A DNA stretch of 64,000 nucleotides, from positions 186,001-250,000 of the forward strand of contig NZ_WQPK01000045.1 in assembly GCF_018785265.1 (NCBI RefSeq), in the 5' to 3' direction. Source of the stretch: Collinsella aerofaciens. Lineage in GTDB: Bacteria > Actinomycetota > Coriobacteriia > Coriobacteriales > Coriobacteriaceae. Within the stretch, counting starts at the first letter, position 1. The number at the start of each line of letters is the position of its first letter. The notes beneath the pieces were generated by a model that did no database searches, had not been told where the DNA came from, and worked only from the letters and a program-made list of their open reading frames with translations. The position numbers were made by a program, and so were the translations under genes. Of the stretch, positions 1 to 64,000 are shown in pieces.

Positions 1-81
1 ACCCGTTTTAGGCTAAAAAGTTAACCAAGACTAACAAAATTGTTGTATTTGAATAGGATGGTGAAAGGGAGTTGCCGAAAT

Positions 82-218
82 GTCTTGATCTGTAACAACT
101 AGGGATGGAAATTGGGTCTAGGTGTTACAGATCAAGACAGGAAGAAATGGTCCTATGGGAAATCTCGATCTGTAACAGCTGACCGCCAAAATCGGCCCTT
201 CGTGTTACAGATTGAGAT
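82..218. repeat. 57-bp palindrome family, locus A (2 units)
   Basis: Two units lie at 82-138 and 162-218, 80 bp apart start to start. Each has a 16-bp left arm close to GTCTCGATCTGTAACA, a 25-nt centre and the complementary right arm. In the first unit the arms pair perfectly and carry T:A at position 5 where most other copies have C:G. In the second unit the outermost pair is A:T instead of G:C. Such paired changes point to selection for pairing or to copying of whole palindromes. The first centre also begins and ends with CTAG, which would lengthen the stem. The locus sits in the 401-nt region before gltB, which holds nothing else recognisable apart from the promoter-proximal elements listed separately. 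Confidence 0.9.
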
Positions 219-354
219 GTTTGAAGCGGTGGGCTGACGGGCCGAACCTGGGGCCCTTGTTGTCGTCCTTGAGGTCGGCGGTGTCCACTCGTAGGGCGTG
301 CGTTACGCGATTGTTTCGAAACGGGCGGGAAACACAACGGGCCGGCGATGCACC

Positions 355-376
355 TAGTATGCCTAGTCAACTGACT
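355..376 (+). promoter_or_regulatory. possible gltB promoter/operator
   Basis: A TAGTAT hexamer at 355-360 could be a -10 element, and a short palindrome AGTCAACTGACT follows at 365-376, about 25 nt before the start codon. No convincing -35 box is visible. CCTAG recurs three times between 351 and 390. This may be an operator for a nitrogen regulator, but no known consensus is matched and the call is weak. Confidence 0.22.
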
Positions 377-401
377 GTCTAACACCTAGGGGAGGATCGC
401 G

Positions 402-3400
402 ATGCAGGCAGATTCCGCTCAGCAGCAGGGCCTTTATCGCCCCGAATTCGACCACGATGCGTGTGGCATCGGCGCGCTTGCCGATATCAACGGCGAGCGC
501 CATCACCAGATTCTGGACGACGCGCTGTCCATTCTGGTCAACTTGGAGTACCGCGGCGGCACCGGACTCGAGAAGAACACCGGCGACGGCGCCGGCATCC
601 TGTTCCAGGTTCCGCATCACTTTTTCCGTAAAGAGGCTCAAAAGTGCGGCCAGATTCTGCCGGCAGAGGGCGACTATGGCGTGGCCATGCTGTTCTTCCC
701 GCAGGACGACAAGGGCGTGGAGGATGCCCGTCGCGCGTTTGAGGAGGGCTGCGCCGAGGCCGGCGTGCCGCTGCTCTTTTGGCGCGAGGTGCCCGTCGAC
801 CCGCACGACCTGGGTGAGACGGCCCGCGCCTGCATGCCTACCATCCTGCAGGCCTTTCTGGGCCGCCCCGACGACACGCCGGCGGGCGACGCCTTCGAGC
901 GCCGTCTGTATGTGTGCCGCCGCACCATCGAAAAGAAGGCCGACGCCGAGTTCGCCCTGCGCGACAAGATCTTCTACGTGTGCTCCATGAGCTCGCGCAC
1001 CATCGTGTACAAGGGCATGCTGGTCGCCACGCAGATGCGCCGCTTCTTCATCGATCTCAACGACGCCGCCGTCAAGACGGCCGTGGCGCTCGTCCACTCG
1101 CGCTACTCCACCAACACCACGCCCAGCTGGGAACGCGCGCACCCCAACCGTTTTATCATCCACAACGGCGAGATCAACACCCTCAAGGGCAACGTCAACT
1201 GGATCCGCGCCCGCGAACCCAACCTGTACAGCCCCGTGCTGCAGCACGATCTTGAGCGCGTGATGCCCATCATCAACCGCGAAGGCTCCGATTCCGCGAT
1301 TCTGGACAATGTGCTTGAGTTCCTGGTCATGAACGGTCGCCCGCTCACGCGTGCCGCGTCCATGTTGCTGCCCGAGCCGTGGGACCACAACGACAGTCTG
1401 AGTGAGGAGCGCCGCGCCTACGACGCCTACCAGTCCATGCTCATGGAGCCGTGGGATGGCCCGGCGGCCATCGCCTTTACCGACGGTCGCACGCTGGGTG
1501 CCGCCCTCGACCGTAACGGCCTGCGTCCCGCCCGCTACTATGTGACGCGCGACGGTCGCTTTATGCTGGCAAGCGAGGTGGGCACCATCGAGGTAAGCCC
1601 CGAGAACATCCTGACGAGCGGCTGCCTGGGGCCGGGCCAGATGCTCGAGGTCGACTTTGCCCGCGGCCGCGTCATCTACAACGACGAGCTGCGCGCCCGC
1701 TATGCCAAGGAAAAGCCTTACCGCGACTGGATTGCCGAGGAGACGCTGACCGTCGACGCGCTCGATAGGCCTGCCGCGGCAACGCCCGCCGAGGATACCG
1801 AGGTGCCCGCCGCCGTGCGCATGGCCAAGCTCGGGTATCACTGGGATGATGTTGACGAAGTCGTGCGTCCCATGGCCCAGCAGGGCAAGGCGCCGCTCGC
1901 CTCGATGGGTATCGATGCGCCGCTGGCCTGCCTGTCCAAGAAGACGCGCTCGTTCTTTGACTACTTCTATCAGCTGTTCGCCCAGGTCACGAACCCGCCG
2001 ATCGACGCCCTGCGCGAGCATATGGTCACTTCGACAACGCTCTACCTGGGCAACCACGGCAACTTGCTCGAGGACTCCCGTACGGCCTGCCAGCTGGTGC
2101 GCCTGGAGCGCCCGTTGCTCAACGAGGAGGAGTTCGAGCGTATCTGCGCCATCGACCGCGTGGGCTTTAAGACTCGTCGCTTCCGTGCCGTCTACCGCCG
2201 CGATGCCGGCGAGGGCGCGCTGCAGGCTGCGCTCAAGCAGCTTGCCGAGGACGTTGAGGCTACGGTCCGCGACGGTGTGAACATCGTGGTGCTGAGCGAT
2301 CGCGCCGGGGCGGGCGAGGTGCCCGTGCCGTCGCTGCTCGCCGTGGGCTGCGTGCACAACCACCTGATCCGTGCCGGCGTGCGCACCTTTGCCGATATCG
2401 TGGTGGAGTGCGGCGATGCCGTGTCTCCGCACGACTTTGCGGCGCTGGTGGGCTACTCCGCAAGCGGCATCTACCCGTACAACGCGCATGCGTGCATCCG
2501 CAATCTGGCGGCACGCGGCGACCTGGACGTGACGGCCGAGCAGGGCATCGCCAACTACAACAAGGCTGCGACCGCCGGTATCGTCTCCATCATGTCCAAA
2601 ATGGGCATCTCTACGGTTCAGAGCTACCACTCCGCGCAGATCTTCGAGGCCGTTGGCTTTACGCCGGAGTTCGTCAACGCGTACTTCGCCGGCACGGTGA
2701 GCCGTGTGGGCGGTATGGGTGTCGAGGACGTTGAGCGCGAGCAAAATGAGCGCTATGATGCCGCACTCGCCATCCTTAAGAGTCCGGCTCCCGATCAACT
2801 GCCTACGCTGGGCCTGACCAAGTGGCGCCCGCTCGGTGGCGAGGATCACCTGATCGACCCCCAGACCGTCTACCTGCTGCAGACCGCCTGCCGTGAGGAC
2901 AACTACGACACCTTTAAGGAGTACAGCGCCCGCCTGCACCGCACCGGCCGTGCCGTGCGTCTGCGTGACCTGCTGGACTTTAATGCCAACGGTCGCACGC
3001 CGGTTTCGCTCGACGAGGTGGAGCCCGCGCTCAACATCGTCCGCCGCTTTAACACCGGCGCCATGTCGTACGGTTCCATCAGCAAAGAGGCACACGAGTG
3101 CATGGCCATCGCCATGAACCGCCTGCACGGCCGTTCCAACTCCGGCGAGGGCGGCGAGGATCCGCGCCGCGAGACCCCGCTGGCTAACGGTGACTCCAAG
3201 AACTCCGCCATCAAGCAGGTGGCAAGCGCGCGCTTTGGCGTGACGAGCCGCTACCTGTGCAGCGCCTTCGAGATTCAGATCAAGATGGCCCAGGGCGCCA
3301 AGCCCGGCGAGGGCGGCCACCTGCCCGGCAAGAAGGTCTACCCCTGGATCGCCGAGGTCCGTCAGTCCACGCCCGGCATCGGCCTGATCTCGCCCCCGCC

Positions 3401-5099
3401 GCACCACGATATTTACTCTATCGAGGACCTGGCAGAGCTGATCTTTGACCTTAAGAACGCCAACCCCGGCGCACGCGTGTCGGTCAAGCTGGTCAGCGAG
3501 GCCGGTGTCGGCACCATCGCCACCGGTGTGGCCAAGGGCGCTGCCGACAAGATCTTGATCAGCGGCCATAACGGCGGCTCGGGTGCCGCGGCGCGCGATT
3601 CCATCTGGCATGCGGGCCTGCCGCTGGAGCTTGGCCTTGCCGAGGCCCAGCAGACGCTGCTGCAAAACGGCCTGCGCTCGCGCGTGGTGCTCGAGGCCGA
3701 CGGCAAGCTCATGGACGGCACCGATGTTGCCGTCGCCTGCCTGTTGGGCGCCGAGGAGTTTGGCTTTGCGACCATGCCGCTCATCTCGATGGGCTGCCTC
3801 ATGCAGCGCGACTGCCAGCAGGACACCTGCCCGGCCGGCATCGCTACGCAAAACTGCCGCCTGCGTCGCGGCTTCCGCGGCAAGCCCGAGCACGTTGAGC
3901 ACTTTATGCTCTTTGTTGCCGAGCAACTGCGCGAGGTCATGGCGAGCCTGGGCTTCCGCACCGTCGACGAGATGGTCGGCCATCCCGAGTGCTTGCGCCA
4001 GATTGAGGTCCCGGGCAACCGCAAGGCTAACCTGCTGGATCTGTCGCCCGTGCTGGCGAGCGCGACCTGTGAGTTTGGTGCCCACATCCCGGGTGCCGAC
4101 GGCCGTCACTTCCTGCCCCAGATGGCTGCGGACAGCGAGCTCGAAAAGACGCTCGACTCCACGTTGTTTGTGCCCTATACGGCCGATGCCCGTGCGCACC
4201 TGCGTCCGATTCGCTTCCGCGCCGATATCGCCAACGTCAACCGCTGCGTGGGCACCATCTTGGGCAACGCGGTGACCAAGGCGCATCCCGAGGGCCTGCC
4301 CGCCGGCTCCATCACCATCGATTGCGATGGTTCGGCCGGTCAGAGCTTTGGCGCCTTCCTGCCGCGCGGCATTACGCTCAACGTGTGCGGCGACGCCAAC
4401 GACTACTTTGGCAAGGGCCTTTCGGGCGGCGAGGTGTCGGTGCGCCCCAACCCGCATGCGACCTACAAGTTCGATGAGAACATCATCGTGGGCAACGTTG
4501 CGTTCTTTGGCGCCACGAGCGGCCGCGGCTTCATTAACGGCCTGGCAGGCCAGCGCTTTGGCGTACGCAACTCCGGTGCCACCGTGGTGGTTGAGGGCTG
4601 CGGCAACCATGGCTGCGAGTACATGACGGGCGGTCTGGCGCTTATCTTGGGCGAGGTCGGACAGAACTTCGCTGCCGGCATGACGGGCGGCGTGGCTTAT
4701 GTCTTCGATCAGTACGGCACGCTCGATGCCCGCGTGAACCACGAGAGCGTTGAGCTCAAGGCCCCGACGGCCGGCGAGCTGGCGCAGATTCGTGCGCTCA
4801 TCCAAGAGCACGTGGACGCGACGCAGAGCCCGCGCGGCATTAAGCTGCTCTACAGCTTTGAGACGATGAGCAAGCACTTTGTGAAGGTCATTCCAACCGA
4901 GTACGAGCGCGTGCTGGCGATTGTCGCCGCCGCCGAGGCCGTGGGCAAGACGCATGCGCAGGCCGAGGAGTTGGCGTTTGACATCGTGACCGGTCGCGCG
5001 AGCGCCGCGGATGTCGCTCGCTTTGATGTGGCGGGTGGTGTCGCTGGTACTGCGCCCGCCACCGCCAGCTCTGTTGCTTCGACCAAGAAGGAGGCGTAA
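402..5099 (+). CDS. gltB: glutamate synthase large subunit
   Basis: The 1565-residue product is the amidotransferase/synthase subunit that makes two glutamates from glutamine and 2-oxoglutarate. The length is usual for bacterial GltB. The N-terminal class II glutaminase domain contains DHDACGIG with the expected nucleophile at Cys21, so a 20-residue propeptide would be removed. The FMN-binding synthase domain lies at about 830-1200 and carries the 3Fe-4S cysteines Cys1132, Cys1138 and Cys1143. The glycine-rich GXGXG beta-helix follows at about 1290-1480. A GGAGG ribosome site precedes the ATG. The small subunit follows after 5 nt, so the two are surely co-expressed. It provides the cytoplasmic GOGAT arm of ammonia assimilation. 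Confidence 0.97.
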   Translation: MQADSAQQQGLYRPEFDHDACGIGALADINGERHHQILDDALSILVNLEYRGGTGLEKNTGDGAGILFQVPHHFFRKEAQKCGQILPAEGDYGVAMLFFPQDDKGVEDARRAFEEGCAEAGVPLLFWREVPVDPHDLGETARACMPTILQAFLGRPDDTPAGDAFERRLYVCRRTIEKKADAEFALRDKIFYVCSMSSRTIVYKGMLVATQMRRFFIDLNDAAVKTAVALVHSRYSTNTTPSWERAHPNRFIIHNGEINTLKGNVNWIRAREPNLYSPVLQHDLERVMPIINREGSDSAILDNVLEFLVMNGRPLTRAASMLLPEPWDHNDSLSEERRAYDAYQSMLMEPWDGPAAIAFTDGRTLGAALDRNGLRPARYYVTRDGRFMLASEVGTIEVSPENILTSGCLGPGQMLEVDFARGRVIYNDELRARYAKEKPYRDWIAEETLTVDALDRPAAATPAEDTEVPAAVRMAKLGYHWDDVDEVVRPMAQQGKAPLASMGIDAPLACLSKKTRSFFDYFYQLFAQVTNPPIDALREHMVTSTTLYLGNHGNLLEDSRTACQLVRLERPLLNEEEFERICAIDRVGFKTRRFRAVYRRDAGEGALQAALKQLAEDVEATVRDGVNIVVLSDRAGAGEVPVPSLLAVGCVHNHLIRAGVRTFADIVVECGDAVSPHDFAALVGYSASGIYPYNAHACIRNLAARGDLDVTAEQGIANYNKAATAGIVSIMSKMGISTVQSYHSAQIFEAVGFTPEFVNAYFAGTVSRVGGMGVEDVEREQNERYDAALAILKSPAPDQLPTLGLTKWRPLGGEDHLIDPQTVYLLQTACREDNYDTFKEYSARLHRTGRAVRLRDLLDFNANGRTPVSLDEVEPALNIVRRFNTGAMSYGSISKEAHECMAIAMNRLHGRSNSGEGGEDPRRETPLANGDSKNSAIKQVASARFGVTSRYLCSAFEIQIKMAQGAKPGEGGHLPGKKVYPWIAEVRQSTPGIGLISPPPHHDIYSIEDLAELIFDLKNANPGARVSVKLVSEAGVGTIATGVAKGAADKILISGHNGGSGAAARDSIWHAGLPLELGLAEAQQTLLQNGLRSRVVLEADGKLMDGTDVAVACLLGAEEFGFATMPLISMGCLMQRDCQQDTCPAGIATQNCRLRRGFRGKPEHVEHFMLFVAEQLREVMASLGFRTVDEMVGHPECLRQIEVPGNRKANLLDLSPVLASATCEFGAHIPGADGRHFLPQMAADSELEKTLDSTLFVPYTADARAHLRPIRFRADIANVNRCVGTILGNAVTKAHPEGLPAGSITIDCDGSAGQSFGAFLPRGITLNVCGDANDYFGKGLSGGEVSVRPNPHATYKFDENIIVGNVAFFGATSGRGFINGLAGQRFGVRNSGATVVVEGCGNHGCEYMTGGLALILGEVGQNFAAGMTGGVAYVFDQYGTLDARVNHESVELKAPTAGELAQIRALIQEHVDATQSPRGIKLLYSFETMSKHFVKVIPTEYERVLAIVAAAEAVGKTHAQAEELAFDIVTGRASAADVARFDVAGGVAGTAPATASSVASTKKEA

Positions 5100-5104
5100 G
5101 TGCC

Positions 5105-6586
<1,482 letters not shown>

Positions 6587-6602
6587 GGCGGCTGTTCACA
6601 AT

Positions 6603-6705
6603 TGAATCGTCAAGGGCTGTCCCCAACGGCCGGCCCAAAAGGAACGTCCCCAAGTGCCGGCAGCCGGGGACGTTCCTTATGTGTCGGCACCCAGGGACAC
6701 CCCTT
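6603..6705. repeat. GGGGACGTTCCTT hairpin element
   Basis: After gltD the sequence has a perfect 13-bp inverted repeat, AAGGAACGTCCCC at 6639-6651 and its complement at 6666-6678, with a 14-nt loop. It is flanked by further TGTCCCC and AGTGCCGG words. Very similar wording recurs at 21250-21300, so this is a dispersed element rather than a simple terminator, although it may stop transcription after gltD. The rest of the gap to 7001 (about 300 nt) holds no gene that I can support. CTCAAA/TTTGAG pairs just before the next gene. Confidence 0.75.
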
Positions 6706-7001
6706 GCGGGTTTGCGACCGATTTGTTCGTTTGTCGACGCGCGAGTGTCCATTCGGCGTCTTTTTGAGCTGTGGTCACCTGTTGTTTCTGTGGTGGCTGT
6801 GGGCATATGGCTCAAAAGGGCGGGTTGGCCGTCTATGTTTACCTGCGGTTTTATTACGGTGCGCATTTTCGGTCAAGCATCCCGTCAAGTGTTTGGTCAG
6901 CAGTTGGTTTGCAGCCGGAGGCCTATTTTGTCCGTGCTGACAGTGGCTGCCCACCCTCCTCGTAAGCTCAAATTGAGGTTCATCAGTTTGAGGAGGATGC
7001 C

Positions 7002-7709
7002 GTGACTGACCACGTTTTAGACCGAGCGCATCTGGCCGAAGCCGTTGGCAACGATATTGCCGACATGGCCCATTTTTGGATGCTGCGGAAGTTCCAATTT
7101 TTGGAGCCGGCGCGCGAGCAGTTCGAGATCATTGTCGACCCGTGGCTCGGCTATTGCACCGAGCCTTCCCAAAACGAAATCATGGCCTACAACATGGCAT
7201 TTACCGATTGGCTGCTCTTCGAGCGCCCCTATCGCCATGGCAAGACGCTGCTCGAGCTGTATGTTGATGAGCCGCCGGCATCGCTTTCGCCTGCCTCGCT
7301 CAAGCGGCTCGAGCAGGTATGCGACACGCAGTATTTCTCGCGCTTTGGCATTTTGGACAAGGATCCTGCGACTGGTATGGTCGCGCTGAAGGACACACGC
7401 ACCGACCGTCGCTTTGACGTCTACGATCCGCATATCGTGCAAAAGGAGCATTGGAGCGACGGAGCGATTGCGGTGCGCCTCGCCTGCGTCGACGATGTCT
7501 GGCTGACGGCGGGACAACTCTATCTGTATGACATCGCACGCCTGAGTGACACGGCGGTCGATGGGCCTGGTGCGGTGCATCCGGAGGACCTGCAGGATGG
7601 CTTTGACACCTCGTGCATCAGTTTCTTCTTGCGTCTGGTCCGCGACATCATGGGCGCCCAGGGGCGGTACGTAAAGTCGCTCAACATCTACGAGCAGGAG
7701 TGGGAGTAG
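7002..7709 (+). CDS. conserved hypothetical protein
   Basis: I do not recognise this 235-residue acidic soluble protein. It starts with GTG behind a strong GAGGAGG ribosome site, and its codon use matches its neighbours, so it is very likely a real gene. There is no signal peptide, membrane segment or cysteine cluster. The N-terminal half is rich in aromatic residues, and the protein ends with NIYEQEWE. It stands alone between two repeat-bearing gaps, so the context gives no functional clue. Confidence 0.8.
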   Translation: MTDHVLDRAHLAEAVGNDIADMAHFWMLRKFQFLEPAREQFEIIVDPWLGYCTEPSQNEIMAYNMAFTDWLLFERPYRHGKTLLELYVDEPPASLSPASLKRLEQVCDTQYFSRFGILDKDPATGMVALKDTRTDRRFDVYDPHIVQKEHWSDGAIAVRLACVDDVWLTAGQLYLYDIARLSDTAVDGPGAVHPEDLQDGFDTSCISFFLRLVRDIMGAQGRYVKSLNIYEQEWE

Positions 7710-7746
7710 GGGATGTGACTGGTGTCGCTCTGCTGCCCCTGACTTT

Positions 7747-7884
7747 GTCTCAATCTGTAACATCTAGCCGTCAAAACACGGTCTAACTGTTACAGATTGA
7801 GATATAGACCGACGGGGTTGAAAGAATGTCTTGATCTGTAACGGTAAGGGACCCAAAGCCCCCGTACCTGTTGCAGATCGAGAT
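7747..7884. repeat. 57-bp palindrome family, locus B (2 units)
   Basis: Units lie at 7747-7803 and 7828-7884, exactly 81 bp apart start to start, with a 24-nt spacer. The first has A:T at arm position 6 where other copies have G:C. The second keeps pairing by wobble (CTGTAACG against TGTTGCAG) and extends it into the centre, where GGTAAGGG faces CCCGTACC. This pair fills most of the 327-nt gap between the unknown gene and the amidohydrolase. Nothing else is seen there. Confidence 0.9.
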
Positions 7885-8036
7885 GTTTCGTCGACACGGC
7901 CGGAGCATTGCCACGTTGTCTCCGTTTGCCCTCGCATCTCTCTCGTCCCTCCGTTAACCGATATGTTCGACTTTAGGTCGCTGCATTAGGTGATAATGGA
8001 CAAATGTTCAAGTTAATCGTGAGGAAGGAGCTCGAT

Positions 8037-9407
8037 ATGGCGTCTGCTGATCGTTCTACGTTGTTTATCAATGCGACCATTCTGGACGGTTCGGAGCATA
8101 TGGAGCCGCAACCCGACATGGCCGTGGTCGTTGAGCGCGGTGTCATCACGTGGATGGGGCCGAGTGCTGTGGCGCAGGCGCCTGCAGGCGCCGAGGTCAT
8201 CGACCTGGCAGGTGCGTATCTCATGCCGGGCCTCATCAATATGCATGTGCATCTGTGCGGCTCGGGCAAGCCGGTTTCGGCGGGCGATGCGGGCGCGCTG
8301 ATGAAGAAGCTCGATAATCCCGTGGGCCGCGCCATCGTGCGCCACATCCTCAAAGGCAGCGCCCAACAGCAGCTGGCAAGCGGCGTGACCACGGTGCGCG
8401 GTGCAGGCGACCCGCTGTTTGCCGACATCGCAGTGCGCGATGCTATCGATGCCGGCAAGTATCAGGGTCCGCGTCTGGTGGCGCCGGGAACGGGCGTCAC
8501 GGTTCCGGGCGGCCATGGTGCGGGCTTGTTCGCCCAGGTGGCCAACAGTCCCGCCGAGGCGGCCGAACAGGTGCGCGACCTGTATGCGCGCGGTGCCGAC
8601 GTCATTAAGCTGTTCGTGACGGGCGGCGTGTTCGATGCGACCGAGGTGGGCGAGCCGGGCGTGCTGCGTATGCCGGTGGAGGTTGCCGCGGCGGCGTGCA
8701 AGGCGGCGCACGATATGGGCCTTCCGGTTATGGCTCATGTCGAGAGTACCGAGGGCGTGAAGGCCGCGCTTGAGGCCGGCGTTGATACGATTGAGCACGG
8801 CGCTCCGTTGACGCCCGAGATTCTGGAGCTGTACCGTGGCGCCGCGGGCACGCAGCTCGAGGGGCGTGCGCCCAGTGTTACCTGCACTATCAGCCCGGCG
8901 CTGCCGTTTGTATTGCTCGACCCGAAAAAGACCCATTCGACCGATACGCAAAAGAAGAACGGCGACATCGTGTGCTCGGGCATCATCGAGAGCGCCCGCG
9001 CCGCGCTGGATGCTGGCGTTAAGGTGGGGCTGGGTACGGACTCGAGCTGCCCGTTCGTGACGCAGTACGACATGTGGCGCGAGGTGGCCTATTTTGCCAA
9101 GTATGTCGGCGTGAGCAACGCCTTTGCACTGCATACAGCCACGCAGGTTAATGCCGAGCTGCTGGGGCTGGGCGGCGAGACTGGCACAATCGAGTGCGGC
9201 AAGGCCGCCGATATCCTGGTGACGCGTGAGAACCCGCTCGATGACCTGTGCGCTCTGCGTGAGCCGGTACACGTGATGTGTCGTGGCGATCTGGTACGCA
9301 AGCTCAAGGTGAAGCGTATTCCCGAGGTGGACGCCGAGCTCGACGCGATTATGGCCATGCCTGCCGAAGCGCTTGCCGAGGAGCTTGCCCGCGACGGCGT
9401 GGCGTAG
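8037..9407 (+). CDS. metal-dependent amidohydrolase (imidazolonepropionase/prolidase-like)
   Basis: The 456-residue product belongs to the amidohydrolase superfamily (TIM-barrel hydrolases with a two-metal centre). The expected ligands are visible: His70 and His72 in MHVHL, the bridging Lys191 in VIKLFVTGG, His234 in MAHVES, His254 in IEHG and the catalytic Asp335 in GLGTDSS. This pattern fits the subgroup that includes Xaa-Pro dipeptidases and imidazolonepropionase-like enzymes. The substrate cannot be told. The ATG at 8037 was chosen because AGGAAGGAG stands just before it; an in-frame ATG at 8004 has no such site. A strong terminator follows, so the gene is monocistronic. Confidence 0.88.
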   Translation: MASADRSTLFINATILDGSEHMEPQPDMAVVVERGVITWMGPSAVAQAPAGAEVIDLAGAYLMPGLINMHVHLCGSGKPVSAGDAGALMKKLDNPVGRAIVRHILKGSAQQQLASGVTTVRGAGDPLFADIAVRDAIDAGKYQGPRLVAPGTGVTVPGGHGAGLFAQVANSPAEAAEQVRDLYARGADVIKLFVTGGVFDATEVGEPGVLRMPVEVAAAACKAAHDMGLPVMAHVESTEGVKAALEAGVDTIEHGAPLTPEILELYRGAAGTQLEGRAPSVTCTISPALPFVLLDPKKTHSTDTQKKNGDIVCSGIIESARAALDAGVKVGLGTDSSCPFVTQYDMWREVAYFAKYVGVSNAFALHTATQVNAELLGLGGETGTIECGKAADILVTRENPLDDLCALREPVHVMCRGDLVRKLKVKRIPEVDAELDAIMAMPAEALAEELARDGVA

Positions 9408-9440
9408 ATGTGACAAAGGGACAGCTCCGTTGCCGCATAC

Positions 9441-9482
9441 AAAAAGCCGAGGTCTCAATACGAGGTCTCGGCTTTTATTTTG
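9441..9482 (+). terminator. rho-independent terminator
   Basis: AGCCGAG and CTCGGCT form a 12-bp stem with two wobbles at 9445-9473. A-rich sequence precedes the stem and TTTTATTTT follows it. It can serve both the amidohydrolase gene and the convergent gene ending at 9499. Confidence 0.88.
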
Positions 9483-9498
9483 TCCTATGGTGTAGCGG

Positions 9499-9972
9499 CT
9501 AGGAGCGCGTTTCCATCTTGGCGTGGCACTTGGGGCAGGTGACGCGAATCTTGCCTTTGCCCTTGGGGACGGAGAGCATCTGGCCGCAGTTGGGGCACTT
9601 GAGATATGCCGTGGTTTTGCGGCCCTTCCACATCTTCTTGGCCGTGCGCTTGGCACGCTCAAAGTCTTCCTTGCTTGTTCCAGCTGCGCGCGAGGTGCTG
9701 GCAGCAGCAGTTCCACCGCCCAAGCTGGCGACGAACTTGCCCAGGCCGGGGACGTTCGCGGTCGCGGTGACAAAGGCCGCGTTCTCCTTGCGGCGGGCGT
9801 CGACGTTTTTGGACAGGCCGCGCAGCACGCCAATCACGATTACGGCGATGGCAATCCAGCTGAGCCACTGGATGCGGACTATCGATCCGATCATTGCGAT
9901 GACGATGCCGGCAAAACCCATCACGATGGTGAGCTCATCGGCGCCATTGCGGCCTTTCATAAAGTCATTCAT
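9499..9972 (-). CDS. membrane protein with C-terminal zinc ribbon
   Basis: The 157-residue product has two hydrophobic segments (about 15-33 and 35-53), a basic linker and a C-terminal zinc ribbon with Cys126-X2-Cys129 and Cys146-X2-Cys149 (CPNCGQ and CPKCHAK). Such small two-helix proteins with a cytoplasmic zinc ribbon are common in Actinobacteria and Firmicutes and have no assigned function. The ATG at 9972 follows GAAAGG. A longer reading from 10002 would begin without a ribosome site. It is not obviously part of the copper operon upstream, because a repeat hairpin separates them. Confidence 0.8.
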   Translation of the reverse strand: MNDFMKGRNGADELTIVMGFAGIVIAMIGSIVRIQWLSWIAIAVIVIGVLRGLSKNVDARRKENAAFVTATANVPGLGKFVASLGGGTAAASTSRAAGTSKEDFERAKRTAKKMWKGRKTTAYLKCPNCGQMLSVPKGKGKIRVTCPKCHAKMETRS

Positions 9973-10027
9973 GCAAATTGCCTTTCGTTCGATATGCTGC
10001 ACGCCTTTATACCCGATTTAGAGCAAG

Positions 10028-10115
10028 GGGGACAGGTTAATCTGCACCAAGGTGATGCAAACGTGCCTGTCCCCGGAACACCAAGACGGTGCAAAGAAGT
10101 TTGTCCCCAATGCCC
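10028..10115. repeat. GGGGACAGG/CCTGTCCCC hairpin element
   Basis: GGGGACAGG at 10028-10036 pairs with its complement at 10066-10074. The interior contains GTTAATCTGCACCAA, a word that recurs at 21202-21216. Further TTTGTCCCC wording runs to 10115. The element lies in the gap between csoR and the zinc-ribbon gene. Confidence 0.75.
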
Positions 10116-10118
10116 CAA

Positions 10119-10391
10119 TTACTTGGATAGCTTGTCGACGACGCGTTCGATCTCGGCGAGCTTGGCGGCTTTGAGGTCTTCGTCGCCCGATTCGATGGCC
10201 GAGGCGACGCAGCCCTCGATATGCGCCTTGAGCACGTCGGCGTTGATGCGGGCGATGAGCGCCTGCGTTGCCATGAGTTGCGTGGAAATATCGACGCAGT
10301 AGCGGTCCTCCTCGACCATCCGCAAGATGCCGTCGATCTGGCCGCGTGCCGTCTTGAGCATGCGGGTCACCGATTTGTGGTCTGCCATCAT
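10119..10391 (-). CDS. csoR: CsoR-type copper-sensing repressor
   Basis: The 90-residue all-helical protein matches the CsoR/RcnR/FrmR family. It has the Cu(I) ligand set Cys32 (RYCVDI), His57 and Cys61 (LKAHIEGC). CsoR represses copper export genes and leaves DNA when it binds Cu(I). The start at 10391 (ATGATG) follows GAGGA; an upstream extension would run into a perfect hairpin repeat. The gene is the last of the minus-strand copA-copZ-csoR group, and a matching operator stands before copA, so the operon is probably autoregulated. Confidence 0.93.
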   Translation of the reverse strand: MMADHKSVTRMLKTARGQIDGILRMVEEDRYCVDISTQLMATQALIARINADVLKAHIEGCVASAIESGDEDLKAAKLAEIERVVDKLSK

Positions 10392-10434
10392 GGCGGGTCC
10401 TCGTTTCTGGTCGATCTTCCGGATGCCCCCGTCA

Positions 10435-10499
10435 GTTGCGGTGAAATACGGACTGTTTAAAGGCCTAGGGCGGCTCAACAGTCCGTATTTCACCGCAAC
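10435..10499. repeat. perfect 23-bp hairpin between copZ and csoR
   Basis: Twenty-three bases at 10435-10457 are repeated exactly in inverse at 10477-10499, around a 19-nt loop. The arms begin GTTGCGGTGAAATACGG. No T-run follows in either direction, so this looks like a dispersed palindromic element more than a terminator. A related GCGGTG-edged hairpin lies at 52342-52398. It could lower csoR expression relative to copA and copZ. Confidence 0.85.
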
Positions 10500-10526
10500 T
10501 TCTGAGGATTGAGTAGGCGGCGTCTG

Positions 10527-10748
10527 CTACGCGGCGGTCACGGATAGGGCGTGGAACTTCTCGCCCGCAGCCTCGACGGCGGCGGCGAGCTGCTCGGCGG
10601 TTACGGTGTCGGCGCACTCCACCTGTACGGTCTGAGTCTCGTGATCGGCATCGGCGTCGGTCACACCGGCAACGTTGAGCAGTGCCGTCTCGACGGTAGC
10701 GTCGCAGTGGCCGCACATAAGGCCGGAAGTCTTGATTGTGTATCGCAT
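10527..10748 (-). CDS. copZ: copper chaperone, HMA domain
   Basis: The 73-residue product is a single heavy-metal-associated domain. The Cu(I) site is MCGHC (Cys12 and Cys15), in a slightly altered GMxCxxC context. Such proteins carry Cu(I) to a P-type ATPase or to CsoR. The start at 10748 is fixed by AGAGGA six bases upstream. It lies between copA and csoR on the same strand. Confidence 0.9.
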   Translation of the reverse strand: MRYTIKTSGLMCGHCDATVETALLNVAGVTDADADHETQTVQVECADTVTAEQLAAAVEAAGEKFHALSVTAA

Positions 10749-10778
10749 GGGTATTCCTCTCTGTTGTGTCGGCTTTCC

Positions 10779-10863
10779 CAGGCACCCGACCTTGACCTTC
10801 AAGCCGTCGCTCGCGTACCAAAGTACGCGTCGCTCCTCTTTCAGGTCAATCTCGGGCACCTGG
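10779..10863 (-). other. extended imperfect hairpin between copA and copZ
   Basis: The bases at 10779-10799 and 10843-10863 form an imperfect 21-bp inverted repeat (CCAGGCACCCGA facing TCGGGCACCTGG). Inside it is a second hairpin, GCGTAC-CAAA-GTACGC. On the minus strand it lies between the copA stop and the copZ start. It could be a processing site or partial terminator that sets the copA:copZ ratio; this role is inferred. Confidence 0.6.
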
Positions 10864-10895
10864 AAAACCCGTTCTAAATGGACTTAATAGTGATC

Positions 10896-13238
10896 CTATT
10901 TTGCCACTTTGGGCTTAAAGGATTTCAGGCGCAGCGCGTTGCTTACGACGCATACGCTCGACAGGCTCATGGCTGCGGCGCCGAACATCGGCGAGAGTTG
11001 CCAGCCGGTGAGCGGGAAGAACACGCCCGCCGCCAGCGGAATGCCGATGCCGTTGTAGAACAGTGCCCAGAACAGGTCCTGCTTGATGTTGCGGATCGTG
11101 GCGCGCGAAAGCTCGATGGCGCGGGCGACGTCCATAAGGTCGCTGCGCATGAGTACCACATCTGCCCCTTCTTTGGCGATGTCGGCACCGGTGCCGATCG
11201 CAAGGCCCACGTCGGCGCGCGCCAGAGCGGGGGAGTCATTGATGCCGTCGCCCACCATGGCGACCTTGCCGCCCGCATCCTGCAGTTCGCGCACGTGGCG
11301 CTCCTTGTCGGCGGGCAGCACGTCCGCGATGACCTGCTCGCGGCTCAGCCCCACGCGGCGGGCGATGGCCTCGGCCGTCACGCGGTTGTCGCCGGTGAGC
11401 ATGCGCACGTCGACGCCGAGCTTGCGGAGCGCGGCGATGGCCTCGGCGCTCGTCTCTTTGACCTCATCAGCCACGGCGATGGTACCGACAAGCTCGCTGT
11501 TCTTGGCAAAGAACAGCGGCGTTTTGCCCTCGGCGGCGAACTGTTCGGCAAGGCCGGCGGGAACCTTCGCGCCTAGCTCGTTCATCAGGTGCACGTTACC
11601 GGCGGCGATGACATTCTGCCCCTCGCGCGCCGTAACGCCTCGTCCGGGCACGGCGGCAAAGTCCTCGACCATGCGCGCGACGATCCCGCGTGTCTCGCAC
11701 TCGGCCATAATCGCCTCGGCCAGCGGGTGCTCGCTTGAGCGCTCCAGCGCAGCGGCCAGCTTGAGCAGCGCCTTTTCGCTCATGGCGGGCGATCCGTCAG
11801 CGCGCGTGGCTACCACGATATCGGTCACGGCAGGCTTGCCGCGGGTGACCGTGCCCGTCTTGTCGAGCACCACGGTGCCCACGCTGCGCAGGTTCTCCAG
11901 CGCCTCGGCGCTCTTAAACAGAATGCCCATCTCGGCGCCCTTGCCGGTGCCGACCATAATGGCGACGGGCGTGGCCAGGCCCAGCGCGCACGGGCAGCTG
12001 ATCACCAGCACGGCGACGGCGGAGGTAAGCGCTTCGTTGATACTTCCAGTCAAAACCATCCATGCCACAAAAGTCACGGCCGAGATCGCAAACACCACGG
12101 GAACAAACACACCGGCGACCTTGTCGGCCATGCGGGCGATGGGCGCCTTGGTGGCGTTGGCATCCTCGACGAGCTGGATAATCTTGGCGAGCGACGTGTC
12201 GGCGCCCACACGCGTGGCGCGGAAGGTAAACGAGCCCGTGCGGTTGACCGTGGCCGCGTTGACAGTGTCGCCGGCGGTCTTCTCCACGGGAATGGATTCG
12301 CCGGTGAGCGCGCTCTCGTCCACAGCCGAGCTGCCCTCGAGCACCACGCCGTCAACGGGGATGGACTCTCCGGGGCGCACGCGCAGGACCTGGCCGGGAA
12401 GGATACTGTCGACGTCGACGGTGGCCTCGCTGCCGTCCTCTGCCACGACGGTCGCGGTCTTGGGTGCCAGGTCGATCAGCGCCTCGATGGCGCCGCCGGT
12501 CTTGGATTTGCTGCGTGTCTCGAGATATTTGCCCACGGTGACGAGCGACAGGATCGTGCCGGCGCTCTCAAAATACAGGTTGTCCATGCTCGTCATCATT
12601 GCCTCGTGCACCTGCCCGGCGGCCAGCTGGTCGGCCATGATGAACATGGCGTAGAGCGACCAGGCGATGGAGGCGGTGGCGCCCACGGCAATAAGGGCGT
12701 CCATGGTAGGCGCGCCGTGCGCGAGCGACTTGAAGCCGTTGATAAAGTACGCGTCGTTGACATAGACGATGGGGATGAGCAAGACGAGCTCGGTGAGCGC
12801 GAGCGTCATGCTGTGGGTGTGGTCGGTGAAGACGCCGGGCAGTGGCCAACCGAGCATGTGCCCCATGCCTATGTAGAACAGCGGGATGAGGAAGATGATC
12901 GAGATGATGAGGCGGGTGCGCATGGCGGAGGCAGTGGCCTCCAGCTTTTTGGTCGGCGACTCCATATGGGCGGCGCCGGACCTGGCTTGCGCGCTGCCGT
13001 TTGAGCCGGCGGCGCCGGTGCCCTCATCGACGGGCGAGGCCGAGTAACCCGCACGGTCGACGGCGGTGCAGATATCGTCGGGGGAGACTTGCACGGGGTC
13101 ATAGTCCACCATCATGGAACCGGCGAGCAGATTGACCGCGACGCTTTGGACGCCGTCGAGTTTGCTCACGGCGCGATCCACATGCGCCTGGCAAGCGGCG
13201 CATGTCATGCCGCCCACGTCGAACTTATCTTGAGCCAT
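10896..13238 (-). CDS. copA: Cu(I)-exporting P1B-type ATPase
   Basis: The 780-residue product pumps Cu(I) out of the cell at the cost of ATP. The N-terminal HMA domain has GMTCAAC (Cys13, Cys16). Eight membrane helices are expected. The ion-pathway motif is Cys415-Pro416-Cys417 in [12 protein letters not shown], the phosphorylated aspartate is Asp459 in DKTGT, and [11 protein letters not shown] marks the hinge of the P-domain. The length is normal for a single-HMA CopA. The ATG follows AAAGGAG. A CsoR-like operator lies about 60 nt upstream, and copZ and csoR follow on the same strand. Confidence 0.97.
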
Positions 13239-13285
13239 GGCTTCTCCTTTCTGTGGTTCGGTGTTGGAATTGTTAACCTGCTGAT

Positions 13286-13316
13286 ACTATACACCCATAC
13301 CCCCTGGGGGTGTCCA
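13286..13316 (-). promoter_or_regulatory. copA promoter with CsoR-like operator
   Basis: On the minus strand TGGACA (13311-13316) and TATAGT (13286-13291) are 19 bp apart. The spacer holds the palindromic box ATACCCCCTGGGGGTGT (13297-13313), which matches the usual CsoR operator shape (TACCCC facing GGGGTA). A repressor bound there would block the polymerase until copper rises. The presence of csoR in the same operon supports this reading. Confidence 0.75.
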
Positions 13317-13391
13317 GTACAGAAAGAAATGTATGTCATTCTATTATTGGTCGAGGTGATAGCCAGGTCGGCGGACCGTAGCCGGTCTAAT

Positions 13392-13690
13392 GTCTCAATC
13401 TGTAACAACTAGACCCGTTTTTGTCGAGTAACTGTTACAGATCGAGACAAACCATTAGAGGGCAACCCGAACATCTCGATCTGTAACAGTAAGACCGATA
13501 ATTGGGCCCTAGTTGTTACAGATCGAGACAGAGCGTCTGTGGTCAACTCAAATGTCTCGATTTGTAACATCTAGAGAGGTTTTTGACCCCTTACTGTTAC
13601 AGATTGAGATGTTGTCTCGCGGGGTTGGGGTTTGTCTCGTTTTGTAACATCTAGACCTGCATCTGCCGAGCTAGTGTTACAGAACGAGAC
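13392..13690. repeat. 57-bp palindrome family, locus C (4 units)
   Basis: Four units lie at 13392-13448, 13473-13529, 13554-13610 and 13634-13690, with start-to-start distances of 81, 81 and 80 bp. Arms are close to GTCTCGATCTGTAACA, and centres are all 25 nt and all different. The fourth unit has T:A instead of A:T at arm position 7, a compensatory change. The second unit reads GTAAG...CTAGT in its centre, the inverse of the ACTAG...GTAAC type seen in the first, so the units may alternate in orientation. The array fills the 493-nt gap between the 3' end of the kinase gene and the copA promoter. No cas gene or other coding feature is near. Confidence 0.93.
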
Positions 13691-13731
13691 AATTGCCGGG
13701 GTGGGTCCCGTCATGGCAAGACGCCCGCCGC

Positions 13732-15816
13732 CTAGATACAGAATCCGGGGATCACGCAGGTTCGTTTGTTTGGCTTGTCCGCGGGGGTGGCGTACATAAA
13801 GACGTCGCCGTCGTGCCCCACGCGGTTCATATAGAGCGTGCCTTCGCTCTCCGATGTGTCGGGGCTCACCGTGCGCTCCCACCAACAGGTGTCCTTGCCT
13901 TTCCACTGGCGGACCATCGTCTCGTTCGTGGAATACGGGCTCACCTTGAGCTCGCGGAAGAGCTGATACTCCTTGCCCTCGCCGTTGTAGATGTCTGCCA
14001 GGTAGTGATAGTCCTCGGCAAACGAATCGGGCGGCTGCACACCGCACAGTTCGACCATGGCGGGCAGCCAAAGGGTCGCGGGCAACTCGCTCAGACACGC
14101 CGCGCTGTTGGCAGCGCCCACATTGTTCGAGACCTTCTTGACACCTTTAATGAGCGCGCGTAGCTCATTGGGCAGCAGCTTAAGGCCGTCGCCGTCGAGC
14201 CATTCTCGCAGCTCGCAATCTGCCCAGCCGGCGCTCGGCGGTTCAGCCGCAGCGTTGCGCTCGGCAATACCCGCATCGAACATAAACGTCAATCCGGCCT
14301 TGCCCGTCCCGTCCAGAAGCTCATCGTGGCGGATGCCCACAAGCTGCGCGCCAACCTGCAGCCCGTTGGTGAGCGTGACACGCTTGGTACACGGATAGGG
14401 GATATGCCCATCGGCATCGAGCAGATGATAGCGCCTGGCAATCTCGCGTGCCTCGCTACGGGTCTCGGTGGCCTTAATCTTGAGCGAAATCTCCTGCAGC
14501 TGATCCCAAGTGTAGTCGTCAAGTGAACTGCGGATGCCGTCCAGGTAGTCGGGGATGCCAAAGCCATGGGTTGCCGCCCCGATAACGCCGAGCCCCGCAA
14601 CGGCTGCGACAACGCCACCGATAATAAAGCGGCGGCGGGTCATGGCATCGTGCCGGGCCTGCTCTAGAATCTCTCGCGCTCGCTCGCCGGCGACGTTGAC
14701 CTTAAGGTGCGTACCGGAGTCGATGTCGATTACGGCGTCATTGCCCGCGCCCTCGCGGTCCTCAGATTCTGCAGCGGGGAGGTATGTCGAGAGCACCTCG
14801 AGCATCTGCTGCTCGGTAGGGCGATCGCCCTGTTCGACCGAGATGCCTTTCATGATGATTTGGACAAGCGCTTCATCGCCCTCGCAGCGCGGCTCGAGCG
14901 GTGCCGGCTTGGTCTTGGTCTTTACGAGATAGAACGAGCCGGTTGCAGCGGCGTCCGTCGACTCAAAGTCAAACGGTTTGCGACCGCTGTAGAGCTGGTA
15001 CAAAATGCTCGAAAGCGCATAGACGTCGATTGCCGGCGAACGGCGAAGGGCCGCGATGCCTTCGATATCCTGCGTGAGCATCTCGGGCGCGGCGTATGCG
15101 GGCGTGGCAAGGCGCCAGATGTCGGCGCGCCGGGTGATCGTGTCGTCGCCGAGAGCCATGGTCGCGGAGCCCATGTCGATGAGGCAGGGGTCAAAGGAGC
15201 AATCGGCAATCTGCTGCTCGAGCGTTCGGCTGGTGGTGCGGAACATGATATTGGCAGGCGACAGGTCGCGATGAATGACCGGATTCACGAGGCCTTGGGT
15301 CATCAAGAGCGCACGAAGCACGGCGTTTCCGACGGCGGCGACCATCTGGGTGGTCAGCCCGCCCGAGGCGTCGTGCGGAAGCAGGGGCAGCGCCTGCTTG
15401 AGCGAGGTGCCCTCGACCCACTCCATGAGGATGAGCGGGTCATCCTCGCACGATCCGTAGCCATAGACGCGCGGAAATCCGCGCAGGTGCGAGACGGTAC
15501 ACAGATGACGGTACTCCTCGAACAGCGCAGCGGTGTTGGCCAGGTGCGCTGCCGATTGCTCGGCGGAGCGGTCGGGGGCTTGGCCGGAAAGGATGGCGTT
15601 GTCCTTGAGTAGCTTGACGGCAAAGACCTCGCCGCTCGTGTTGGTCGCGCGCAGCACGTGCCCGATGTTGCCGTTGTTGCGGTGGGCCGTCTGGAGAATA
15701 AGCGTCATAAACCGACGCTTGGCGTCGTCCTCGGCGCTGGGGTCGACCGCCACGGCGGTATCGAACGTATCGAGACGGATGAGTTTGTCGCCATAGGCGC
15801 TATCGGTAGTATCCAT
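13732..15816 (-). CDS. membrane Ser/Thr protein kinase with DUF6273-like outer domain
   Basis: The 694-residue product starts with a Hanks-type kinase domain: loop NNGNIG near 48-53, Lys68 in AVKLL, HRDLSPAN with Asp184 and Asn189, a metal-binding loop written DMG (214-216) in place of DFG, and AAPEM. One membrane helix follows an RRR stretch at about 390-415. The C-terminal 270 residues would lie outside the cell. They contain a tryptophan-rich ELREWLDGDGLKLLP pattern typical of DUF6273, a domain seen in surface and sensor proteins of gut bacteria. The layout parallels PknB/PrkC, with DUF6273 replacing PASTA repeats. The start at 15816 has AAAGGA upstream. An FHA-domain gene lies just upstream on the same strand and probably encodes a phosphothreonine reader. 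Confidence 0.87.
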   Translation of the reverse strand: MDTTDSAYGDKLIRLDTFDTAVAVDPSAEDDAKRRFMTLILQTAHRNNGNIGHVLRATNTSGEVFAVKLLKDNAILSGQAPDRSAEQSAAHLANTAALFEEYRHLCTVSHLRGFPRVYGYGSCEDDPLILMEWVEGTSLKQALPLLPHDASGGLTTQMVAAVGNAVLRALLMTQGLVNPVIHRDLSPANIMFRTTSRTLEQQIADCSFDPCLIDMGSATMALGDDTITRRADIWRLATPAYAAPEMLTQDIEGIAALRRSPAIDVYALSSILYQLYSGRKPFDFESTDAAATGSFYLVKTKTKPAPLEPRCEGDEALVQIIMKGISVEQGDRPTEQQMLEVLSTYLPAAESEDREGAGNDAVIDIDSGTHLKVNVAGERAREILEQARHDAMTRRRFIIGGVVAAVAGLGVIGAATHGFGIPDYLDGIRSSLDDYTWDQLQEISLKIKATETRSEAREIARRYHLLDADGHIPYPCTKRVTLTNGLQVGAQLVGIRHDELLDGTGKAGLTFMFDAGIAERNAAAEPPSAGWADCELREWLDGDGLKLLPNELRALIKGVKKVSNNVGAANSAACLSELPATLWLPAMVELCGVQPPDSFAEDYHYLADIYNGEGKEYQLFRELKVSPYSTNETMVRQWKGKDTCWWERTVSPDTSESEGTLYMNRVGHDGDVFMYATPADKPNKRTCVIPGFCI

Positions 15817-15848
15817 GGCGTTCCTTTGTCTGGCATGGGTTGCCGCAC

Positions 15849-15909
15849 GTATACGTGAGCAGTGCGGATATCGGTAAAGTACCATGATAGCCGCACTGCC
15901 CACGTATAC
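15849..15909. promoter_or_regulatory. 19-bp inverted repeat before the kinase gene
   Basis: GTATACGTGAGCAGTGCGG (15849-15867) is repeated inversely at 15891-15909 with one wobble position. The loop of 23 nt contains GGTAAAGTACC, itself a small hairpin. It stands 33 nt upstream of the kinase start, between the FHA gene and the kinase gene. It could be an operator or a transcript-stabilising stem; no known consensus is recognised. Confidence 0.6.
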
Positions 15910-15954
15910 CGCTGTGCATTGTCGTTTACGACGCAGAAGGTAGAAGACGAAAGA

Positions 15955-15985
15955 CGGACGGCGACCGTCTTTCGATCGCCGTCCG
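15955..15985 (-). terminator. probable terminator of the FHA gene
   Basis: A perfect 10-bp stem (CGGACGGCGA with its complement) and 11-nt loop lies 3 nt after the FHA gene's stop codon on the minus strand. It is followed by the weak U-rich stretch GTCTTTCGTCTTC. Read-through to the kinase gene is likely. Confidence 0.6.
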
Positions 15986-15987
15986 CG

Positions 15988-16950
15988 CTAGTCCACAATG
16001 ACAAGGAATGTCGTATAGAGACCCAAATGAAGTCTGTCGCTGTTGGCGATTTCCACGGGGGGATAGATCTTGCCGGGCTCGCGTTGGTCGCGCGGCGGCT
16101 CAATCACAATATCGCCGTCGCGCGCGCCCGATTCGAGCACCGTGCCGTTGGTCGATCCAAGGCCCTGGGCGTACCAGTGCTCACCCTCAAGCCAAATGCG
16201 AAGATGCTCGCGCGATGCGTCGGCGCCCACATCGGTGATGCTGGGCGAGGTTTTGGGCAGAGAACCAATCACGGTGCCGTGCGGATCGCGTGTGAGGGGA
16301 TGGATTTGCATGTCGGCGCAGTTGTCGGCATGGGTTCTGAGCAGACCGAGGTTGGGGGCGACGGTGCGCGGCTGCTCCAGGCTGCTCATAAAGCCACGTC
16401 CGACGGTAGTTTCGGTGGTGCCAAAGTGCTCGCCCGTCTTGCTGTCGCAAAAGCGCTCGACGGTGGCCACGCCCTGAACGGGATCGGCGAGCGCCCCCGT
16501 TGCCACAAAGAGCATAAGGTAAAGCGTGCTTTTCTCGCGCACGGCATTGCCGTCAAAGTTGTCGATGCGATTGAGGGCATTTGCATATAGGCGGCTGTCC
16601 AGCTTGTAGCTGGTGAGAGCCGACATCATTTCGTTGGCGGCCGGACCGCGATAGTGCTCGGCGATTGCCCGATAGGCGGACTCGCCGCCGCCGAGCTTGC
16701 TGCAGATTGCCGAGGAAAGGTTGAGCGTGGTGACGGTAAAGTCGCTGTAGATGGAGGGCGCGCACTGGTCAGGCTTGCGATGGACGATGTAACGGGTGAG
16801 ATACGAGCGGTTGGAAGAGCATTTCTCGAGCAGGGTACTGCCGAGATAAGAGTTTCCATTGATGAGCATTCGGGCGATCTCGAGATGTTTAAGACCGCCG
16901 AACGAGCGAATATCGTTATAGAGGACCGAGCAAGGCGTCTCTGCTGCCAC
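15988..16950 (-). CDS. FHA-domain protein
   Basis: The 320-residue product ends in a forkhead-associated domain (about 225-320) with the phosphothreonine-binding signature ASREHLRI...GLGSTNG. The N-terminal 200 residues match nothing I recognise. They are mixed alpha/beta, without membrane segments or a signal peptide, so the protein is cytoplasmic. The GTG at 16950 was chosen because AAAGGAGG stands five bases before it; a TTG farther upstream has no ribosome site. The kinase gene lies directly downstream, so this is likely its substrate or adaptor. Confidence 0.85.
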   Translation of the reverse strand: MAAETPCSVLYNDIRSFGGLKHLEIARMLINGNSYLGSTLLEKCSSNRSYLTRYIVHRKPDQCAPSIYSDFTVTTLNLSSAICSKLGGGESAYRAIAEHYRGPAANEMMSALTSYKLDSRLYANALNRIDNFDGNAVREKSTLYLMLFVATGALADPVQGVATVERFCDSKTGEHFGTTETTVGRGFMSSLEQPRTVAPNLGLLRTHADNCADMQIHPLTRDPHGTVIGSLPKTSPSITDVGADASREHLRIWLEGEHWYAQGLGSTNGTVLESGARDGDIVIEPPRDQREPGKIYPPVEIANSDRLHLGLYTTFLVIVD

Positions 16951-17129
16951 GGATACCTCCTTTGATTGCTTCCTAGCCAATATGGCGATAGGAATTAATG
17001 GCCCCCGGTGGGCGACGTATTAAATGGCTGCGCAATATATAGCGTAACCAAAGCAACATTATAGGCCACATGTTCGAAATTGCAGGAAGAGCGAGAGATT
17101 TGGTTTGGACTGAACGGAAATCCCCCTCT

Positions 17130-17267
17130 GTCTTGTTCTATAACAATTAGGAGCGATTTTACTCGGTAACTGTTACAGATTGAGACGCTCGTGAACCGTG
17201 TCGACCGTTTGTCTCGATCTGTAACACGTAGAGGAAGATTTGCCCTGTAGATGTTACAGATTGAGAC
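17130..17267. repeat. 57-bp palindrome family, locus D (2 units)
   Basis: Units lie at 17130-17186 and 17211-17267, 81 bp apart, spacer 24 nt. The first is the most decayed of all ten copies (several mismatches, left arm GTCTTGTTCTATAACA). The second is near consensus. They lie in the 588-nt divergent gap between the FHA gene and the helicase gene. Other parts of that gap hold only a possible promoter. Confidence 0.88.
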
Positions 17268-17306
17268 AATCAGCCGGGCCCACCCCGTCCGCCTCGTCAT
17301 CTGTGG

Positions 17307-17538
17307 TTTACGTGGGGGCATGCGAAGCACGGGTATACTAACCGGCGGCGAATCTGCTCCATCGCTTAGAGCTGCTGCGTCTGGACGGCGCGTGACAGGG
17401 CTGCCAAAGCGATCGCCAGCGTGCTGAGCAACGTCCTCTCTGTGCGCACCCGTTTTTGTATGTATTAGCGCACTACCAAGCACGCCCGCGCGGCCGCATG
17501 CCGCGCTCATGACGCGTGCAGATAAGGAACAACAACAT
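17307..17538 (+). promoter_or_regulatory. possible promoter and long leader of the helicase gene
   Basis: TATACT at 17334-17339 is a good -10 hexamer, but the best -35 (TTTACG, 17307) is 21 bp away. If used, the transcript has a leader of about 195 nt, GC-rich and foldable, before the helicase start. Long leaders are common on cold-inducible DEAD-box helicase genes; a role in cold control here is inference only. Confidence 0.3.
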
Positions 17539-19788
<2,250 letters not shown>

Positions 19789-19821
19789 CATACGCATCGC
19801 CCGCTAGAGCGAGGTGAACCA

Positions 19822-19858
19822 AGGGTCCCGAGCAACTACGCTCGGGGCCCTTTTTGTT
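19822..19858 (+). terminator. rho-independent terminator
   Basis: AGGGTCCCGAG pairs with CTCGGGGCCCT (one wobble) around CAACTACG, and a run of five T follows. It ends the helicase transcript. Confidence 0.92.
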
Positions 19859-19961
19859 TGTCGTATCCGATCGCTAGTTCAAATGTGATTTCCTCGGGAA
19901 TGCATCTAGAGGATGCCGTGGACCTGTTTTCTGCCATGCGGCAATGGGTCCCATGGGGTGC

Positions 19962-20200
19962 GCCGTGCATTTTTTGGAGTATTCTGCAGTTCGAGTTGTC
20001 TGCATATGATCCGACGTCGCCAACGGTGGCCTTCGGATATCCCTGGCGAGCGTTCTGAGTCAGATTTCGCCGTTTTCCGGAGCAGGGGCGCGTCATTCTC
20101 GCCATATCGGGACTTAGAATGATACGGCGCCCTACAGTTTTGCCCACCCGCGGCGGTGCTGGCGTGGTTACGTTGCAGAATACTCCGTTTTTTGCACGGG
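19962..20200. mobile_element. 239-bp element with 26-bp terminal inverted repeats (copy 1)
   Basis: The left end (19962-19987) begins GCCGTGCATTTTTTGGAG, and the right end (20175-20200) is its near-perfect inverse, GAATACTCCGTTTTTTGCAC. Copy 2 lies at 38334-38571. The two copies share their ends, nearly the same length and a GGGGTACC about 8 bp beyond the right end, but their interiors look unrelated. The innermost TIR bases differ between copies in a compensatory way (TTCTGC/GCAGAA here, TTCAGC/GCTGAA there). No open frame of note lies inside. It resembles a MITE or a large palindromic element. The remaining parts of the 621-nt gap (to 20409) hold no other feature. Confidence 0.7.
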
Positions 20201-20409
20201 CTAGGATGGGGTACCTCAGGAGAACACAGCGGTATCCCGTAAATATATACAATCTGTACCGTAATTTATACAAAACGAAGAGGCAGACAGCGTAGGGTTG
20301 GTGCATTGGGGTGTTTGATGCACCAAAATGGGGATCCCACGTGCCGTATACTCTGGCTGGATGTGAAAACGGCTTGACGCGTTGCCAGACGTAGGGGGAG
20401 GGTGTCTCG

Positions 20410-21171
20410 ATGAGCGTATTCGAAATTGTGTTTAGTCCGACGGGTGGAACGCAGAAGGTGTCTGGCCTTGTGGCCGGGGCACTGGACAAGAATACCGTTA
20501 CCGTCGATCTGACCGATAGCGGGCTAGATTTCAGCGCTGTCTCGATGACTGAGGACGACGTGGCCGTAATCTCTGTGCCGGCGTATGCCGGTAGAATCCC
20601 GGCTGTGGTGGCTGACCGGTTGGGCATGGTTCACGGCAACGGAGCGCGGGCCGTTCTGGTGTGCGTCTACGGAAACCGCGCGTTTGAGGACACGCTCGTA
20701 GAGCTGGAGGACGTTGCGAAGCATGCGGGATTCCGGGTGATCGCGGCAGTTGCGGCCATTGCAGAACATTCCATTGCGCGACAGTTTGCTGCCGGTCGTC
20801 CGGATGCGCAGGATGCGGCGCAGCTTGCTGAGTTTGCTCAGCAAATTCAGCAAAAGCTGTTGGCTGAGGATGCGTCCGAGCCCTCTATCCCCGGCAATCG
20901 TCCTTATAAACAAGCTGGAGGTCACCGCATGGCACCCGAGGCAACAGAGGATTGCGTTTCCTGCGGTGCATGCGCCGCGGCGTGCCCCGTTTGTGCTATC
21001 GACAAGGGTGACCCCAAACGAGCAGCTGGCGAGGCGTGCATCTCCTGCATGCGCTGCATTGCCGTATGTCCGCGAGGTGCTCGTAAGGCTGATCCCAACA
21101 AGCTATCCGCTGTTTCCCAGATGCTGAGCAAGGTTTGCGTCGTGCGGAAGGAATGCGAGCTCTTTATCTAG
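20410..21171 (+). CDS. EFR1-type flavodoxin/ferredoxin fusion protein
   Basis: The 253-residue product joins an N-terminal flavodoxin-like domain (FMN loop SPTGGTQKV at about 9-17) to a C-terminal two-cluster ferredoxin (CVSCGACAAACPVC and CISCMRCIAVCP, residues 179-225). This EFR1 architecture is common in strict anaerobes. The protein is probably a soluble electron carrier or FMN-dependent reductase; partners are unknown. GGGGGAGGG precedes the ATG. It stands alone between repeat-bearing gaps. Confidence 0.9.
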   Translation: MSVFEIVFSPTGGTQKVSGLVAGALDKNTVTVDLTDSGLDFSAVSMTEDDVAVISVPAYAGRIPAVVADRLGMVHGNGARAVLVCVYGNRAFEDTLVELEDVAKHAGFRVIAAVAAIAEHSIARQFAAGRPDAQDAAQLAEFAQQIQQKLLAEDASEPSIPGNRPYKQAGGHRMAPEATEDCVSCGACAAACPVCAIDKGDPKRAAGEACISCMRCIAVCPRGARKADPNKLSAVSQMLSKVCVVRKECELFI

Positions 21172-21184
21172 CGCATACGAAATT

Positions 21185-21302
21185 GGTGCAATGGGACCAG
21201 GTTAATCTGCACCAACCTGGTGCAAACAAACCTGTCCCCAATGCACCAGAGTGAGGAGTGTCCCCGAGTGCCGGCAGAAAAGGAACGTCCCTAAGTACCG
21301 CA
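21185..21302. repeat. composite GGGACAGG and GGAACGTCCC hairpin element
   Basis: GGTGCAATGGGACCAGG (from 21185) faces CCTGTCCCCAATGCACC (to 21247). Inside is a perfect TGCACCA/TGGTGCA stem and the word GTTAATCTGCACCAA, shared with 10028-10074. From 21255 on comes AGTGCCGGCAGAAAAGGAAC, as in the element at 6603-6705. So two subfamilies are joined here. It lies in the 343-nt gap after the EFR1 gene. Confidence 0.75.
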
Positions 21303-21349
21303 TAAATACCGTTTATCGGAGAAAAAATACCGTTCGCCGGTCATAATGA

Positions 21350-21489
21350 TTGTTCCGGCTTTGGGCTTGTCTACAATAGCTCACGTAAAAAGAAATGCGG
21401 AAGGTTACCGAGTCCCTCGGACGTGGGCCTAACCAAAGTCTTTGAACGGGTGTGTCTCTATGGATGCATTCGCTTGATTTTGGTTGGGC
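21350..21489 (+). promoter_or_regulatory. PTS operon promoter and RAT-like antitermination leader
   Basis: TTGTTC (21350-21355) and TACAAT (21372-21377), 16 bp apart, form a plausible promoter. The leader then has GGTTACCGAG...CTCGG...TAACC (21399-21434), laid out like the ribonucleic antiterminator bound by LicT/BglG proteins. Its 3' edge, GCCTAACCAAA (21427-21437), can instead pair with TTTGGTTGGGC (21479-21489), giving a mutually exclusive stem just before the IIA gene. No U-run follows the second stem, so control may act on translation or be non-canonical. The operon encodes its own LicT-type protein, which supports the reading. Confidence 0.55.
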
Positions 21490-21514
21490 TATAATTATGA
21501 AGGGACATGCCACC

Positions 21515-22027
21515 ATGGGTTTCTTTTCTCGCCTAATGGGTGGCTCGGATAAGCAGACGACTGCGGCTTCCGAGTTCGAAATCCTCGCTCCCGTTTCCGG
21601 CGAGCTTGTTCATCTAGAAAATACCAATGACCCCGCTTTTAGCAGCCGTGCGGTGGGCGATGGCGTTGCCGTGGTTCCCCAAGAGGGAACGGTGTGCGCT
21701 CCTGTTTCCGGCACCGTCGCGGCGCTGTTTCCGACTGAGCACGCGCTGGGCATCATGTCCGACGACAGCTCTGCTCAGGTGATGCTGCATATCGGAATCG
21801 ACACTGTTAAACTTGAGGGCAAGGGCTTCCATGCGCTTGTTGCCCAGGGTGACCATGTCGACGCGGGCCAGCCCCTCGTCGAGGTCGATTTCGACGTGGT
21901 TCGCGCTGCCGGCTTTGATCCCACGGTCTTCGTTATCGTGTGCGAGCGTTCGGAGAACTCGACTCTTCGCGAGCATGCTTCCGGCCCTGTTGCTGTTAAA
22001 GAGCCTGTCGTCTGGCTTTCCGAGTAA
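21515..22027 (+). CDS. PTS IIA component, glucose family
   Basis: The 170-residue product is a IIA-Glc-type phosphocarrier. It takes a phosphoryl group from HPr and gives it to the IIB domain of the permease encoded downstream. The active site His92 lies in MLHIGIDTVKLEG, and His76 is the second conserved histidine. The ATG at 21515 (MGFFSRL) follows GAAGGGA; upstream in-frame starts would overlap the leader stem. It opens a four-gene operon for uptake of an alpha-glucoside, and the permease itself lacks a IIA domain. Confidence 0.92.
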   Translation: MGFFSRLMGGSDKQTTAASEFEILAPVSGELVHLENTNDPAFSSRAVGDGVAVVPQEGTVCAPVSGTVAALFPTEHALGIMSDDSSAQVMLHIGIDTVKLEGKGFHALVAQGDHVDAGQPLVEVDFDVVRAAGFDPTVFVIVCERSENSTLREHASGPVAVKEPVVWLSE

Positions 22028-22045
22028 ATTCTTGTGGTGGGTACC

Positions 22046-22900
22046 GTGGTTATCAAGCGAGTTTTTAACAACAACGTCGCAATGGTCACTTCGGACGATG
22101 GCTCCGAGCTCATCGTCATCGGTCGAGGCCTCTGCTTTGGTCGCCATGCCGGCGATGCCATCGATGAGACGTCGGTCGAAAAGACCTACGCGTTGCAGGA
22201 GGGAACTTCTCAGGATTCGCGTACGATTGACCGCTTGGCACATCTTTTGGAGTCCATCCCCACCGTCAACCTCGTGATTTCCGAGGACATCGTTCAGATG
22301 CTCCGTCGAGAGCTCAATGTTGATATCAACGACAAGATTCTCATTGCTCTCGCAGACCATATCAGCCTTGCTTTGGAGCGTGAGCGCAAGGGCGTCTCCT
22401 GTGAGAATCCGTTGCTGCTCGAGATCCAGCAATTCTATCGCAAGGAGTATGCGCTTGCGGGCCGTGCGCTGCAGATTATCAAGGAGTATATGGGCATCCA
22501 GATGAGCGAAGAAGAGCAGGGTTTTATTACGCTGCATATCGTCAACGCCACCATGCCGCAACGCTCCGATCGTTTGATTGTTTCGGTCCAGCTTGTTCGC
22601 GACGTGCTCGCGATTGTTTCCAAGCGCTATGCTACGACTCTCGATGACACCTCGCTGCCTTACGAACGTTTCGTTCGTCACCTGCAGTTTTTCGCACAGC
22701 GAGCGCTCGATCCTACGGCAGGGCAAATCAACGGAGACGCGCTGTTCCGAATCGATGAAACGGCGTATCCCTGCGCATTCTCGTGCGCGGACGCCATAGC
22801 CGCCCACTTGTCGTCTACCTATAACGTTGTCGTTACCGATGCTGAGAAGAGTTATCTCGCATATCACATTGTTAACCTGCTTGGAGAACCTGGTCTCTAG
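22046..22900 (+). CDS. LicT/BglG-family transcription antiterminator
   Basis: The 284-residue product has an N-terminal RNA-binding CAT domain (1-60, with VIKRVFNNN) and two PTS regulation domains. The phosphorylatable histidines are His105 and His164 in PRD1, and His212 and His273 in PRD2. Such proteins bind RAT hairpins and prevent termination when sugar is present. I chose the GTG at 22046 because it gives the family's usual N-terminus; GTG codons at 22034 and 22037 are possible. It lies 18 nt after the IIA gene, inside the operon it probably controls through the leader at 21399-21489. Confidence 0.9.
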   Translation: MVIKRVFNNNVAMVTSDDGSELIVIGRGLCFGRHAGDAIDETSVEKTYALQEGTSQDSRTIDRLAHLLESIPTVNLVISEDIVQMLRRELNVDINDKILIALADHISLALERERKGVSCENPLLLEIQQFYRKEYALAGRALQIIKEYMGIQMSEEEQGFITLHIVNATMPQRSDRLIVSVQLVRDVLAIVSKRYATTLDDTSLPYERFVRHLQFFAQRALDPTAGQINGDALFRIDETAYPCAFSCADAIAAHLSSTYNVVVTDAEKSYLAYHIVNLLGEPGL

Positions 22901-22999
22901 GCATAACGTGCCCACACATCGATTGATATAAGGCAAGGCTCACGGTCTTGTCCAGGGCACATCTGTCTTAATTTGCGGAAAAGGAAGGGGAGTACCGCT

Positions 23000-24616
23000 A
23001 TGACCGCAAAAAAGAAGTTCAATTTCAAAGCGCCGTTGGAGGTGTTCGCGAAGTCGATCGTTCAGCCGATGATGTATCTCTCGGTTGCCGGCATCCTGCT
23101 CATCGTGGGCATCATTCTGACCAACAAGACCATCTGCGCTTTGGTCCCCGTACTGGGCTCCGGTCCGTTCCAGCTTGTGGGCGCCGTTGTCTATCAGTCG
23201 CTGATGTTTATCATCAACAACCTCTCGATTCTGTTCTGCGTGGGCATCGCCGGCGCCATGGCAAAGAAGAACAAGGGCCATGCTTCGCTGATTGCCCTGA
23301 TGTCGTTCTTCCTGTTCCTGCAGGCTAACAACATCGTGCTCAACGCCACCGGCTCTCTTGCCGATGCGAGCGGCATGCTCGGTCTTACCGGAACCGGCCA
23401 GGCCACCGTTATGGGCATTCAGGTGCTCGATACCGGCGTGTTCGGCGGCATTATTCTCGGTTGCATCACCGGTGCCGTGTTCAACAAGTACTCGAATAAG
23501 CAGTTCCCCATTGCCCTTTCGATGTTCTCGGGCGTTCGCTTCCCGTTCCTGATCATGATCATCATCTCCTGGATCATGGGCGCTGGCTTCTGCATCGTTT
23601 GGCCTCCGGTTCAGGGTGCCATCTCCTCAGTTGCCGGCATCATTAAGGCGTCGGGCAACATCGGCCTCTTTATCTACGGCATGCTCAACAAGCTGCTCGT
23701 TCCCACCGATCTGCACCACCTCATCTACACCCCGTTCCAGTTCTCCGATGTGGGCGGCACCCTTACACTGGGTGATCAGGTTATCGCCGGCGCCTATCCC
23801 ATCCGTGTTGCCGAGATGGCAATGACGGGTCAGCCCTTCTCCGATAGCACCTACTTCAACAGCTATACCTTCAACAACCTGTGGCCCTACATCGGTATCG
23901 GTCTCGCCTTTATCTTCACTGCTTACAAGGGGAACAAGGACAAGACCAAGGCCGTTATCATCCCGCTGATCATCACCGCCGTGCTCTCCTGCGTGACCGA
24001 GCCCATGGACTTCCTCTTTGTCTTTGCCGCTCCCGTGCTCTTTGTCGTTCACTCGGTTCTTTCCGGCATCTTCCTGGTCCTGCTCAAGGTCCTCTCCGTG
24101 CCCGCTTCGACTGCAGGCGGCATCATCAACATCGTGGTTTCCAACCTGGTCCTCGGTGTCGACAAGACCAACTGGCCGGTTATGCTGGTGCTTGGAGTCG
24201 TTAACGCCGCTCTGTACTTCTTCCTCTTCACCTTCCTTATTAAGAAGCTCAACCTCCACACGCCTGGTCGCGAGGAGGAGTCCGAGCTCGCCGAGTCCGT
24301 TGCCGAGGGCGAGGCCGCCGCATCTGTTGCGGTGAAGCAGGGCGCTGTTGCCGCGGCTCCCGCAGAGGGCGTCGATGCAGGTATTGCCGACCTGGTCGCA
24401 GGTCTTGGTGGCAAGGACAACATCGAGGAGCTCGAGAACTGCTTTACGCGTCTCCGCGTGAACGTTAAGAACCCGGACCTCATCAATGAGGACCTCATCA
24501 ACCACGTGCCCAACAGCGGCATCAACCGCAACGGCAATAATATCCAGATCATCTTTGGCATGAAGGTCGCCGAGATGCGCGACAAGGTCGAAAACGCAAT
24601 TGAGAAGGAGCAGTAA
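23000..24616 (+). CDS. PTS IICB permease, maltose/alpha-glucoside type
   Basis: The 538-residue product has a IIC membrane domain (about 10-430, some ten helices) of the glucose/alpha-glucoside superfamily. After an Ala/Glu-rich linker comes a IIB domain whose phosphorylated residue is Cys481 in NCFTRLRV. It imports and phosphorylates the sugar together with the IIA encoded upstream. The pairing with a GH4 phospho-alpha-glucosidase 3 nt downstream points to maltose or a related alpha-glucoside, as with MalX/GlvC proteins. GAAGGGGAG precedes the ATG at 23000. Confidence 0.92.
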   Translation: MTAKKKFNFKAPLEVFAKSIVQPMMYLSVAGILLIVGIILTNKTICALVPVLGSGPFQLVGAVVYQSLMFIINNLSILFCVGIAGAMAKKNKGHASLIALMSFFLFLQANNIVLNATGSLADASGMLGLTGTGQATVMGIQVLDTGVFGGIILGCITGAVFNKYSNKQFPIALSMFSGVRFPFLIMIIISWIMGAGFCIVWPPVQGAISSVAGIIKASGNIGLFIYGMLNKLLVPTDLHHLIYTPFQFSDVGGTLTLGDQVIAGAYPIRVAEMAMTGQPFSDSTYFNSYTFNNLWPYIGIGLAFIFTAYKGNKDKTKAVIIPLIITAVLSCVTEPMDFLFVFAAPVLFVVHSVLSGIFLVLLKVLSVPASTAGGIINIVVSNLVLGVDKTNWPVMLVLGVVNAALYFFLFTFLIKKLNLHTPGREEESELAESVAEGEAAASVAVKQGAVAAAPAEGVDAGIADLVAGLGGKDNIEELENCFTRLRVNVKNPDLINEDLINHVPNSGINRNGNNIQIIFGMKVAEMRDKVENAIEKEQ

Positions 24617-24619
24617 ACA

Positions 24620-26002
24620 ATGATCATTACTCTGTGTGGTGGCGGATCCACCTTTACCCCCGGCATCGTCAAGTCAATCGCCCTGCGCAAGGACGAGCTC
24701 GACGTTGACGAGATTCGTCTGTACGACATCAACGAGGAGCGCCAGCGCAAGATCGGCGTGCTCGTGGACTGGATTTTGCACGAGGACCTCGGCCTGGACA
24801 TCAAGCTCACGGTGACCACCGACAAGAAGACGGCTTTTACCGACGCGAGCTTCGTGTTTGCCCAGATGCGCGTGGGCGGCTACGCCATGCGCGAGCAGGA
24901 CGAGAAGATTCCGCTGCGTCACGGCTGCGTGGGTCAGGAGACTTGCGGTTGCGGCGGTCTTGCCTACGGCATGCGCACCATCTTCCCCATGGTCGAGCTG
25001 ATCGATGACGTTGAGAAGTACGCCAAGAAGGACTACTGGATTCTCAACTACTCCAACCCTGCCGCCATCGTCTCCGAGGGCTGCCGCGTGCTGCGCCCCA
25101 ACGCTCGCATCATCAACATCTGCGACATGCCGATCGCGATTATCGACGTGGTTTGCGCCGCGCTCGATATCGAGAAGAAGGATGTCGAGTACGATTACTT
25201 TGGCCTCAACCACTTTGGTTGGTTCACCTCGATCCGCCACAAGGGCGAGGAGGTGCTCCCGCAGCTGCGCGAGTACATCAAGGAGCATGAGATTCTGCTG
25301 CCCGATTCCTACCTCAAGGGTATGGGCTCGCTCATGGCAAAGAAGCCCGAGGAGGCCACTGACGAGCACCCCGAGCAGAACCGTCACACCAAGGGCAGCT
25401 GGTACTACGTCTGGAAGGGCGAGTACGAGATCATGGAGTGCTTCCCGGAGTACCTGCCCAACACGTATCTGAACTACTACCTGCAGCAGAAGGAGTTCGT
25501 CGAGCATTCCAACCCCGAGCGCACCCGCGCGAACGAGGTTGAGGAGACGCGCGAGAAGAACCTCTTCGACGGCATCGACCACTACGAGAAGACGGGCGAG
25601 ATCGACGAGAGCACGTTCTATGCGGGCAGCCACGGCGACTGGATTGCCGACCTGGCCATCGCTCTGAAGAACGACACCAAGCAGCGCTTCCTGGTCATTT
25701 GCGAGAACAAGGGCGCTATCCCCAACATGCCCTACGACGCTATGGTCGAGCTGCCTGCCTACATTGGCAAGAACGGCCCCGAGGTCATCAGCCGCGACAA
25801 CATTCCTCTGTTCCAGCAGGGCCTCATGATGCAGCAGCTGAACTCCGAGAAGCTCGTGGTCGAGGCTACGATCGAGGGTTCGTATGAGAAGGCGCTCAAG
25901 GCCTTTACGCTGAACAAGACCGTACCTTCGATGAAGGTCGCCAAGGAAGTTCTCGACGACATGATCGAGGCCAACAAGGGTTACTGGCCCGAGCTTAAGT
26001 AA
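24620..26002 (+). CDS. 6-phospho-alpha-glucosidase, GH4 family
   Basis: The 460-residue product is a GH4 enzyme that uses NAD+ and a divalent metal to hydrolyse phosphorylated alpha-glucosides by an oxidation-elimination mechanism. Visible are the dinucleotide motif GGGSTFTPG at 7-15, NPAAIVSE, and the metal ligands Cys168 (CDMPI) and His198 (GLNHFGW). The sequence follows the GlvA/MalH branch. It lies 3 nt after the permease gene and closes the operon, releasing glucose 6-phosphate and glucose. Confidence 0.93.
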   Translation: MIITLCGGGSTFTPGIVKSIALRKDELDVDEIRLYDINEERQRKIGVLVDWILHEDLGLDIKLTVTTDKKTAFTDASFVFAQMRVGGYAMREQDEKIPLRHGCVGQETCGCGGLAYGMRTIFPMVELIDDVEKYAKKDYWILNYSNPAAIVSEGCRVLRPNARIINICDMPIAIIDVVCAALDIEKKDVEYDYFGLNHFGWFTSIRHKGEEVLPQLREYIKEHEILLPDSYLKGMGSLMAKKPEEATDEHPEQNRHTKGSWYYVWKGEYEIMECFPEYLPNTYLNYYLQQKEFVEHSNPERTRANEVEETREKNLFDGIDHYEKTGEIDESTFYAGSHGDWIADLAIALKNDTKQRFLVICENKGAIPNMPYDAMVELPAYIGKNGPEVISRDNIPLFQQGLMMQQLNSEKLVVEATIEGSYEKALKAFTLNKTVPSMKVAKEVLDDMIEANKGYWPELK

Positions 26003-26035
26003 AAGCAACAGGGTCGCTGGCCGCATACCATGATC

Positions 26036-26076
26036 AATGCCCCGTCCACGTGATTGCGTGGGCGGGGCATTGTCAT
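26036..26076 (+). terminator. terminator of the PTS operon
   Basis: AATGCCCCGTCCACG pairs with CGTGGGCGGGGCATT (15 bp, one wobble) around TGATTG, followed by GTCATTTGG. The U-run is poor but the stem is very strong. Confidence 0.8.
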
Positions 26077-26126
26077 TTGGTAACGCGTTTTATCAAATAT
26101 GGCATTTATCTGCGGTAATGTTCTTT

Positions 26127-26154
26127 TTCACCGCTGAGGGTGACATTTTATACC
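26127..26154 (+). promoter_or_regulatory. possible promoter of the hydrogenase operon
   Basis: TTCACC (26127-26132) and TATACC (26149-26154) are 16 bp apart in an AT-rich stretch. The transcript would carry a leader of about 100 nt that contains CACAAC...GTTGTG as an inverted repeat. No Rex or FNR consensus is visible. Confidence 0.3.
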
Positions 26155-26258
26155 GCCTGCCGAACCGTATGGAGACCTCACAACTTTTTAGGTCAGTGTT
26201 GTGCGTGTAGCAATTTCGCCCGGCCTCGCCTCCGGGTTGCCATGTGAGAGGGGATCTT

Positions 26259-28091
26259 ATGGCTCGACTGCATGTTATGGAACGCAGCCACGCTCAGGCC
26301 GTCATGGACGACCTGCACGATGCGCTCGGACGTCGTCTGGCGGTGAGTTCGCTCGCTCCGTGTCCCGTTGAGTTTACGGCAGCGCTCGTCAACCTGTGCT
26401 CCACCCAGAGCTGCGGCAAGTGCACGCCCTGTCGCGTGGGCCTGAGCGCGCTGAGCGACCTGCTCGCTGATGTGCTCGAAGGGCGTGCCGATGAGTCCAC
26501 GCTCAATCTGATTGAGCGCACGGCCCGCACCATCTACCTTTCGAGCGACTGCGCCATCGGCTACGAGGCCGGCGCCATGGCGCTCACGGCCATTCGCGGC
26601 TTCCGCGACGATTTTGAGCATCACATCCGCGAGCACTCCTGCGGCTTTGACCGCGAGGCCCGCGTCCCGTGCGTTTCTGGCTGCCCGGCGCACGTCGACA
26701 TTCCCGGTTATATCTCGCTCGTCGAGGCCGGCCGCTATGCCGATGCCGTCAAGGTCATCCGCAAGAACAACCCGCTGCCGCTCGTCTGCGGCTTGGTGTG
26801 CGAGCATCCCTGCGAGATGCACTGCCGCCGCGGTATGGTCGACGACCCCATGAATATCCTTGCTCTTAAGCGCTTTGCCGTTGAGCACAGCGACCTCAAC
26901 GACCACAAGCCGCATGTAGTGGACAACACCGGTAAGCGCGTCGCTGTGATCGGCGGCGGCCCGGCCGGTCTTTCCTGCGCTTACTACCTGGCCGTGATGG
27001 GCCACAAGGTGACCATTTTTGAGCAGCGCCACCACCTGGGCGGCATGCTGCGCTATGGCATTCCCAGCTACCGTCTGCCGCGCGAGCGCCTGCAGGCCGA
27101 GATCGACTGGATCTTGAGCGTCGGTATCGACGTGGAGCTCGACCACTCCGTGAACGGCGAGGAGCTCGCTCGCCTGTGCGACGAGTTCGATGCCGTCTAC
27201 CTGGCCATCGGTGCCCACAGCGACAAGAAGCTCGGCCTTCCGGGCGAAGAGGCTCCCGGCGTGGAGTCGGCCGTCAAGATGCTGCGCGCCATCGGTGACG
27301 ACGCGCTGCCCGACCTGAGCGGCCAGCGCGTGTGCGTTATCGGCGGCGGCAACGTGGCCATGGACGTGGCCCGCTCTGCCGTGCGCTGCGGCGCCGAAAA
27401 GGTAAGCATCGTCTACCGCCGCCGCATCTGCGATATGACGGCCCAGGACGCCGAGATCGCCGGTGCCCAGGCCGAGGGCTGCGAGGTGCTGGAGCTGACG
27501 GCCCCGCTCGCCATCGAGACGGGCGAGGACGGTCGTGTGAGGGGCCTGCGCGTGCAGCCGCAGATTATCGGCGAGCCCCGCCGTGGGCGCCCGGCCCCGC
27601 GTGCCGCCGCCACGCCCGAGCAGGTCATCCCCTGCGAGCGCGTGTTCGTGGCCATTGGTCAGGACATCGACTCCAAGCCGTTTGAGGACATGGGCATCGC
27701 CTGCAAGTGGGGTCGCGTCGTCACCGATTCGGACGGCGCCGTGCCCAACTTCGATGGCCTCTTTAGCGGCGGCGACTGCCAGACCGGCCCCGCCACCGTC
27801 ATCCGTGCTATCAACGCCGGCCGCGTGGCTTCGGCAAATATCGACCACTACCTGGGCTTCGACCACAAGATTAAGCTCGACGTGGAGCTGCCGACCGTGC
27901 AATTTAAGGGCAAGCACGAGTGCGGCCGCTGCGAGCTGGGCGAGCGCGAGGCCGGCGAGCGCATTCACGATTGGAATCTGGTCGAACAGGGCCTTACCGA
28001 GGAGGAGGCACGCCAAGAGGCGAGTCGCTGCCTGCGTTGCGACCACTTTGGCTTTGGTGCGTTCCGCGGAGGGAGGAACCTGGAATGGTAG
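26259..28091 (+). CDS. GltD-like flavoprotein with NuoF-type iron-sulfur domain, hydrogenase partner
   Basis: The 610-residue product begins with the iron-sulfur part of NuoF (SCGKCTPCRVG, Cys52, Cys55 and Cys58, and a later SSDC) but lacks NuoF's FMN/NADH domain. A GltD-like module follows, with cysteine-rich PCVSGCPAH and CGLVCEHPCEMHC, the FAD motif GGGPAG and the nucleotide motif GGGNVAMD, and a final CGRC...CLRC ferredoxin-like stretch. It probably links NAD(P)H to the [FeFe]-hydrogenase encoded next. The reading frames overlap by 7 nt. This gene pair corresponds to what is called the glutamate-synthase-linked group A2 of [FeFe]-hydrogenases. The ATG at 26259 follows GAGAGGGG. The direction of electron flow is unknown. 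Confidence 0.88.
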   Translation: MARLHVMERSHAQAVMDDLHDALGRRLAVSSLAPCPVEFTAALVNLCSTQSCGKCTPCRVGLSALSDLLADVLEGRADESTLNLIERTARTIYLSSDCAIGYEAGAMALTAIRGFRDDFEHHIREHSCGFDREARVPCVSGCPAHVDIPGYISLVEAGRYADAVKVIRKNNPLPLVCGLVCEHPCEMHCRRGMVDDPMNILALKRFAVEHSDLNDHKPHVVDNTGKRVAVIGGGPAGLSCAYYLAVMGHKVTIFEQRHHLGGMLRYGIPSYRLPRERLQAEIDWILSVGIDVELDHSVNGEELARLCDEFDAVYLAIGAHSDKKLGLPGEEAPGVESAVKMLRAIGDDALPDLSGQRVCVIGGGNVAMDVARSAVRCGAEKVSIVYRRRICDMTAQDAEIAGAQAEGCEVLELTAPLAIETGEDGRVRGLRVQPQIIGEPRRGRPAPRAAATPEQVIPCERVFVAIGQDIDSKPFEDMGIACKWGRVVTDSDGAVPNFDGLFSGGDCQTGPATVIRAINAGRVASANIDHYLGFDHKIKLDVELPTVQFKGKHECGRCELGEREAGERIHDWNLVEQGLTEEEARQEASRCLRCDHFGFGAFRGGRNLEW

Positions 28092-29896
28092 AGCTCAACA
28101 AAACCACTGTCGGCGACTACAGCGAAAACGGAGCGCACAACATGGTCAGGCTCATTATCGATAACTGCGAAGTCGTGGTGCCCGAGCACACCACGATCCT
28201 GGATGCGGCCAAGTCCGTCGGCATTCAGATTCCCACCCTGTGCTACCTGCGCGATCTAAACGAGATTGGCGGCTGCCGCGTGTGCGTGGTCGAGGTTGAG
28301 GGCTGCGATCAGCTGGTCGCAGCCTGCAACAACTACGTGCTCGACGGCATGGTGGTCCACACCAACAGCCCCAAGGCCCGCGAGGCCCGTCGCACCAACG
28401 TGCAGCTGCTGCTGTCTCAGCACGATTCGCAGTGCACGAGCTGCGTGCGCAGCGGCAACTGCAACCTACAGACCATCGCCAACGACCTGGGCATTTTCTA
28501 TCTGCCGTATCAAAGGCATTTGGCGGGCGAGGGCTGGGATTTCGATTTTCCCATCATCCGCGAAAACGACAAGTGCATTAAATGCATGCGCTGCATCAAG
28601 GTGTGCGAGAGCGTGCAGGGCCTAGGGATTTGGGACCTGACCAACCGCGCCACGCATACCGCTGTGGGTACCCGCGGGCGCGCGCCGATCGGCAAGACCG
28701 ATTGCGTCGCGTGCGGCCAGTGCGTTACGCATTGTCCGACGGGCGCACTGCGCGAGCGCGACGATACCGAGACCGTGTTCGACGCGCTCGCTAATCCCGA
28801 CAAGATCGTGCTGGTGCAGATCGCGCCTGCCGTGCGCAGCGCCTGGGGCGAGGAACTCGGCATTCCGCGCGAGGAGGCCACCGTTGAGCGCCTGGCTTGC
28901 GCGCTGCGTCGCGTTGGCTTTGAGTACGTGTTCGACACCGATTTCTCGGCCGATCTCACCATTATGGAGGAGGGCTCCGAGCTGCTCGAGCGCTTGGGCG
29001 CCGCCGCCAAGGGCGAGGGTGACAGCCGCGGCTGGCCCATGTTTACGAGCTGCTGCCCGGGTTGGGTGCGCTTTGTGAAGGCGCGCTATCCGGAGTTTGT
29101 CGACAGCCTGTCTACGTCCAAGTCGCCGCAGCAGATGTTCGGCGCTATTGCCAAGACCTACTACGCCAAGGTGCTGGGCGTGGAGCCCGAGCGCCTGTTC
29201 GTGGTGTCCGTTATGCCGTGCACGGCCAAGAAGGCCGAGTGCGCGCTGCCGAGCATGGTGGGCGAGGGCGGCGCACCCGATGTGGACGTTGCGCTGACGG
29301 TGCGCGAGATGGTGCGCATGATCCGCGCGAGCCACGTGAGCGTGGACACGCTGGTTGAGGGGCCGCTCGATACGCCGCTGGGCTTTGGCACAGGCGCGGG
29401 TGTGATCTTTGGCGCCACGGGCGGCGTGATGGAGGCCGCCGTGCGCTCGGCATATTACCTGGTGACGGGCAAGAACCCGGATGCCGACTTCTTCACTGAC
29501 GTGCGCGGACTCGAGGGCTGGAAGGAGGCCGTGGCCGATATCGACGGTACCAAGGTGCGCGTCGCCGTGGCGCACGGGCTGGGCAACGCCGCCCGTCTGC
29601 TCGACGCGATTCGCGACGGCCGTGTGAGATATGACTTTGTTGAGGTCATGGCGTGCCCGGGCGGCTGCGTCGGTGGCGGCGGTCAGCCCATCCACGACGG
29701 CTGCGAGCTGGCGGCTGAGCGTGGCCAGGTGCTGTGGAGCCTGGATGCGAAGGCGGACATTCGTTTCTCGCACGAGAATCCCGATGTCCAGGCGTGCTAC
29801 CGCGAGTTTTTGGGCGCGCCGCTCTCGCCGCTGGCCGAGGAGTTGCTGCATACCGACCATCATGCCTGGTCGATGCCTAACGAGGGGACATGCTAG
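28085..29896 (+). CDS. [FeFe]-hydrogenase catalytic subunit
   Basis: The 603-residue product has all H-cluster motifs: TSCCPGW (Cys323, Cys324), MPCTAKKAE (Cys379) and ACPGGCVGGGGQP (Cys524, Cys528). The N-terminus carries a 2Fe-2S plant-type domain, a His-Cys3 cluster (HDSQCTSCVRSGNC) and two 4Fe-4S clusters (CIKCMRCIKVC and CVACGQCVTHCP), the modular plan of Clostridium CpI. There is no signal peptide, so it acts in the cytoplasm, reducing protons or oxidising H2. The ATG at 28085 has GGAGGAA before it; an internal ATG at 28142 is a possible alternative. No hydEFG maturation genes are in the window. Confidence 0.96.
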   Translation: MVELNKTTVGDYSENGAHNMVRLIIDNCEVVVPEHTTILDAAKSVGIQIPTLCYLRDLNEIGGCRVCVVEVEGCDQLVAACNNYVLDGMVVHTNSPKAREARRTNVQLLLSQHDSQCTSCVRSGNCNLQTIANDLGIFYLPYQRHLAGEGWDFDFPIIRENDKCIKCMRCIKVCESVQGLGIWDLTNRATHTAVGTRGRAPIGKTDCVACGQCVTHCPTGALRERDDTETVFDALANPDKIVLVQIAPAVRSAWGEELGIPREEATVERLACALRRVGFEYVFDTDFSADLTIMEEGSELLERLGAAAKGEGDSRGWPMFTSCCPGWVRFVKARYPEFVDSLSTSKSPQQMFGAIAKTYYAKVLGVEPERLFVVSVMPCTAKKAECALPSMVGEGGAPDVDVALTVREMVRMIRASHVSVDTLVEGPLDTPLGFGTGAGVIFGATGGVMEAAVRSAYYLVTGKNPDADFFTDVRGLEGWKEAVADIDGTKVRVAVAHGLGNAARLLDAIRDGRVRYDFVEVMACPGGCVGGGGQPIHDGCELAAERGQVLWSLDAKADIRFSHENPDVQACYREFLGAPLSPLAEELLHTDHHAWSMPNEGTC

Positions 29897-29898
29897 CG

Positions 29899-30954
29899 AT
29901 GCGCGCGTTTGATGTTGAGATGTCGCGCCGGGGGTTTGCCTCGGCGCTCGCCGCGGGCGCCCTGTCACTTGCGCTCGCGGGCTGTGGCGGCGGGGCTGCC
30001 GGTGCCGGGTCCGCCGCGGGCTCGGTTGCCACGGACGGCGCCGGTGCTGCCGCAGAGCCGGTCGAGGTGCACGTCGCCTCGCTCAAGGGTCCGACGTCGA
30101 TCGGTCTGGTGCAGTTTATGGACCAGGCAGCCGATGGCGAGACAGACAATGAGTTCGACTTTGCGATCAACACTGCCGCCGACGAGATCGTGCCCAAGGT
30201 GATTCAGGGCGATGTCGACATTGCCTTGGTACCCGCCAACGTGGCGAGCGTTCTCTACAACAAGACCGAGGGTGCGGTACAGGTCATTGATATCAATACG
30301 CTTGGCGTGCTGAGCGTGGTGACGGGCGACGCAAGTGTGGCCTCGTTTGGCGATCTGGCGGGCCACACCGTCTATATGACGGGCAAGGGCACCACGCCGG
30401 AGTACGTCATGAACTACCTGCTGGAGCGCGCGGGCCTGACCGGTCAGGTGACGCTCGAGTTTAAGAGCGAGCCCACCGAGGTGCTGTCGGCCCTGCTTGC
30501 CGACCCGTCCGCCGTGGGCGTGCTGCCCGAGCCGTTCAAGACCGCTGCCATCGCCAAGAGCGAGGGCAAGCTGTCGGCACCGGTGAGCCTGACCGATGCG
30601 TGGGACGAGCTGGCAGGTGACACGGGCTCGCGCCTGCTGACGGGTGTGACCGTGGTACGCCGTGCCTTTGCCGAGGAGCATCCCGAGGCCGTGGCGGAAT
30701 TCTTGAGCTGCCATGCGGCGAGCGTGAAGGCCGTGAACGCGGCGCCGGCGGACTGGGTGCAGGCCGTGGTCGATGCAGGCATCGTGGATAACGCCACGAT
30801 TGCCGAAAAGGCGATTCCCGGGTGCATGCTTGTGTGCCAGACGGGGAAGGATATGAAGGCGGCGCTCGGTGGGTACCTGCAGGTGCTGGCCGATGCGGAC
30901 GCGAGTGCCGTGGGCGGCAAGCTCCCGGCTGACGATTTCTACTACATGGAGTAG
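29899..30954 (+). CDS. lipoprotein solute-binding protein, NMT1/SsuA-like
   Basis: The 351-residue product has an N-terminal export signal with a twin arginine (SRRGFASALAAG) and a lipobox LALAGC, so it is probably a membrane-anchored lipoprotein. The mature part resembles the NMT1/THI5 and SsuA/TauA group, which bind small organic compounds such as sulfonates, nitrate-like ions or pyrimidine precursors. The ligand cannot be told. The start at 29899 lies 2 nt after the hydrogenase stop; an ATG at 29890 would overlap it. Three bases separate it from the transporter gene. Confidence 0.85.
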   Translation: MRAFDVEMSRRGFASALAAGALSLALAGCGGGAAGAGSAAGSVATDGAGAAAEPVEVHVASLKGPTSIGLVQFMDQAADGETDNEFDFAINTAADEIVPKVIQGDVDIALVPANVASVLYNKTEGAVQVIDINTLGVLSVVTGDASVASFGDLAGHTVYMTGKGTTPEYVMNYLLERAGLTGQVTLEFKSEPTEVLSALLADPSAVGVLPEPFKTAAIAKSEGKLSAPVSLTDAWDELAGDTGSRLLTGVTVVRRAFAEEHPEAVAEFLSCHAASVKAVNAAPADWVQAVVDAGIVDNATIAEKAIPGCMLVCQTGKDMKAALGGYLQVLADADASAVGGKLPADDFYYME

Positions 30955-30957
30955 CTC

Positions 30958-32334
30958 GTGCGTGCGTTTGCTCAACAAATGACAGAGCGTATGAAGGCGG
31001 TGGCGGCAGCAGGTGCCGTTGCCGCCTTTTGGCTTGCCGTGTGGATGCTGGTGGCGGCGCTGGTGGCGCAGCCGCTGATCTTGCCGGGGCCGGGTGCTGT
31101 TGCCTTGGCGCTGCTGCGCCTGGTGTGCGATGGCGGTGCCTGGGCGATTTTGGCGGGCTCGGGCGCGCGGATACTGGGTGGGCTGGCGCTTGCCGCGGTG
31201 TGTGGTGGCGTACTTGCCGGGATTTCGTCACGTTCGCGGGCGTTTGCGCGCCTGGTGGCTCCGGCGCTGTCGTTTGTAAAGGCGACGCCGGTCGCCTGCG
31301 TAGTGGTCCTGCTACTTATTTGGCTGGGGTCGGCGCGCGTGAGCATCGCCGCCGTCTTTTTGATGGCGCTGCCGGGCGTGTATTTCTCGCTGGCCGAGGG
31401 GCTGGCCCAGGTGAATAAACCGCTGGAGCAGATGTTCCGTCTGCATGGCGTGCGCGGCTGGCGCCTGTTTTGCGTCCATACCTGGCGCGAGGTGCTGCCG
31501 TTTGTGCTTTCGTGCGCCCGCGCCGTGATTGGCATGAGCTGGAAGGCCGGCGTGGCGGCCGAGCTGATCGGCATGGCGGCGGGCACCGTGGGCGAGCGCA
31601 TCTATCAGGCAAAGCTTTTGATTGAGACGGCTGACCTGCTGGCGTGGACCGTGCTGGTCGTTGCCGCCTCGTGGGCGTGTGAGCGCGTGCTGGTGTGGCT
31701 GCTGCGGGTTTCGGGACCCGTGGCGTGGCGCGCGGCCGTGCGGGCGCATGGGCATGGACTGCGCGGGTGTGCGGGGGCTGCGAGCGGTGGCACTGCAGCG
31801 GAGCTTGCGCTTGCCGTGGGCGATCGCGCGCCCTGGGCGCCGGCACTCGACGGACTGGTGCTTCGCGTGCCCGCCGGTGGGCGTGCCTGCGTGATGGGGG
31901 CCTCGGGTGTGGGCAAGTCGACGCTGCTTGCCCTGGCAGCGGGGGAGTGCGCGCCGTGCTCGATGGTGTTTCAGGATGCACGCTTGGTCGAATCCGCCTC
32001 GGCGCTGGATAACGTGCTGGTATGCGCCGATGCACACGTGGACGCCTCGAGTGCCGCTGCCTTGTTGCGCCTGCTGGTGCCGGGAATCGATGCGAATGCG
32101 TGCGTGGCCGAGCTTTCGGGTGGGCAGCGCCGTCGCGTCGAAATCGCCCGAGCCCTGCTGTGTCCGGGCGACGCGGTGATTCTTGACGAGCCCTTTACCG
32201 GTCTAGATACCGCTGCGCGCGATGCGACGACCAAGGTCGTGCTCGACCTGCTCGACAGCCGTACGCTCTTGCTCGCCACACACGACGGCGCCGACGCTCA
32301 GGCCCTCAATATCTCGGACATCATCACGCTCTAA
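30958..32334 (+). CDS. fused ABC permease-ATPase importer
   Basis: The 458-residue product joins an SsuC-type permease (about 1-250, six hydrophobic segments) to an ATPase (about 275-458) in one chain. The ATPase has Walker A GASGVGKST (Lys320), Q-loop VFQDARL, signature LSGGQ (386-390), Walker B AVILDEP and H-loop ATHD. At about 185 residues it is shorter than a stand-alone ATPase. Importers of this class normally make the two parts as separate proteins. The start is a GTG behind GGAG. It ends the four-gene run that begins with the GltD-like flavoprotein. Confidence 0.9.
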   Translation: MRAFAQQMTERMKAVAAAGAVAAFWLAVWMLVAALVAQPLILPGPGAVALALLRLVCDGGAWAILAGSGARILGGLALAAVCGGVLAGISSRSRAFARLVAPALSFVKATPVACVVVLLLIWLGSARVSIAAVFLMALPGVYFSLAEGLAQVNKPLEQMFRLHGVRGWRLFCVHTWREVLPFVLSCARAVIGMSWKAGVAAELIGMAAGTVGERIYQAKLLIETADLLAWTVLVVAASWACERVLVWLLRVSGPVAWRAAVRAHGHGLRGCAGAASGGTAAELALAVGDRAPWAPALDGLVLRVPAGGRACVMGASGVGKSTLLALAAGECAPCSMVFQDARLVESASALDNVLVCADAHVDASSAAALLRLLVPGIDANACVAELSGGQRRRVEIARALLCPGDAVILDEPFTGLDTAARDATTKVVLDLLDSRTLLLATHDGADAQALNISDIITL

Positions 32335-32406
32335 ATACTAACTCAGCAACAAAATGATTCGTTTTTCTCCGTCCCTATGGGGTTGGGTGTGGTATTCTAT
32401 CTGCGT

Positions 32407-32435
32407 GGTAATACTTAAGATTACTAAGTAATACC
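32407..32435. promoter_or_regulatory. palindromic operator before the antitoxin gene
   Basis: GGTAATACTTA faces TAAGTAATACC (one internal mismatch per arm) over 29 bp, in a short AT-rich stretch. Ribbon-helix-helix antitoxins bind such palindromes to repress themselves, so this is a likely autoregulatory site for the gene at 32550. Confidence 0.55.
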
Positions 32436-32549
32436 AACGCCGCAGAAACAAACTCCGGATGCGGGCCAATCGGGTTGCCTTCACAGCCCGTCGCCCAGCC
32501 GCGTGGCCCGCATCTATCCGCACCACCGTCGTTTCAAAAAGGAAGCGCC

Positions 32550-32771
32550 ATGGCAGAACACATGACCCCCGTAGTCGCGAAGGTCTTGCCCGAGGAGAAG
32601 GCAGCCTTCGCGGCTGCAACTCAGCTCGTGGGCACTACGCCGTCCAACGCCATCCGCATGTTTATCGCCGCGTTCAATCGCTGCGGCACCTTTCCGTTCG
32701 ACATTTCGCCCAACGGGGCCTTTGGCAAAGACTGTCCCCAACAGCTAGTCGTTGAAGAACGTCCCCAATGA
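32550..32771 (+). CDS. orphan RelB/DinJ-type antitoxin
   Basis: The 73-residue product matches the RelB/DinJ ribbon-helix-helix family in TPSNAIRMFIAAFNRCGTFP. These proteins bind DNA and neutralise a RelE/YafQ toxin through their C-terminus. Here residues from about 61 on are encoded by a dispersed repeat (32731-32806), and the stop codon lies in the loop of a palindrome, so the normal toxin-binding tail is probably lost. No toxin gene follows; the next gene is a CPBP protease. The ATG follows AAAGGAAG. Confidence 0.75.
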   Translation: MAEHMTPVVAKVLPEEKAAFAAATQLVGTTPSNAIRMFIAAFNRCGTFPFDISPNGAFGKDCPQQLVVEERPQ

Positions 32772-32806
32772 CTAGTCGTTGGGGACGTTCTTAAATGACT
32801 AGCCAC
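32731..32806. repeat. GGGGACGTTCTT palindrome overlapping the antitoxin 3' end
   Basis: The bases at 32755-32792 form a 38-nt nearly perfect palindrome: AAGAACGTCCCCAA, a central TGACTAGTCG and the inverse arm. CTGTCCCCAACAGCTAGTC precedes it, and ATGACTAGCCA follows. It belongs with the TGTCCCC family of the window. Confidence 0.8.
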
Positions 32807-32823
32807 CGAAGGAGGAGGTTGGC

Positions 32824-33735
32824 ATGCTCAATGCGATAGCGTGGGCGCTTGCCTGTTTTGGTGTTGTTGCTGCCGATATTGCCCTGAGCATGGTTTTGTT
32901 CTCCGCGCTGGACATCGTGTCGGAGCTGACGGGTTTCCCGATTGACAACCTCGATATTCAATGGTTTCAAGCCGCCGCGCAGACGGCATCGTTTTTGATG
33001 GCGCTGCTGTGGTGGCGCTATCTGTGGCCCCGCTCCTTCATGGCGCGCTGGCAGGGCGAGCGCCCGCTTGGCGGGGGAGCAGACAAAGCATGGAGGCGCA
33101 TCGCCTGCGTTATCGTGATCGGCCTTGCCCTGCAGGTGGTCGTTGGCTACGTGACCGACGCTGTGCTGTCGCTGTTGCCCGAGGCGGCGGCCGATTACAG
33201 CGAGCTTGTCGAGGAAACAGGCATGGGCGATACCAGCCTTCTTGCCGTCCTGACCACGGTGCTCGGCGCGCCGTTTTGCGAAGAGCTCCTGGTGCGCGGC
33301 GTCATCTTTGAGTTTTCGCTGCGCGCGTTTAATCCACAGTGCCGTCCGCTCTGGAAACGCCGGCGCCGCGCAAACGCGCAAGACGCTGCCATGGTGCCCT
33401 GGGCGGCTCCGAGCACCTGGGGTGTCGCCGCGGCAATCGTGCTGCAGGCGGCGGTCTTCGGCTTTATGCACATGAACTGGGTGCAGGGCTGTTATGCGGG
33501 TGTCGCCGGCCTCATCTTTGGTTGGGTGCTCGTGACGACCGGAAAGCTCCGCTACACGATCCTGCTGCATTTTGCCTTTAACGCCGGGTCGTATCTCATG
33601 ACGTTGCTCTGGTTTGTGAACACGCCGTTCAACGTGGCGGTCACGGTTGCCATCGCCGGCATCATCCTCGTGGAGGCGATGCGCTCACTGCGCCACGCGT
33701 GTGGGATGGACGCAGCGAGCGCACCGCTGCCCTAG
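32824..33735 (+). CDS. CPBP-family intramembrane glutamic protease
   Basis: The 303-residue membrane protein has about eight helices and the CPBP (Abi) motifs: paired glutamates Glu153-Glu154 in CEELLVRG, FGFMHMN and HFAFN. Family members cleave substrates in the membrane (Rce1-like) or take part in bacteriocin self-immunity. GAAGGAGGAGG precedes the ATG. A hydrophilic arginine-rich loop (about 172-200) separates two of the motifs. Its stop codon overlaps that of the convergent ygiQ-type gene by 3 bases. Confidence 0.88.
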   Translation: MLNAIAWALACFGVVAADIALSMVLFSALDIVSELTGFPIDNLDIQWFQAAAQTASFLMALLWWRYLWPRSFMARWQGERPLGGGADKAWRRIACVIVIGLALQVVVGYVTDAVLSLLPEAAADYSELVEETGMGDTSLLAVLTTVLGAPFCEELLVRGVIFEFSLRAFNPQCRPLWKRRRRANAQDAAMVPWAAPSTWGVAAAIVLQAAVFGFMHMNWVQGCYAGVAGLIFGWVLVTTGKLRYTILLHFAFNAGSYLMTLLWFVNTPFNVAVTVAIAGIILVEAMRSLRHACGMDAASAPLP

Positions 33736-35873
33736 TTGCGGCGGCCGCCGCCGTTGGCGCCCTGACGCCCCTGAGCTGCACGGTTGCGGCCTGCGGTGTT
33801 CTGCGCGCGGGACATACCGCCGTGGCCCTTGCTGCCTTTGGGTCCCTTGCCGGCGACGCCGCCGTGGGCCTTACCGCCCTTCTTGCCAGTGCCGTGCCCG
33901 CCGCTGGCCGATGTCTCGCCCGGGCGTGGCGGCACGGGGCGAATCAGGCAATGCTTGGTGTAGCCGATCAGGTCGCGACGGCCAGCCTTTTCCAGCGCCT
34001 CGCGTACCAGCTTGTAGTTCTCGGGCTTGCGATACTGGATGAGCGCGCGCTGCATGGCCTTCTCATGCGGGTCGCGCGCCACGTAGATTGGCTTCATGGT
34101 GCGCGGATCCACGCCGGTGTAGTACATGCACGTCGACATGGTGGACGGTGTGGGGTAGAAGTCCTGCACCTGCTCGGGCATGTAGCCCATGTCGCGCACG
34201 GCTTCGGCAAGGTCCACGGCTTCCTTCATGGTCGAGCCGGGGTGGCTCGAGATCAGATACGGCACCACATACTGCTTGAGTCCGTATTCGCGGTTCAGGC
34301 GTTCAAATTTACGGCAGAACGCGTCGTAGACGGTTCGGCTCGGCTTGCCCATCACGGACAGTACCGCGTCGCTCACGTGCTCGGGCGCTACGCGCAGCTG
34401 GCCCGAGACATGGTGTTCCAGCAGCTCGCGAAAAAACTCGTCCGAGGCATCGGCCATGGTGTAGTCAAAGCGGATGCCGCTGCGCACGAAGACCTTCTTG
34501 ACGCCCGGCAGCTGGCGCAGGTCGCGCAACAACTGTGTGTAGCCGCTCTCGTCGACCACCATGTTCTTGCACACGCTCGGCCACAGGCAGCGCTTGTTCT
34601 TGCACACGCCGTGCTTGAGCTGCTTGTCGCAGGCGGGGCGGCTAAAGTTGGCCGTCGGTCCACCCACGTCGTTGATGTAGCCCTTAAACTCGGGATCGCG
34701 CGTGAGCAGCTCTGCCTCGCGCATGATCGAGTCGTGGCTGCGCATCTGCAGTACGCGGCCCTGGTGGAAGGTGAGGGCGCAAAACGAGCATTCACCAAAG
34801 CACCCGCGGTTGGAGCTGATTGAAAACTTGATCTCGGCAAAGGCCGGCACGCCGCCCGCCGCGTCGTAGTCGGGATGCCAATCGCGTGCGTAGGGGAGCT
34901 CGGCCACCTCGTCCATCTCATCGGTCGTCAACGTCGCCGACGGCGGGTTCTGCACCACATAGACGCTGTTGGGATAGGGCTCTACCAGGCGATGTCCGGT
35001 GATGGGGTCCATATTCTGCTGTTGCACGTTAAAGCTGCGTGCGTAGTTGAGCTTGTCGGCGGTAAGGTCGTCCCAGCTGGGTAGCAGGTCGTAGTCGTAG
35101 ACCTCGTCGAGCGAGCCTGTGCGGTAGACGGTGCCGTTGATATAGGTGATTTGATCGATGGGCAGCCCCGCGTCGAGCGCGTCGGCAATCTCGACAATCG
35201 CGTGCTCGCCCATACCGTAGATGAGGATGTCGGCGCCCGAGTCGAGCAGCACCGAGCGCTTGAGCTTATCCTGCCAGTAGTCGTAGTGGGCCAGGCGGCG
35301 CAGGCTTGCCTCGATGCCGCCGATGATGATGGGGGCGTCCTTAAACGTCTGGCGGATGAGGTTGCCGTAGACCGTGACGGCTCGGTTGGGACGGCGCCCC
35401 TCCTCGCCACCGGGGGTATAGGCGTCGGTGTGGCGGCGGTGTTTGGTCACCGAATAGTGGTTGACCATGGAGTCCATGTTGCCGGCACTGACCAAAAAGC
35501 CCAGGCGCGGCTCGCCGAGCACAGTGATGCTGGCGGGGTCGGTCCAGTCGGGTTGGCAGATGATGCCCACCTTGTAGCCGTGCGCGTCGAGTACGCGGCT
35601 GATGATGGCCATGCCAAAGCTGGGATGGTCCACATAGGCATCGCCGCAGATGTAGACAAAGTCGCACTGGTCCCAGCCGCGCGCATCCATGTCGGCACGA
35701 CTGACGGGGAGGAATTTATCGCGGCCCGGACGCCAGGGGCGGGCGGGCGTCGCTTGGGAATGCTTGGCGCGGGTGACCGTGGCCTGCGCCTTGCCGCCGC
35801 GCTTTTGCTGCTGGCCCTGTTTGCCCTGCTGTCCGCGTTGGCTGTTCTGAGCGTGCTGAGGCTTTTTTGCCAC
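33732..35873 (-). CDS. YgiQ-family radical SAM protein
   Basis: The 713-residue product is a radical SAM enzyme of the YgiQ family (UPF0313). The cluster-binding motif CX3CX2C is Cys358, Cys362 and Cys365 in NRGCFGECSFC. A cobalamin-binding-like N-terminal part precedes it. The substrate is unknown. The first 45 residues are Gln/Lys-rich, and the last 70 are a Gly/Lys/Arg-rich low-complexity tail. The GTG at 35873 follows GGGAGGG closely. The stop codon overlaps the convergent CPBP gene. Confidence 0.9.
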   Translation of the reverse strand: MAKKPQHAQNSQRGQQGKQGQQQKRGGKAQATVTRAKHSQATPARPWRPGRDKFLPVSRADMDARGWDQCDFVYICGDAYVDHPSFGMAIISRVLDAHGYKVGIICQPDWTDPASITVLGEPRLGFLVSAGNMDSMVNHYSVTKHRRHTDAYTPGGEEGRRPNRAVTVYGNLIRQTFKDAPIIIGGIEASLRRLAHYDYWQDKLKRSVLLDSGADILIYGMGEHAIVEIADALDAGLPIDQITYINGTVYRTGSLDEVYDYDLLPSWDDLTADKLNYARSFNVQQQNMDPITGHRLVEPYPNSVYVVQNPPSATLTTDEMDEVAELPYARDWHPDYDAAGGVPAFAEIKFSISSNRGCFGECSFCALTFHQGRVLQMRSHDSIMREAELLTRDPEFKGYINDVGGPTANFSRPACDKQLKHGVCKNKRCLWPSVCKNMVVDESGYTQLLRDLRQLPGVKKVFVRSGIRFDYTMADASDEFFRELLEHHVSGQLRVAPEHVSDAVLSVMGKPSRTVYDAFCRKFERLNREYGLKQYVVPYLISSHPGSTMKEAVDLAEAVRDMGYMPEQVQDFYPTPSTMSTCMYYTGVDPRTMKPIYVARDPHEKAMQRALIQYRKPENYKLVREALEKAGRRDLIGYTKHCLIRPVPPRPGETSASGGHGTGKKGGKAHGGVAGKGPKGSKGHGGMSRAQNTAGRNRAAQGRQGANGGGRRN

Positions 35874-35911
35874 GATCCCTCCCGGTGTCTGTATGCTGCA
35901 CGTAATTGTAA

Positions 35912-35944
35912 CCAGTCTTTTTGGGACGGAGCTAAAAAGACTGG
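35912..35944. repeat. 11-bp perfect hairpin upstream of the YgiQ gene
   Basis: CCAGTCTTTTT and AAAAAGACTGG flank GGGACGGAGCT. The loop wording resembles the GGGGACGGAGG of the element at 45431. It lies 39 nt before the radical SAM start, in the 253-nt divergent gap, and could be a leader hairpin. Confidence 0.55.
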
Positions 35945-36126
35945 GGGAGTACATGGGCTGGTGAGTGAGAGCGTCGCCGCGCCCGCCGTTTGTTTCCAGA
36001 CTGTGTATCTGCGCGTTGGAGAACCCGTCTCGCGCGCACGCCATGTTGTCAATGGGTTACAGTATGAACGGCGGCTATGTTTCCGCCAACGCACGAGAGA
36101 GTCGTCAACAAGGAGGATGCACGACG

Positions 36127-36843
36127 ATGCAGCGTGCCAAACAGATATCGGAGTCTATTGAGCTGGGCATCATCTTGGCGCTTGCCGGTGGCTTTATGGA
36201 TGTGTATTCGTACATTGGGCGCGATCATGTTTTCGCCAACGCGCAGACGGGCAACATCCTGCTCGTGGGTGTAAGCATCTCGGAGGGCAACTGGCAGCTG
36301 GCGGGACGCTATTTCTTCCCCGTGGTGTCGTTTGCCGTGGGCATTATGCTTGCCGACCTGGTACACGAACGGTTTGGCAGCGTGATTCACTGGCGCCAAG
36401 TGACGGTGTTCTTTGAAGCCGTCATCTTGCTGGGCGTGAGCTTTATCCCGGGCGGCAATTTCAACCTGCTCGCCAACTGCCTCACCTCGTTTGCCTGCGG
36501 CATGCAGGTCGAGAGCTTCCGCAAGATTCACGGTCACGGTATCGCTACGACCATGTGCATCGGCAACTTGCGCAACGCGCTGCAAAACGTGGACGATTAC
36601 ATCATCACCCACAGGCGTGGCTTTTTGGAAAACGGCCTGCTGTACTTTGGCGTGATCTTTATCTTTGTGTTTGGCGCCGTGTTGGGCAACTGGTGTATTG
36701 AGCGCATGGGGCTGCACGCCATCGTCGTGGCGAGTTTGCTGCTGTTTGTCGCGTTTGCCATCATGTTCATCGACCGCGAGCGCGACTTGCGCTTACGCTG
36801 GAAGGTTGCGGCCGAGGCTTGGAAAGAGGGCTGCCGAAAGTAA
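36127..36843 (+). CDS. YoaK/DUF1275 membrane protein
   Basis: The 238-residue product is a six-helix membrane protein of the DUF1275 family, with the typical GGFMDVYSYI and FANAQTGNILL near the N-terminus. The function of the family is unknown. The ATG at 36127 follows AAGGAGG at a ten-base distance; longer in-frame readings have no ribosome site. A strong terminator follows. Confidence 0.9.
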   Translation: MQRAKQISESIELGIILALAGGFMDVYSYIGRDHVFANAQTGNILLVGVSISEGNWQLAGRYFFPVVSFAVGIMLADLVHERFGSVIHWRQVTVFFEAVILLGVSFIPGGNFNLLANCLTSFACGMQVESFRKIHGHGIATTMCIGNLRNALQNVDDYIITHRRGFLENGLLYFGVIFIFVFGAVLGNWCIERMGLHAIVVASLLLFVAFAIMFIDRERDLRLRWKVAAEAWKEGCRK

Positions 36844-36846
36844 CCT

Positions 36847-36885
36847 AATGCGGCAAAGGGGCTGTCCCTTTGCCGCATTATTTTT
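36847..36885 (+). terminator. rho-independent terminator in GGCTGTCCC style
   Basis: AATGCGGCAAAGGG pairs perfectly with its inverse around the loop GCTGT, then ATTTTTC follows. The GGGGCTGTCCC wording links it to the dispersed hairpin family, so that family may provide terminators. Confidence 0.92.
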
Positions 36886-37008
36886 CATCATCTGTTGAAA
36901 CGCTTTAAATAGTTTGACGTTCTCACGCGTTTTTTGTTTCAAAAGCGTTAGGATGGGACTCATAGCGTGGGGCGTAATGGGTGCCCCGCACACGATGGGA
37001 GGCCATCA

Positions 37009-38175
37009 ATGGCTAATCGTTTCGTTCTCAATACCATCTCTTATCATGGTTCCGGCGCCATTAAGGAGATCCCCGGCGAGCTCCAGCGTCGCGGCTACAA
37101 GAAGATCTTCGTCTGCTCCGACCCCGATCTGGTCAAGTTTGGCGTTACCGCCAAGGTGACCGACGAGCTCGACGCTGCCGGCATCGCTTGGAGCCTCTAC
37201 TCCGAGATTAAGCCCAACCCCACCATCCAGAACGTCAAGGACGGCGTCGAGGCCTTCAAGGCCGCCGATGCTGACGCTATCGTGACCATCGGTGGTGGCT
37301 CCTCCATGGACACCGCCAAGGCCATCGGCATCATCATCAACAACCCCGAGTTCGCCGATGTCCGCAGCCTCGAGGGCGTTGCTCCCACTAAGAACCACGC
37401 CGTGTTCACCATCGCCGTGCCGACGACCGCCGGTACCGCCGCCGAGGTGACCATCAACTACGTCATCACCGACCCCGAGAACGTCCGCAAGTTCGTGTGC
37501 GTCGACACCAACGACGCCCCCGAGGTTGCCGTCGTCGATCCTGACATGATGGCTTCCATGCCCGCCGGCCTGACCGCTTCCACTGGTATGGACGCTCTGA
37601 CCCACGCCATCGAGGGCTACACCACCAAGGGTGCTTGGGAGCTCTCTGACATGTTCCACTTTGAGGCTATTAAGCTGATCAGCGAGAACCTGCGTGACTC
37701 CGTCGCCGAGGCCAAGTCCGGCCAGCCCGGCTCCGGCCGCGAGGGCATGGCCCTTGGCCAGTATGTCGCCGGCATGGGCTTCTCCAACGTTGGCCTGGGC
37801 ATCGACCACGCAATGGCTCACACCCTGTCTGCTCACTACGACACCCCGCACGGCGTCGCTTGCGCCATGCTGCTGCCGATCGCCATGGAGTTCAACAAGC
37901 CGGTTTGCGCTGAGCGCCTGGCCAAGGTTGCCCTTGCCATGGGTGTTGACACCACGGGCATGAGCACCGACGAGGCTGCCGACGCCGCTATCGCCGCCGT
38001 CAAGCAGCTTTCCGCCGACGTGAATATCCCGCACGTCTGCGAGGCTATGAAGGCCGACGAGATCGAGGTTCTGGCCAAGGACGCCATGGCCGACGCCTGC
38101 TTCCCGGGTAACCCGCGCGAGGCAACGCTCGACGACGTCATCGAGCTCTTCAAGAAGATCTGCCCGGCTGCCTAG
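37009..38175 (+). CDS. iron-containing alcohol dehydrogenase (FucO-like)
   Basis: The 388-residue product is a group III Fe-dependent alcohol dehydrogenase close to lactaldehyde reductase/1,3-propanediol dehydrogenase. It has the nucleotide motif GGGSSMDTAKAIG (about 96-108) and the metal-binding helices GMDALTHAIEGY and HAMAHTLSAHYDTPHG. It reduces small aldehydes or oxidises alcohols with NAD(H). Codon use is strongly biased toward a few C-ending codons, which suggests high expression and a central fermentative role. GGGAGG precedes the ATG at 37009, and a perfect terminator follows. Confidence 0.93.
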   Translation: MANRFVLNTISYHGSGAIKEIPGELQRRGYKKIFVCSDPDLVKFGVTAKVTDELDAAGIAWSLYSEIKPNPTIQNVKDGVEAFKAADADAIVTIGGGSSMDTAKAIGIIINNPEFADVRSLEGVAPTKNHAVFTIAVPTTAGTAAEVTINYVITDPENVRKFVCVDTNDAPEVAVVDPDMMASMPAGLTASTGMDALTHAIEGYTTKGAWELSDMFHFEAIKLISENLRDSVAEAKSGQPGSGREGMALGQYVAGMGFSNVGLGIDHAMAHTLSAHYDTPHGVACAMLLPIAMEFNKPVCAERLAKVALAMGVDTTGMSTDEAADAAIAAVKQLSADVNIPHVCEAMKADEIEVLAKDAMADACFPGNPREATLDDVIELFKKICPAA

Positions 38176-38228
38176 CCCAGTTTGGTGGTCCTTCGCCCGT
38201 AGGTGTATGGTCTTTTGACGTGCCGCTG

Positions 38229-38260
38229 GCCCCGCCGTGCTACGCACGGCGGGGCTTTTT
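38229..38260 (+). terminator. rho-independent terminator
   Basis: GCCCCGCCGTGC and its exact inverse flank TAC, followed by five T. It ends the alcohol dehydrogenase transcript. Confidence 0.95.
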
Positions 38261-38333
38261 GTGCTGCGCCGATGCCCTGAGACGGACAAAACCAAGGCGT
38301 ACTGCCCGCTGCGGATAGGTGGTGCACTTCCCA

Positions 38334-38571
38334 GCGTGCATTTTTGGGAGTATTCAGCAAGCTCTTAAAAATGCATAACGTTTTGAATGGCCCGTAGTGG
38401 CCCGCAGGCGCCCATCGACAGCCATTGTGGGCGGGCTATCGATGAGTGGAGGGGGTTGTTACTGAGTTTTTGCTTTGCGACGACCTGCAACACTGCTGTA
38501 ACCACGTCGTTTTGTCGTTCGTGATGGGGCCGTTGGGGCCCACGGTGCTGAATACTCCGTTTTTTGCACGG
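38334..38571. mobile_element. 238-bp element with 25-bp terminal inverted repeats (copy 2)
   Basis: Left end 38334-38358 (GCGTGCATTTTTGGGAGTAT) and right end 38547-38571 (GAATACTCCGTTTTTTGCAC) are inverted. Length and ends match copy 1 at 19962-20200, and GGGGTACC lies at the same distance past the right end. The interior has its own hairpins, such as GGCCCG/CGGGCT, but no clear similarity to copy 1. No gene is seen inside, and the rest of the 604-nt gap (38572-38779) holds no other supported feature. Confidence 0.7.
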
Positions 38572-38779
38572 CCCAAGGTGGGGTACCCTGAGACGAAGCA
38601 AAAAGACTCCTCATTTCTATGCAGATACCGATAGGATTTATGCAAGATTGGGATTGTAAGCCGTGCGCGTGCGCAAAATCGGCGCGAGGACGTCTGGAGG
38701 TGGCTCGGCTCCCAGAGCCTTGCGCGTGCAGAACGGTTAAAATCGGGACTCGGTCTTAGTTTTGCTTGGAAGGATGCAC

Positions 38780-39823
38780 ATGGCTTCTGTAATCGATGCT
38801 TCTCTAGAGGAGACGCTCTCCTATATCGCGGGACAGCTTAAGACACTGACTTCTATTGCTTCGCCGACGGGCTATACCCGTGCGGCGACTGATTATCTGA
38901 TGGAAACGTTGCGCGATATGGGGTTTGGGCCTGAGCGTTCTAATAAGGGTAACGTGCTCGTTGAGCTTGGCGGCGAGGGCGAGCCGCTTGTGTTGGCGAG
39001 CCATGTCGACACCCTGGGCGCCATGGTGCGCTCCATTAAGGACAATGGCCGCCTGCGTCCCACGACGCTTGGTGGGCACCAGTGGTCTACGGCCGATGGC
39101 GAGAACTGCACCGTCTACACGCGCGACGGCAATGTGTACACGGGCGTGGTCCTCAATACCGAGCCTTCGGCGCATGTGGCCGACGAGCCGGTCAAGACCA
39201 TCGAGAAGAACATGGAAATCCTGCTCGATGAGAATGTCGACAGCAAGGACGATGTGCTTGAGCTGGGCATTCAGACCGGCGACATCATCGCTATGGATCC
39301 GCGTACCACGGTGACGGAGAGCGGCTACATCAAGAGTCGCTTCCTTGACGACAAGCTGTCCGCGGCGATTCTACTGGGTCTCGCCCGCGCCGTCGCCGCT
39401 GGCGAGGTGACGCTTTCGCGTAAGGTTTCGCTGCTCTTTACCGTGTACGAGGAGGTCGGCCATGGCGGTGCCTTTGTGCCGGCCGACACGCGCGAGATGA
39501 TCAGCGTGGACATGGGCTGCGTGGGCGACGACCTGGGCTGCACCGAGCGCATGGTGTCGATTTGCGCCAAGGATTCGGGCGGCCCCTACAACTACGATCT
39601 GGTGACCACGCTGTCCAATATCGCGCGCGAGCTGGAGCTCGATTACGCCATCGACGTGTACCCGCATTACGGCTCGGACGTTGAGGCCACGCTCTCGGCC
39701 GGCTACGACATTCGCCATGGTCTGATCGGCCCCGGCGTGTACGCGAGCCACAACTACGAGCGCAGCCACATCGACGGCGTGCGCAATACCTACGAGCTGG
39801 TCCGCGCCTACGTACAACGCTAG
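38780..39823 (+). CDS. M42-family metallopeptidase
   Basis: The 347-residue product resembles M42 aminopeptidases (deblocking or glutamyl aminopeptidase, also annotated as endoglucanase M). Metal-site motifs are visible: ASHVDTLG, RFLDDKLSA, TVYEEVGHGG with the catalytic Glu pair, SVDMG and a final His in YASHNYERSH. Such enzymes form large cytoplasmic dodecamers that trim peptides. The ATG at 38780 follows GGAAGG. A terminator follows. Confidence 0.92.
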   Translation: MASVIDASLEETLSYIAGQLKTLTSIASPTGYTRAATDYLMETLRDMGFGPERSNKGNVLVELGGEGEPLVLASHVDTLGAMVRSIKDNGRLRPTTLGGHQWSTADGENCTVYTRDGNVYTGVVLNTEPSAHVADEPVKTIEKNMEILLDENVDSKDDVLELGIQTGDIIAMDPRTTVTESGYIKSRFLDDKLSAAILLGLARAVAAGEVTLSRKVSLLFTVYEEVGHGGAFVPADTREMISVDMGCVGDDLGCTERMVSICAKDSGGPYNYDLVTTLSNIARELELDYAIDVYPHYGSDVEATLSAGYDIRHGLIGPGVYASHNYERSHIDGVRNTYELVRAYVQR

Positions 39824-39858
39824 AGGAGCAGCTTGCGACTCGGCTGACCAATTGCTCT

Positions 39859-39885
39859 AAGGCCCGATTGCTCGGGCCTTTTTTC
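39859..39885 (+). terminator. rho-independent terminator
   Basis: AAGGCCCGA and TCGGGCCTT flank TTGC, then a T-run follows. It ends the M42 gene. Confidence 0.95.
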
Positions 39886-39963
39886 GCTTCAGTCTGTTTA
39901 GTATTATGCTGTATGTAACTAATTAACTTTACGTTTGGAATACTTAACGAGGTGATGCGGCAT

Positions 39964-41337
39964 ATGAATACATCTGAGTACTTGTCTATGGGTGATGCGG
40001 CCCGCTTGCTGGGCGTTACAAAAGCCCGCATATCGCAACTTGCCGCATCGGGGACGCTTGCGTGCGATATTGTGGGCGGTCGGAAGATGGTCGAGTACAA
40101 TTCTGCGATCGCCTATCAAAAGGTCCGCAAACGAGGGCGCCGTCCTGCAGCCGATGTGGGACGCAAGTTTACGCTGATGTCGGCCGACCATGAGGTCGCG
40201 CATGTCTCATTTGATCCGACGCGCGAGTTTCCCTTCGAAATCGCCGAGGTCCTCGATGCGCAACGAATGCCGTTTGGCACATGCTCGAGTTCTTCTCCAA
40301 CGGTGAATAAGCGGGAGCTCAACGCGTGGTGGGGGCATCGGTCGGTGCCCGATGTTCGCCCTGGGCTTATCTCGCGCTACCGCGAGCTGGGGATTGTCAA
40401 CGGCGTTGAGGTGCCGGTTCAGTGCCTGGGCCTCTCGCTTTCGGATTGCTATTGGCTGCGGCCGGCAGAATGCGACGGGCTCGAATGGCGAAACCTCAAT
40501 TACTTCGAGAACGAATTTGAGCGATCGGCGCCCGAAGAGCGTTCGGGTTGGTTGGAAGGCATCGGTCTTAAAAATCCGGATAACACGTCCGAGGGTGAGC
40601 TCCCTAAATCGTGGATGATTCGCAACGGCGTTCGCGTTCTGGTCAAGGGATGCGGCATGGACGATCAACGTCCCTTTAACGAGGCGGTTGCAACGGCTCT
40701 ACATCGTCGCTTGCTGTCAGAGGGTGAGTTTGTTCCTTATGCGGTTGAGCGGATGTTCGATGGCCCTGTGTGTCTGTGCGACGACTTTCTTGACGGCCGC
40801 GAGGAATATGTTCCGGCTGTTTACGTTAAGAACGCCCTTGGCGGCCAGCGAGGAAACTCGACGTACGACCGGTACTGCCGCTTCCTTGGTAAGCATGGAG
40901 CAGACGAGGTTGCCGTGAGAAGGTCTATGTCGCAGATGATCGTTTGCGACGCCCTTTTGGCCAACAGCGATCGCCATTGGCGAAACTTCGGCATCATCCG
41001 CAATGTCGATACCTTGGAGATAAGGCATGCACCGCTGTTCGATAGCGGCAACTGTCTGTGGTATAACGTGCCAACTGCTGTGCTCGCAGCTGGGGAGTTT
41101 GGGTTTGCCGCTAAGCCGTTTGGACCCAATCCTTCCGTCCAACTGGCGCTTGCGGACTCGCTCGATTGGTTCGACTCATCGCGGCTCAACGGATTTGTTG
41201 ATGAAGCGATAATGATTCTTTCGCAGAGCAAGTGGGCCACGGCGGAGGGTCGGCTCGAGTCCATTCGCCGCGGCCTGGAGCGTCGCGTTATCGAGGTGAA
41301 TGCTGCTGTTGGAGTGCTTCGACACGTGCGGCGATAA
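39964..41337 (+). CDS. HTH-HipA-like kinase fusion protein
   Basis: The 457-residue product begins with an excisionase/MerR-like helix-turn-helix (about 5-60, MGDAARLLGVTKARISQLA). The C-terminal half resembles the HipA kinase fold: Lys228 in VRVLVKG, the catalytic loop NSDRHWRNFG with Asp336, and the metal-binding DSGN with Asp360. HipA toxins phosphorylate tRNA synthetases or related targets and are normally paired with a separate HTH antitoxin, HipB. Here the DNA-binding part is fused and no partner gene is nearby. The gene is less GC-rich than its neighbours. The ATG at 39964 follows GAGGTG. The role (toxin, regulator or defence) is uncertain. Confidence 0.75.
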   Translation: MNTSEYLSMGDAARLLGVTKARISQLAASGTLACDIVGGRKMVEYNSAIAYQKVRKRGRRPAADVGRKFTLMSADHEVAHVSFDPTREFPFEIAEVLDAQRMPFGTCSSSSPTVNKRELNAWWGHRSVPDVRPGLISRYRELGIVNGVEVPVQCLGLSLSDCYWLRPAECDGLEWRNLNYFENEFERSAPEERSGWLEGIGLKNPDNTSEGELPKSWMIRNGVRVLVKGCGMDDQRPFNEAVATALHRRLLSEGEFVPYAVERMFDGPVCLCDDFLDGREEYVPAVYVKNALGGQRGNSTYDRYCRFLGKHGADEVAVRRSMSQMIVCDALLANSDRHWRNFGIIRNVDTLEIRHAPLFDSGNCLWYNVPTAVLAAGEFGFAAKPFGPNPSVQLALADSLDWFDSSRLNGFVDEAIMILSQSKWATAEGRLESIRRGLERRVIEVNAAVGVLRHVRR

Positions 41338-41345
41338 TCCCGCGG

Positions 41346-42446
41346 CTACCTGATGGCTGCCGTAACGGTGCCGCCGCCGAGGACGACGTCGCCGCGGTAG
41401 ACGACGACAGCCTGGCCGGGGGCGATGGCGCGCTGCGGCTCGTCAAAAGTTAGCAGCATTTGCCCGTCTTCGCCGCGCGTAAGGGTTGCTGCCTGGTCTT
41501 TCTGACGGTAGCGGTACTTGGCGCCCACGCGAATGCCGCCGGCATCGAGTTCTGCCTCCATGCGGTCGGCAGGGGCGCTCCAGATCCAGTCGTCGGCCGT
41601 GAGTGCTGTGGCCGTTAGGTCCTCGGCCTCGCCCAGATGCACGGTGTTGTTGGCGGCGTCGACGCCCGTCACATACACGGGATGCGCCATCGCGACGCCC
41701 AAGCCCTTGCGCTGGCCGATGGTATAGCGCAACGCACCGTTATGGCGTCCGACCACGCTGCCGTCGCGCCATACAATATCGCCCGGCTCGGCGGCATGTC
41801 CGCAGCGGCGCTCGATATAGCCCGCGTAGTCGCCGTCCGCGATAAAGCAGATGTCCTCGCTCTCGGCCTTCTTGGCGTTGATGAAGCCCTGCTCGGCGGC
41901 AATGCGGCGCACGTCGCGCTCTTTGTCCAGCCCGGCCAGCGGAAAGATTGTGCGCGACAGCCGCTCCTGCGTGAGCGAATACAAAAAGTAGCTCTGGTCC
42001 TTCTTGGGGTCTTCGCCGCGATGCAGCTGCCAGGTGCCGTCGGGCGCCTGGCTCGTCTTTGCATAGTGGCCCGTGGCGATGTAGTCGCAGCCCATATCGA
42101 GCGCTGCATCGAGCAATGCGCCAAACTTAATGTGGCGGTTGCAGATGATGCATGGGTTGGGCGTCAGCCCCTCCTGATAGGCGGTCACGAAGCGCTCGAT
42201 AACATTGCGGTCGAAGGTCTGCTGCAGGTTAAGTACATGGTGGGGTATCCCCAGGCGCTCGGCGACGGCCTTTGCATCGGCGATGTCGCGGTCGACCTTA
42301 CTCGTGCTCGTGACGGGATCGGGCGCGGGGCAGGTGAGGCGCATGGTGGCGCCGACACATTCGTAACCCTGGCTTTTGAGCAGATACGCGGTCACGCTGG
42401 AATCGACGCCGCCACTCATGGCGACGAGCACGCGCTTGTTGTGCAT
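41346..42446 (-). CDS. mnmA: tRNA 2-thiouridine(34) synthase
   Basis: The 366-residue product has the ATP-pyrophosphatase loop SGGVDSSV near the N-terminus, the catalytic cysteine in [13 protein letters not shown], and the second active Cys in [11 protein letters not shown]. It adds sulfur to U34 of Lys, Glu and Gln tRNAs, taking it from a cysteine desulfurase. The length is standard. AAGGAGA precedes the start. It follows cysK on the same strand with a terminator between, so the two are only loosely linked through sulfur metabolism. Confidence 0.96.
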
Positions 42447-42474
42447 GGGGAGGTTCTCCTTGGTGGCATGTGGC

Positions 42475-42514
42475 CAAAAAAGAAAAGCGGCGCGGGAGGC
42501 TGGTTCCGCGCCGC
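42475..42514 (-). terminator. terminator of cysK
   Basis: On the minus strand GCGGCGCGG and CCGCGCCGC form a 9-bp stem with a 10-nt loop, followed by TTTTCTTTTTT. It lies between cysK and mnmA. Confidence 0.9.
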
Positions 42515-42628
42515 AGACATTGTAGCAAGTTCGGGCGTCCTGTGGGACGCCCTAATGAGATGGGCTCAGACTGCCGGGAGAGAGAGGAGACCGGCTCGTC
42601 CGTGGGCTCAACCTATGGGCGACAGGCT

Positions 42629-43567
42629 CTAGTCCTGGAACAGTGCCGTGGACAGGTAGCGCTCACCGGTATCGGCGAGCAGGGCCACGATGGTCTTGCC
42701 CTCGTTCTCGGGGCGCTTGGCCAGCTGCAGCGCGGCCCACACGGCGGCGCCGGACGAAATGCCCACGAGCACGCCCTCCTTGTGGCCCACGGCGCGGCCG
42801 GTCGCAAAGGCGTCGTCGTTCTCGACGGGGATGATCTCGTCATAGACCTGGGTGTCGAGGACGTCGGGCACAAAACCGGCGCCGATACCCTGGATCTTGT
42901 GCGGGCCGGCTTGGCCCTTGGAGAGCACCGGGGAAGTGGCGGGCTCGACGGCGACGACCTTGATTTCGGGGTTCTGCTCCTTAAGGAACTCACCCACGCC
43001 GGTCACGGTGCCGCCGGTTCCAACGCCGGCGACGAAGATGTCGACCTCGCCGTCGGTGTCATCCCAGATCTCGGGGCCGGTCGTGGCCTTGTGGATGGCG
43101 GGGTTGGCGGGGTTCACAAACTGGCCGGCGATGATGCTGTTTGGCGTCTCCTTCTGCAGTTCCTCGGCCTTGGCGATGGCGCCCTTCATGCCCTTGGAAC
43201 CGTCGGTGAGCACGAGCTGTGCGCCATATGCCTGCATAAGCTTGCGGCGTTCGACGGACATAGTCTCGGGCATGGTGATGATCACCTTGTAGCCGCGAGC
43301 CGCCGCCACCGAGGCGATGCCGACGCCGGTGTTGCCACTCGTGGGCTCGATGATGGTGTAGTCGCCGCCGCGCACGAGCTTGCCGGCCTTCTCGGCCTCG
43401 TCGATCATGTTCTTGGCGACGCGGTCTTTGACGGAGCCGGCGGGGTTGAAGTATTCCAGCTTGACGAGCACGCGGGCCTTGAGGTCCTCATCGGCCTCAA
43501 AGTGAGTGAGCTCCAGAAGCGGAGTGTGGCCGATAAGCTGATCGATGGACGTGTAAACATTGCTCAT
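42629..43567 (-). CDS. cysK: cysteine synthase A
   Basis: The 312-residue product is O-acetylserine sulfhydrylase, a PLP enzyme that makes cysteine from O-acetylserine and sulfide. The PLP lysine is Lys47 in GSVKDR; the phosphate and substrate loops are TSGNTG and GTGGT. The length is typical of CysK. GGAGG precedes the ATG. An Rrf2-family regulator is encoded divergently, and the shared 253-nt gap carries a clear promoter for each gene, so that regulator probably controls cysK in response to cysteine or Fe-S status. Confidence 0.96.
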
Positions 43568-43674
43568 GGTGAACCTCCAAAGTGTTCAAATGACTGGATA
43601 CCGTGTGGTTTTACGGTGTGTGTAGCAGCGAAACCCACAAACCTTATGGGTTGTTCGTTTTGCTGTTGGCAAGC

Positions 43675-43707
43675 ATAGTAGACAGTAAAGCCTAGTAACG
43701 CAATAGG
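43675..43707 (-). promoter_or_regulatory. cysK promoter with overlapping inverted repeat
   Basis: On the minus strand TTGCGT (43698-43703) and TACTAT (43675-43680) are exactly 17 bp apart. CCTAGTAACGCAATAGG (43691-43707) forms an imperfect inverted repeat over the -35 box and is a candidate Rrf2/CymR site. Confidence 0.55.
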
Positions 43708-43756
43708 AAATAGAAGATTATTACGAGTCGATTAACCATCTTGACCGGAACGGGTA

Positions 43757-43784
43757 TTTTCAAAACCAATATTTCGGCTAGAAT
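43757..43784 (+). promoter_or_regulatory. promoter of the Rrf2 gene
   Basis: TTTTCA (43757-43762) and TAGAAT (43779-43784) are 16 bp apart, with the start codon about 37 nt downstream. The -35 is weak. Confidence 0.45.
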
Positions 43785-43820
43785 TTCTACGGACTAAATG
43801 ACCGAAAGGCAGCACTATAC

Positions 43821-44249
43821 ATGTTGGTTTCTACTAAGGGCAGATATGCCCTGCGCGTTATGGTCGATCTGGCCGAGCACCAGGCAGCCGGTCGCATCCC
43901 GCTCAAAGAGATCGCGGCGCGACAGGGGATTTCCGAGAAATATCTCGAGAACATTTTGGCTACGCTCGTGCGCGCCAACATGCTCTCGGGCATGCGCGGC
44001 AAGGGCGGCGGCTATGTGCTCACGCGCCCGCCCGAGCAATACACGGTGGGCGAGATCTTGCGCCTGACCGAGGGCAGTCTGGCGCCGGTCGCCTGCCTGG
44101 ATGGCGACTGCAAGGGCTGCTCGCGTTCGGATGAGTGCCCCACGCTCGACGTGTGGAAGAACCTGGACAAGCTCATCAACGACTACCTCGACGGTGTGAC
44201 GCTCGATCAACTTGTCGCTCCCAACCATGGCTACGACTACGTCATCTAA
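43821..44249 (+). CDS. Rrf2-family regulator with Fe-S-type cysteines
   Basis: The 142-residue product is an Rrf2 winged-helix regulator (STKGRYALRVMVDLAEH at the N-terminus, DNA-recognition helix near 28-48). It keeps four cysteines, Cys92, Cys97, Cys100 and Cys106, in the loop where IscR binds a 2Fe-2S cluster, so it may sense Fe-S or sulfur status. CymR-type members lack these residues and sense cysteine through CysK. The divergent cysK gene fits either model. AAAGG lies 13 nt before the ATG. Confidence 0.9.
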   Translation: MLVSTKGRYALRVMVDLAEHQAAGRIPLKEIAARQGISEKYLENILATLVRANMLSGMRGKGGGYVLTRPPEQYTVGEILRLTEGSLAPVACLDGDCKGCSRSDECPTLDVWKNLDKLINDYLDGVTLDQLVAPNHGYDYVI

Positions 44250-44317
44250 CCCACACCTGCATTTGGGGACGGGGTGGAAATGGTAGATTTTCTCGCCCTT
44301 TGAGACTTGGCAAATAA

Positions 44318-44355
44318 GAAGGCCGCCCATTTTTGCGATGGGCGGCCTTCGTTTT
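44318..44355. terminator. bidirectional terminator
   Basis: GAAGGCCGCCCAT and its exact inverse (13 bp) flank TTTTGCG and are followed by GTTTTG. It can end both the Rrf2 gene and the convergent membrane gene. Confidence 0.9.
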
Positions 44356-44390
44356 GGGCTGTTGAGACGGACACGGCCGGAATGGCCGTT

Positions 44391-44756
44391 TTAGTCCTCG
44401 GCGATGCTGTCGAGGATGCTGCGCGTGATGGACACCAGGATGCTGCCCATAAAGGCCGATCCAAAGCTGGCGATGGAGATGCCGACGCCCAGCAGGTTGA
44501 CCGACAGGTAACTCGCGAGCTCAAGCATAAAGCTGTTGACGACAAGCTGGAAAATGCCCAGCGTAATGATCGTGAGCGGCAGCGAGATGACCGTGAGGAA
44601 CGGTTTGACGAACGAATCGACAATGTTCAGGAACAGTCCCACAAAGGCAAAGCAGACCCAGGTCTCGGCAAAGCCGAAGGGTTGGATACCGGGGACGAGG
44701 AACGTGGCGATCGCGATGGCGATCGAGGTGAAGAGCCAGTTAAGCATAAAGCGCAT
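44391..44756 (-). CDS. four-helix membrane protein, phage-holin-family (YvlD-like)
   Basis: The 121-residue product is a small membrane protein with four hydrophobic segments and the conserved NIVDSFVKPFL and LPLTIITLGIF typical of the family annotated as phage holin family or DUF360. Chromosomal members such as YvlD are linked to envelope stress and are not lysis proteins. AAAGGA precedes the ATG. No phage gene lies nearby. Confidence 0.87.
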   Translation of the reverse strand: MRFMLNWLFTSIAIAIATFLVPGIQPFGFAETWVCFAFVGLFLNIVDSFVKPFLTVISLPLTIITLGIFQLVVNSFMLELASYLSVNLLGVGISIASFGSAFMGSILVSITRSILDSIAED

Positions 44757-45026
44757 GGCGTGAATCCTTTCTTGCGCCGGGATTGCTGGCGTCGCGTGAA
44801 GCGGCTTACGGCGGCGACCTGGATGGTTGCGCGGGCGCGCCGCGGTGTTTGGGCGCCCATTGTCTCAAATATTCGTGGAGCTTACGTGCGCATATGGTTT
44901 CTAAACGGCGTTCGTCCTGAAAAACGCGCCGCTGGCAGAGAGTCTTGTCGCTTTAGTTTGGTGGTGTGCTACACTGCTACGGGCAAAAGCCACAGGCGTT
45001 GCCCTATTGCATAGAACGGGTGAACG

Positions 45027-45077
45027 ATGCCCGATGTCAGTATCAACTTCGATGCCTTTTGGCGGGTTTGGCGGTGA
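45027..45077 (+). CDS. possible 16-residue leader peptide with two Trp codons
   Basis: An ATG-to-TGA frame encodes MPDVSINFDAFWRVWR and ends 3 nt before the yerC start. The two tryptophan codons sit at positions 12 and 15. YerC belongs to the TrpR fold family, so a tryptophan-sensing or translationally coupled leader is conceivable. The ribosome site is weak (GGGTG). The upstream part of the 324-nt gap (44757-45026) shows nothing else beyond a possible TACACT -10 near 44970. Confidence 0.3.
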   Translation: MPDVSINFDAFWRVWR

Positions 45078-45080
45078 TCG

Positions 45081-45380
45081 ATGAATATCGAGAACATGTT
45101 TGACAAGCCTGATGTCAAGCAGCTGGTCCACGCATTTAGCCTTTTGGACGACGAGAAGGATATCCAAGCGTTTTTGACCGATATCTGCACGCCGCGCGAG
45201 ATTTGCGACCTTTCTCAGCGTTTGCAGGTTGCGCGCTATTTGGACGAGGGCGAGCCTTATGTTGAGGTTCAGGCCCGTACCGGCGCTTCGTCCACCACGG
45301 TGAGCCGCGTTTCAAAGGCGCTGAACGGCGAGTACGGTGGCTACCGCAAGATCCTCATTAAGTTGGAGGATGGCGAGTAG
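45081..45380 (+). CDS. YerC/YecD-family TrpR-related regulator
   Basis: The 99-residue product is a small DNA-binding protein of the YerC/YecD family, with a TrpR-like helix-turn-helix (CTPREICDLSQRLQVARYL, then TGASSTTVSRVSKAL). Family members are conserved in Gram-positive bacteria, but their targets are poorly known. The start has only a weak ribosome site, and a short frame with two Trp codons ends 3 nt upstream, which may couple translation. Confidence 0.9.
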   Translation: MNIENMFDKPDVKQLVHAFSLLDDEKDIQAFLTDICTPREICDLSQRLQVARYLDEGEPYVEVQARTGASSTTVSRVSKALNGEYGGYRKILIKLEDGE

Positions 45381-45406
45381 GCCAGCGACAACATTGAATT
45401 ACGAAG

Positions 45407-45434
45407 AACCGTCCCTCCGGGGGCGGTTTTTTGA
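45407..45434 (+). terminator. rho-independent terminator
   Basis: AACCGTCCC pairs with GGGGCGGTT (one wobble) around TCCG and runs into TTTTTT. It ends yerC and abuts the next repeat. Confidence 0.9.
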
Positions 45435-45517
45435 TCCCTTGGGGACGGAGGAAAACGAATCACCGGGTTAGACTGACCCCCTCTGTGATCCATTTTCCTC
45501 CGTCCTCAAGGGATCAA
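45431..45517. repeat. 25-bp inverted repeat, GGGGACGGAGG type
   Basis: The arms at 45431-45455 and 45493-45517 match over 25 bp with one wobble; they contain CCTTGGGGACGGAGG. The 37-nt loop has AATCAC/GTGATC as a continuing stem. It forms a hairpin of about 87 nt before the AddB-type gene and fits the family of GGGGAC hairpins in the window. Confidence 0.85.
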
Positions 45518-45600
45518 ATCTGTTGGCGTGGGACAAATCTGTCCGCTTGGGCGGGTAGGATGGATGCATTGATTATTGCGAACAGTTTGAGCGGAGGACC

Positions 45601-48600
45601 ATGCCTGTTCGAATCTATACCACCAATGCCGGCACGGATTTGAGCGATGCCGAGGCGGCGCTACTGGCCGACCTGGTTGCCCGCCACGGGCGCGCTGTTC
45701 TGTTGGCGCCAACATTTGCCGAGCTCGACCTGTGCCGCCATGATGCGGCGGAAGCCGGGGTTTCACTGGGTGTCGACTACAAGACGCCCACATCGTGGCT
45801 CAGCTCGCTGTGGGAGCTTATGGGCGATGGCCGCAGCTTTGTGGACAACCTTCAGCGCCAGATGCTGTTCTCGGACATGATCGACCGCCGCGACGACGCC
45901 GCTCTGCAGCCGCTTTCGCGCAGCCAGGGCACAGTGCGCATGCTCGCGCGCATGGCCCGCGACGTGTTGCCGGGCGTTGCGGGGACGGGTGCCGAACGAT
46001 GCCGTGGCGACAACTGCCGGCCTGAGCCAAAAAGCGATGCCGAGGCTCGTGTGTTCGAGCTTTTGCGTGCCTACGCGGGCGGTTTGGACCGTCGAGATAT
46101 GGTTGAGCCCTGCGAGGCAGCTGACATTATGACCAGTGTCCTGGCCGATAGCCTGCCGGCGTGCACTCGCGCCGTATGCGTGCGCGGTATCACGTCGTTT
46201 ACGCACGGTCTGCTCGAGCTGCTGTCTGCCGTGGCGAACAATGGGGGAGAGGTCGTCGTGCTGCTTGCCCGCGAGCAGGCGGCGATGCGCGAGGAGCTTG
46301 CCGCGGCATTTGATGCCCGCGATGTGTTGTTTGAGATCGCGCCGCTAGGGGAGGGTGTCGGCGCGTCTGATGCCGCTTGCGGGACCGCCGCTCAGCCTGC
46401 CTTTATTGAGGTCGCTGGCCCCCATGCCCGTGCTCATGCTTATGCGGACGCAATTGATGATCTGGTAAAAACGTGCCGGGGTTCCGAGGTCGACGGCGTC
46501 GCGACGCCTGCCGACCCTGTGCGCGTGCTCGTTGTTTCTGCCCGGGCACCCCAGCTGTTCGTTGAGCTCGCCTCTCGTCTGGCGGCGCGTCACATTGCGG
46601 CCGAGACGACTGAGTTCACGGCGTTTTCCCAGTCCATCGCGGGCAGGCAGTTTACGGCGCTCGCCAACCTGATCGAACGTATGAAAGCCGCCGACGAGGG
46701 CACCGCTTCCAAGACCGAGTGGTGGCCCGCTCCGGAGCTTACCGACTGGATTTATAGCCCGCTTTCGGGTGCCGACGCCGCGAGCGCCCGCGGCTTCGAC
46801 AAGAACATACGCCTGTCGCGCAACAAGACCACTGCGGGCGTTAAGAGCCTGCTGCAGAGCGTCCAGGGTCAGGTGAGGGGCGCGCGCAAGGCGGCGAGCG
46901 ACGAAAACTGGTTTAAGAACGTGCCGTGTGTGGTCTCGGACGTGTTCCAGGCGCTGTGGCGCGACAAACCCGTGACGGCGCTCAAGGCCATGCTCGCCGT
47001 TGCCGAGGCGCTGCCCGATCGCGCTCTAGGCGGCCTTGACGGCCAGGCCCGTCGCCAGGCAGAGACGGCTTTGCTGCGCCATGCCATCGACATCCTTATG
47101 AACGATGCTCGCGCACTCGACGTGTCGCAGGCCGCGACCGTGCCGGTTCTCGACGGCGTTCGAACCAAGGTGGACAAGCGCAGTACCGCTTACGATTACG
47201 CGACCTACGAGGTCGATCGCACGCCACGGGCACAAGTGCACTTCGTGTCGCTTGCCGATGCGTCGGTTTTGCGTCCTGGCGGCTACGATGCCGTGCTGTT
47301 TGCCGATGTCGACCTGGACAGCTATCCGCTTTCGCACGAAGAGGGCCCGCTTGCCACATTGACGGCCGAGCTGCGCCGCGACGGCGTGTCTTTGGAGCCC
47401 GCCGCCCTGCTGCGCGTGCGCTTTGGCCGTGCGATGCAGGCGGCGAGCGGTCCGGTCGCGCTCGCCCGCGTGACGCACGATCGCCAGGCGCGCGAGTGCT
47501 ACCCGGCAGCCGTATGGACCGAGCTGCGGGCACATGCCGAGGCCGCTGGCGCTGCCAAGCCCACGTGCGTGGGCGAGGGCGATATCATCGCCGACTTTGA
47601 TCCCGCGGCAGGTGAAGGCCTCAAGCGCGAGCGCGTGACCTGTGAAGCCCCTCAGCATCTGAGTGCCGAGGCCGTGCCGTATTTGGTCCTGCGCCGTCGC
47701 GATGGCGAGGGCGAGGATGCGCCGCTGGTGCCGCGCTTGACGTCTGCCTCGCAGATCGAGGCCTATTCGACCTGTCCGCTATGCTGGTTCGTCTCGTATC
47801 GCGTCAAGCCCCAGTCGATCGACGCTGGCTTTGGCAACATGGAGAAGGGCAACTTTGTCCACGACGTGCTGGAGCATCTGCATGCCCGTCTGCCCCAAGA
47901 AGGCATGGAGCGCGTGACGCCCGAGAATCTGCCGCGTGCTCAGGAGCTGCTGCACGAGGTCTTTGACGAGACGTTGGCCGAGCACGCCGGCAAGCGCGGC
48001 ACGGAGGGCCCGCTGGTGCCGCTCTCTGCGGTGGAGGAGCGCCAGGTGGCCGAGATCTTGCCGCAGCTGGAGGGCGTGCTTGCCTACGAGTCCGAGGCAC
48101 TTGCCCCCTTTGCCCCGCGCTACCTGGAGTTTGCGTTCAACGAGCTCCAGGTCGAGTATGCCGGTTGGCCGCTCGGCGGGCGCATCGACCGTGTGGACGT
48201 GGACGCCGAGAACCGCGCCGTGGTAATCGACTACAAGCATCGTTCGGGTGTCGAGGAGTTTAAGCTTGCCGACCCCACGGTGCGTGACGAGGAGACGGGC
48301 GAGGCTCCCATCGACGACCCGCGCTGGCTGCCGCCCCATACCCAAACGCTCATCTACGCGCAGGCCATGCGTCGGGCACTGGGCTTGGATACCCGTGCAG
48401 CGCTCTATTTTTCGACCAAGGGCGGCAAGCCCGCGCTGCGCGGTGCGGCGAGCGCCGAGTTGCTCGAGGAAGAGCGCGGTGACGGTCGCATCCCGGGCCT
48501 CAAGAAGGGCTTCCCGGGCGAGGGCGGCAGCATGGACTTCGATGCCCTGCTCGATCGCGTGGAGGCCGGCATCGCCGAGCGCCTGCGCGAGCTCGAGGCG

Positions 48601-48696
48601 GGCAACGTTGCCGCCGTCGACCCGGCGTCGGCTCAGGCCGCGCATGCGCGCTGCTCGTATAACCACGAAGGAACGTTTGTAAGGAGGGACGTGTAG
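45601..48696 (+). CDS. addB: AddB-like PD-(D/E)XK nuclease subunit
   Basis: The 1031-residue product resembles AddB/RexB, the partner of the AddA helicase-nuclease that processes double-strand breaks for RecA loading. The C-terminal nuclease domain shows GNFVHDVLEHLH, GGRIDRVD and IDYKHRSG with Asp877 and Lys879. The N-terminus, where AddB usually has a GxAGSGKS loop, reads YTTNAGTDLSD, so ATP binding there is probably lost. Only part of the usual AddB iron-sulfur cysteines can be seen (STCPLC and ARCSYN). AddA starts 3 nt downstream. The length is close to the family norm. Confidence 0.85.
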   Translation: MPVRIYTTNAGTDLSDAEAALLADLVARHGRAVLLAPTFAELDLCRHDAAEAGVSLGVDYKTPTSWLSSLWELMGDGRSFVDNLQRQMLFSDMIDRRDDAALQPLSRSQGTVRMLARMARDVLPGVAGTGAERCRGDNCRPEPKSDAEARVFELLRAYAGGLDRRDMVEPCEAADIMTSVLADSLPACTRAVCVRGITSFTHGLLELLSAVANNGGEVVVLLAREQAAMREELAAAFDARDVLFEIAPLGEGVGASDAACGTAAQPAFIEVAGPHARAHAYADAIDDLVKTCRGSEVDGVATPADPVRVLVVSARAPQLFVELASRLAARHIAAETTEFTAFSQSIAGRQFTALANLIERMKAADEGTASKTEWWPAPELTDWIYSPLSGADAASARGFDKNIRLSRNKTTAGVKSLLQSVQGQVRGARKAASDENWFKNVPCVVSDVFQALWRDKPVTALKAMLAVAEALPDRALGGLDGQARRQAETALLRHAIDILMNDARALDVSQAATVPVLDGVRTKVDKRSTAYDYATYEVDRTPRAQVHFVSLADASVLRPGGYDAVLFADVDLDSYPLSHEEGPLATLTAELRRDGVSLEPAALLRVRFGRAMQAASGPVALARVTHDRQARECYPAAVWTELRAHAEAAGAAKPTCVGEGDIIADFDPAAGEGLKRERVTCEAPQHLSAEAVPYLVLRRRDGEGEDAPLVPRLTSASQIEAYSTCPLCWFVSYRVKPQSIDAGFGNMEKGNFVHDVLEHLHARLPQEGMERVTPENLPRAQELLHEVFDETLAEHAGKRGTEGPLVPLSAVEERQVAEILPQLEGVLAYESEALAPFAPRYLEFAFNELQVEYAGWPLGGRIDRVDVDAENRAVVIDYKHRSGVEEFKLADPTVRDEETGEAPIDDPRWLPPHTQTLIYAQAMRRALGLDTRAALYFSTKGGKPALRGAASAELLEEERGDGRIPGLKKGFPGEGGSMDFDALLDRVEAGIAERLRELEAGNVAAVDPASAQAAHARCSYNHEGTFVRRDV

Positions 48697-48699
48697 ACC

Positions 48700-51600
48700 A
48701 TGGATCTTTCGACTTTGATGCCGCAACAGCTGCAGATTGTCAAAACGCTCGACCGCCCGCTGTTTGTCTCGGCGGGCGCCGGTTCGGGTAAGACCTTTAC
48801 CCTCACGCGCCGCATCGTCTATGCGCTCTCGCCCGAATCCGGTCCGTTCGTTGAGCATCTGGACCAGGTGCTCGCCATTACCTTTACCAAAGATGCAGCG
48901 GCCGAGATTCGCGACCGCGTGCGCCGTGCGCTTATCGACGAGGGCATGGACGAGGAAGCACTGACCGTCGACGACGCGTGGATTTCGACTATTCACGGCA
49001 TGTGCTCGCGTATCCTGCGCGCGCACGCGCTGGAGCTGGGCATCGACCCCGAGTTCACGGTGCTCACCGATACCGACGAGCTCATGGACCAGGCTGTTGA
49101 GCATGTGCTGGGTCGCGCGACGGCACCCGATGCCGCCCCCGAGCTCGCGGCATCGCTCAAGGCCCTCTATGCCTGGTATCCCATGGCGGGCGAGGGCGGT
49201 TCCTTTGGCGGCGGTACGACCATCAAGGGTCTGGTGCGCGACCTGCTGGAGCTGTCGAGCCAGTTGCCGGGCGGTATGGACGACGTGCGCGTGGCGCGCG
49301 GCCAGGCCGATACCTCGGCACTCGCCGATGCCTATCGCGCGGCGCTGGGCGCAAGCAAGTCCTCGACCGAGAAGGCGCAGGCGGCGCTCGATGCCATCGA
49401 CGCGTTCGAGGCGAGCGGCAAGACCATGGCCGATGCGGCACGACTCATGATGTCGTGCACCATGCCGCGCGCGAGCAAGGCATTCCCCAAGGAGCAGGTC
49501 GAGCTGCTCAAGGCCGAGGCCGCCGATGCGTTTATCAATATCGTGCTTGCCTGCGGTGGCCCGGCGCTCGATGCGCTGGTGGGCCTGGCCCGTTCCGTCG
49601 AGGCCGAGTATCGCGCACTGAAGGCTGCCCAGTCCGCCCTCGATAATAACGACCTGCTGCGTATGGCCTACGAGGCCCTGCGCGATTACCCTGCCATCCG
49701 TGCTGCGTACGAGGGCCGCTTTAAGATGGTCATGATCGATGAGTTTCAGGATACCGACCAGATGCAGGTCGATCTGATTCGTTACCTGACGGGTGCGGGG
49801 GAGCGCGCGCTGTGCACCGTGGGCGATGCACAACAGTCCATCTATCGCTTCCGCGGCGCCGAGGTCGAGGTGTTCCGTCGCCAGGAGCGCAAGGTGGGCT
49901 CGTCTGCCGCGCCCGAGGCGACTGTAGTGGCCGACGCACCTGCTGGCGAACTCGTCAAACTTGTGCGCAACTTCCGCAGCCATGACGAGGTGCTGCGTTA
50001 TGTGGCACGCGTTTTCGACGGCGATGACGGCGGCCTGATGCAGGGCTTTTTGGATCTTGAGGCGAGCGACGGCCGCAAGGATACGCTGGTGGCAGGCGCC
50101 TCGCGTCGTCAGGCGCTCTTTGTTGCCGGCGGCAGTACGCAGGAGCGCACACAGGCCAAGGCCCGTGCGATCGCCGAGCGCTTCCGCGCGCTTGCCGATG
50201 CCGGCCAGCCTCAGGGCGGCATGGTGCTGCTACTTGGCCGCATGACCAACGCCGACGTCTACGCCCAGGCCTTCCGCGACCAGGGGCTCGACTGCGTCAT
50301 CGCGGGCGGCTCGGTCTTTGCCCAAGCAGCCGAGGTGCAGACGGTGCGCGCCCTGGTATGTGCGCTCGCCAATCCGGCCGATACGGCGCAGGGCCTTATG
50401 CCGCTGCTCGCCTCGCCGATGTTTGCGCTCGGCGCTCAGGAGTTCCTGGCGCTGGCGACCAAGCTCGATAGCGAGACGGGGGAGACCTCGCGCCGGAATA
50501 TCGACGCGGGCATCATGAGTGATTTCGACGTGCCGGGTCTGCAAGATCTGCCGCTCGTGACGCGCGCCCGCGAGGTGCTGCGGTATGCGCTTCGTCGCGT
50601 GGGCCGCGATTCGTTCGCCGCCATCGCGCGCGACGTGGTCAACGCCTCCGGCTGGTTTGTGCGTCTGGCACAGCGCGGTCCCGAGGGCAAGGCCATTGCC
50701 GCCAACGTGCTCAAGGCGCTCGACGCCGTGGCCGAGGCGGAGGCCGAGTTCGGCAACTCGCCGCGTTCCATCGCGCTGGCCTTCGACCGCTTCTTGGCGG
50801 GCAAGGAAGCCCCGGGTGCCCTCAACGAGGAGGGCGACGGCGCGGTGCGCATCATGACGGTTCACGCCTCTAAGGGTCTGGAATATCCGGTCGTGGCGGT
50901 CGCCGAGTGCTTTGGCGTGCGTAAGTCCTCGGGTGCGGCACGGATGGGTCGCGTCGAGGGAGGAGCGCAGGTCGTGGCGCTGCCGGCACGCTTCGACGGC
51001 GTTAAGCTCACCGACGAAACCTTTGTGAAGGGCGACGACGTCAAAAAGCAGTTTGAGCACGCGTTTAAGGGCAAGGGCACGTCGCTGTGGCTGCCGCCGG
51101 AGCTCATGGAGGACGTCTGTGCGACGGGCTCTCCCGCCGAGGCATTTGCCCGCCTGCGCAACGACGACCTGCAACTTTCGCTTGAGGAGCGGGCTCGTCT
51201 GCTCTATGTCGCCATGACGCGAGCGCGTGAGCTGGTCATTTTGGCGATGGACGCCGGCGTGAGCCGCGGCAAGGTGACGGCGCCGACCTTCGATGTCGAG
51301 ACGGATCTGACCTACGACGTGCTGCGCCGCATCCTGCCGACCGGCAGCCTGGACATGCCGCAGCTCGATAGCGACCGTTTAGCGTTCGACAACTCCAAGC
51401 CGGGCGACTACGAGCTCATCTCGCTGGCGGACTTTACGTTTGGCGAGCAGGCGTTTGAGGCCAACGCTTCGCTGGATGTCGAGGGCAGGCTTGTTCGTGG
51501 CGATGCCGATGCCGCCGATAATGCTGCGCGCTCAACCGTCCCCGGTCCTGCCGACCCCAAGCCCGATTCGTTTGAACTCGTATATCCCCAGGCGGCGGGC

Positions 51601-52326
51601 GTGCGCATGGGCATCTGTCCGTATCCGGTGCGTGATTCGTACAGCTATTCGTCGATTGCCGTGGCGCTGCATGCCGAGGCCGAGGACCGTGCCGCCGAGG
51701 CTCGTGTTCCCATGGACGAGTCCGGCGATGATGCCGAGTCGGATGGCTCGGAGATGACGGATGCAGACGTGGCCGCCGTTGAGCCTGCCGGCAACCCCAT
51801 GGCACTGGGCTCGGCGTTCCATGCCGCCTGCCAGTGGCTGATCGAGATGGGTGCCGATGCGTTGCCCGCTGCGCGTGCCGATGCGCTGGCGCACCTGTGG
51901 CGCCTGACGCCGGAACAGCGCGAGCGCTTCGATGTCGCTCTGGATCGCTGGCTCAAGTCGTCGGTTCGTGCCGACCTGCTCGCGTGGCCATGCGTTCGCG
52001 CCGAGGTGCCGTTCTTTTCGCTGGGCTGCGAGGATGAGGACATCGCCCGCTACGGTGCCTATGCCGAGGGCGCCATCGACGCTTTGGCGACGAACCCGGC
52101 GGATTCGTCGCGCGCGCTGGTCATCGACTACAAGACGGGCGGCACGCCGGATGAGACGCCTGAACAGCTGCAGGAGAAGCACGCCCTGCAGGCGCGCGTC
52201 TACGCTGATGCTCTGCACAAGGCGGGCTTTGAGGCCGTGACCGTCAAGTTCGTCCGCGTGGAGCAGGCGAATCCAGCCATCTTCGTCGAACCCGCCGAAC
52301 CTCAAGTAGTCACCTACAACCTCTAG
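48700..52326 (+). CDS. addA: AddA-like helicase-nuclease
   Basis: The 1208-residue product is a UvrD-type helicase with a C-terminal nuclease. Motifs in order are AGAGSGKT (Lys31), ITFTKDAAAEI, IDEFQDTD (Asp347), GDAQQSIYRFRGAE, TVHASKGLEYPVV and the nuclease motif IDYKTGG (Asp1143, Lys1145). With the AddB-like subunit it resects double-strand DNA ends until a Chi-type site. GGAGGG lies a little far upstream. The 3-nt gap to the preceding gene indicates one operon. Confidence 0.93.
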   Translation: MDLSTLMPQQLQIVKTLDRPLFVSAGAGSGKTFTLTRRIVYALSPESGPFVEHLDQVLAITFTKDAAAEIRDRVRRALIDEGMDEEALTVDDAWISTIHGMCSRILRAHALELGIDPEFTVLTDTDELMDQAVEHVLGRATAPDAAPELAASLKALYAWYPMAGEGGSFGGGTTIKGLVRDLLELSSQLPGGMDDVRVARGQADTSALADAYRAALGASKSSTEKAQAALDAIDAFEASGKTMADAARLMMSCTMPRASKAFPKEQVELLKAEAADAFINIVLACGGPALDALVGLARSVEAEYRALKAAQSALDNNDLLRMAYEALRDYPAIRAAYEGRFKMVMIDEFQDTDQMQVDLIRYLTGAGERALCTVGDAQQSIYRFRGAEVEVFRRQERKVGSSAAPEATVVADAPAGELVKLVRNFRSHDEVLRYVARVFDGDDGGLMQGFLDLEASDGRKDTLVAGASRRQALFVAGGSTQERTQAKARAIAERFRALADAGQPQGGMVLLLGRMTNADVYAQAFRDQGLDCVIAGGSVFAQAAEVQTVRALVCALANPADTAQGLMPLLASPMFALGAQEFLALATKLDSETGETSRRNIDAGIMSDFDVPGLQDLPLVTRAREVLRYALRRVGRDSFAAIARDVVNASGWFVRLAQRGPEGKAIAANVLKALDAVAEAEAEFGNSPRSIALAFDRFLAGKEAPGALNEEGDGAVRIMTVHASKGLEYPVVAVAECFGVRKSSGAARMGRVEGGAQVVALPARFDGVKLTDETFVKGDDVKKQFEHAFKGKGTSLWLPPELMEDVCATGSPAEAFARLRNDDLQLSLEERARLLYVAMTRARELVILAMDAGVSRGKVTAPTFDVETDLTYDVLRRILPTGSLDMPQLDSDRLAFDNSKPGDYELISLADFTFGEQAFEANASLDVEGRLVRGDADAADNAARSTVPGPADPKPDSFELVYPQAAGVRMGICPYPVRDSYSYSSIAVALHAEAEDRAAEARVPMDESGDDAESDGSEMTDADVAAVEPAGNPMALGSAFHAACQWLIEMGADALPAARADALAHLWRLTPEQRERFDVALDRWLKSSVRADLLAWPCVRAEVPFFSLGCEDEDIARYGAYAEGAIDALATNPADSSRALVIDYKTGGTPDETPEQLQEKHALQARVYADALHKAGFEAVTVKFVRVEQANPAIFVEPAEPQVVTYNL

Positions 52327-52334
52327 CCACCTCA

Positions 52335-52398
52335 GGCTTTACGGTGCTATTTGGTTAGTTTTGCGGCTGTAAAGCCCTCAATCGTCCAAATGGCACCG
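52335..52398. terminator. alternative hairpins after addA
   Basis: GGCTTTAC (52335) can pair with GTAAAGCC (52369), or CGGTGCTATTTGG (52342) with CCAAATGGCACCG (52386). The two stems exclude each other. The outer GCGGTG wording resembles the hairpin at 10435. No T-run follows, so termination is only possible. Confidence 0.5.
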
Positions 52399-52462
52399 CA
52401 ACGCATGGGAGAGCCTGGGGCGTTACAATGACTCGAACGGTTCAAACGAATAAGGAGCCATC

Positions 52463-52972
52463 ATGCAGCTCACCAAAACGCTTAAGGTGACACCGGAGGA
52501 GCTTTTTGACGCTCTGGCGGGGTCCATCATGCAGGATATCGAGAACGCCACGGGCAAGCGTCCCAGCCGCAACAAGCTCAACGGCTATAAGTACGAGAAG
52601 CGCGCCCAGTCCGCAAAAGGCAAGGCCAAGGGCACGGCGATCAAGGTTAAGATCAGGCACTTTGACTACCCGTGCCTCTATGAGGTCCGTTTTCAGTATG
52701 CGGCGGGCATCAATACCATGCGCTATGAGGCTGCACCTGCTGGCGATGGTGCCTGCGAGCTCACCTATACCGAGGATTTTCAGGGTGTGGGGGGCAACAC
52801 GTCTGGCACGCGCGGCAAGCTCGGCCTCTTCTTCTATGAGCGCAAGCTCAAGAGCCACGCCAACCAGACGATTGATCAAATCGTCAAATACATCGAGGGT
52901 GAGCGCCGCGTAAAGGCTAATCCCGCCTTCGCCGATGATACTGCCGAAAACGCTTCGGATGTATTCCATTGA
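52463..52972 (+). CDS. DUF3284-domain protein
   Basis: The 169-residue product matches the DUF3284 family, a SRPBCC-like fold (MQLTKTLKVTPEELFD at the start, then YTEDFQG and a C-terminal helix). Its function is unknown. It is cytoplasmic, basic and has no cysteine motif. AAGGAG precedes the ATG. It stands alone after the add operon. Confidence 0.87.
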   Translation: MQLTKTLKVTPEELFDALAGSIMQDIENATGKRPSRNKLNGYKYEKRAQSAKGKAKGTAIKVKIRHFDYPCLYEVRFQYAAGINTMRYEAAPAGDGACELTYTEDFQGVGGNTSGTRGKLGLFFYERKLKSHANQTIDQIVKYIEGERRVKANPAFADDTAENASDVFH

Positions 52973-53075
52973 TACCCTGTGCAAAAGCTTTACCGCTCTT
53001 CACATCAACTGTGAACACTTCAGGCTTCGAATCAGTAGCGAGCGGCCCGACAAAAATAGTTGTTGGTAGTGCCAA

Positions 53076-54275
53076 ATGAATAAGAATGCCACTACGCAAC
53101 TGCACGTCTATTCCGCCTTTTTCGTTCTCACGGGATTTGTTTTAAATCGGGGAGTGTTTCTACTTTTCCTTGCGGAGAAAGGAATGCCTGTTACGGAAAT
53201 CGCGCTTTATCAAGCCCTGTTCAACATAGCAACGGTCGTCCTCGAGCTGCCAACAGGGCTGATAGGCGATTTCTTTGGAAAGAAGTTTTCGATTCAAGTG
53301 GGCGTGCTGCTGCTTTTCTTCCATACCGCCGGCATGCTGTTGCTCTCAGGCCCCTTTCTTGTCGTGCTTTCCCTTGTTGAGGCACTCGCCTACTCCCTTC
53401 AATCGGGATCCGAACAAGCACTTTTATATGAAATTGCCCGAAATGCCGGTCAAGGAGAGCGCTTCCTCACCATCAACGCTCGGCTGCTTGCCGCGCAATC
53501 AATCGCTACGGGAATGGCAATTGTGCTCGGATCTTTCATTGCCCAAGTATCTTGGAGTGCCCTCTACGTATGTGTCTCCGTTTTCTATCTCCTGCAGCTT
53601 TTCCTTCTGTATCCCATTGAGAGGACGGAAACGACCCGTTCTGAAAGATCAGAAAAGGGGAGGTTTGACGCAGCCAAGATGTTCAGGCGCGAGACCTGGC
53701 GCGTTGGAGAATCCGCTTTTGCGGTATTGCTTCTCCTCATCGGCACAAGCATGCTCGACGGATTCTACGGGAGTTATTACAACTTGAATCAGTTGGTATT
53801 CGACGCATTTGATGCTCCCGTCTCCATAATAGGAATCTTTTTCGGTGCATCCTATGCAGTAAATGCGACGGCCTACATTGCAGCAGATTTCTTCTCATCG
53901 CGTTTCGGGAAAAGAAATACCATGCGCGGCTCGATGCTAATTGAGGCTGGCCTTTTCATGATTCTTCCGTGGTTCGCTTCAAATCCGCTGTGTTTGTTTG
54001 GCCTTAGCATGGTGCTTTGTTTTCTCCCAGAAGTGGTGTACATCACTTCGGAAAACTTAATCCAAGACGCGATAGCGGACGATTTCCGCGCGACGATCCT
54101 TTCCATCGCATCTCTGGTAAGGGCTCTCTTTTCCGCAATGTTTTTCTCCATATTTGGACATGTGTTGGGGTTATATCCCATTCAGATAGCGCTCGGTATT
54201 ATTGGCGCAATCGCGATAGCAATTACCGCCGTCGTTTCATTAAAAATGGTAGGAATGCAGGTCTCCAAGAATTGA
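53076..54275 (+). CDS. MFS transporter, likely acquired
   Basis: The 399-residue product has twelve hydrophobic segments and the major-facilitator signature between helices 2 and 3 (LPTGLIGDFFGKKFS). The substrate is unknown; similar proteins export drugs or small metabolites. The gene is visibly poorer in GC than its neighbours and uses AT-ending codons freely (TTT, ATT, AAA), and its ribosome site is weak. This suggests recent horizontal gain. The 103 nt before it are also AT-rich. Confidence 0.88.
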   Translation: MNKNATTQLHVYSAFFVLTGFVLNRGVFLLFLAEKGMPVTEIALYQALFNIATVVLELPTGLIGDFFGKKFSIQVGVLLLFFHTAGMLLLSGPFLVVLSLVEALAYSLQSGSEQALLYEIARNAGQGERFLTINARLLAAQSIATGMAIVLGSFIAQVSWSALYVCVSVFYLLQLFLLYPIERTETTRSERSEKGRFDAAKMFRRETWRVGESAFAVLLLLIGTSMLDGFYGSYYNLNQLVFDAFDAPVSIIGIFFGASYAVNATAYIAADFFSSRFGKRNTMRGSMLIEAGLFMILPWFASNPLCLFGLSMVLCFLPEVVYITSENLIQDAIADDFRATILSIASLVRALFSAMFFSIFGHVLGLYPIQIALGIIGAIAIAITAVVSLKMVGMQVSKN

Positions 54276-54408
54276 TATATCGATTGACGAGCTATCCGAA
54301 GCGTCGAACCTTCTTGATGGATATGACTATTCGTCACAAATCATTCCGCGCATCGCCGGGGTTCCAGTAATACTCGATATATCTGGATGCCCTCATTCCC
54401 CTTTTTGA
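54276..54408 (+). pseudogene. possible gene remnant after the MFS gene
   Basis: A frame open from 54253 to a TGA at 54408 reads DELSEASNLLDGYDYSSQ and then IAGVPVILDISGC. It looks protein-like but has no start codon or ribosome site. It may be the 3' end of a gene that arrived with the MFS gene, or chance. I cannot assign it. Confidence 0.2.
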
Positions 54409-54515
54409 AGGTCCCAAAAAGACTACCCGTGTTGGTTTGGCTAGGTTCGGGTGCTGTCCGTGCCGTGGGGTAAAATCGTTCAGTCAGAACACGAACCCGC
54501 ATCGGAGCTCATCAC

Positions 54516-57500
54516 ATGGCATTCGTCCATCTGCACAATCACACTGTTTTTTCCATGCTCGACGGCGCAACCCGTATCCAGGATATGGTCAACCGTGCCG
54601 TAGAGCTGGGCATGCCCGCCGTGGCCATTACCGACCACGGCTACATGTATGGCGTGCCCGACCTGGCGCTGGCCTGCGACGCCGTCAACCACAGCACGCC
54701 CGAGTACAAAACCTGGAGCCACGACAAGGCCTTCTTGGAAAAGGACCGCCGCGACGAGCTGGTGGAGCCCGATCCCGAGGAAAACCCGCGCGAGCATGCC
54801 CAGTATGTGAAGGACATGGCCATGTGGGACGAGAAGGGCAACATCGACGAGCTCAAGCCGCCCCTGGTTATCAAGCCCATCTTTGGCTGCGAGGTCTACT
54901 TTACGCCGGACGAGACCCTTGCCCGCGACCACAAGCCCGAGCTCTACCACATGATCCTTCTGGCCAAGGACCAGGAGGGCTACGTCAACCTGATGCAGAC
55001 GGTTTCCGAGGCCGCCGTGCAAGGCTTTTACTACAAGCCGCGCGTGACGCTCGACAACCTGCGCCGCCACGCCAAGGGCATGATCTGCACCAGCGCCTGC
55101 ATCGCGGGCATCATCCCCAAATACATCGACCGCGGCGACATGGAAGGCGCCATCAAGTGGGCCGAGACCTTCCGCGACACCTTCGACCCCGGCGACTTTT
55201 ACATCGAGATCCAGGAACACGGCATCACCACCGACAACGGCCTGACCGACGAGCAGATGGACCGTACGCTCATCGACATCGCCAAACAGGTGGGCGTCAA
55301 GGTTATCGCCACCAACGACTTCCACTACCTGCGCCGCGAGGATGCGCCCGTGCAGGACGTCATCATGTGCATTGGCATGAACGCCAAGGTCGACGACCCC
55401 AACCGCATGCGTATGACCGGCTCGGAGTTTTACATGAAGACCGAGGAGGAGATGCGGGCGATGTTCCCGTATTGCCCCGAGGCCTGCGACAACACGCTCG
55501 AGATCGCCGACAAGTGCTACGTGGAGCTCGACTGGGACTCCATCATCCTGCCGCGCTTCCCACTGCTCGATCCCGGCGAGACGCACGAGAGCCAGTTCCG
55601 CCGCGAGTGCGAGAAGGGCTTGCGCCAGCACTACGGTGACGACTGGGCCACGCGCGAGATCGGCGGCGTCAACATCAAAGAGCGCTTTGAGTACGAATAC
55701 AAGGTCATTTGCGACAAGGGCTTTGCCGCCTACTTCCTCATCGTTGCCGAGTACGTGCAATGGGCTAAGGACAACGGCATCGGCGTCGGCCCCGGCCGTG
55801 GCTCGGCCGCCGGCGCTATCGTTGCCTACGCCATGAACATCACCGCGTTCGACCCGCTCGAGAACGGCCTGATGTTTGAGAGGTTCCTGTCCCCGCAGCG
55901 TACCGAGATGCCCGATATCGATATGGACTTCGACGATGAGCGGCGCCTCGAGGTCGTGGAGCACGTTCGCCAGCTCTACGGTCCCGAGAAGGTCACCCAC
56001 GTCATCACCTACTCGACCATTAAGGCCAAGCAGGCCATCAACGACGCCGCGCGCGTCCTGGACTACCCGGTCTACATGGGCCAGCGCCTGTCCAAGATGG
56101 TCTCGAGCGACCCCAAGGTCAAGCTCAAGCAGGTGCTCGACAAGCAACCCGGCAAAGAGGATCTGTTTAACCCCGATTTTGCCGAGGCCTATAAAAAGGA
56201 CGACGACGCCCGTCGCATCATCGACACGGCGCTCTCGATCGAGGGCCTCACCCGTGGCGAGGGCGTGCACGCGTGCGCCGTTCTGATCTGCCGTGACCCC
56301 GTCAACGAGCACGTGCCCACCAAGCTCGACACCAAGGGCGGCGTCGAGATTACCCAGTATGAGGGCCATACCGTTGCCGACATGGGCCTGCTCAAGATGG
56401 ACTTCTTGGGCCTGCGCACGCTGACGGTTATCTCCAAGGCCAAGGCAAACATCAAAAAGAACTTCGGCATCGACATCAAAGAGGAAGAGATTCCCTTTGA
56501 CGACCCCGAGATCTTTAAGCTCATGGGCTCCGGCCACACCGCCGGCGTCTTCCAGGTCGAGTCCGCCGGCATGACGGCCACGATCAAGAACATGAAGCCC
56601 ACCGAGTACAAGCACGTCGTAGCATTGATCGCCCTGTATCGCCCGGGCCCGCTGGGCGCCGGCATGGTTTCGTCCTACATCAACCGTATGAACGGCAAGG
56701 AGCCGGCCGTCTCCTACGACGACCGTCTGGACGACATCCTGGGCGAAACCTACGGCACCATGGTCTACCAGGAGCAGGTTATGCTCATCTCCGTCGAGAT
56801 GTGCGGCTTCTCCAAGGGCGAATCGGACTCGCGTATCCGTAAGCCCGTGGCTAAGAAAAAGATCAAGCTGCTCACGTCGACGGTGCTCCACTGGGAGGAT
56901 GGCTCGGACGAGACCACCTACGACCACTGGATGAACGGCGCTATCAAGAACAACTACACGCGCGAGGTCGCCCAGAAGATTTGGGACGATGTTCTCGAGT
57001 TCGCATCTTACGCCTTCAACAAGTCGCACTCCGCTGGTTACGCCATCCTGGTTATGCAGACGGCGTGGCTCAAGGCGCACTATCCGCACGAGTACATGGC
57101 GGCCGTTCTGACGTCCTATACGGGCAAGACCGACAAGATCGTTCACTACGTCTCGGCGTGCCGTCACGACGGCATCCCCGTGCTTTCGCCAGATGTCAAC
57201 GAGTCCGGTACCGAGTTCACGGCTACCAAGGAGGGCGTGCGCTTTGGTCTGGCCGGCATTCGCGGCGTGGGCACCGGCGTGGCGCAGGCGATTATCGCCG
57301 AGCGCGAGGCAGGCGGTCCGTTTAAGACGCTGCACGACTTTGTCGAGCGTGTGGACTCGAGCCAGGCCAACCGTCGCGTGATCGAATCGCTGATCAAGGC
57401 AGGTGCCTTCGACTCCACGGGGTATCCGCGTCGCCAGATGATGCACTTTGTGGACAAGAACAACCCCGAGAACATCATCGATGCCGCGGTAAAGCGCCAG

Positions 57501-58319
57501 AAGGATCGCGCGAGTGGCCAGACGTCGTTCTTCGATATGTTTGGCGACGTTGAAGGCTCGGGCTTTGAGGTGAGCGTGCCCGATCCGGATGGCCAGGAAT
57601 GGGACCGCCACCTTAAGTTGAGCCAGGAGAAGGAGGTTCTGGGCATCTATGTCTCGGACCACCCGCTGCGCCCGTTTGAGTATGCACTCGGCAAAGCGCG
57701 TGATTTCTCGTTCTCGCAGATCGATACCGGCTACGAGGTGCAAAACCCCACGGGCGGCACCATCAACCAGGAGATTCCCGAGGGCAAGGCGCTGTGGTGG
57801 GCCGGCATGGTCTCGAGCGTGTCCAAGCGCGTGACCAAAAACGGCGACCCCATGGGCATCGTGCAGCTCGAGGACATGGAAGGCGAGGCCACCGTCGTGG
57901 TGTTCCCCAAGACCTACAAGGAGGCCGAGGGGTATCTGTACGGCGAGGTCGATCCCGAGACCGGCGTGCAGCTGTCCGACGCGTTTGTGCGCATTAAGGG
58001 CAAACTCGAGCGCTCGGACCGCGGCGACCAGATCATCGCGCAGGAGATCGTGCCGCTCGAGCTCAACGAGGAGAACAACAAGCCCAAGGTGTTTGAGGTC
58101 ATGGTGCCCAACAGCCGCTTTAGCCAGGGCAACATGGCGCGTCTTGCCACGGTGCTCACCGCTAACCCGGGCGGCGACCGTGTGGAGATCTTTATCGAGC
58201 AGGTGGACGGACGCGTGCTGCGCGCCGAGGTGCCTGCCAAGGTCAACGCGCGCTCGATTCCGCTGCTGGCCGAGGCCAAGGCAATTGTGGGTAACCAGGG
58301 TCGCGTGACGGTGATCTAG
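54516..58319 (+). CDS. dnaE: DNA polymerase III alpha subunit
   Basis: The 1267-residue product is the replicative polymerase. It has the N-terminal PHP domain (HLHNHT, TDHG) with an insert of about 50 acidic and charged residues (near 60-120) before IKPIFGCEVYF. The catalytic aspartates are Asp467 and Asp469 in PDIDMDF, with FNKSHSAGYA farther on. The internal clamp-binding motif QTSFFDMF lies near 1002-1009, followed by an OB fold. The length exceeds that of E. coli DnaE because of the PHP insert and a second insert near 775-800. CGGAG precedes the ATG. The PHP metal ligands look intact, so proofreading by this domain is possible. Confidence 0.97.
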   Translation: MAFVHLHNHTVFSMLDGATRIQDMVNRAVELGMPAVAITDHGYMYGVPDLALACDAVNHSTPEYKTWSHDKAFLEKDRRDELVEPDPEENPREHAQYVKDMAMWDEKGNIDELKPPLVIKPIFGCEVYFTPDETLARDHKPELYHMILLAKDQEGYVNLMQTVSEAAVQGFYYKPRVTLDNLRRHAKGMICTSACIAGIIPKYIDRGDMEGAIKWAETFRDTFDPGDFYIEIQEHGITTDNGLTDEQMDRTLIDIAKQVGVKVIATNDFHYLRREDAPVQDVIMCIGMNAKVDDPNRMRMTGSEFYMKTEEEMRAMFPYCPEACDNTLEIADKCYVELDWDSIILPRFPLLDPGETHESQFRRECEKGLRQHYGDDWATREIGGVNIKERFEYEYKVICDKGFAAYFLIVAEYVQWAKDNGIGVGPGRGSAAGAIVAYAMNITAFDPLENGLMFERFLSPQRTEMPDIDMDFDDERRLEVVEHVRQLYGPEKVTHVITYSTIKAKQAINDAARVLDYPVYMGQRLSKMVSSDPKVKLKQVLDKQPGKEDLFNPDFAEAYKKDDDARRIIDTALSIEGLTRGEGVHACAVLICRDPVNEHVPTKLDTKGGVEITQYEGHTVADMGLLKMDFLGLRTLTVISKAKANIKKNFGIDIKEEEIPFDDPEIFKLMGSGHTAGVFQVESAGMTATIKNMKPTEYKHVVALIALYRPGPLGAGMVSSYINRMNGKEPAVSYDDRLDDILGETYGTMVYQEQVMLISVEMCGFSKGESDSRIRKPVAKKKIKLLTSTVLHWEDGSDETTYDHWMNGAIKNNYTREVAQKIWDDVLEFASYAFNKSHSAGYAILVMQTAWLKAHYPHEYMAAVLTSYTGKTDKIVHYVSACRHDGIPVLSPDVNESGTEFTATKEGVRFGLAGIRGVGTGVAQAIIAEREAGGPFKTLHDFVERVDSSQANRRVIESLIKAGAFDSTGYPRRQMMHFVDKNNPENIIDAAVKRQKDRASGQTSFFDMFGDVEGSGFEVSVPDPDGQEWDRHLKLSQEKEVLGIYVSDHPLRPFEYALGKARDFSFSQIDTGYEVQNPTGGTINQEIPEGKALWWAGMVSSVSKRVTKNGDPMGIVQLEDMEGEATVVVFPKTYKEAEGYLYGEVDPETGVQLSDAFVRIKGKLERSDRGDQIIAQEIVPLELNEENNKPKVFEVMVPNSRFSQGNMARLATVLTANPGGDRVEIFIEQVDGRVLRAEVPAKVNARSIPLLAEAKAIVGNQGRVTVI

Positions 58320-58357
58320 GGACGGCGTTGCAGGTCTGCGCGAGATTGGAGGAAGTG

Positions 58358-61300
58358 ATGGCACAGGGGACGTTTGTGCAGGCGCTCCGGAAAGAGGCGG
58401 CGCTGAGCGGTACCTTTATGAAGGGCCGTTCGCTCATGCTCAACGGCGCCGTGCTGTCGATTGAGGACAGCGGCTCGCGCTTCTCCAAAAACGTGACGGT
58501 TGAGGGCTCGGTGCGCGGCTCGCGCGGCGACCTGTACAAGACGCACGTGGCGCTCGACATGGACGAGCACGAGGTGATCGACTACGACTGCGATTGCCCC
58601 GCTGCCTATCGCTACCCCGGTATGTGCAAGCATGCCATCGCCACAGCGCTGGCGTACCTGGATGCCAGTGGCATTGAGTCTGTTGAGGGGCTGCGCACGC
58701 CGGTTCGCACGTTTACGGCGCAGCCGAAACAGCCCGCGCGCACCGCGCCCAAAGCGCCGGCCGTCAACCCCAACTTTCCCTTTCCGGCGCCCGTCCCCAC
58801 GAGCCCCAGCCTCATGGCGGCGCTCTCCGATCTTTCGGACGCGCGCATGGATGAGCTGGCGAGCATGCGCCGCAAGCTCGCCGGCAGTGTGGATCCCGAT
58901 GCCCCCAAGGCGGTGTTGGAACCCTCGCTGGTGCCGTACTACAATCCACTGTTTGCCGACCGCTTTAGCTGGGCGCTCGAGCTTCGCATTCGCTGTGGAT
59001 CGGTGTCCTACGTGGTCAAGGACATCGACGGCATGGCCGATGCCTACGTGCGCGGCGGCACCTTCTCGTACGGCAAGAAGCTCACGTTTGTCCATACGCC
59101 CGAAGCCTTCGAAGACGTGTCGACAAAGCTGCTCAACCTTGTTGTGACGACAGTTGCCTATCTCGATGACATCACAACCTCGCGTTCGGCGTCGTACGAC
59201 TTTGCCCGCAGCGGTTTTGTCGCCGAGCGTCAGTTGCCGCTGTCCGAGCATAGCATCGTATATGTGCTGGACCTGCTGCGCGGCCAGACCATCTCTTTTG
59301 AGCCCGCCTGGTCGCGGGGGACGACGACGCATCGCACCTATGACGTGGCGGTTGAGCTGTCTCCGCAAGGGGAGGACGAAGCGTCCGCTAAGCGCCCACC
59401 GCTCCTTGCCGCCAAAATCGCGCCGGCGGCTGGTGGTAGCTACGATCTGCGCCTGCCGGCCGATGCATACTGCTTTGCTTCGGGCGACGTAGCTTATCTG
59501 GTCGACACCCGCCGTGCGCGCCGCACCGATGTGGCGTTTGCCCAGCATGCGGCGCCGTTCCTATCGCGCTTGCTGCCCTGTCGCACGCCAGTCCATATCG
59601 CTGCCGACCAGGTGGGGGAGTTCTGTCGTATGGCTCTGCCCATTTTGCGCGACTATACCGACCTTACCGCGCCCGCTGCGCTCGATACCGTGGCGCCCGA
59701 GCCGAGCTTTGCTATGGCAATCGGCGTCGACGATGGGCTCGTGACCTGCAAAATTACGGTTACCTACGGCGACTGGTCGGCAGACCTCTTTAGTCTGGGC
59801 GCTCCGGGCAGCCCCTTCGAAGAGCAGCGCCCGGGCGTGCCGCCCCGCGACGAGGTGGCAGAGTTTCGCGTTATGGATACGGCGGCCCTGTATTTCGACT
59901 TTTACGAGGGCGGTCTGGCGTTTGAGGAACGCGATGACGAGAGCTTGTTCTGCCTGCTGACCGAGGGCCTGTCTGCCCTGTCCGAGTTGGGTGAGGTTAT
60001 GCTCAGCGACCGTCTGCGCCAGATTTCGGTCCGTCCCGCGCCCAAGCTTTCGGTGCGTGCGACCGTCAAGAGCAACCTGCTCGATGTTGAATTGGGCGCG
60101 AGCGGTCTTTCGGCGGCCGACCTTGCCATCTATCTGGACTCGTACAAGCGCCACCAGACGTTTGCGCGCCTTACGTCCGGCGACATCATTCGCCTGGACG
60201 AGGGCGCCCGCGCCGCGTTTGGCCTTGCCGAGGACCTGGGTGTCGATGCTGTCGACCTGCTCGACGGCGTGTCGCTCCCCGCGTCGAGTACCCTGTTCGT
60301 CGATAGCATGCTTGCGCGCACGCCGGCGCTTGAGGCCGATCGCGACGCTGCGTTCCGCCGTACCGTCGAGCGTCTGGACACGCTCGGCAAGATGGACTTT
60401 ACGGTGCCGGTCTCGCTCAAGGCCACACTGCGCGGCTATCAGGTCGACGGCTACCAGTGGCTCGGCTCGCTCGAACACCTGGGCCTTGGCGGCATCCTGG
60501 CCGACGACATGGGCCTGGGCAAAACGCTCCAGATGATCGCGCATATCCTGGCGCGCGTGGAGGCGGGGGACACCAAGCCCACGCTCGTGGTATGCCCGGC
60601 CTCACTCGTGTACAACTGGACTGCCGAGCTGGAGCGCTTTGCGCCCTCGCTCGATGTTTGCGCAATCGTGGGCGCCAAGGCGCAGCGTCGCGTGCAGATT
60701 GCCGGCGCGGCTGAGCATAACGTGGTCGTGACGTCGTATGACCTTATGCGCCGCGATATCGATGAGTACGCCGGGCAGGATTTTGCCCGCGTGGTGCTCG
60801 ACGAGGCCCAGTACATTAAAAACCCACTCACCCAGGTGGCACGTGCCACCAAGCGCCTGCCGGCCGGCGTGCGCTTTGCCCTGACGGGCACGCCCATCGA
60901 AAACCGCCTATCCGAGCTCTGGAGCATCTTCGACTTTTTGATGCCGGGCCTGCTGGGCACGCGTGAATCGTTTGCAAAGCGCTTCGAAAGCCCGGTCGAG
61001 CATGCCGAGGGCGACAGTGCCGCCCGCCTGCAAGCGCTCGTGTCGCCGTTTGTGCTGCGCCGTGTCAAGGAAGACGTGGTGGCCGACCTGCCCGAGAAGA
61101 TCGAGGATACGGTCATGGCGCAGCTCACCGGCGAGCAGCGCAAGCTTTACCTGGCAAACCAGGACCGCATCGCCCAGCAGGTGCAGCACCGCGAGGCATC
61201 CGAGTTTAAGAAAGACAAGCTCAAGGTGCTCGCCGAGCTCACCAAGCTGCGCCAGATCTGCTGCGACCCGCGTCTGCACTACGAGGATTACAAGGCGGGG

Positions 61301-61822
61301 AGCGCCAAACTCGATACGTGCATGGAGCTCGTGCACGGCGCGCTCGACGGCGGGCATCGCATCCTGTTGTTCAGCCAGTTTACGGGTATGCTCGATATCA
61401 TCGGTAAGCGCTTGGCCAAGGAGGACATCGCCTTCCTTAAGCTCACGGGCGCTTCGTCTAAGGAGAGCCGCGCCAAGATGGTCGCGCAGTTCCAAGCGGG
61501 CGAGGTTCCGGTCTTTTTGATTTCGCTCAAGGCGGGCGGCGTGGGCCTTAACCTGACGGCTGCCGACGTGGTCATCCACTACGACCCGTGGTGGAACGTG
61601 GCGGCGCAGGACCAAGCGACTGACCGTGCACACCGTATTGGCCAGCAACATACCGTGACCGTGTACAAGCTCATCGCCAAGGACACGATCGAGGAGCGCA
61701 TTATGCAGATGCAGGAGTCCAAGCGCGATCTGGTCAACAGCGTGCTCGGCGGCGACGGCATCTCGTCGGCACTGTTCACGCGCGAGGATGTCCTGGCGCT
61801 GCTCGGCGGCGACGGGCGCTAG
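58358..61822 (+). CDS. SWIM-domain SNF2-family helicase
   Basis: The 1154-residue product begins with a SWIM zinc finger, Cys78-X-Cys80...Cys90-X-His92, then a long SNF2-associated region. It ends in a complete SNF2 ATPase: DDMGLGKT with Lys722, DEAQ at 815-818, LTGTPIENRLSELWS, and in the C-terminal lobe FSQFTGMLDI and TDRAHRIGQ. Such proteins move along double-stranded DNA and occur in transcription recycling or stress, like HepA/RapA relatives. The ATG at 58358 was chosen for its GGAGGA. It follows dnaE by 38 nt. Confidence 0.92.
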   Translation: MAQGTFVQALRKEAALSGTFMKGRSLMLNGAVLSIEDSGSRFSKNVTVEGSVRGSRGDLYKTHVALDMDEHEVIDYDCDCPAAYRYPGMCKHAIATALAYLDASGIESVEGLRTPVRTFTAQPKQPARTAPKAPAVNPNFPFPAPVPTSPSLMAALSDLSDARMDELASMRRKLAGSVDPDAPKAVLEPSLVPYYNPLFADRFSWALELRIRCGSVSYVVKDIDGMADAYVRGGTFSYGKKLTFVHTPEAFEDVSTKLLNLVVTTVAYLDDITTSRSASYDFARSGFVAERQLPLSEHSIVYVLDLLRGQTISFEPAWSRGTTTHRTYDVAVELSPQGEDEASAKRPPLLAAKIAPAAGGSYDLRLPADAYCFASGDVAYLVDTRRARRTDVAFAQHAAPFLSRLLPCRTPVHIAADQVGEFCRMALPILRDYTDLTAPAALDTVAPEPSFAMAIGVDDGLVTCKITVTYGDWSADLFSLGAPGSPFEEQRPGVPPRDEVAEFRVMDTAALYFDFYEGGLAFEERDDESLFCLLTEGLSALSELGEVMLSDRLRQISVRPAPKLSVRATVKSNLLDVELGASGLSAADLAIYLDSYKRHQTFARLTSGDIIRLDEGARAAFGLAEDLGVDAVDLLDGVSLPASSTLFVDSMLARTPALEADRDAAFRRTVERLDTLGKMDFTVPVSLKATLRGYQVDGYQWLGSLEHLGLGGILADDMGLGKTLQMIAHILARVEAGDTKPTLVVCPASLVYNWTAELERFAPSLDVCAIVGAKAQRRVQIAGAAEHNVVVTSYDLMRRDIDEYAGQDFARVVLDEAQYIKNPLTQVARATKRLPAGVRFALTGTPIENRLSELWSIFDFLMPGLLGTRESFAKRFESPVEHAEGDSAARLQALVSPFVLRRVKEDVVADLPEKIEDTVMAQLTGEQRKLYLANQDRIAQQVQHREASEFKKDKLKVLAELTKLRQICCDPRLHYEDYKAGSAKLDTCMELVHGALDGGHRILLFSQFTGMLDIIGKRLAKEDIAFLKLTGASSKESRAKMVAQFQAGEVPVFLISLKAGGVGLNLTAADVVIHYDPWWNVAAQDQATDRAHRIGQQHTVTVYKLIAKDTIEERIMQMQESKRDLVNSVLGGDGISSALFTREDVLALLGGDGR

Positions 61823-61987
61823 CCGCGCGCGGGGTGGGACTGCTGGAGTGGGCAGGACGGTCGACGCATTTTGGCCCGACCGCTTGCCTGATCCGTTATG
61901 TGTTCATTTGCAATGCCGTGGATGGTTTGTCTGCCTTTGGGCATAAGAACCATCAAGAACATTGGCACATCAGCAAAGGAGAACATC

Positions 61988-62350
61988 ATGGCGAAATTCT
62001 TTAAGGACCCCGACGGTAAGCTCATCGCCGCCCTTGGCGACGGCGTTGCGACCCCTGCCGGTTGCACGGAGCTGACCGCAAACACTGAGGACGCGGCGCA
62101 TGAGAAGCACGTGCCTGTTGTCGAGACCGAGCGCGACGGTCACGTGATTCGCGCCCGCGTTGGCTCGGTCGAGCACCCCAGCCTGCCCGAGCACTACATT
62201 GAGTGGATCGCCCTTGAGGCCGAGGGCCGCTTAGAGGTCCATTACCTTGAGCCCGGCATGAAACCCGCGACGTTTTTCGCGGGCGGCTCCAAGACCGGTA
62301 CCGTCTATGCCTACTGCAACCTGCACGGGCTGTGGTCCGCGACATTCTAG
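61988..62350 (+). CDS. superoxide-reductase-like protein without desulforedoxin cysteines
   Basis: The 120-residue product matches the catalytic domain of desulfoferrodoxin/neelaredoxin. The mononuclear iron ligands are present: His41 (EKHVP), His63 (VEHP), His69, Cys110 and His113 (YCNLHGLW). It would reduce superoxide to peroxide without making oxygen, as anaerobes do. The first 35 residues align with the desulforedoxin domain, but its four cysteines are replaced (only Cys26 remains), so the second iron site is lost. AAGGAG precedes the ATG at 61988. Confidence 0.88.
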   Translation: MAKFFKDPDGKLIAALGDGVATPAGCTELTANTEDAAHEKHVPVVETERDGHVIRARVGSVEHPSLPEHYIEWIALEAEGRLEVHYLEPGMKPATFFAGGSKTGTVYAYCNLHGLWSATF

Positions 62351-62396
62351 GAGCGCGCCCCCGCTCGGGGTATCATAGCTAGCATATGCACATGCA

Positions 62397-62429
62397 AGCG
62401 CCGGCTGCATTATGCGGTCGGCGCTTTTA
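62397..62429 (+). terminator. rho-independent terminator
   Basis: AGCGCCG and CGGCGCT form the base of a hairpin with further partial pairing inside, followed by TTTT. It lies between the superoxide-reductase-like gene and the last gene. Confidence 0.75.
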
Positions 62430-62467
62430 CTACGATTTCGATGGTTTACGACGGAAAGGGCTGAGCC

Positions 62468-64000
62468 ATGAAGCTCGCGCTTGCACAGATCGATATGCGC
62501 CTTGGGGATGTTGAGGGCATTTGCGGCCGCATCGAGGACCAGGCTCGTCTGGCCCACGAGCGCGGGGCGCGCGTGCTGTGCGTTCCGGCTCCGCTCTTTA
62601 TGGGCGCCATGCCCGGTGGCCTGGTGGGCGCTGCCGACTTTGAGCACGACGTGCTTGCCGGTTTGACTGGTGTCGCCGAGCGTATCCAGGAGCTTGACAT
62701 GATCTGCATCGTGCCCGCGGCGGTTTCGTTTGAGGGCCAACCGCTGCTCGACTACATGATGCTCAAGGACGGTCATGTGGTGCCGGCGCGTTCGAGCATT
62801 GCCCTGCAGCGTGGCGAGAACAACGACACGCGTTGGGCGCCGCCGGTGTTCGACGTGGACGGCGTGCGCATCGCCGTGATTTTTGACTTGGACCGCGAGC
62901 TCGAGATGTTGCCGACCGGCGTCGACCTCATCGCGTATTTCCAATTCAACGCGTTTGACATGACCGACCGCGAGACTGCCGCCATTGCCGCCGTTCGCAG
63001 CGGCGCCTACCGCAAGATCGCATCCAAGCGCAGCGTGTGGTTTGCCTGCATGGCGCCGGTCGGTGCCTATGACGAGTCGGTGTATACCGGCGGTTCGTTT
63101 GTGCTCGACGACTGCGGTCGCGTGGTGGCCCAGGCGCCGTGTTTTGAGGAGAGCCTGCTGGTTCAGGAGATTCAGCGCGGCGTGATGCTCGATGCCCTGG
63201 AAGATCACGAACTGCCCGAGTTCCGTTCCGAGGAGTGGTTGTGGCAGGCGCTGGTGCTCGCCGTGCGCGACAACGCTCGGGCCCACGGTGCGTCGCGTGC
63301 TGTGGTGGCACTCGAGGGTGACCTGCCGTCATCCCTGCTGGCGGCGCTGGCCGTTGACGCTCTGGGTCCGCGTAACGTAATTGGCCTGGTGCTGGGGCGC
63401 AACCGTATCTTTACGCCGGCGCAGGAGGAGGCCGAGGCTGCCCGCTGTGCCGCCGTCCGCGCCATTGCCGAGCGTCTGCACATTCGCACTGTCGAGCGCG
63501 ATGCACCGGATGCGGCACGTGTGCTCGATCGCGACGTGTCGGCGGGCGATGCCGAGCGTCTGCGCTCGCGCACGCTGGGCCTCATGCTGGAGGACACGGC
63601 GCTCGAGCTGGGTGCGATGGCGCTGAGCCCGCTGTCCAAAACCGAGTATGCGCTGGCGGCGCCGGCGCTTTGCGGCGGTTACCAGGGCGACTTTGCGCCC
63701 TTTGGCGATGTGTACCTGTCGACGCTTGAGTTTGTGGCGCGTGTGCGCAACCGCACGTCTGCCGTGGTGCCCCAAGAGCTCGTGACGCTCAACGCGGTGG
63801 AAGATTGTATGGAGCGCGTGCTGGCGCAGGCGCTCTCGACGCTCGACGGTCCGGTCGATATGCTCGACCGCGCGGCACAGCTGCTCGGCGGGCTTGAGCC
63901 GGGTGAGGTCGATGGCGCGCTCGAGGCGCACGTGGACCGCAATCGAGCTTTCGACGACATCCCGATGGCCGCCGGCAAGCCCGAGGCTTGCTCGCTGCTG
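62468..64000 (+). CDS. degenerate NAD-synthetase-like protein (partial)
   Basis: The frame is open for 511 codons and runs past the window. It follows the plan of glutamine-dependent NAD synthetase: an N-terminal nitrilase-type domain (about 1-250) and a C-terminal NadE-type domain with LSKTEYAL and ARVRN. The key residues look lost. The nitrilase Glu position reads VPAPLF, not PELxxxGY. The nucleophile motif reads VIFDLDRE and has no Cys. The synthetase loop SGGxDS reads EGDLPSS. It is therefore probably not an active NAD synthetase; a regulatory or different catalytic role is possible. AAAGGG precedes the ATG. Confidence 0.8.
   Translation, partial: MKLALAQIDMRLGDVEGICGRIEDQARLAHERGARVLCVPAPLFMGAMPGGLVGAADFEHDVLAGLTGVAERIQELDMICIVPAAVSFEGQPLLDYMMLKDGHVVPARSSIALQRGENNDTRWAPPVFDVDGVRIAVIFDLDRELEMLPTGVDLIAYFQFNAFDMTDRETAAIAAVRSGAYRKIASKRSVWFACMAPVGAYDESVYTGGSFVLDDCGRVVAQAPCFEESLLVQEIQRGVMLDALEDHELPEFRSEEWLWQALVLAVRDNARAHGASRAVVALEGDLPSSLLAALAVDALGPRNVIGLVLGRNRIFTPAQEEAEAARCAAVRAIAERLHIRTVERDAPDAARVLDRDVSAGDAERLRSRTLGLMLEDTALELGAMALSPLSKTEYALAAPALCGGYQGDFAPFGDVYLSTLEFVARVRNRTSAVVPQELVTLNAVEDCMERVLAQALSTLDGPVDMLDRAAQLLGGLEPGEVDGALEAHVDRNRAFDDIPMAAGKPEACSLL

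Follow-up and report, generated by a model that had tools for sequence, protein, structure and literature searches.

A four-unit palindrome array lies upstream of copA

In the window, the 64,000-nucleotide stretch of Collinsella DNA analysed here, a gene for a copA-type heavy-metal P-type ATPase (annotated in an orthologous record) occupies positions 10896–13238 on the minus strand. An array of four 57-bp palindromes, to which no strand is assigned, comes to within about 150 bp of the copA start on the upstream side, beside the promoter as a preliminary description of this sequence had placed it, and a palindromic CsoR-like site (ATACCCCCTGGGGGTGT) lies between the array and that start. The units occupy 13392–13448, 13473–13529, 13554–13610 and 13634–13690, separated by 24, 24 and 23 nt exactly as first described; unit 1 consists of a 16-bp half-site, a 25-nt directional interior with a central TTTTT and the inverted half-site. 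Three two-unit arrays of the same, likewise unstranded, family lie at 82–218 (gltB upstream region), 7747–7884 and 17130–17267, and one unstranded palindrome at 10433–10501 represents a second dispersed family, whose members have a constant length of 67 bp. The preliminary description held that the copA locus alone has four units, which is true of the window and untrue genome-wide, since locus L157 carries a further four-unit array.

The palindromes form a geometrically rigid family in the C. aerofaciens group

The source genome (G000, 2.25 Mb) carries approximately 21 arrays comprising 53 units. Across 45 genomes of the genus, carriers were 24 species of the gut Collinsella aerofaciens group, with 26–68 units each, while the 21 other Collinsella genomes and 22 genomes from five further genera of the family contained 0 or 1 unit. 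A backwards version of the search pattern, used as a control for chance, gave 0 matches in every genome, and the named public records with this palindrome belong to C. aerofaciens and close relatives. In the G002 chromosome, two regions have no arrays: one at approximately 468–1050 kb, the other running from 2050 kb through the start of the record up to 364 kb. A phage or plasmid origin was rejected: there was no phage match, and the sole match in a plasmid collection was a Collinsella record of 899,693 bp that had been submitted as a plasmid. One of two IMG/VR matches is Collinsella DNA with L159 flanks and the other is probably a chance match. The plasmid-collection record (NZ_OY725717.1, plasmid 6 by its label) appears to be a chromosomal contig of Collinsella.

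Each unit has a core of 55 bp, or 57 bp counting the next base pair, and the core length was exact in 398 of 425 scanned units. Paired half-sites, each the 16-bp sequence RTCTCRATCTGTAACA, start exactly 40 bp apart in 791 of 801 cases. A conserved TA lies 2 nt inward of the half-site, three A/T positions mark the centre and a further A/T lies 3 nt outside, such that the half-site plus its conserved edges spans approximately 24 bp. Within arrays, start-to-start spacing was 80 or 81 bp in 231 of 240 cases; as the inner gap is 25 nt and the outer gap 23–24 nt, half-sites alternate in orientation every 40 bp or so. Arrays contain 1–8 units, most commonly 2 or 3. Lone half-sites are rare and seemingly truncated, suggesting that the palindrome is the unit.

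The centre of a unit reads AAA or TTT, and its interior is the opposite of palindromic: position 27 pairs with its mirror position in 15% of units, whereas 47% would be expected (z −13). Units therefore have a direction, as the preliminary description had suggested. Two further suggestions did not generalize. Among 149 distinct arrays, central tracts of neighbouring units shared an orientation in 131 cases and opposed each other in 87, which argues against alternating centres as a rule and lends no support to head-to-tail insertion; the CTAG and GTAA words in neighbouring centres alternated in 7 cases and agreed in 3, too few to count. The arrays resemble CRISPR loci in combining evenly spaced repeats with spacers that are constant in length and dissimilar in sequence, but differ in that the repeats alternate in orientation, have variable interiors and occur mostly as 2–4 units at about 20 loci. 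None of the 30 array-neighbouring proteins scanned belonged to a cas-like family.

Unit number and interiors probably turn over through exchange between arrays

At the copA locus, relatives with approximately 90% identical flanks carry from 1 to 6 units, varying between species, so that the constant four copies named in the preliminary description as evidence against its reading were not found. The array region at other loci measures about 66, 146, 227 or 308 bp, corresponding to 1–4 units, and unit number shifts in whole 80-bp steps. At L159, seven carriers have no array at all; where the array is present, a terminator-like hairpin stands on either side of it, and where it is absent there is one hairpin. 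Hairpins containing the words CCTGTCCCC and GGGGACAGG (for example, CCACCGCAAAGG..CCTTTGCGGTGG) are very abundant and REP- or terminator-like; they occur at 6613–6706, 10018–10117 and 21183–21300 of the window and in the right flank of L159, and flank the L159 array.

Ten pairs of interiors were shared between arrays at 20 of 25 positions or better, against 0.19 pairs by chance, while the spacers beside them were mostly unlike. Some contracted arrays have chimaeric centres. Because distant loci have interiors but mostly not spacers in common, and units are gained or lost in 80-bp steps, these data argue for exchange between arrays. Tandem duplication of adjacent units was rejected, with likeness being 0.482 for neighbours and 0.489 for units from different arrays. 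At L166 (2093–4183), two arrays lie between tandemly duplicated genes for proteins of about 234 aa and unknown function, array and gene having duplicated together. A decayed array copy, probably transferred, adjoins insertion-sequence-like DNA at 1500–1630 of L033 in G030, whose species lacks the system.

A nuclease-like gene is bracketed by the palindromes

In five relatives, the array found at 7747–7884 of the window, where the gene is absent, is replaced by a 1.1-kb gene between two arrays. Its product, P0001, has 364 aa. Close orthologues (84% or more) were found in 21 genomes, every one a carrier (21 of 24), and in none of the 21 non-carrier genomes of the genus; the genus also has many other clade-specific genes, and co-distribution was checked for individual candidate genes. 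Palindrome units lie 2–3 nt upstream and 12–48 nt downstream of P0001 in 21 of 21 orthologues, two contig ends excepted. The neighbouring genes encode an uncharacterized 235-aa protein without a Pfam match and an amidohydrolase. Two other candidate partners were rejected: RAYT, since Y1_Tnp genes are present whether or not a genome carries the repeats (39 of 45 genomes), and P0002, a tyrosine-recombinase-like gene beside the L157 array, which is patchy and probably a phage remnant.

Purifying selection (dN/dS 0.137) and the invariance of acidic residues indicate that P0001 is a functional gene; E238, D272, E286, D288 and K292 are unchanged in all 21 sequences. Its predicted structure (pLDDT 85.8) was compared with known structures using VIA-align. 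One part aligned with the AbiEi-like structure 6y8q (Z 8.8, 178 residues, r.m.s.d. 6.6) and with Rv2827c (1zel, Z 5.3), another with the Vsr/I-Bth0305I-like structures 3r3p (Z 9.4, 89 residues, r.m.s.d. 2.4) and 1cw0 (Z 8.6). A PADLOC match to AbiEi was weak (E 0.015), and Foldseek against the PDB returned nothing at E below 0.01; the fold assignment thus draws on VIA-align and weak family matches. With moderate confidence, P0001 is predicted to combine an AbiEi-like DNA-binding part with a Vsr/I-Bth0305I-like nuclease domain, in which both the catalytic-domain fold and conserved acidic residues recall Vsr-like nucleases.

Bracketing extends across the AbiEi-nuclease gene family

Relatives of P0001 (28–44% identical) are distributed across Collinsella, some of them in species that lack the repeat of the four-unit array. 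A 12-mer word occurring at least twice on both sides was found for 28 of 43 relatives and 7 of 232 control genes, and inverted pairs matching in geometry on both sides for 21 of 43 and 6 of 232; the control genes that scored included L056, itself a P0001 relative, and L080 and L102, which lie between second-family palindromes. Using blastn in direct orientation, we found a matching pair bracketing 32 of the 46 family genes (P0001 included) and none around the other 14, against 4 of 235 controls, or 3 of 234 after removal of a Tsukamurella homologue. The pairs were mostly 50–143 bp long and 70–94% identical. The bracketing elements measured are mostly palindromes with arms of about 24–32 bp, whose sequence differs between subfamilies. 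Of the two Tsukamurella homologues, one is flanked by a 117-bp pair, extending the bracketing rule beyond Collinsella. A matching repeat of 42–52 bp also brackets a gene for a 399-aa AAA+-like ATPase (L123, 2850–4047; L150, 2796–3993).

One such element has itself become dispersed. The palindrome bracketing a P0001 relative of 336–344 aa is the second family represented at 10433–10501; it is scattered through the same 24 genomes almost exclusively (2 matches in G014), with its best matches adjoining its gene; of 27 copies, 26 are exactly 67 bp long. Counts for this family are lower bounds. In the source genome, the cognate AbiEi-nuclease gene sits elsewhere (L249), bracketed by the same palindrome.

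Constraint and genomic context discriminate between alternative roles

At conserved positions, half-sites diverged by 1.1% and spacers by 12.0% across 215 orthologous array pairs, half-sites thus evolving about 11-fold more slowly; in the same pairs, divergence was 12.2% for the remaining interior, 5.2% for the centre and 6.0% for the outer A/T positions. The proposal that the units contain protein-binding half-sites fits this pattern. P0001 is missing from G000, G001 and G004 and broken in G025, and the half-sites of these genomes are no less intact than those of the others (exact share 0.57–0.69, against 0.42–0.81), with no relaxation seen. In a one-locus tree the three absences are separate and recent, and G000 apparently lost P0001 recently. 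The retention of good half-sites without the gene is the main doubt about the link between P0001 and the palindromes, for which recent loss is one, unproven, explanation.

That retention would be expected if the palindromes were instead chromosome-structure sites resembling bacterial interspersed mosaic elements (BIMEs), bound by another architectural or regulatory host protein, with the nuclease gene a passenger inserted in an existing array. The genomic context also suits this reading: as with many BIMEs, all arrays are intergenic (0 of 126 within genes) and convergent gaps are enriched (51 of 138 array-bearing against 51 of 273 array-free gaps, p = 1e-4, counting orthologous loci separately). 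Arrays of extragenic repeats with alternating orientation and regular spacing are a BIME-like trait, but the unit size, the rigid period and the bracketed nuclease-like gene are not. Insertion of a passenger does not predict that relatives of P0001 are bracketed by different palindromes of their own, and we regard this alternative as unlikely.

The palindromes could alternatively serve as operators for a transcriptional regulon that has copA among its targets, a role compatible with constrained half-sites of two-fold symmetry and with an array just upstream of the copA promoter region. We find this improbable, as promoter-less convergent contexts are over-represented, the genes adjoining arrays are functionally diverse with no function in common, and the unit number at copA itself is so variable. 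Given the convergent enrichment and diverse neighbours, copA regulation, which the preliminary description had raised, is improbable as the general function of the arrays.

Interspersed copies of variable number, interiors copied between loci and the seven carriers with an empty L159 site are also what a short non-autonomous transposon might leave behind as remnants that no longer have a function. Yet the half-site consensus has been kept in 24 species while spacers drifted, the spacing is fixed, and the transferred array in G030 has visibly decayed; together with the lack of any observed transposon with these ends, this makes inert remnants highly improbable. Finally, an identity as RNA hairpins, terminators or processing signals is extremely improbable, for although units fold as RNA 5–7 s.d. 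better than their own shuffles (z −5.4 to −7.5) and occur preferentially in convergent gaps, their arms lack covariation (mirror positions pair no more than independence predicts, the interior less), sense-strand AC mismatches are as frequent as GU (111 and 107), the central tract is unoriented to transcription and no Rfam match exceeded threshold. Constrained without hairpin covariation or strand bias, the half-sites look like duplex DNA bound by a protein.

Discussion

We consider it probable that the array upstream of copA is a cluster of binding sites for an AbiEi-like/nuclease protein of the P0001 type, with copies exchanged between arrays. Half-site constraint, rigid geometry, co-distribution, bracketing, predicted fold and the generality of bracketing across the family all support such a protein as the binder. 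Each palindrome would present two inverted half-sites of about 24 bp (16 nearly invariant bp, the TA and flanking A/T), and because 2–4 palindromes follow one another at a fixed period of 80/81 bp, P0001 molecules bound to them may form a regular alternating lattice. Copies would turn over through array-to-array exchange. The nuclease domain might introduce breaks within or next to palindromes, and their repair from other arrays might drive both exchange and spread, possibly with some benefit to the host, in a manner resembling the presumed role of RAYT for REPINs.

In REPIN-RAYT systems, REP doublets are accompanied by REP-associated tyrosine transposases (PMC3116915, PMC2817692). The Collinsella palindromes resemble them as dispersed extragenic palindromic doublets in ordered clusters, with the doublet as the copied unit, and as sequence-specific families that each sit beside one dedicated chromosomal gene; an inverted doublet that is both dispersed and bracketing that gene, as for every P0001 orthologue apart from the contig ends noted above, is a likeness in the sense of functional analogy only. 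In contrast, the bracketed gene encodes an AbiEi-like/Vsr-like protein and not a Y1 transposase, the half-site has neither an internal palindrome or hairpin nor a GTAG-type head, and the arrays have an exact period with unlike spacers where the tandem repeats of ordered REPIN clusters are nearly identical.

Precedents exist for the two predicted parts of P0001. Inverted 23-bp repeats arranged in tandem are the binding sites of AbiEi proteins, with two copies in S. agalactiae and four in the case of Rv2827c (PMC7319586). P0001, with a moderately supported predicted AbiEi-like fold, adjoins tandem inverted repeats of about 23–24 bp, but differs from AbiE systems in its nuclease-like domain, in the lack of an adjacent AbiEii nucleotidyltransferase toxin, and in having repeats also downstream of the gene and at approximately 20 other loci. 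With Vsr-like homing endonucleases (I-Bth0305I, EDxHD family), it shares a similar predicted catalytic domain and a gene located inside its putative target; unlike them, it lacks an intron or intein, would have many genomic targets and is chromosomal rather than phage-borne.

A gene-plus-palindrome partnership like REPIN-RAYT, built on an unrelated protein, is the simplest account of these observations, which point to an undescribed repeat-plus-nuclease system; the literature searched, covering few subscription journals, contained no earlier description. We give about even chances to a broader proposal, that many members of a large actinobacterial AbiEi-nuclease family each own private bracketing palindromes, which in some lineages have multiplied into dozens of constrained sites, an analogue of REPIN-RAYT that would be widespread in actinobacteria and derived from a DNA-binding protein of the antitoxin type plus a nuclease of the repair or homing type, and in which the palindromes would serve as binding and cutting sites for exchange and spread.

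Many bacterial genomes carry interspersed palindromes with no known owner. A search rule, to look for AbiEi-nuclease genes that have one and the same palindrome on both sides, links two dispersed families to candidate genes and predicts more, in Collinsella and in at least one distant actinobacterium, while a mostly unannotated family of AbiEi-nuclease proteins gains a testable substrate. If this interpretation is correct, the kind of partnership between gene and repeat seen in REPIN-RAYT would have arisen a second time, and independently, in the system to which the Collinsella arrays belong.
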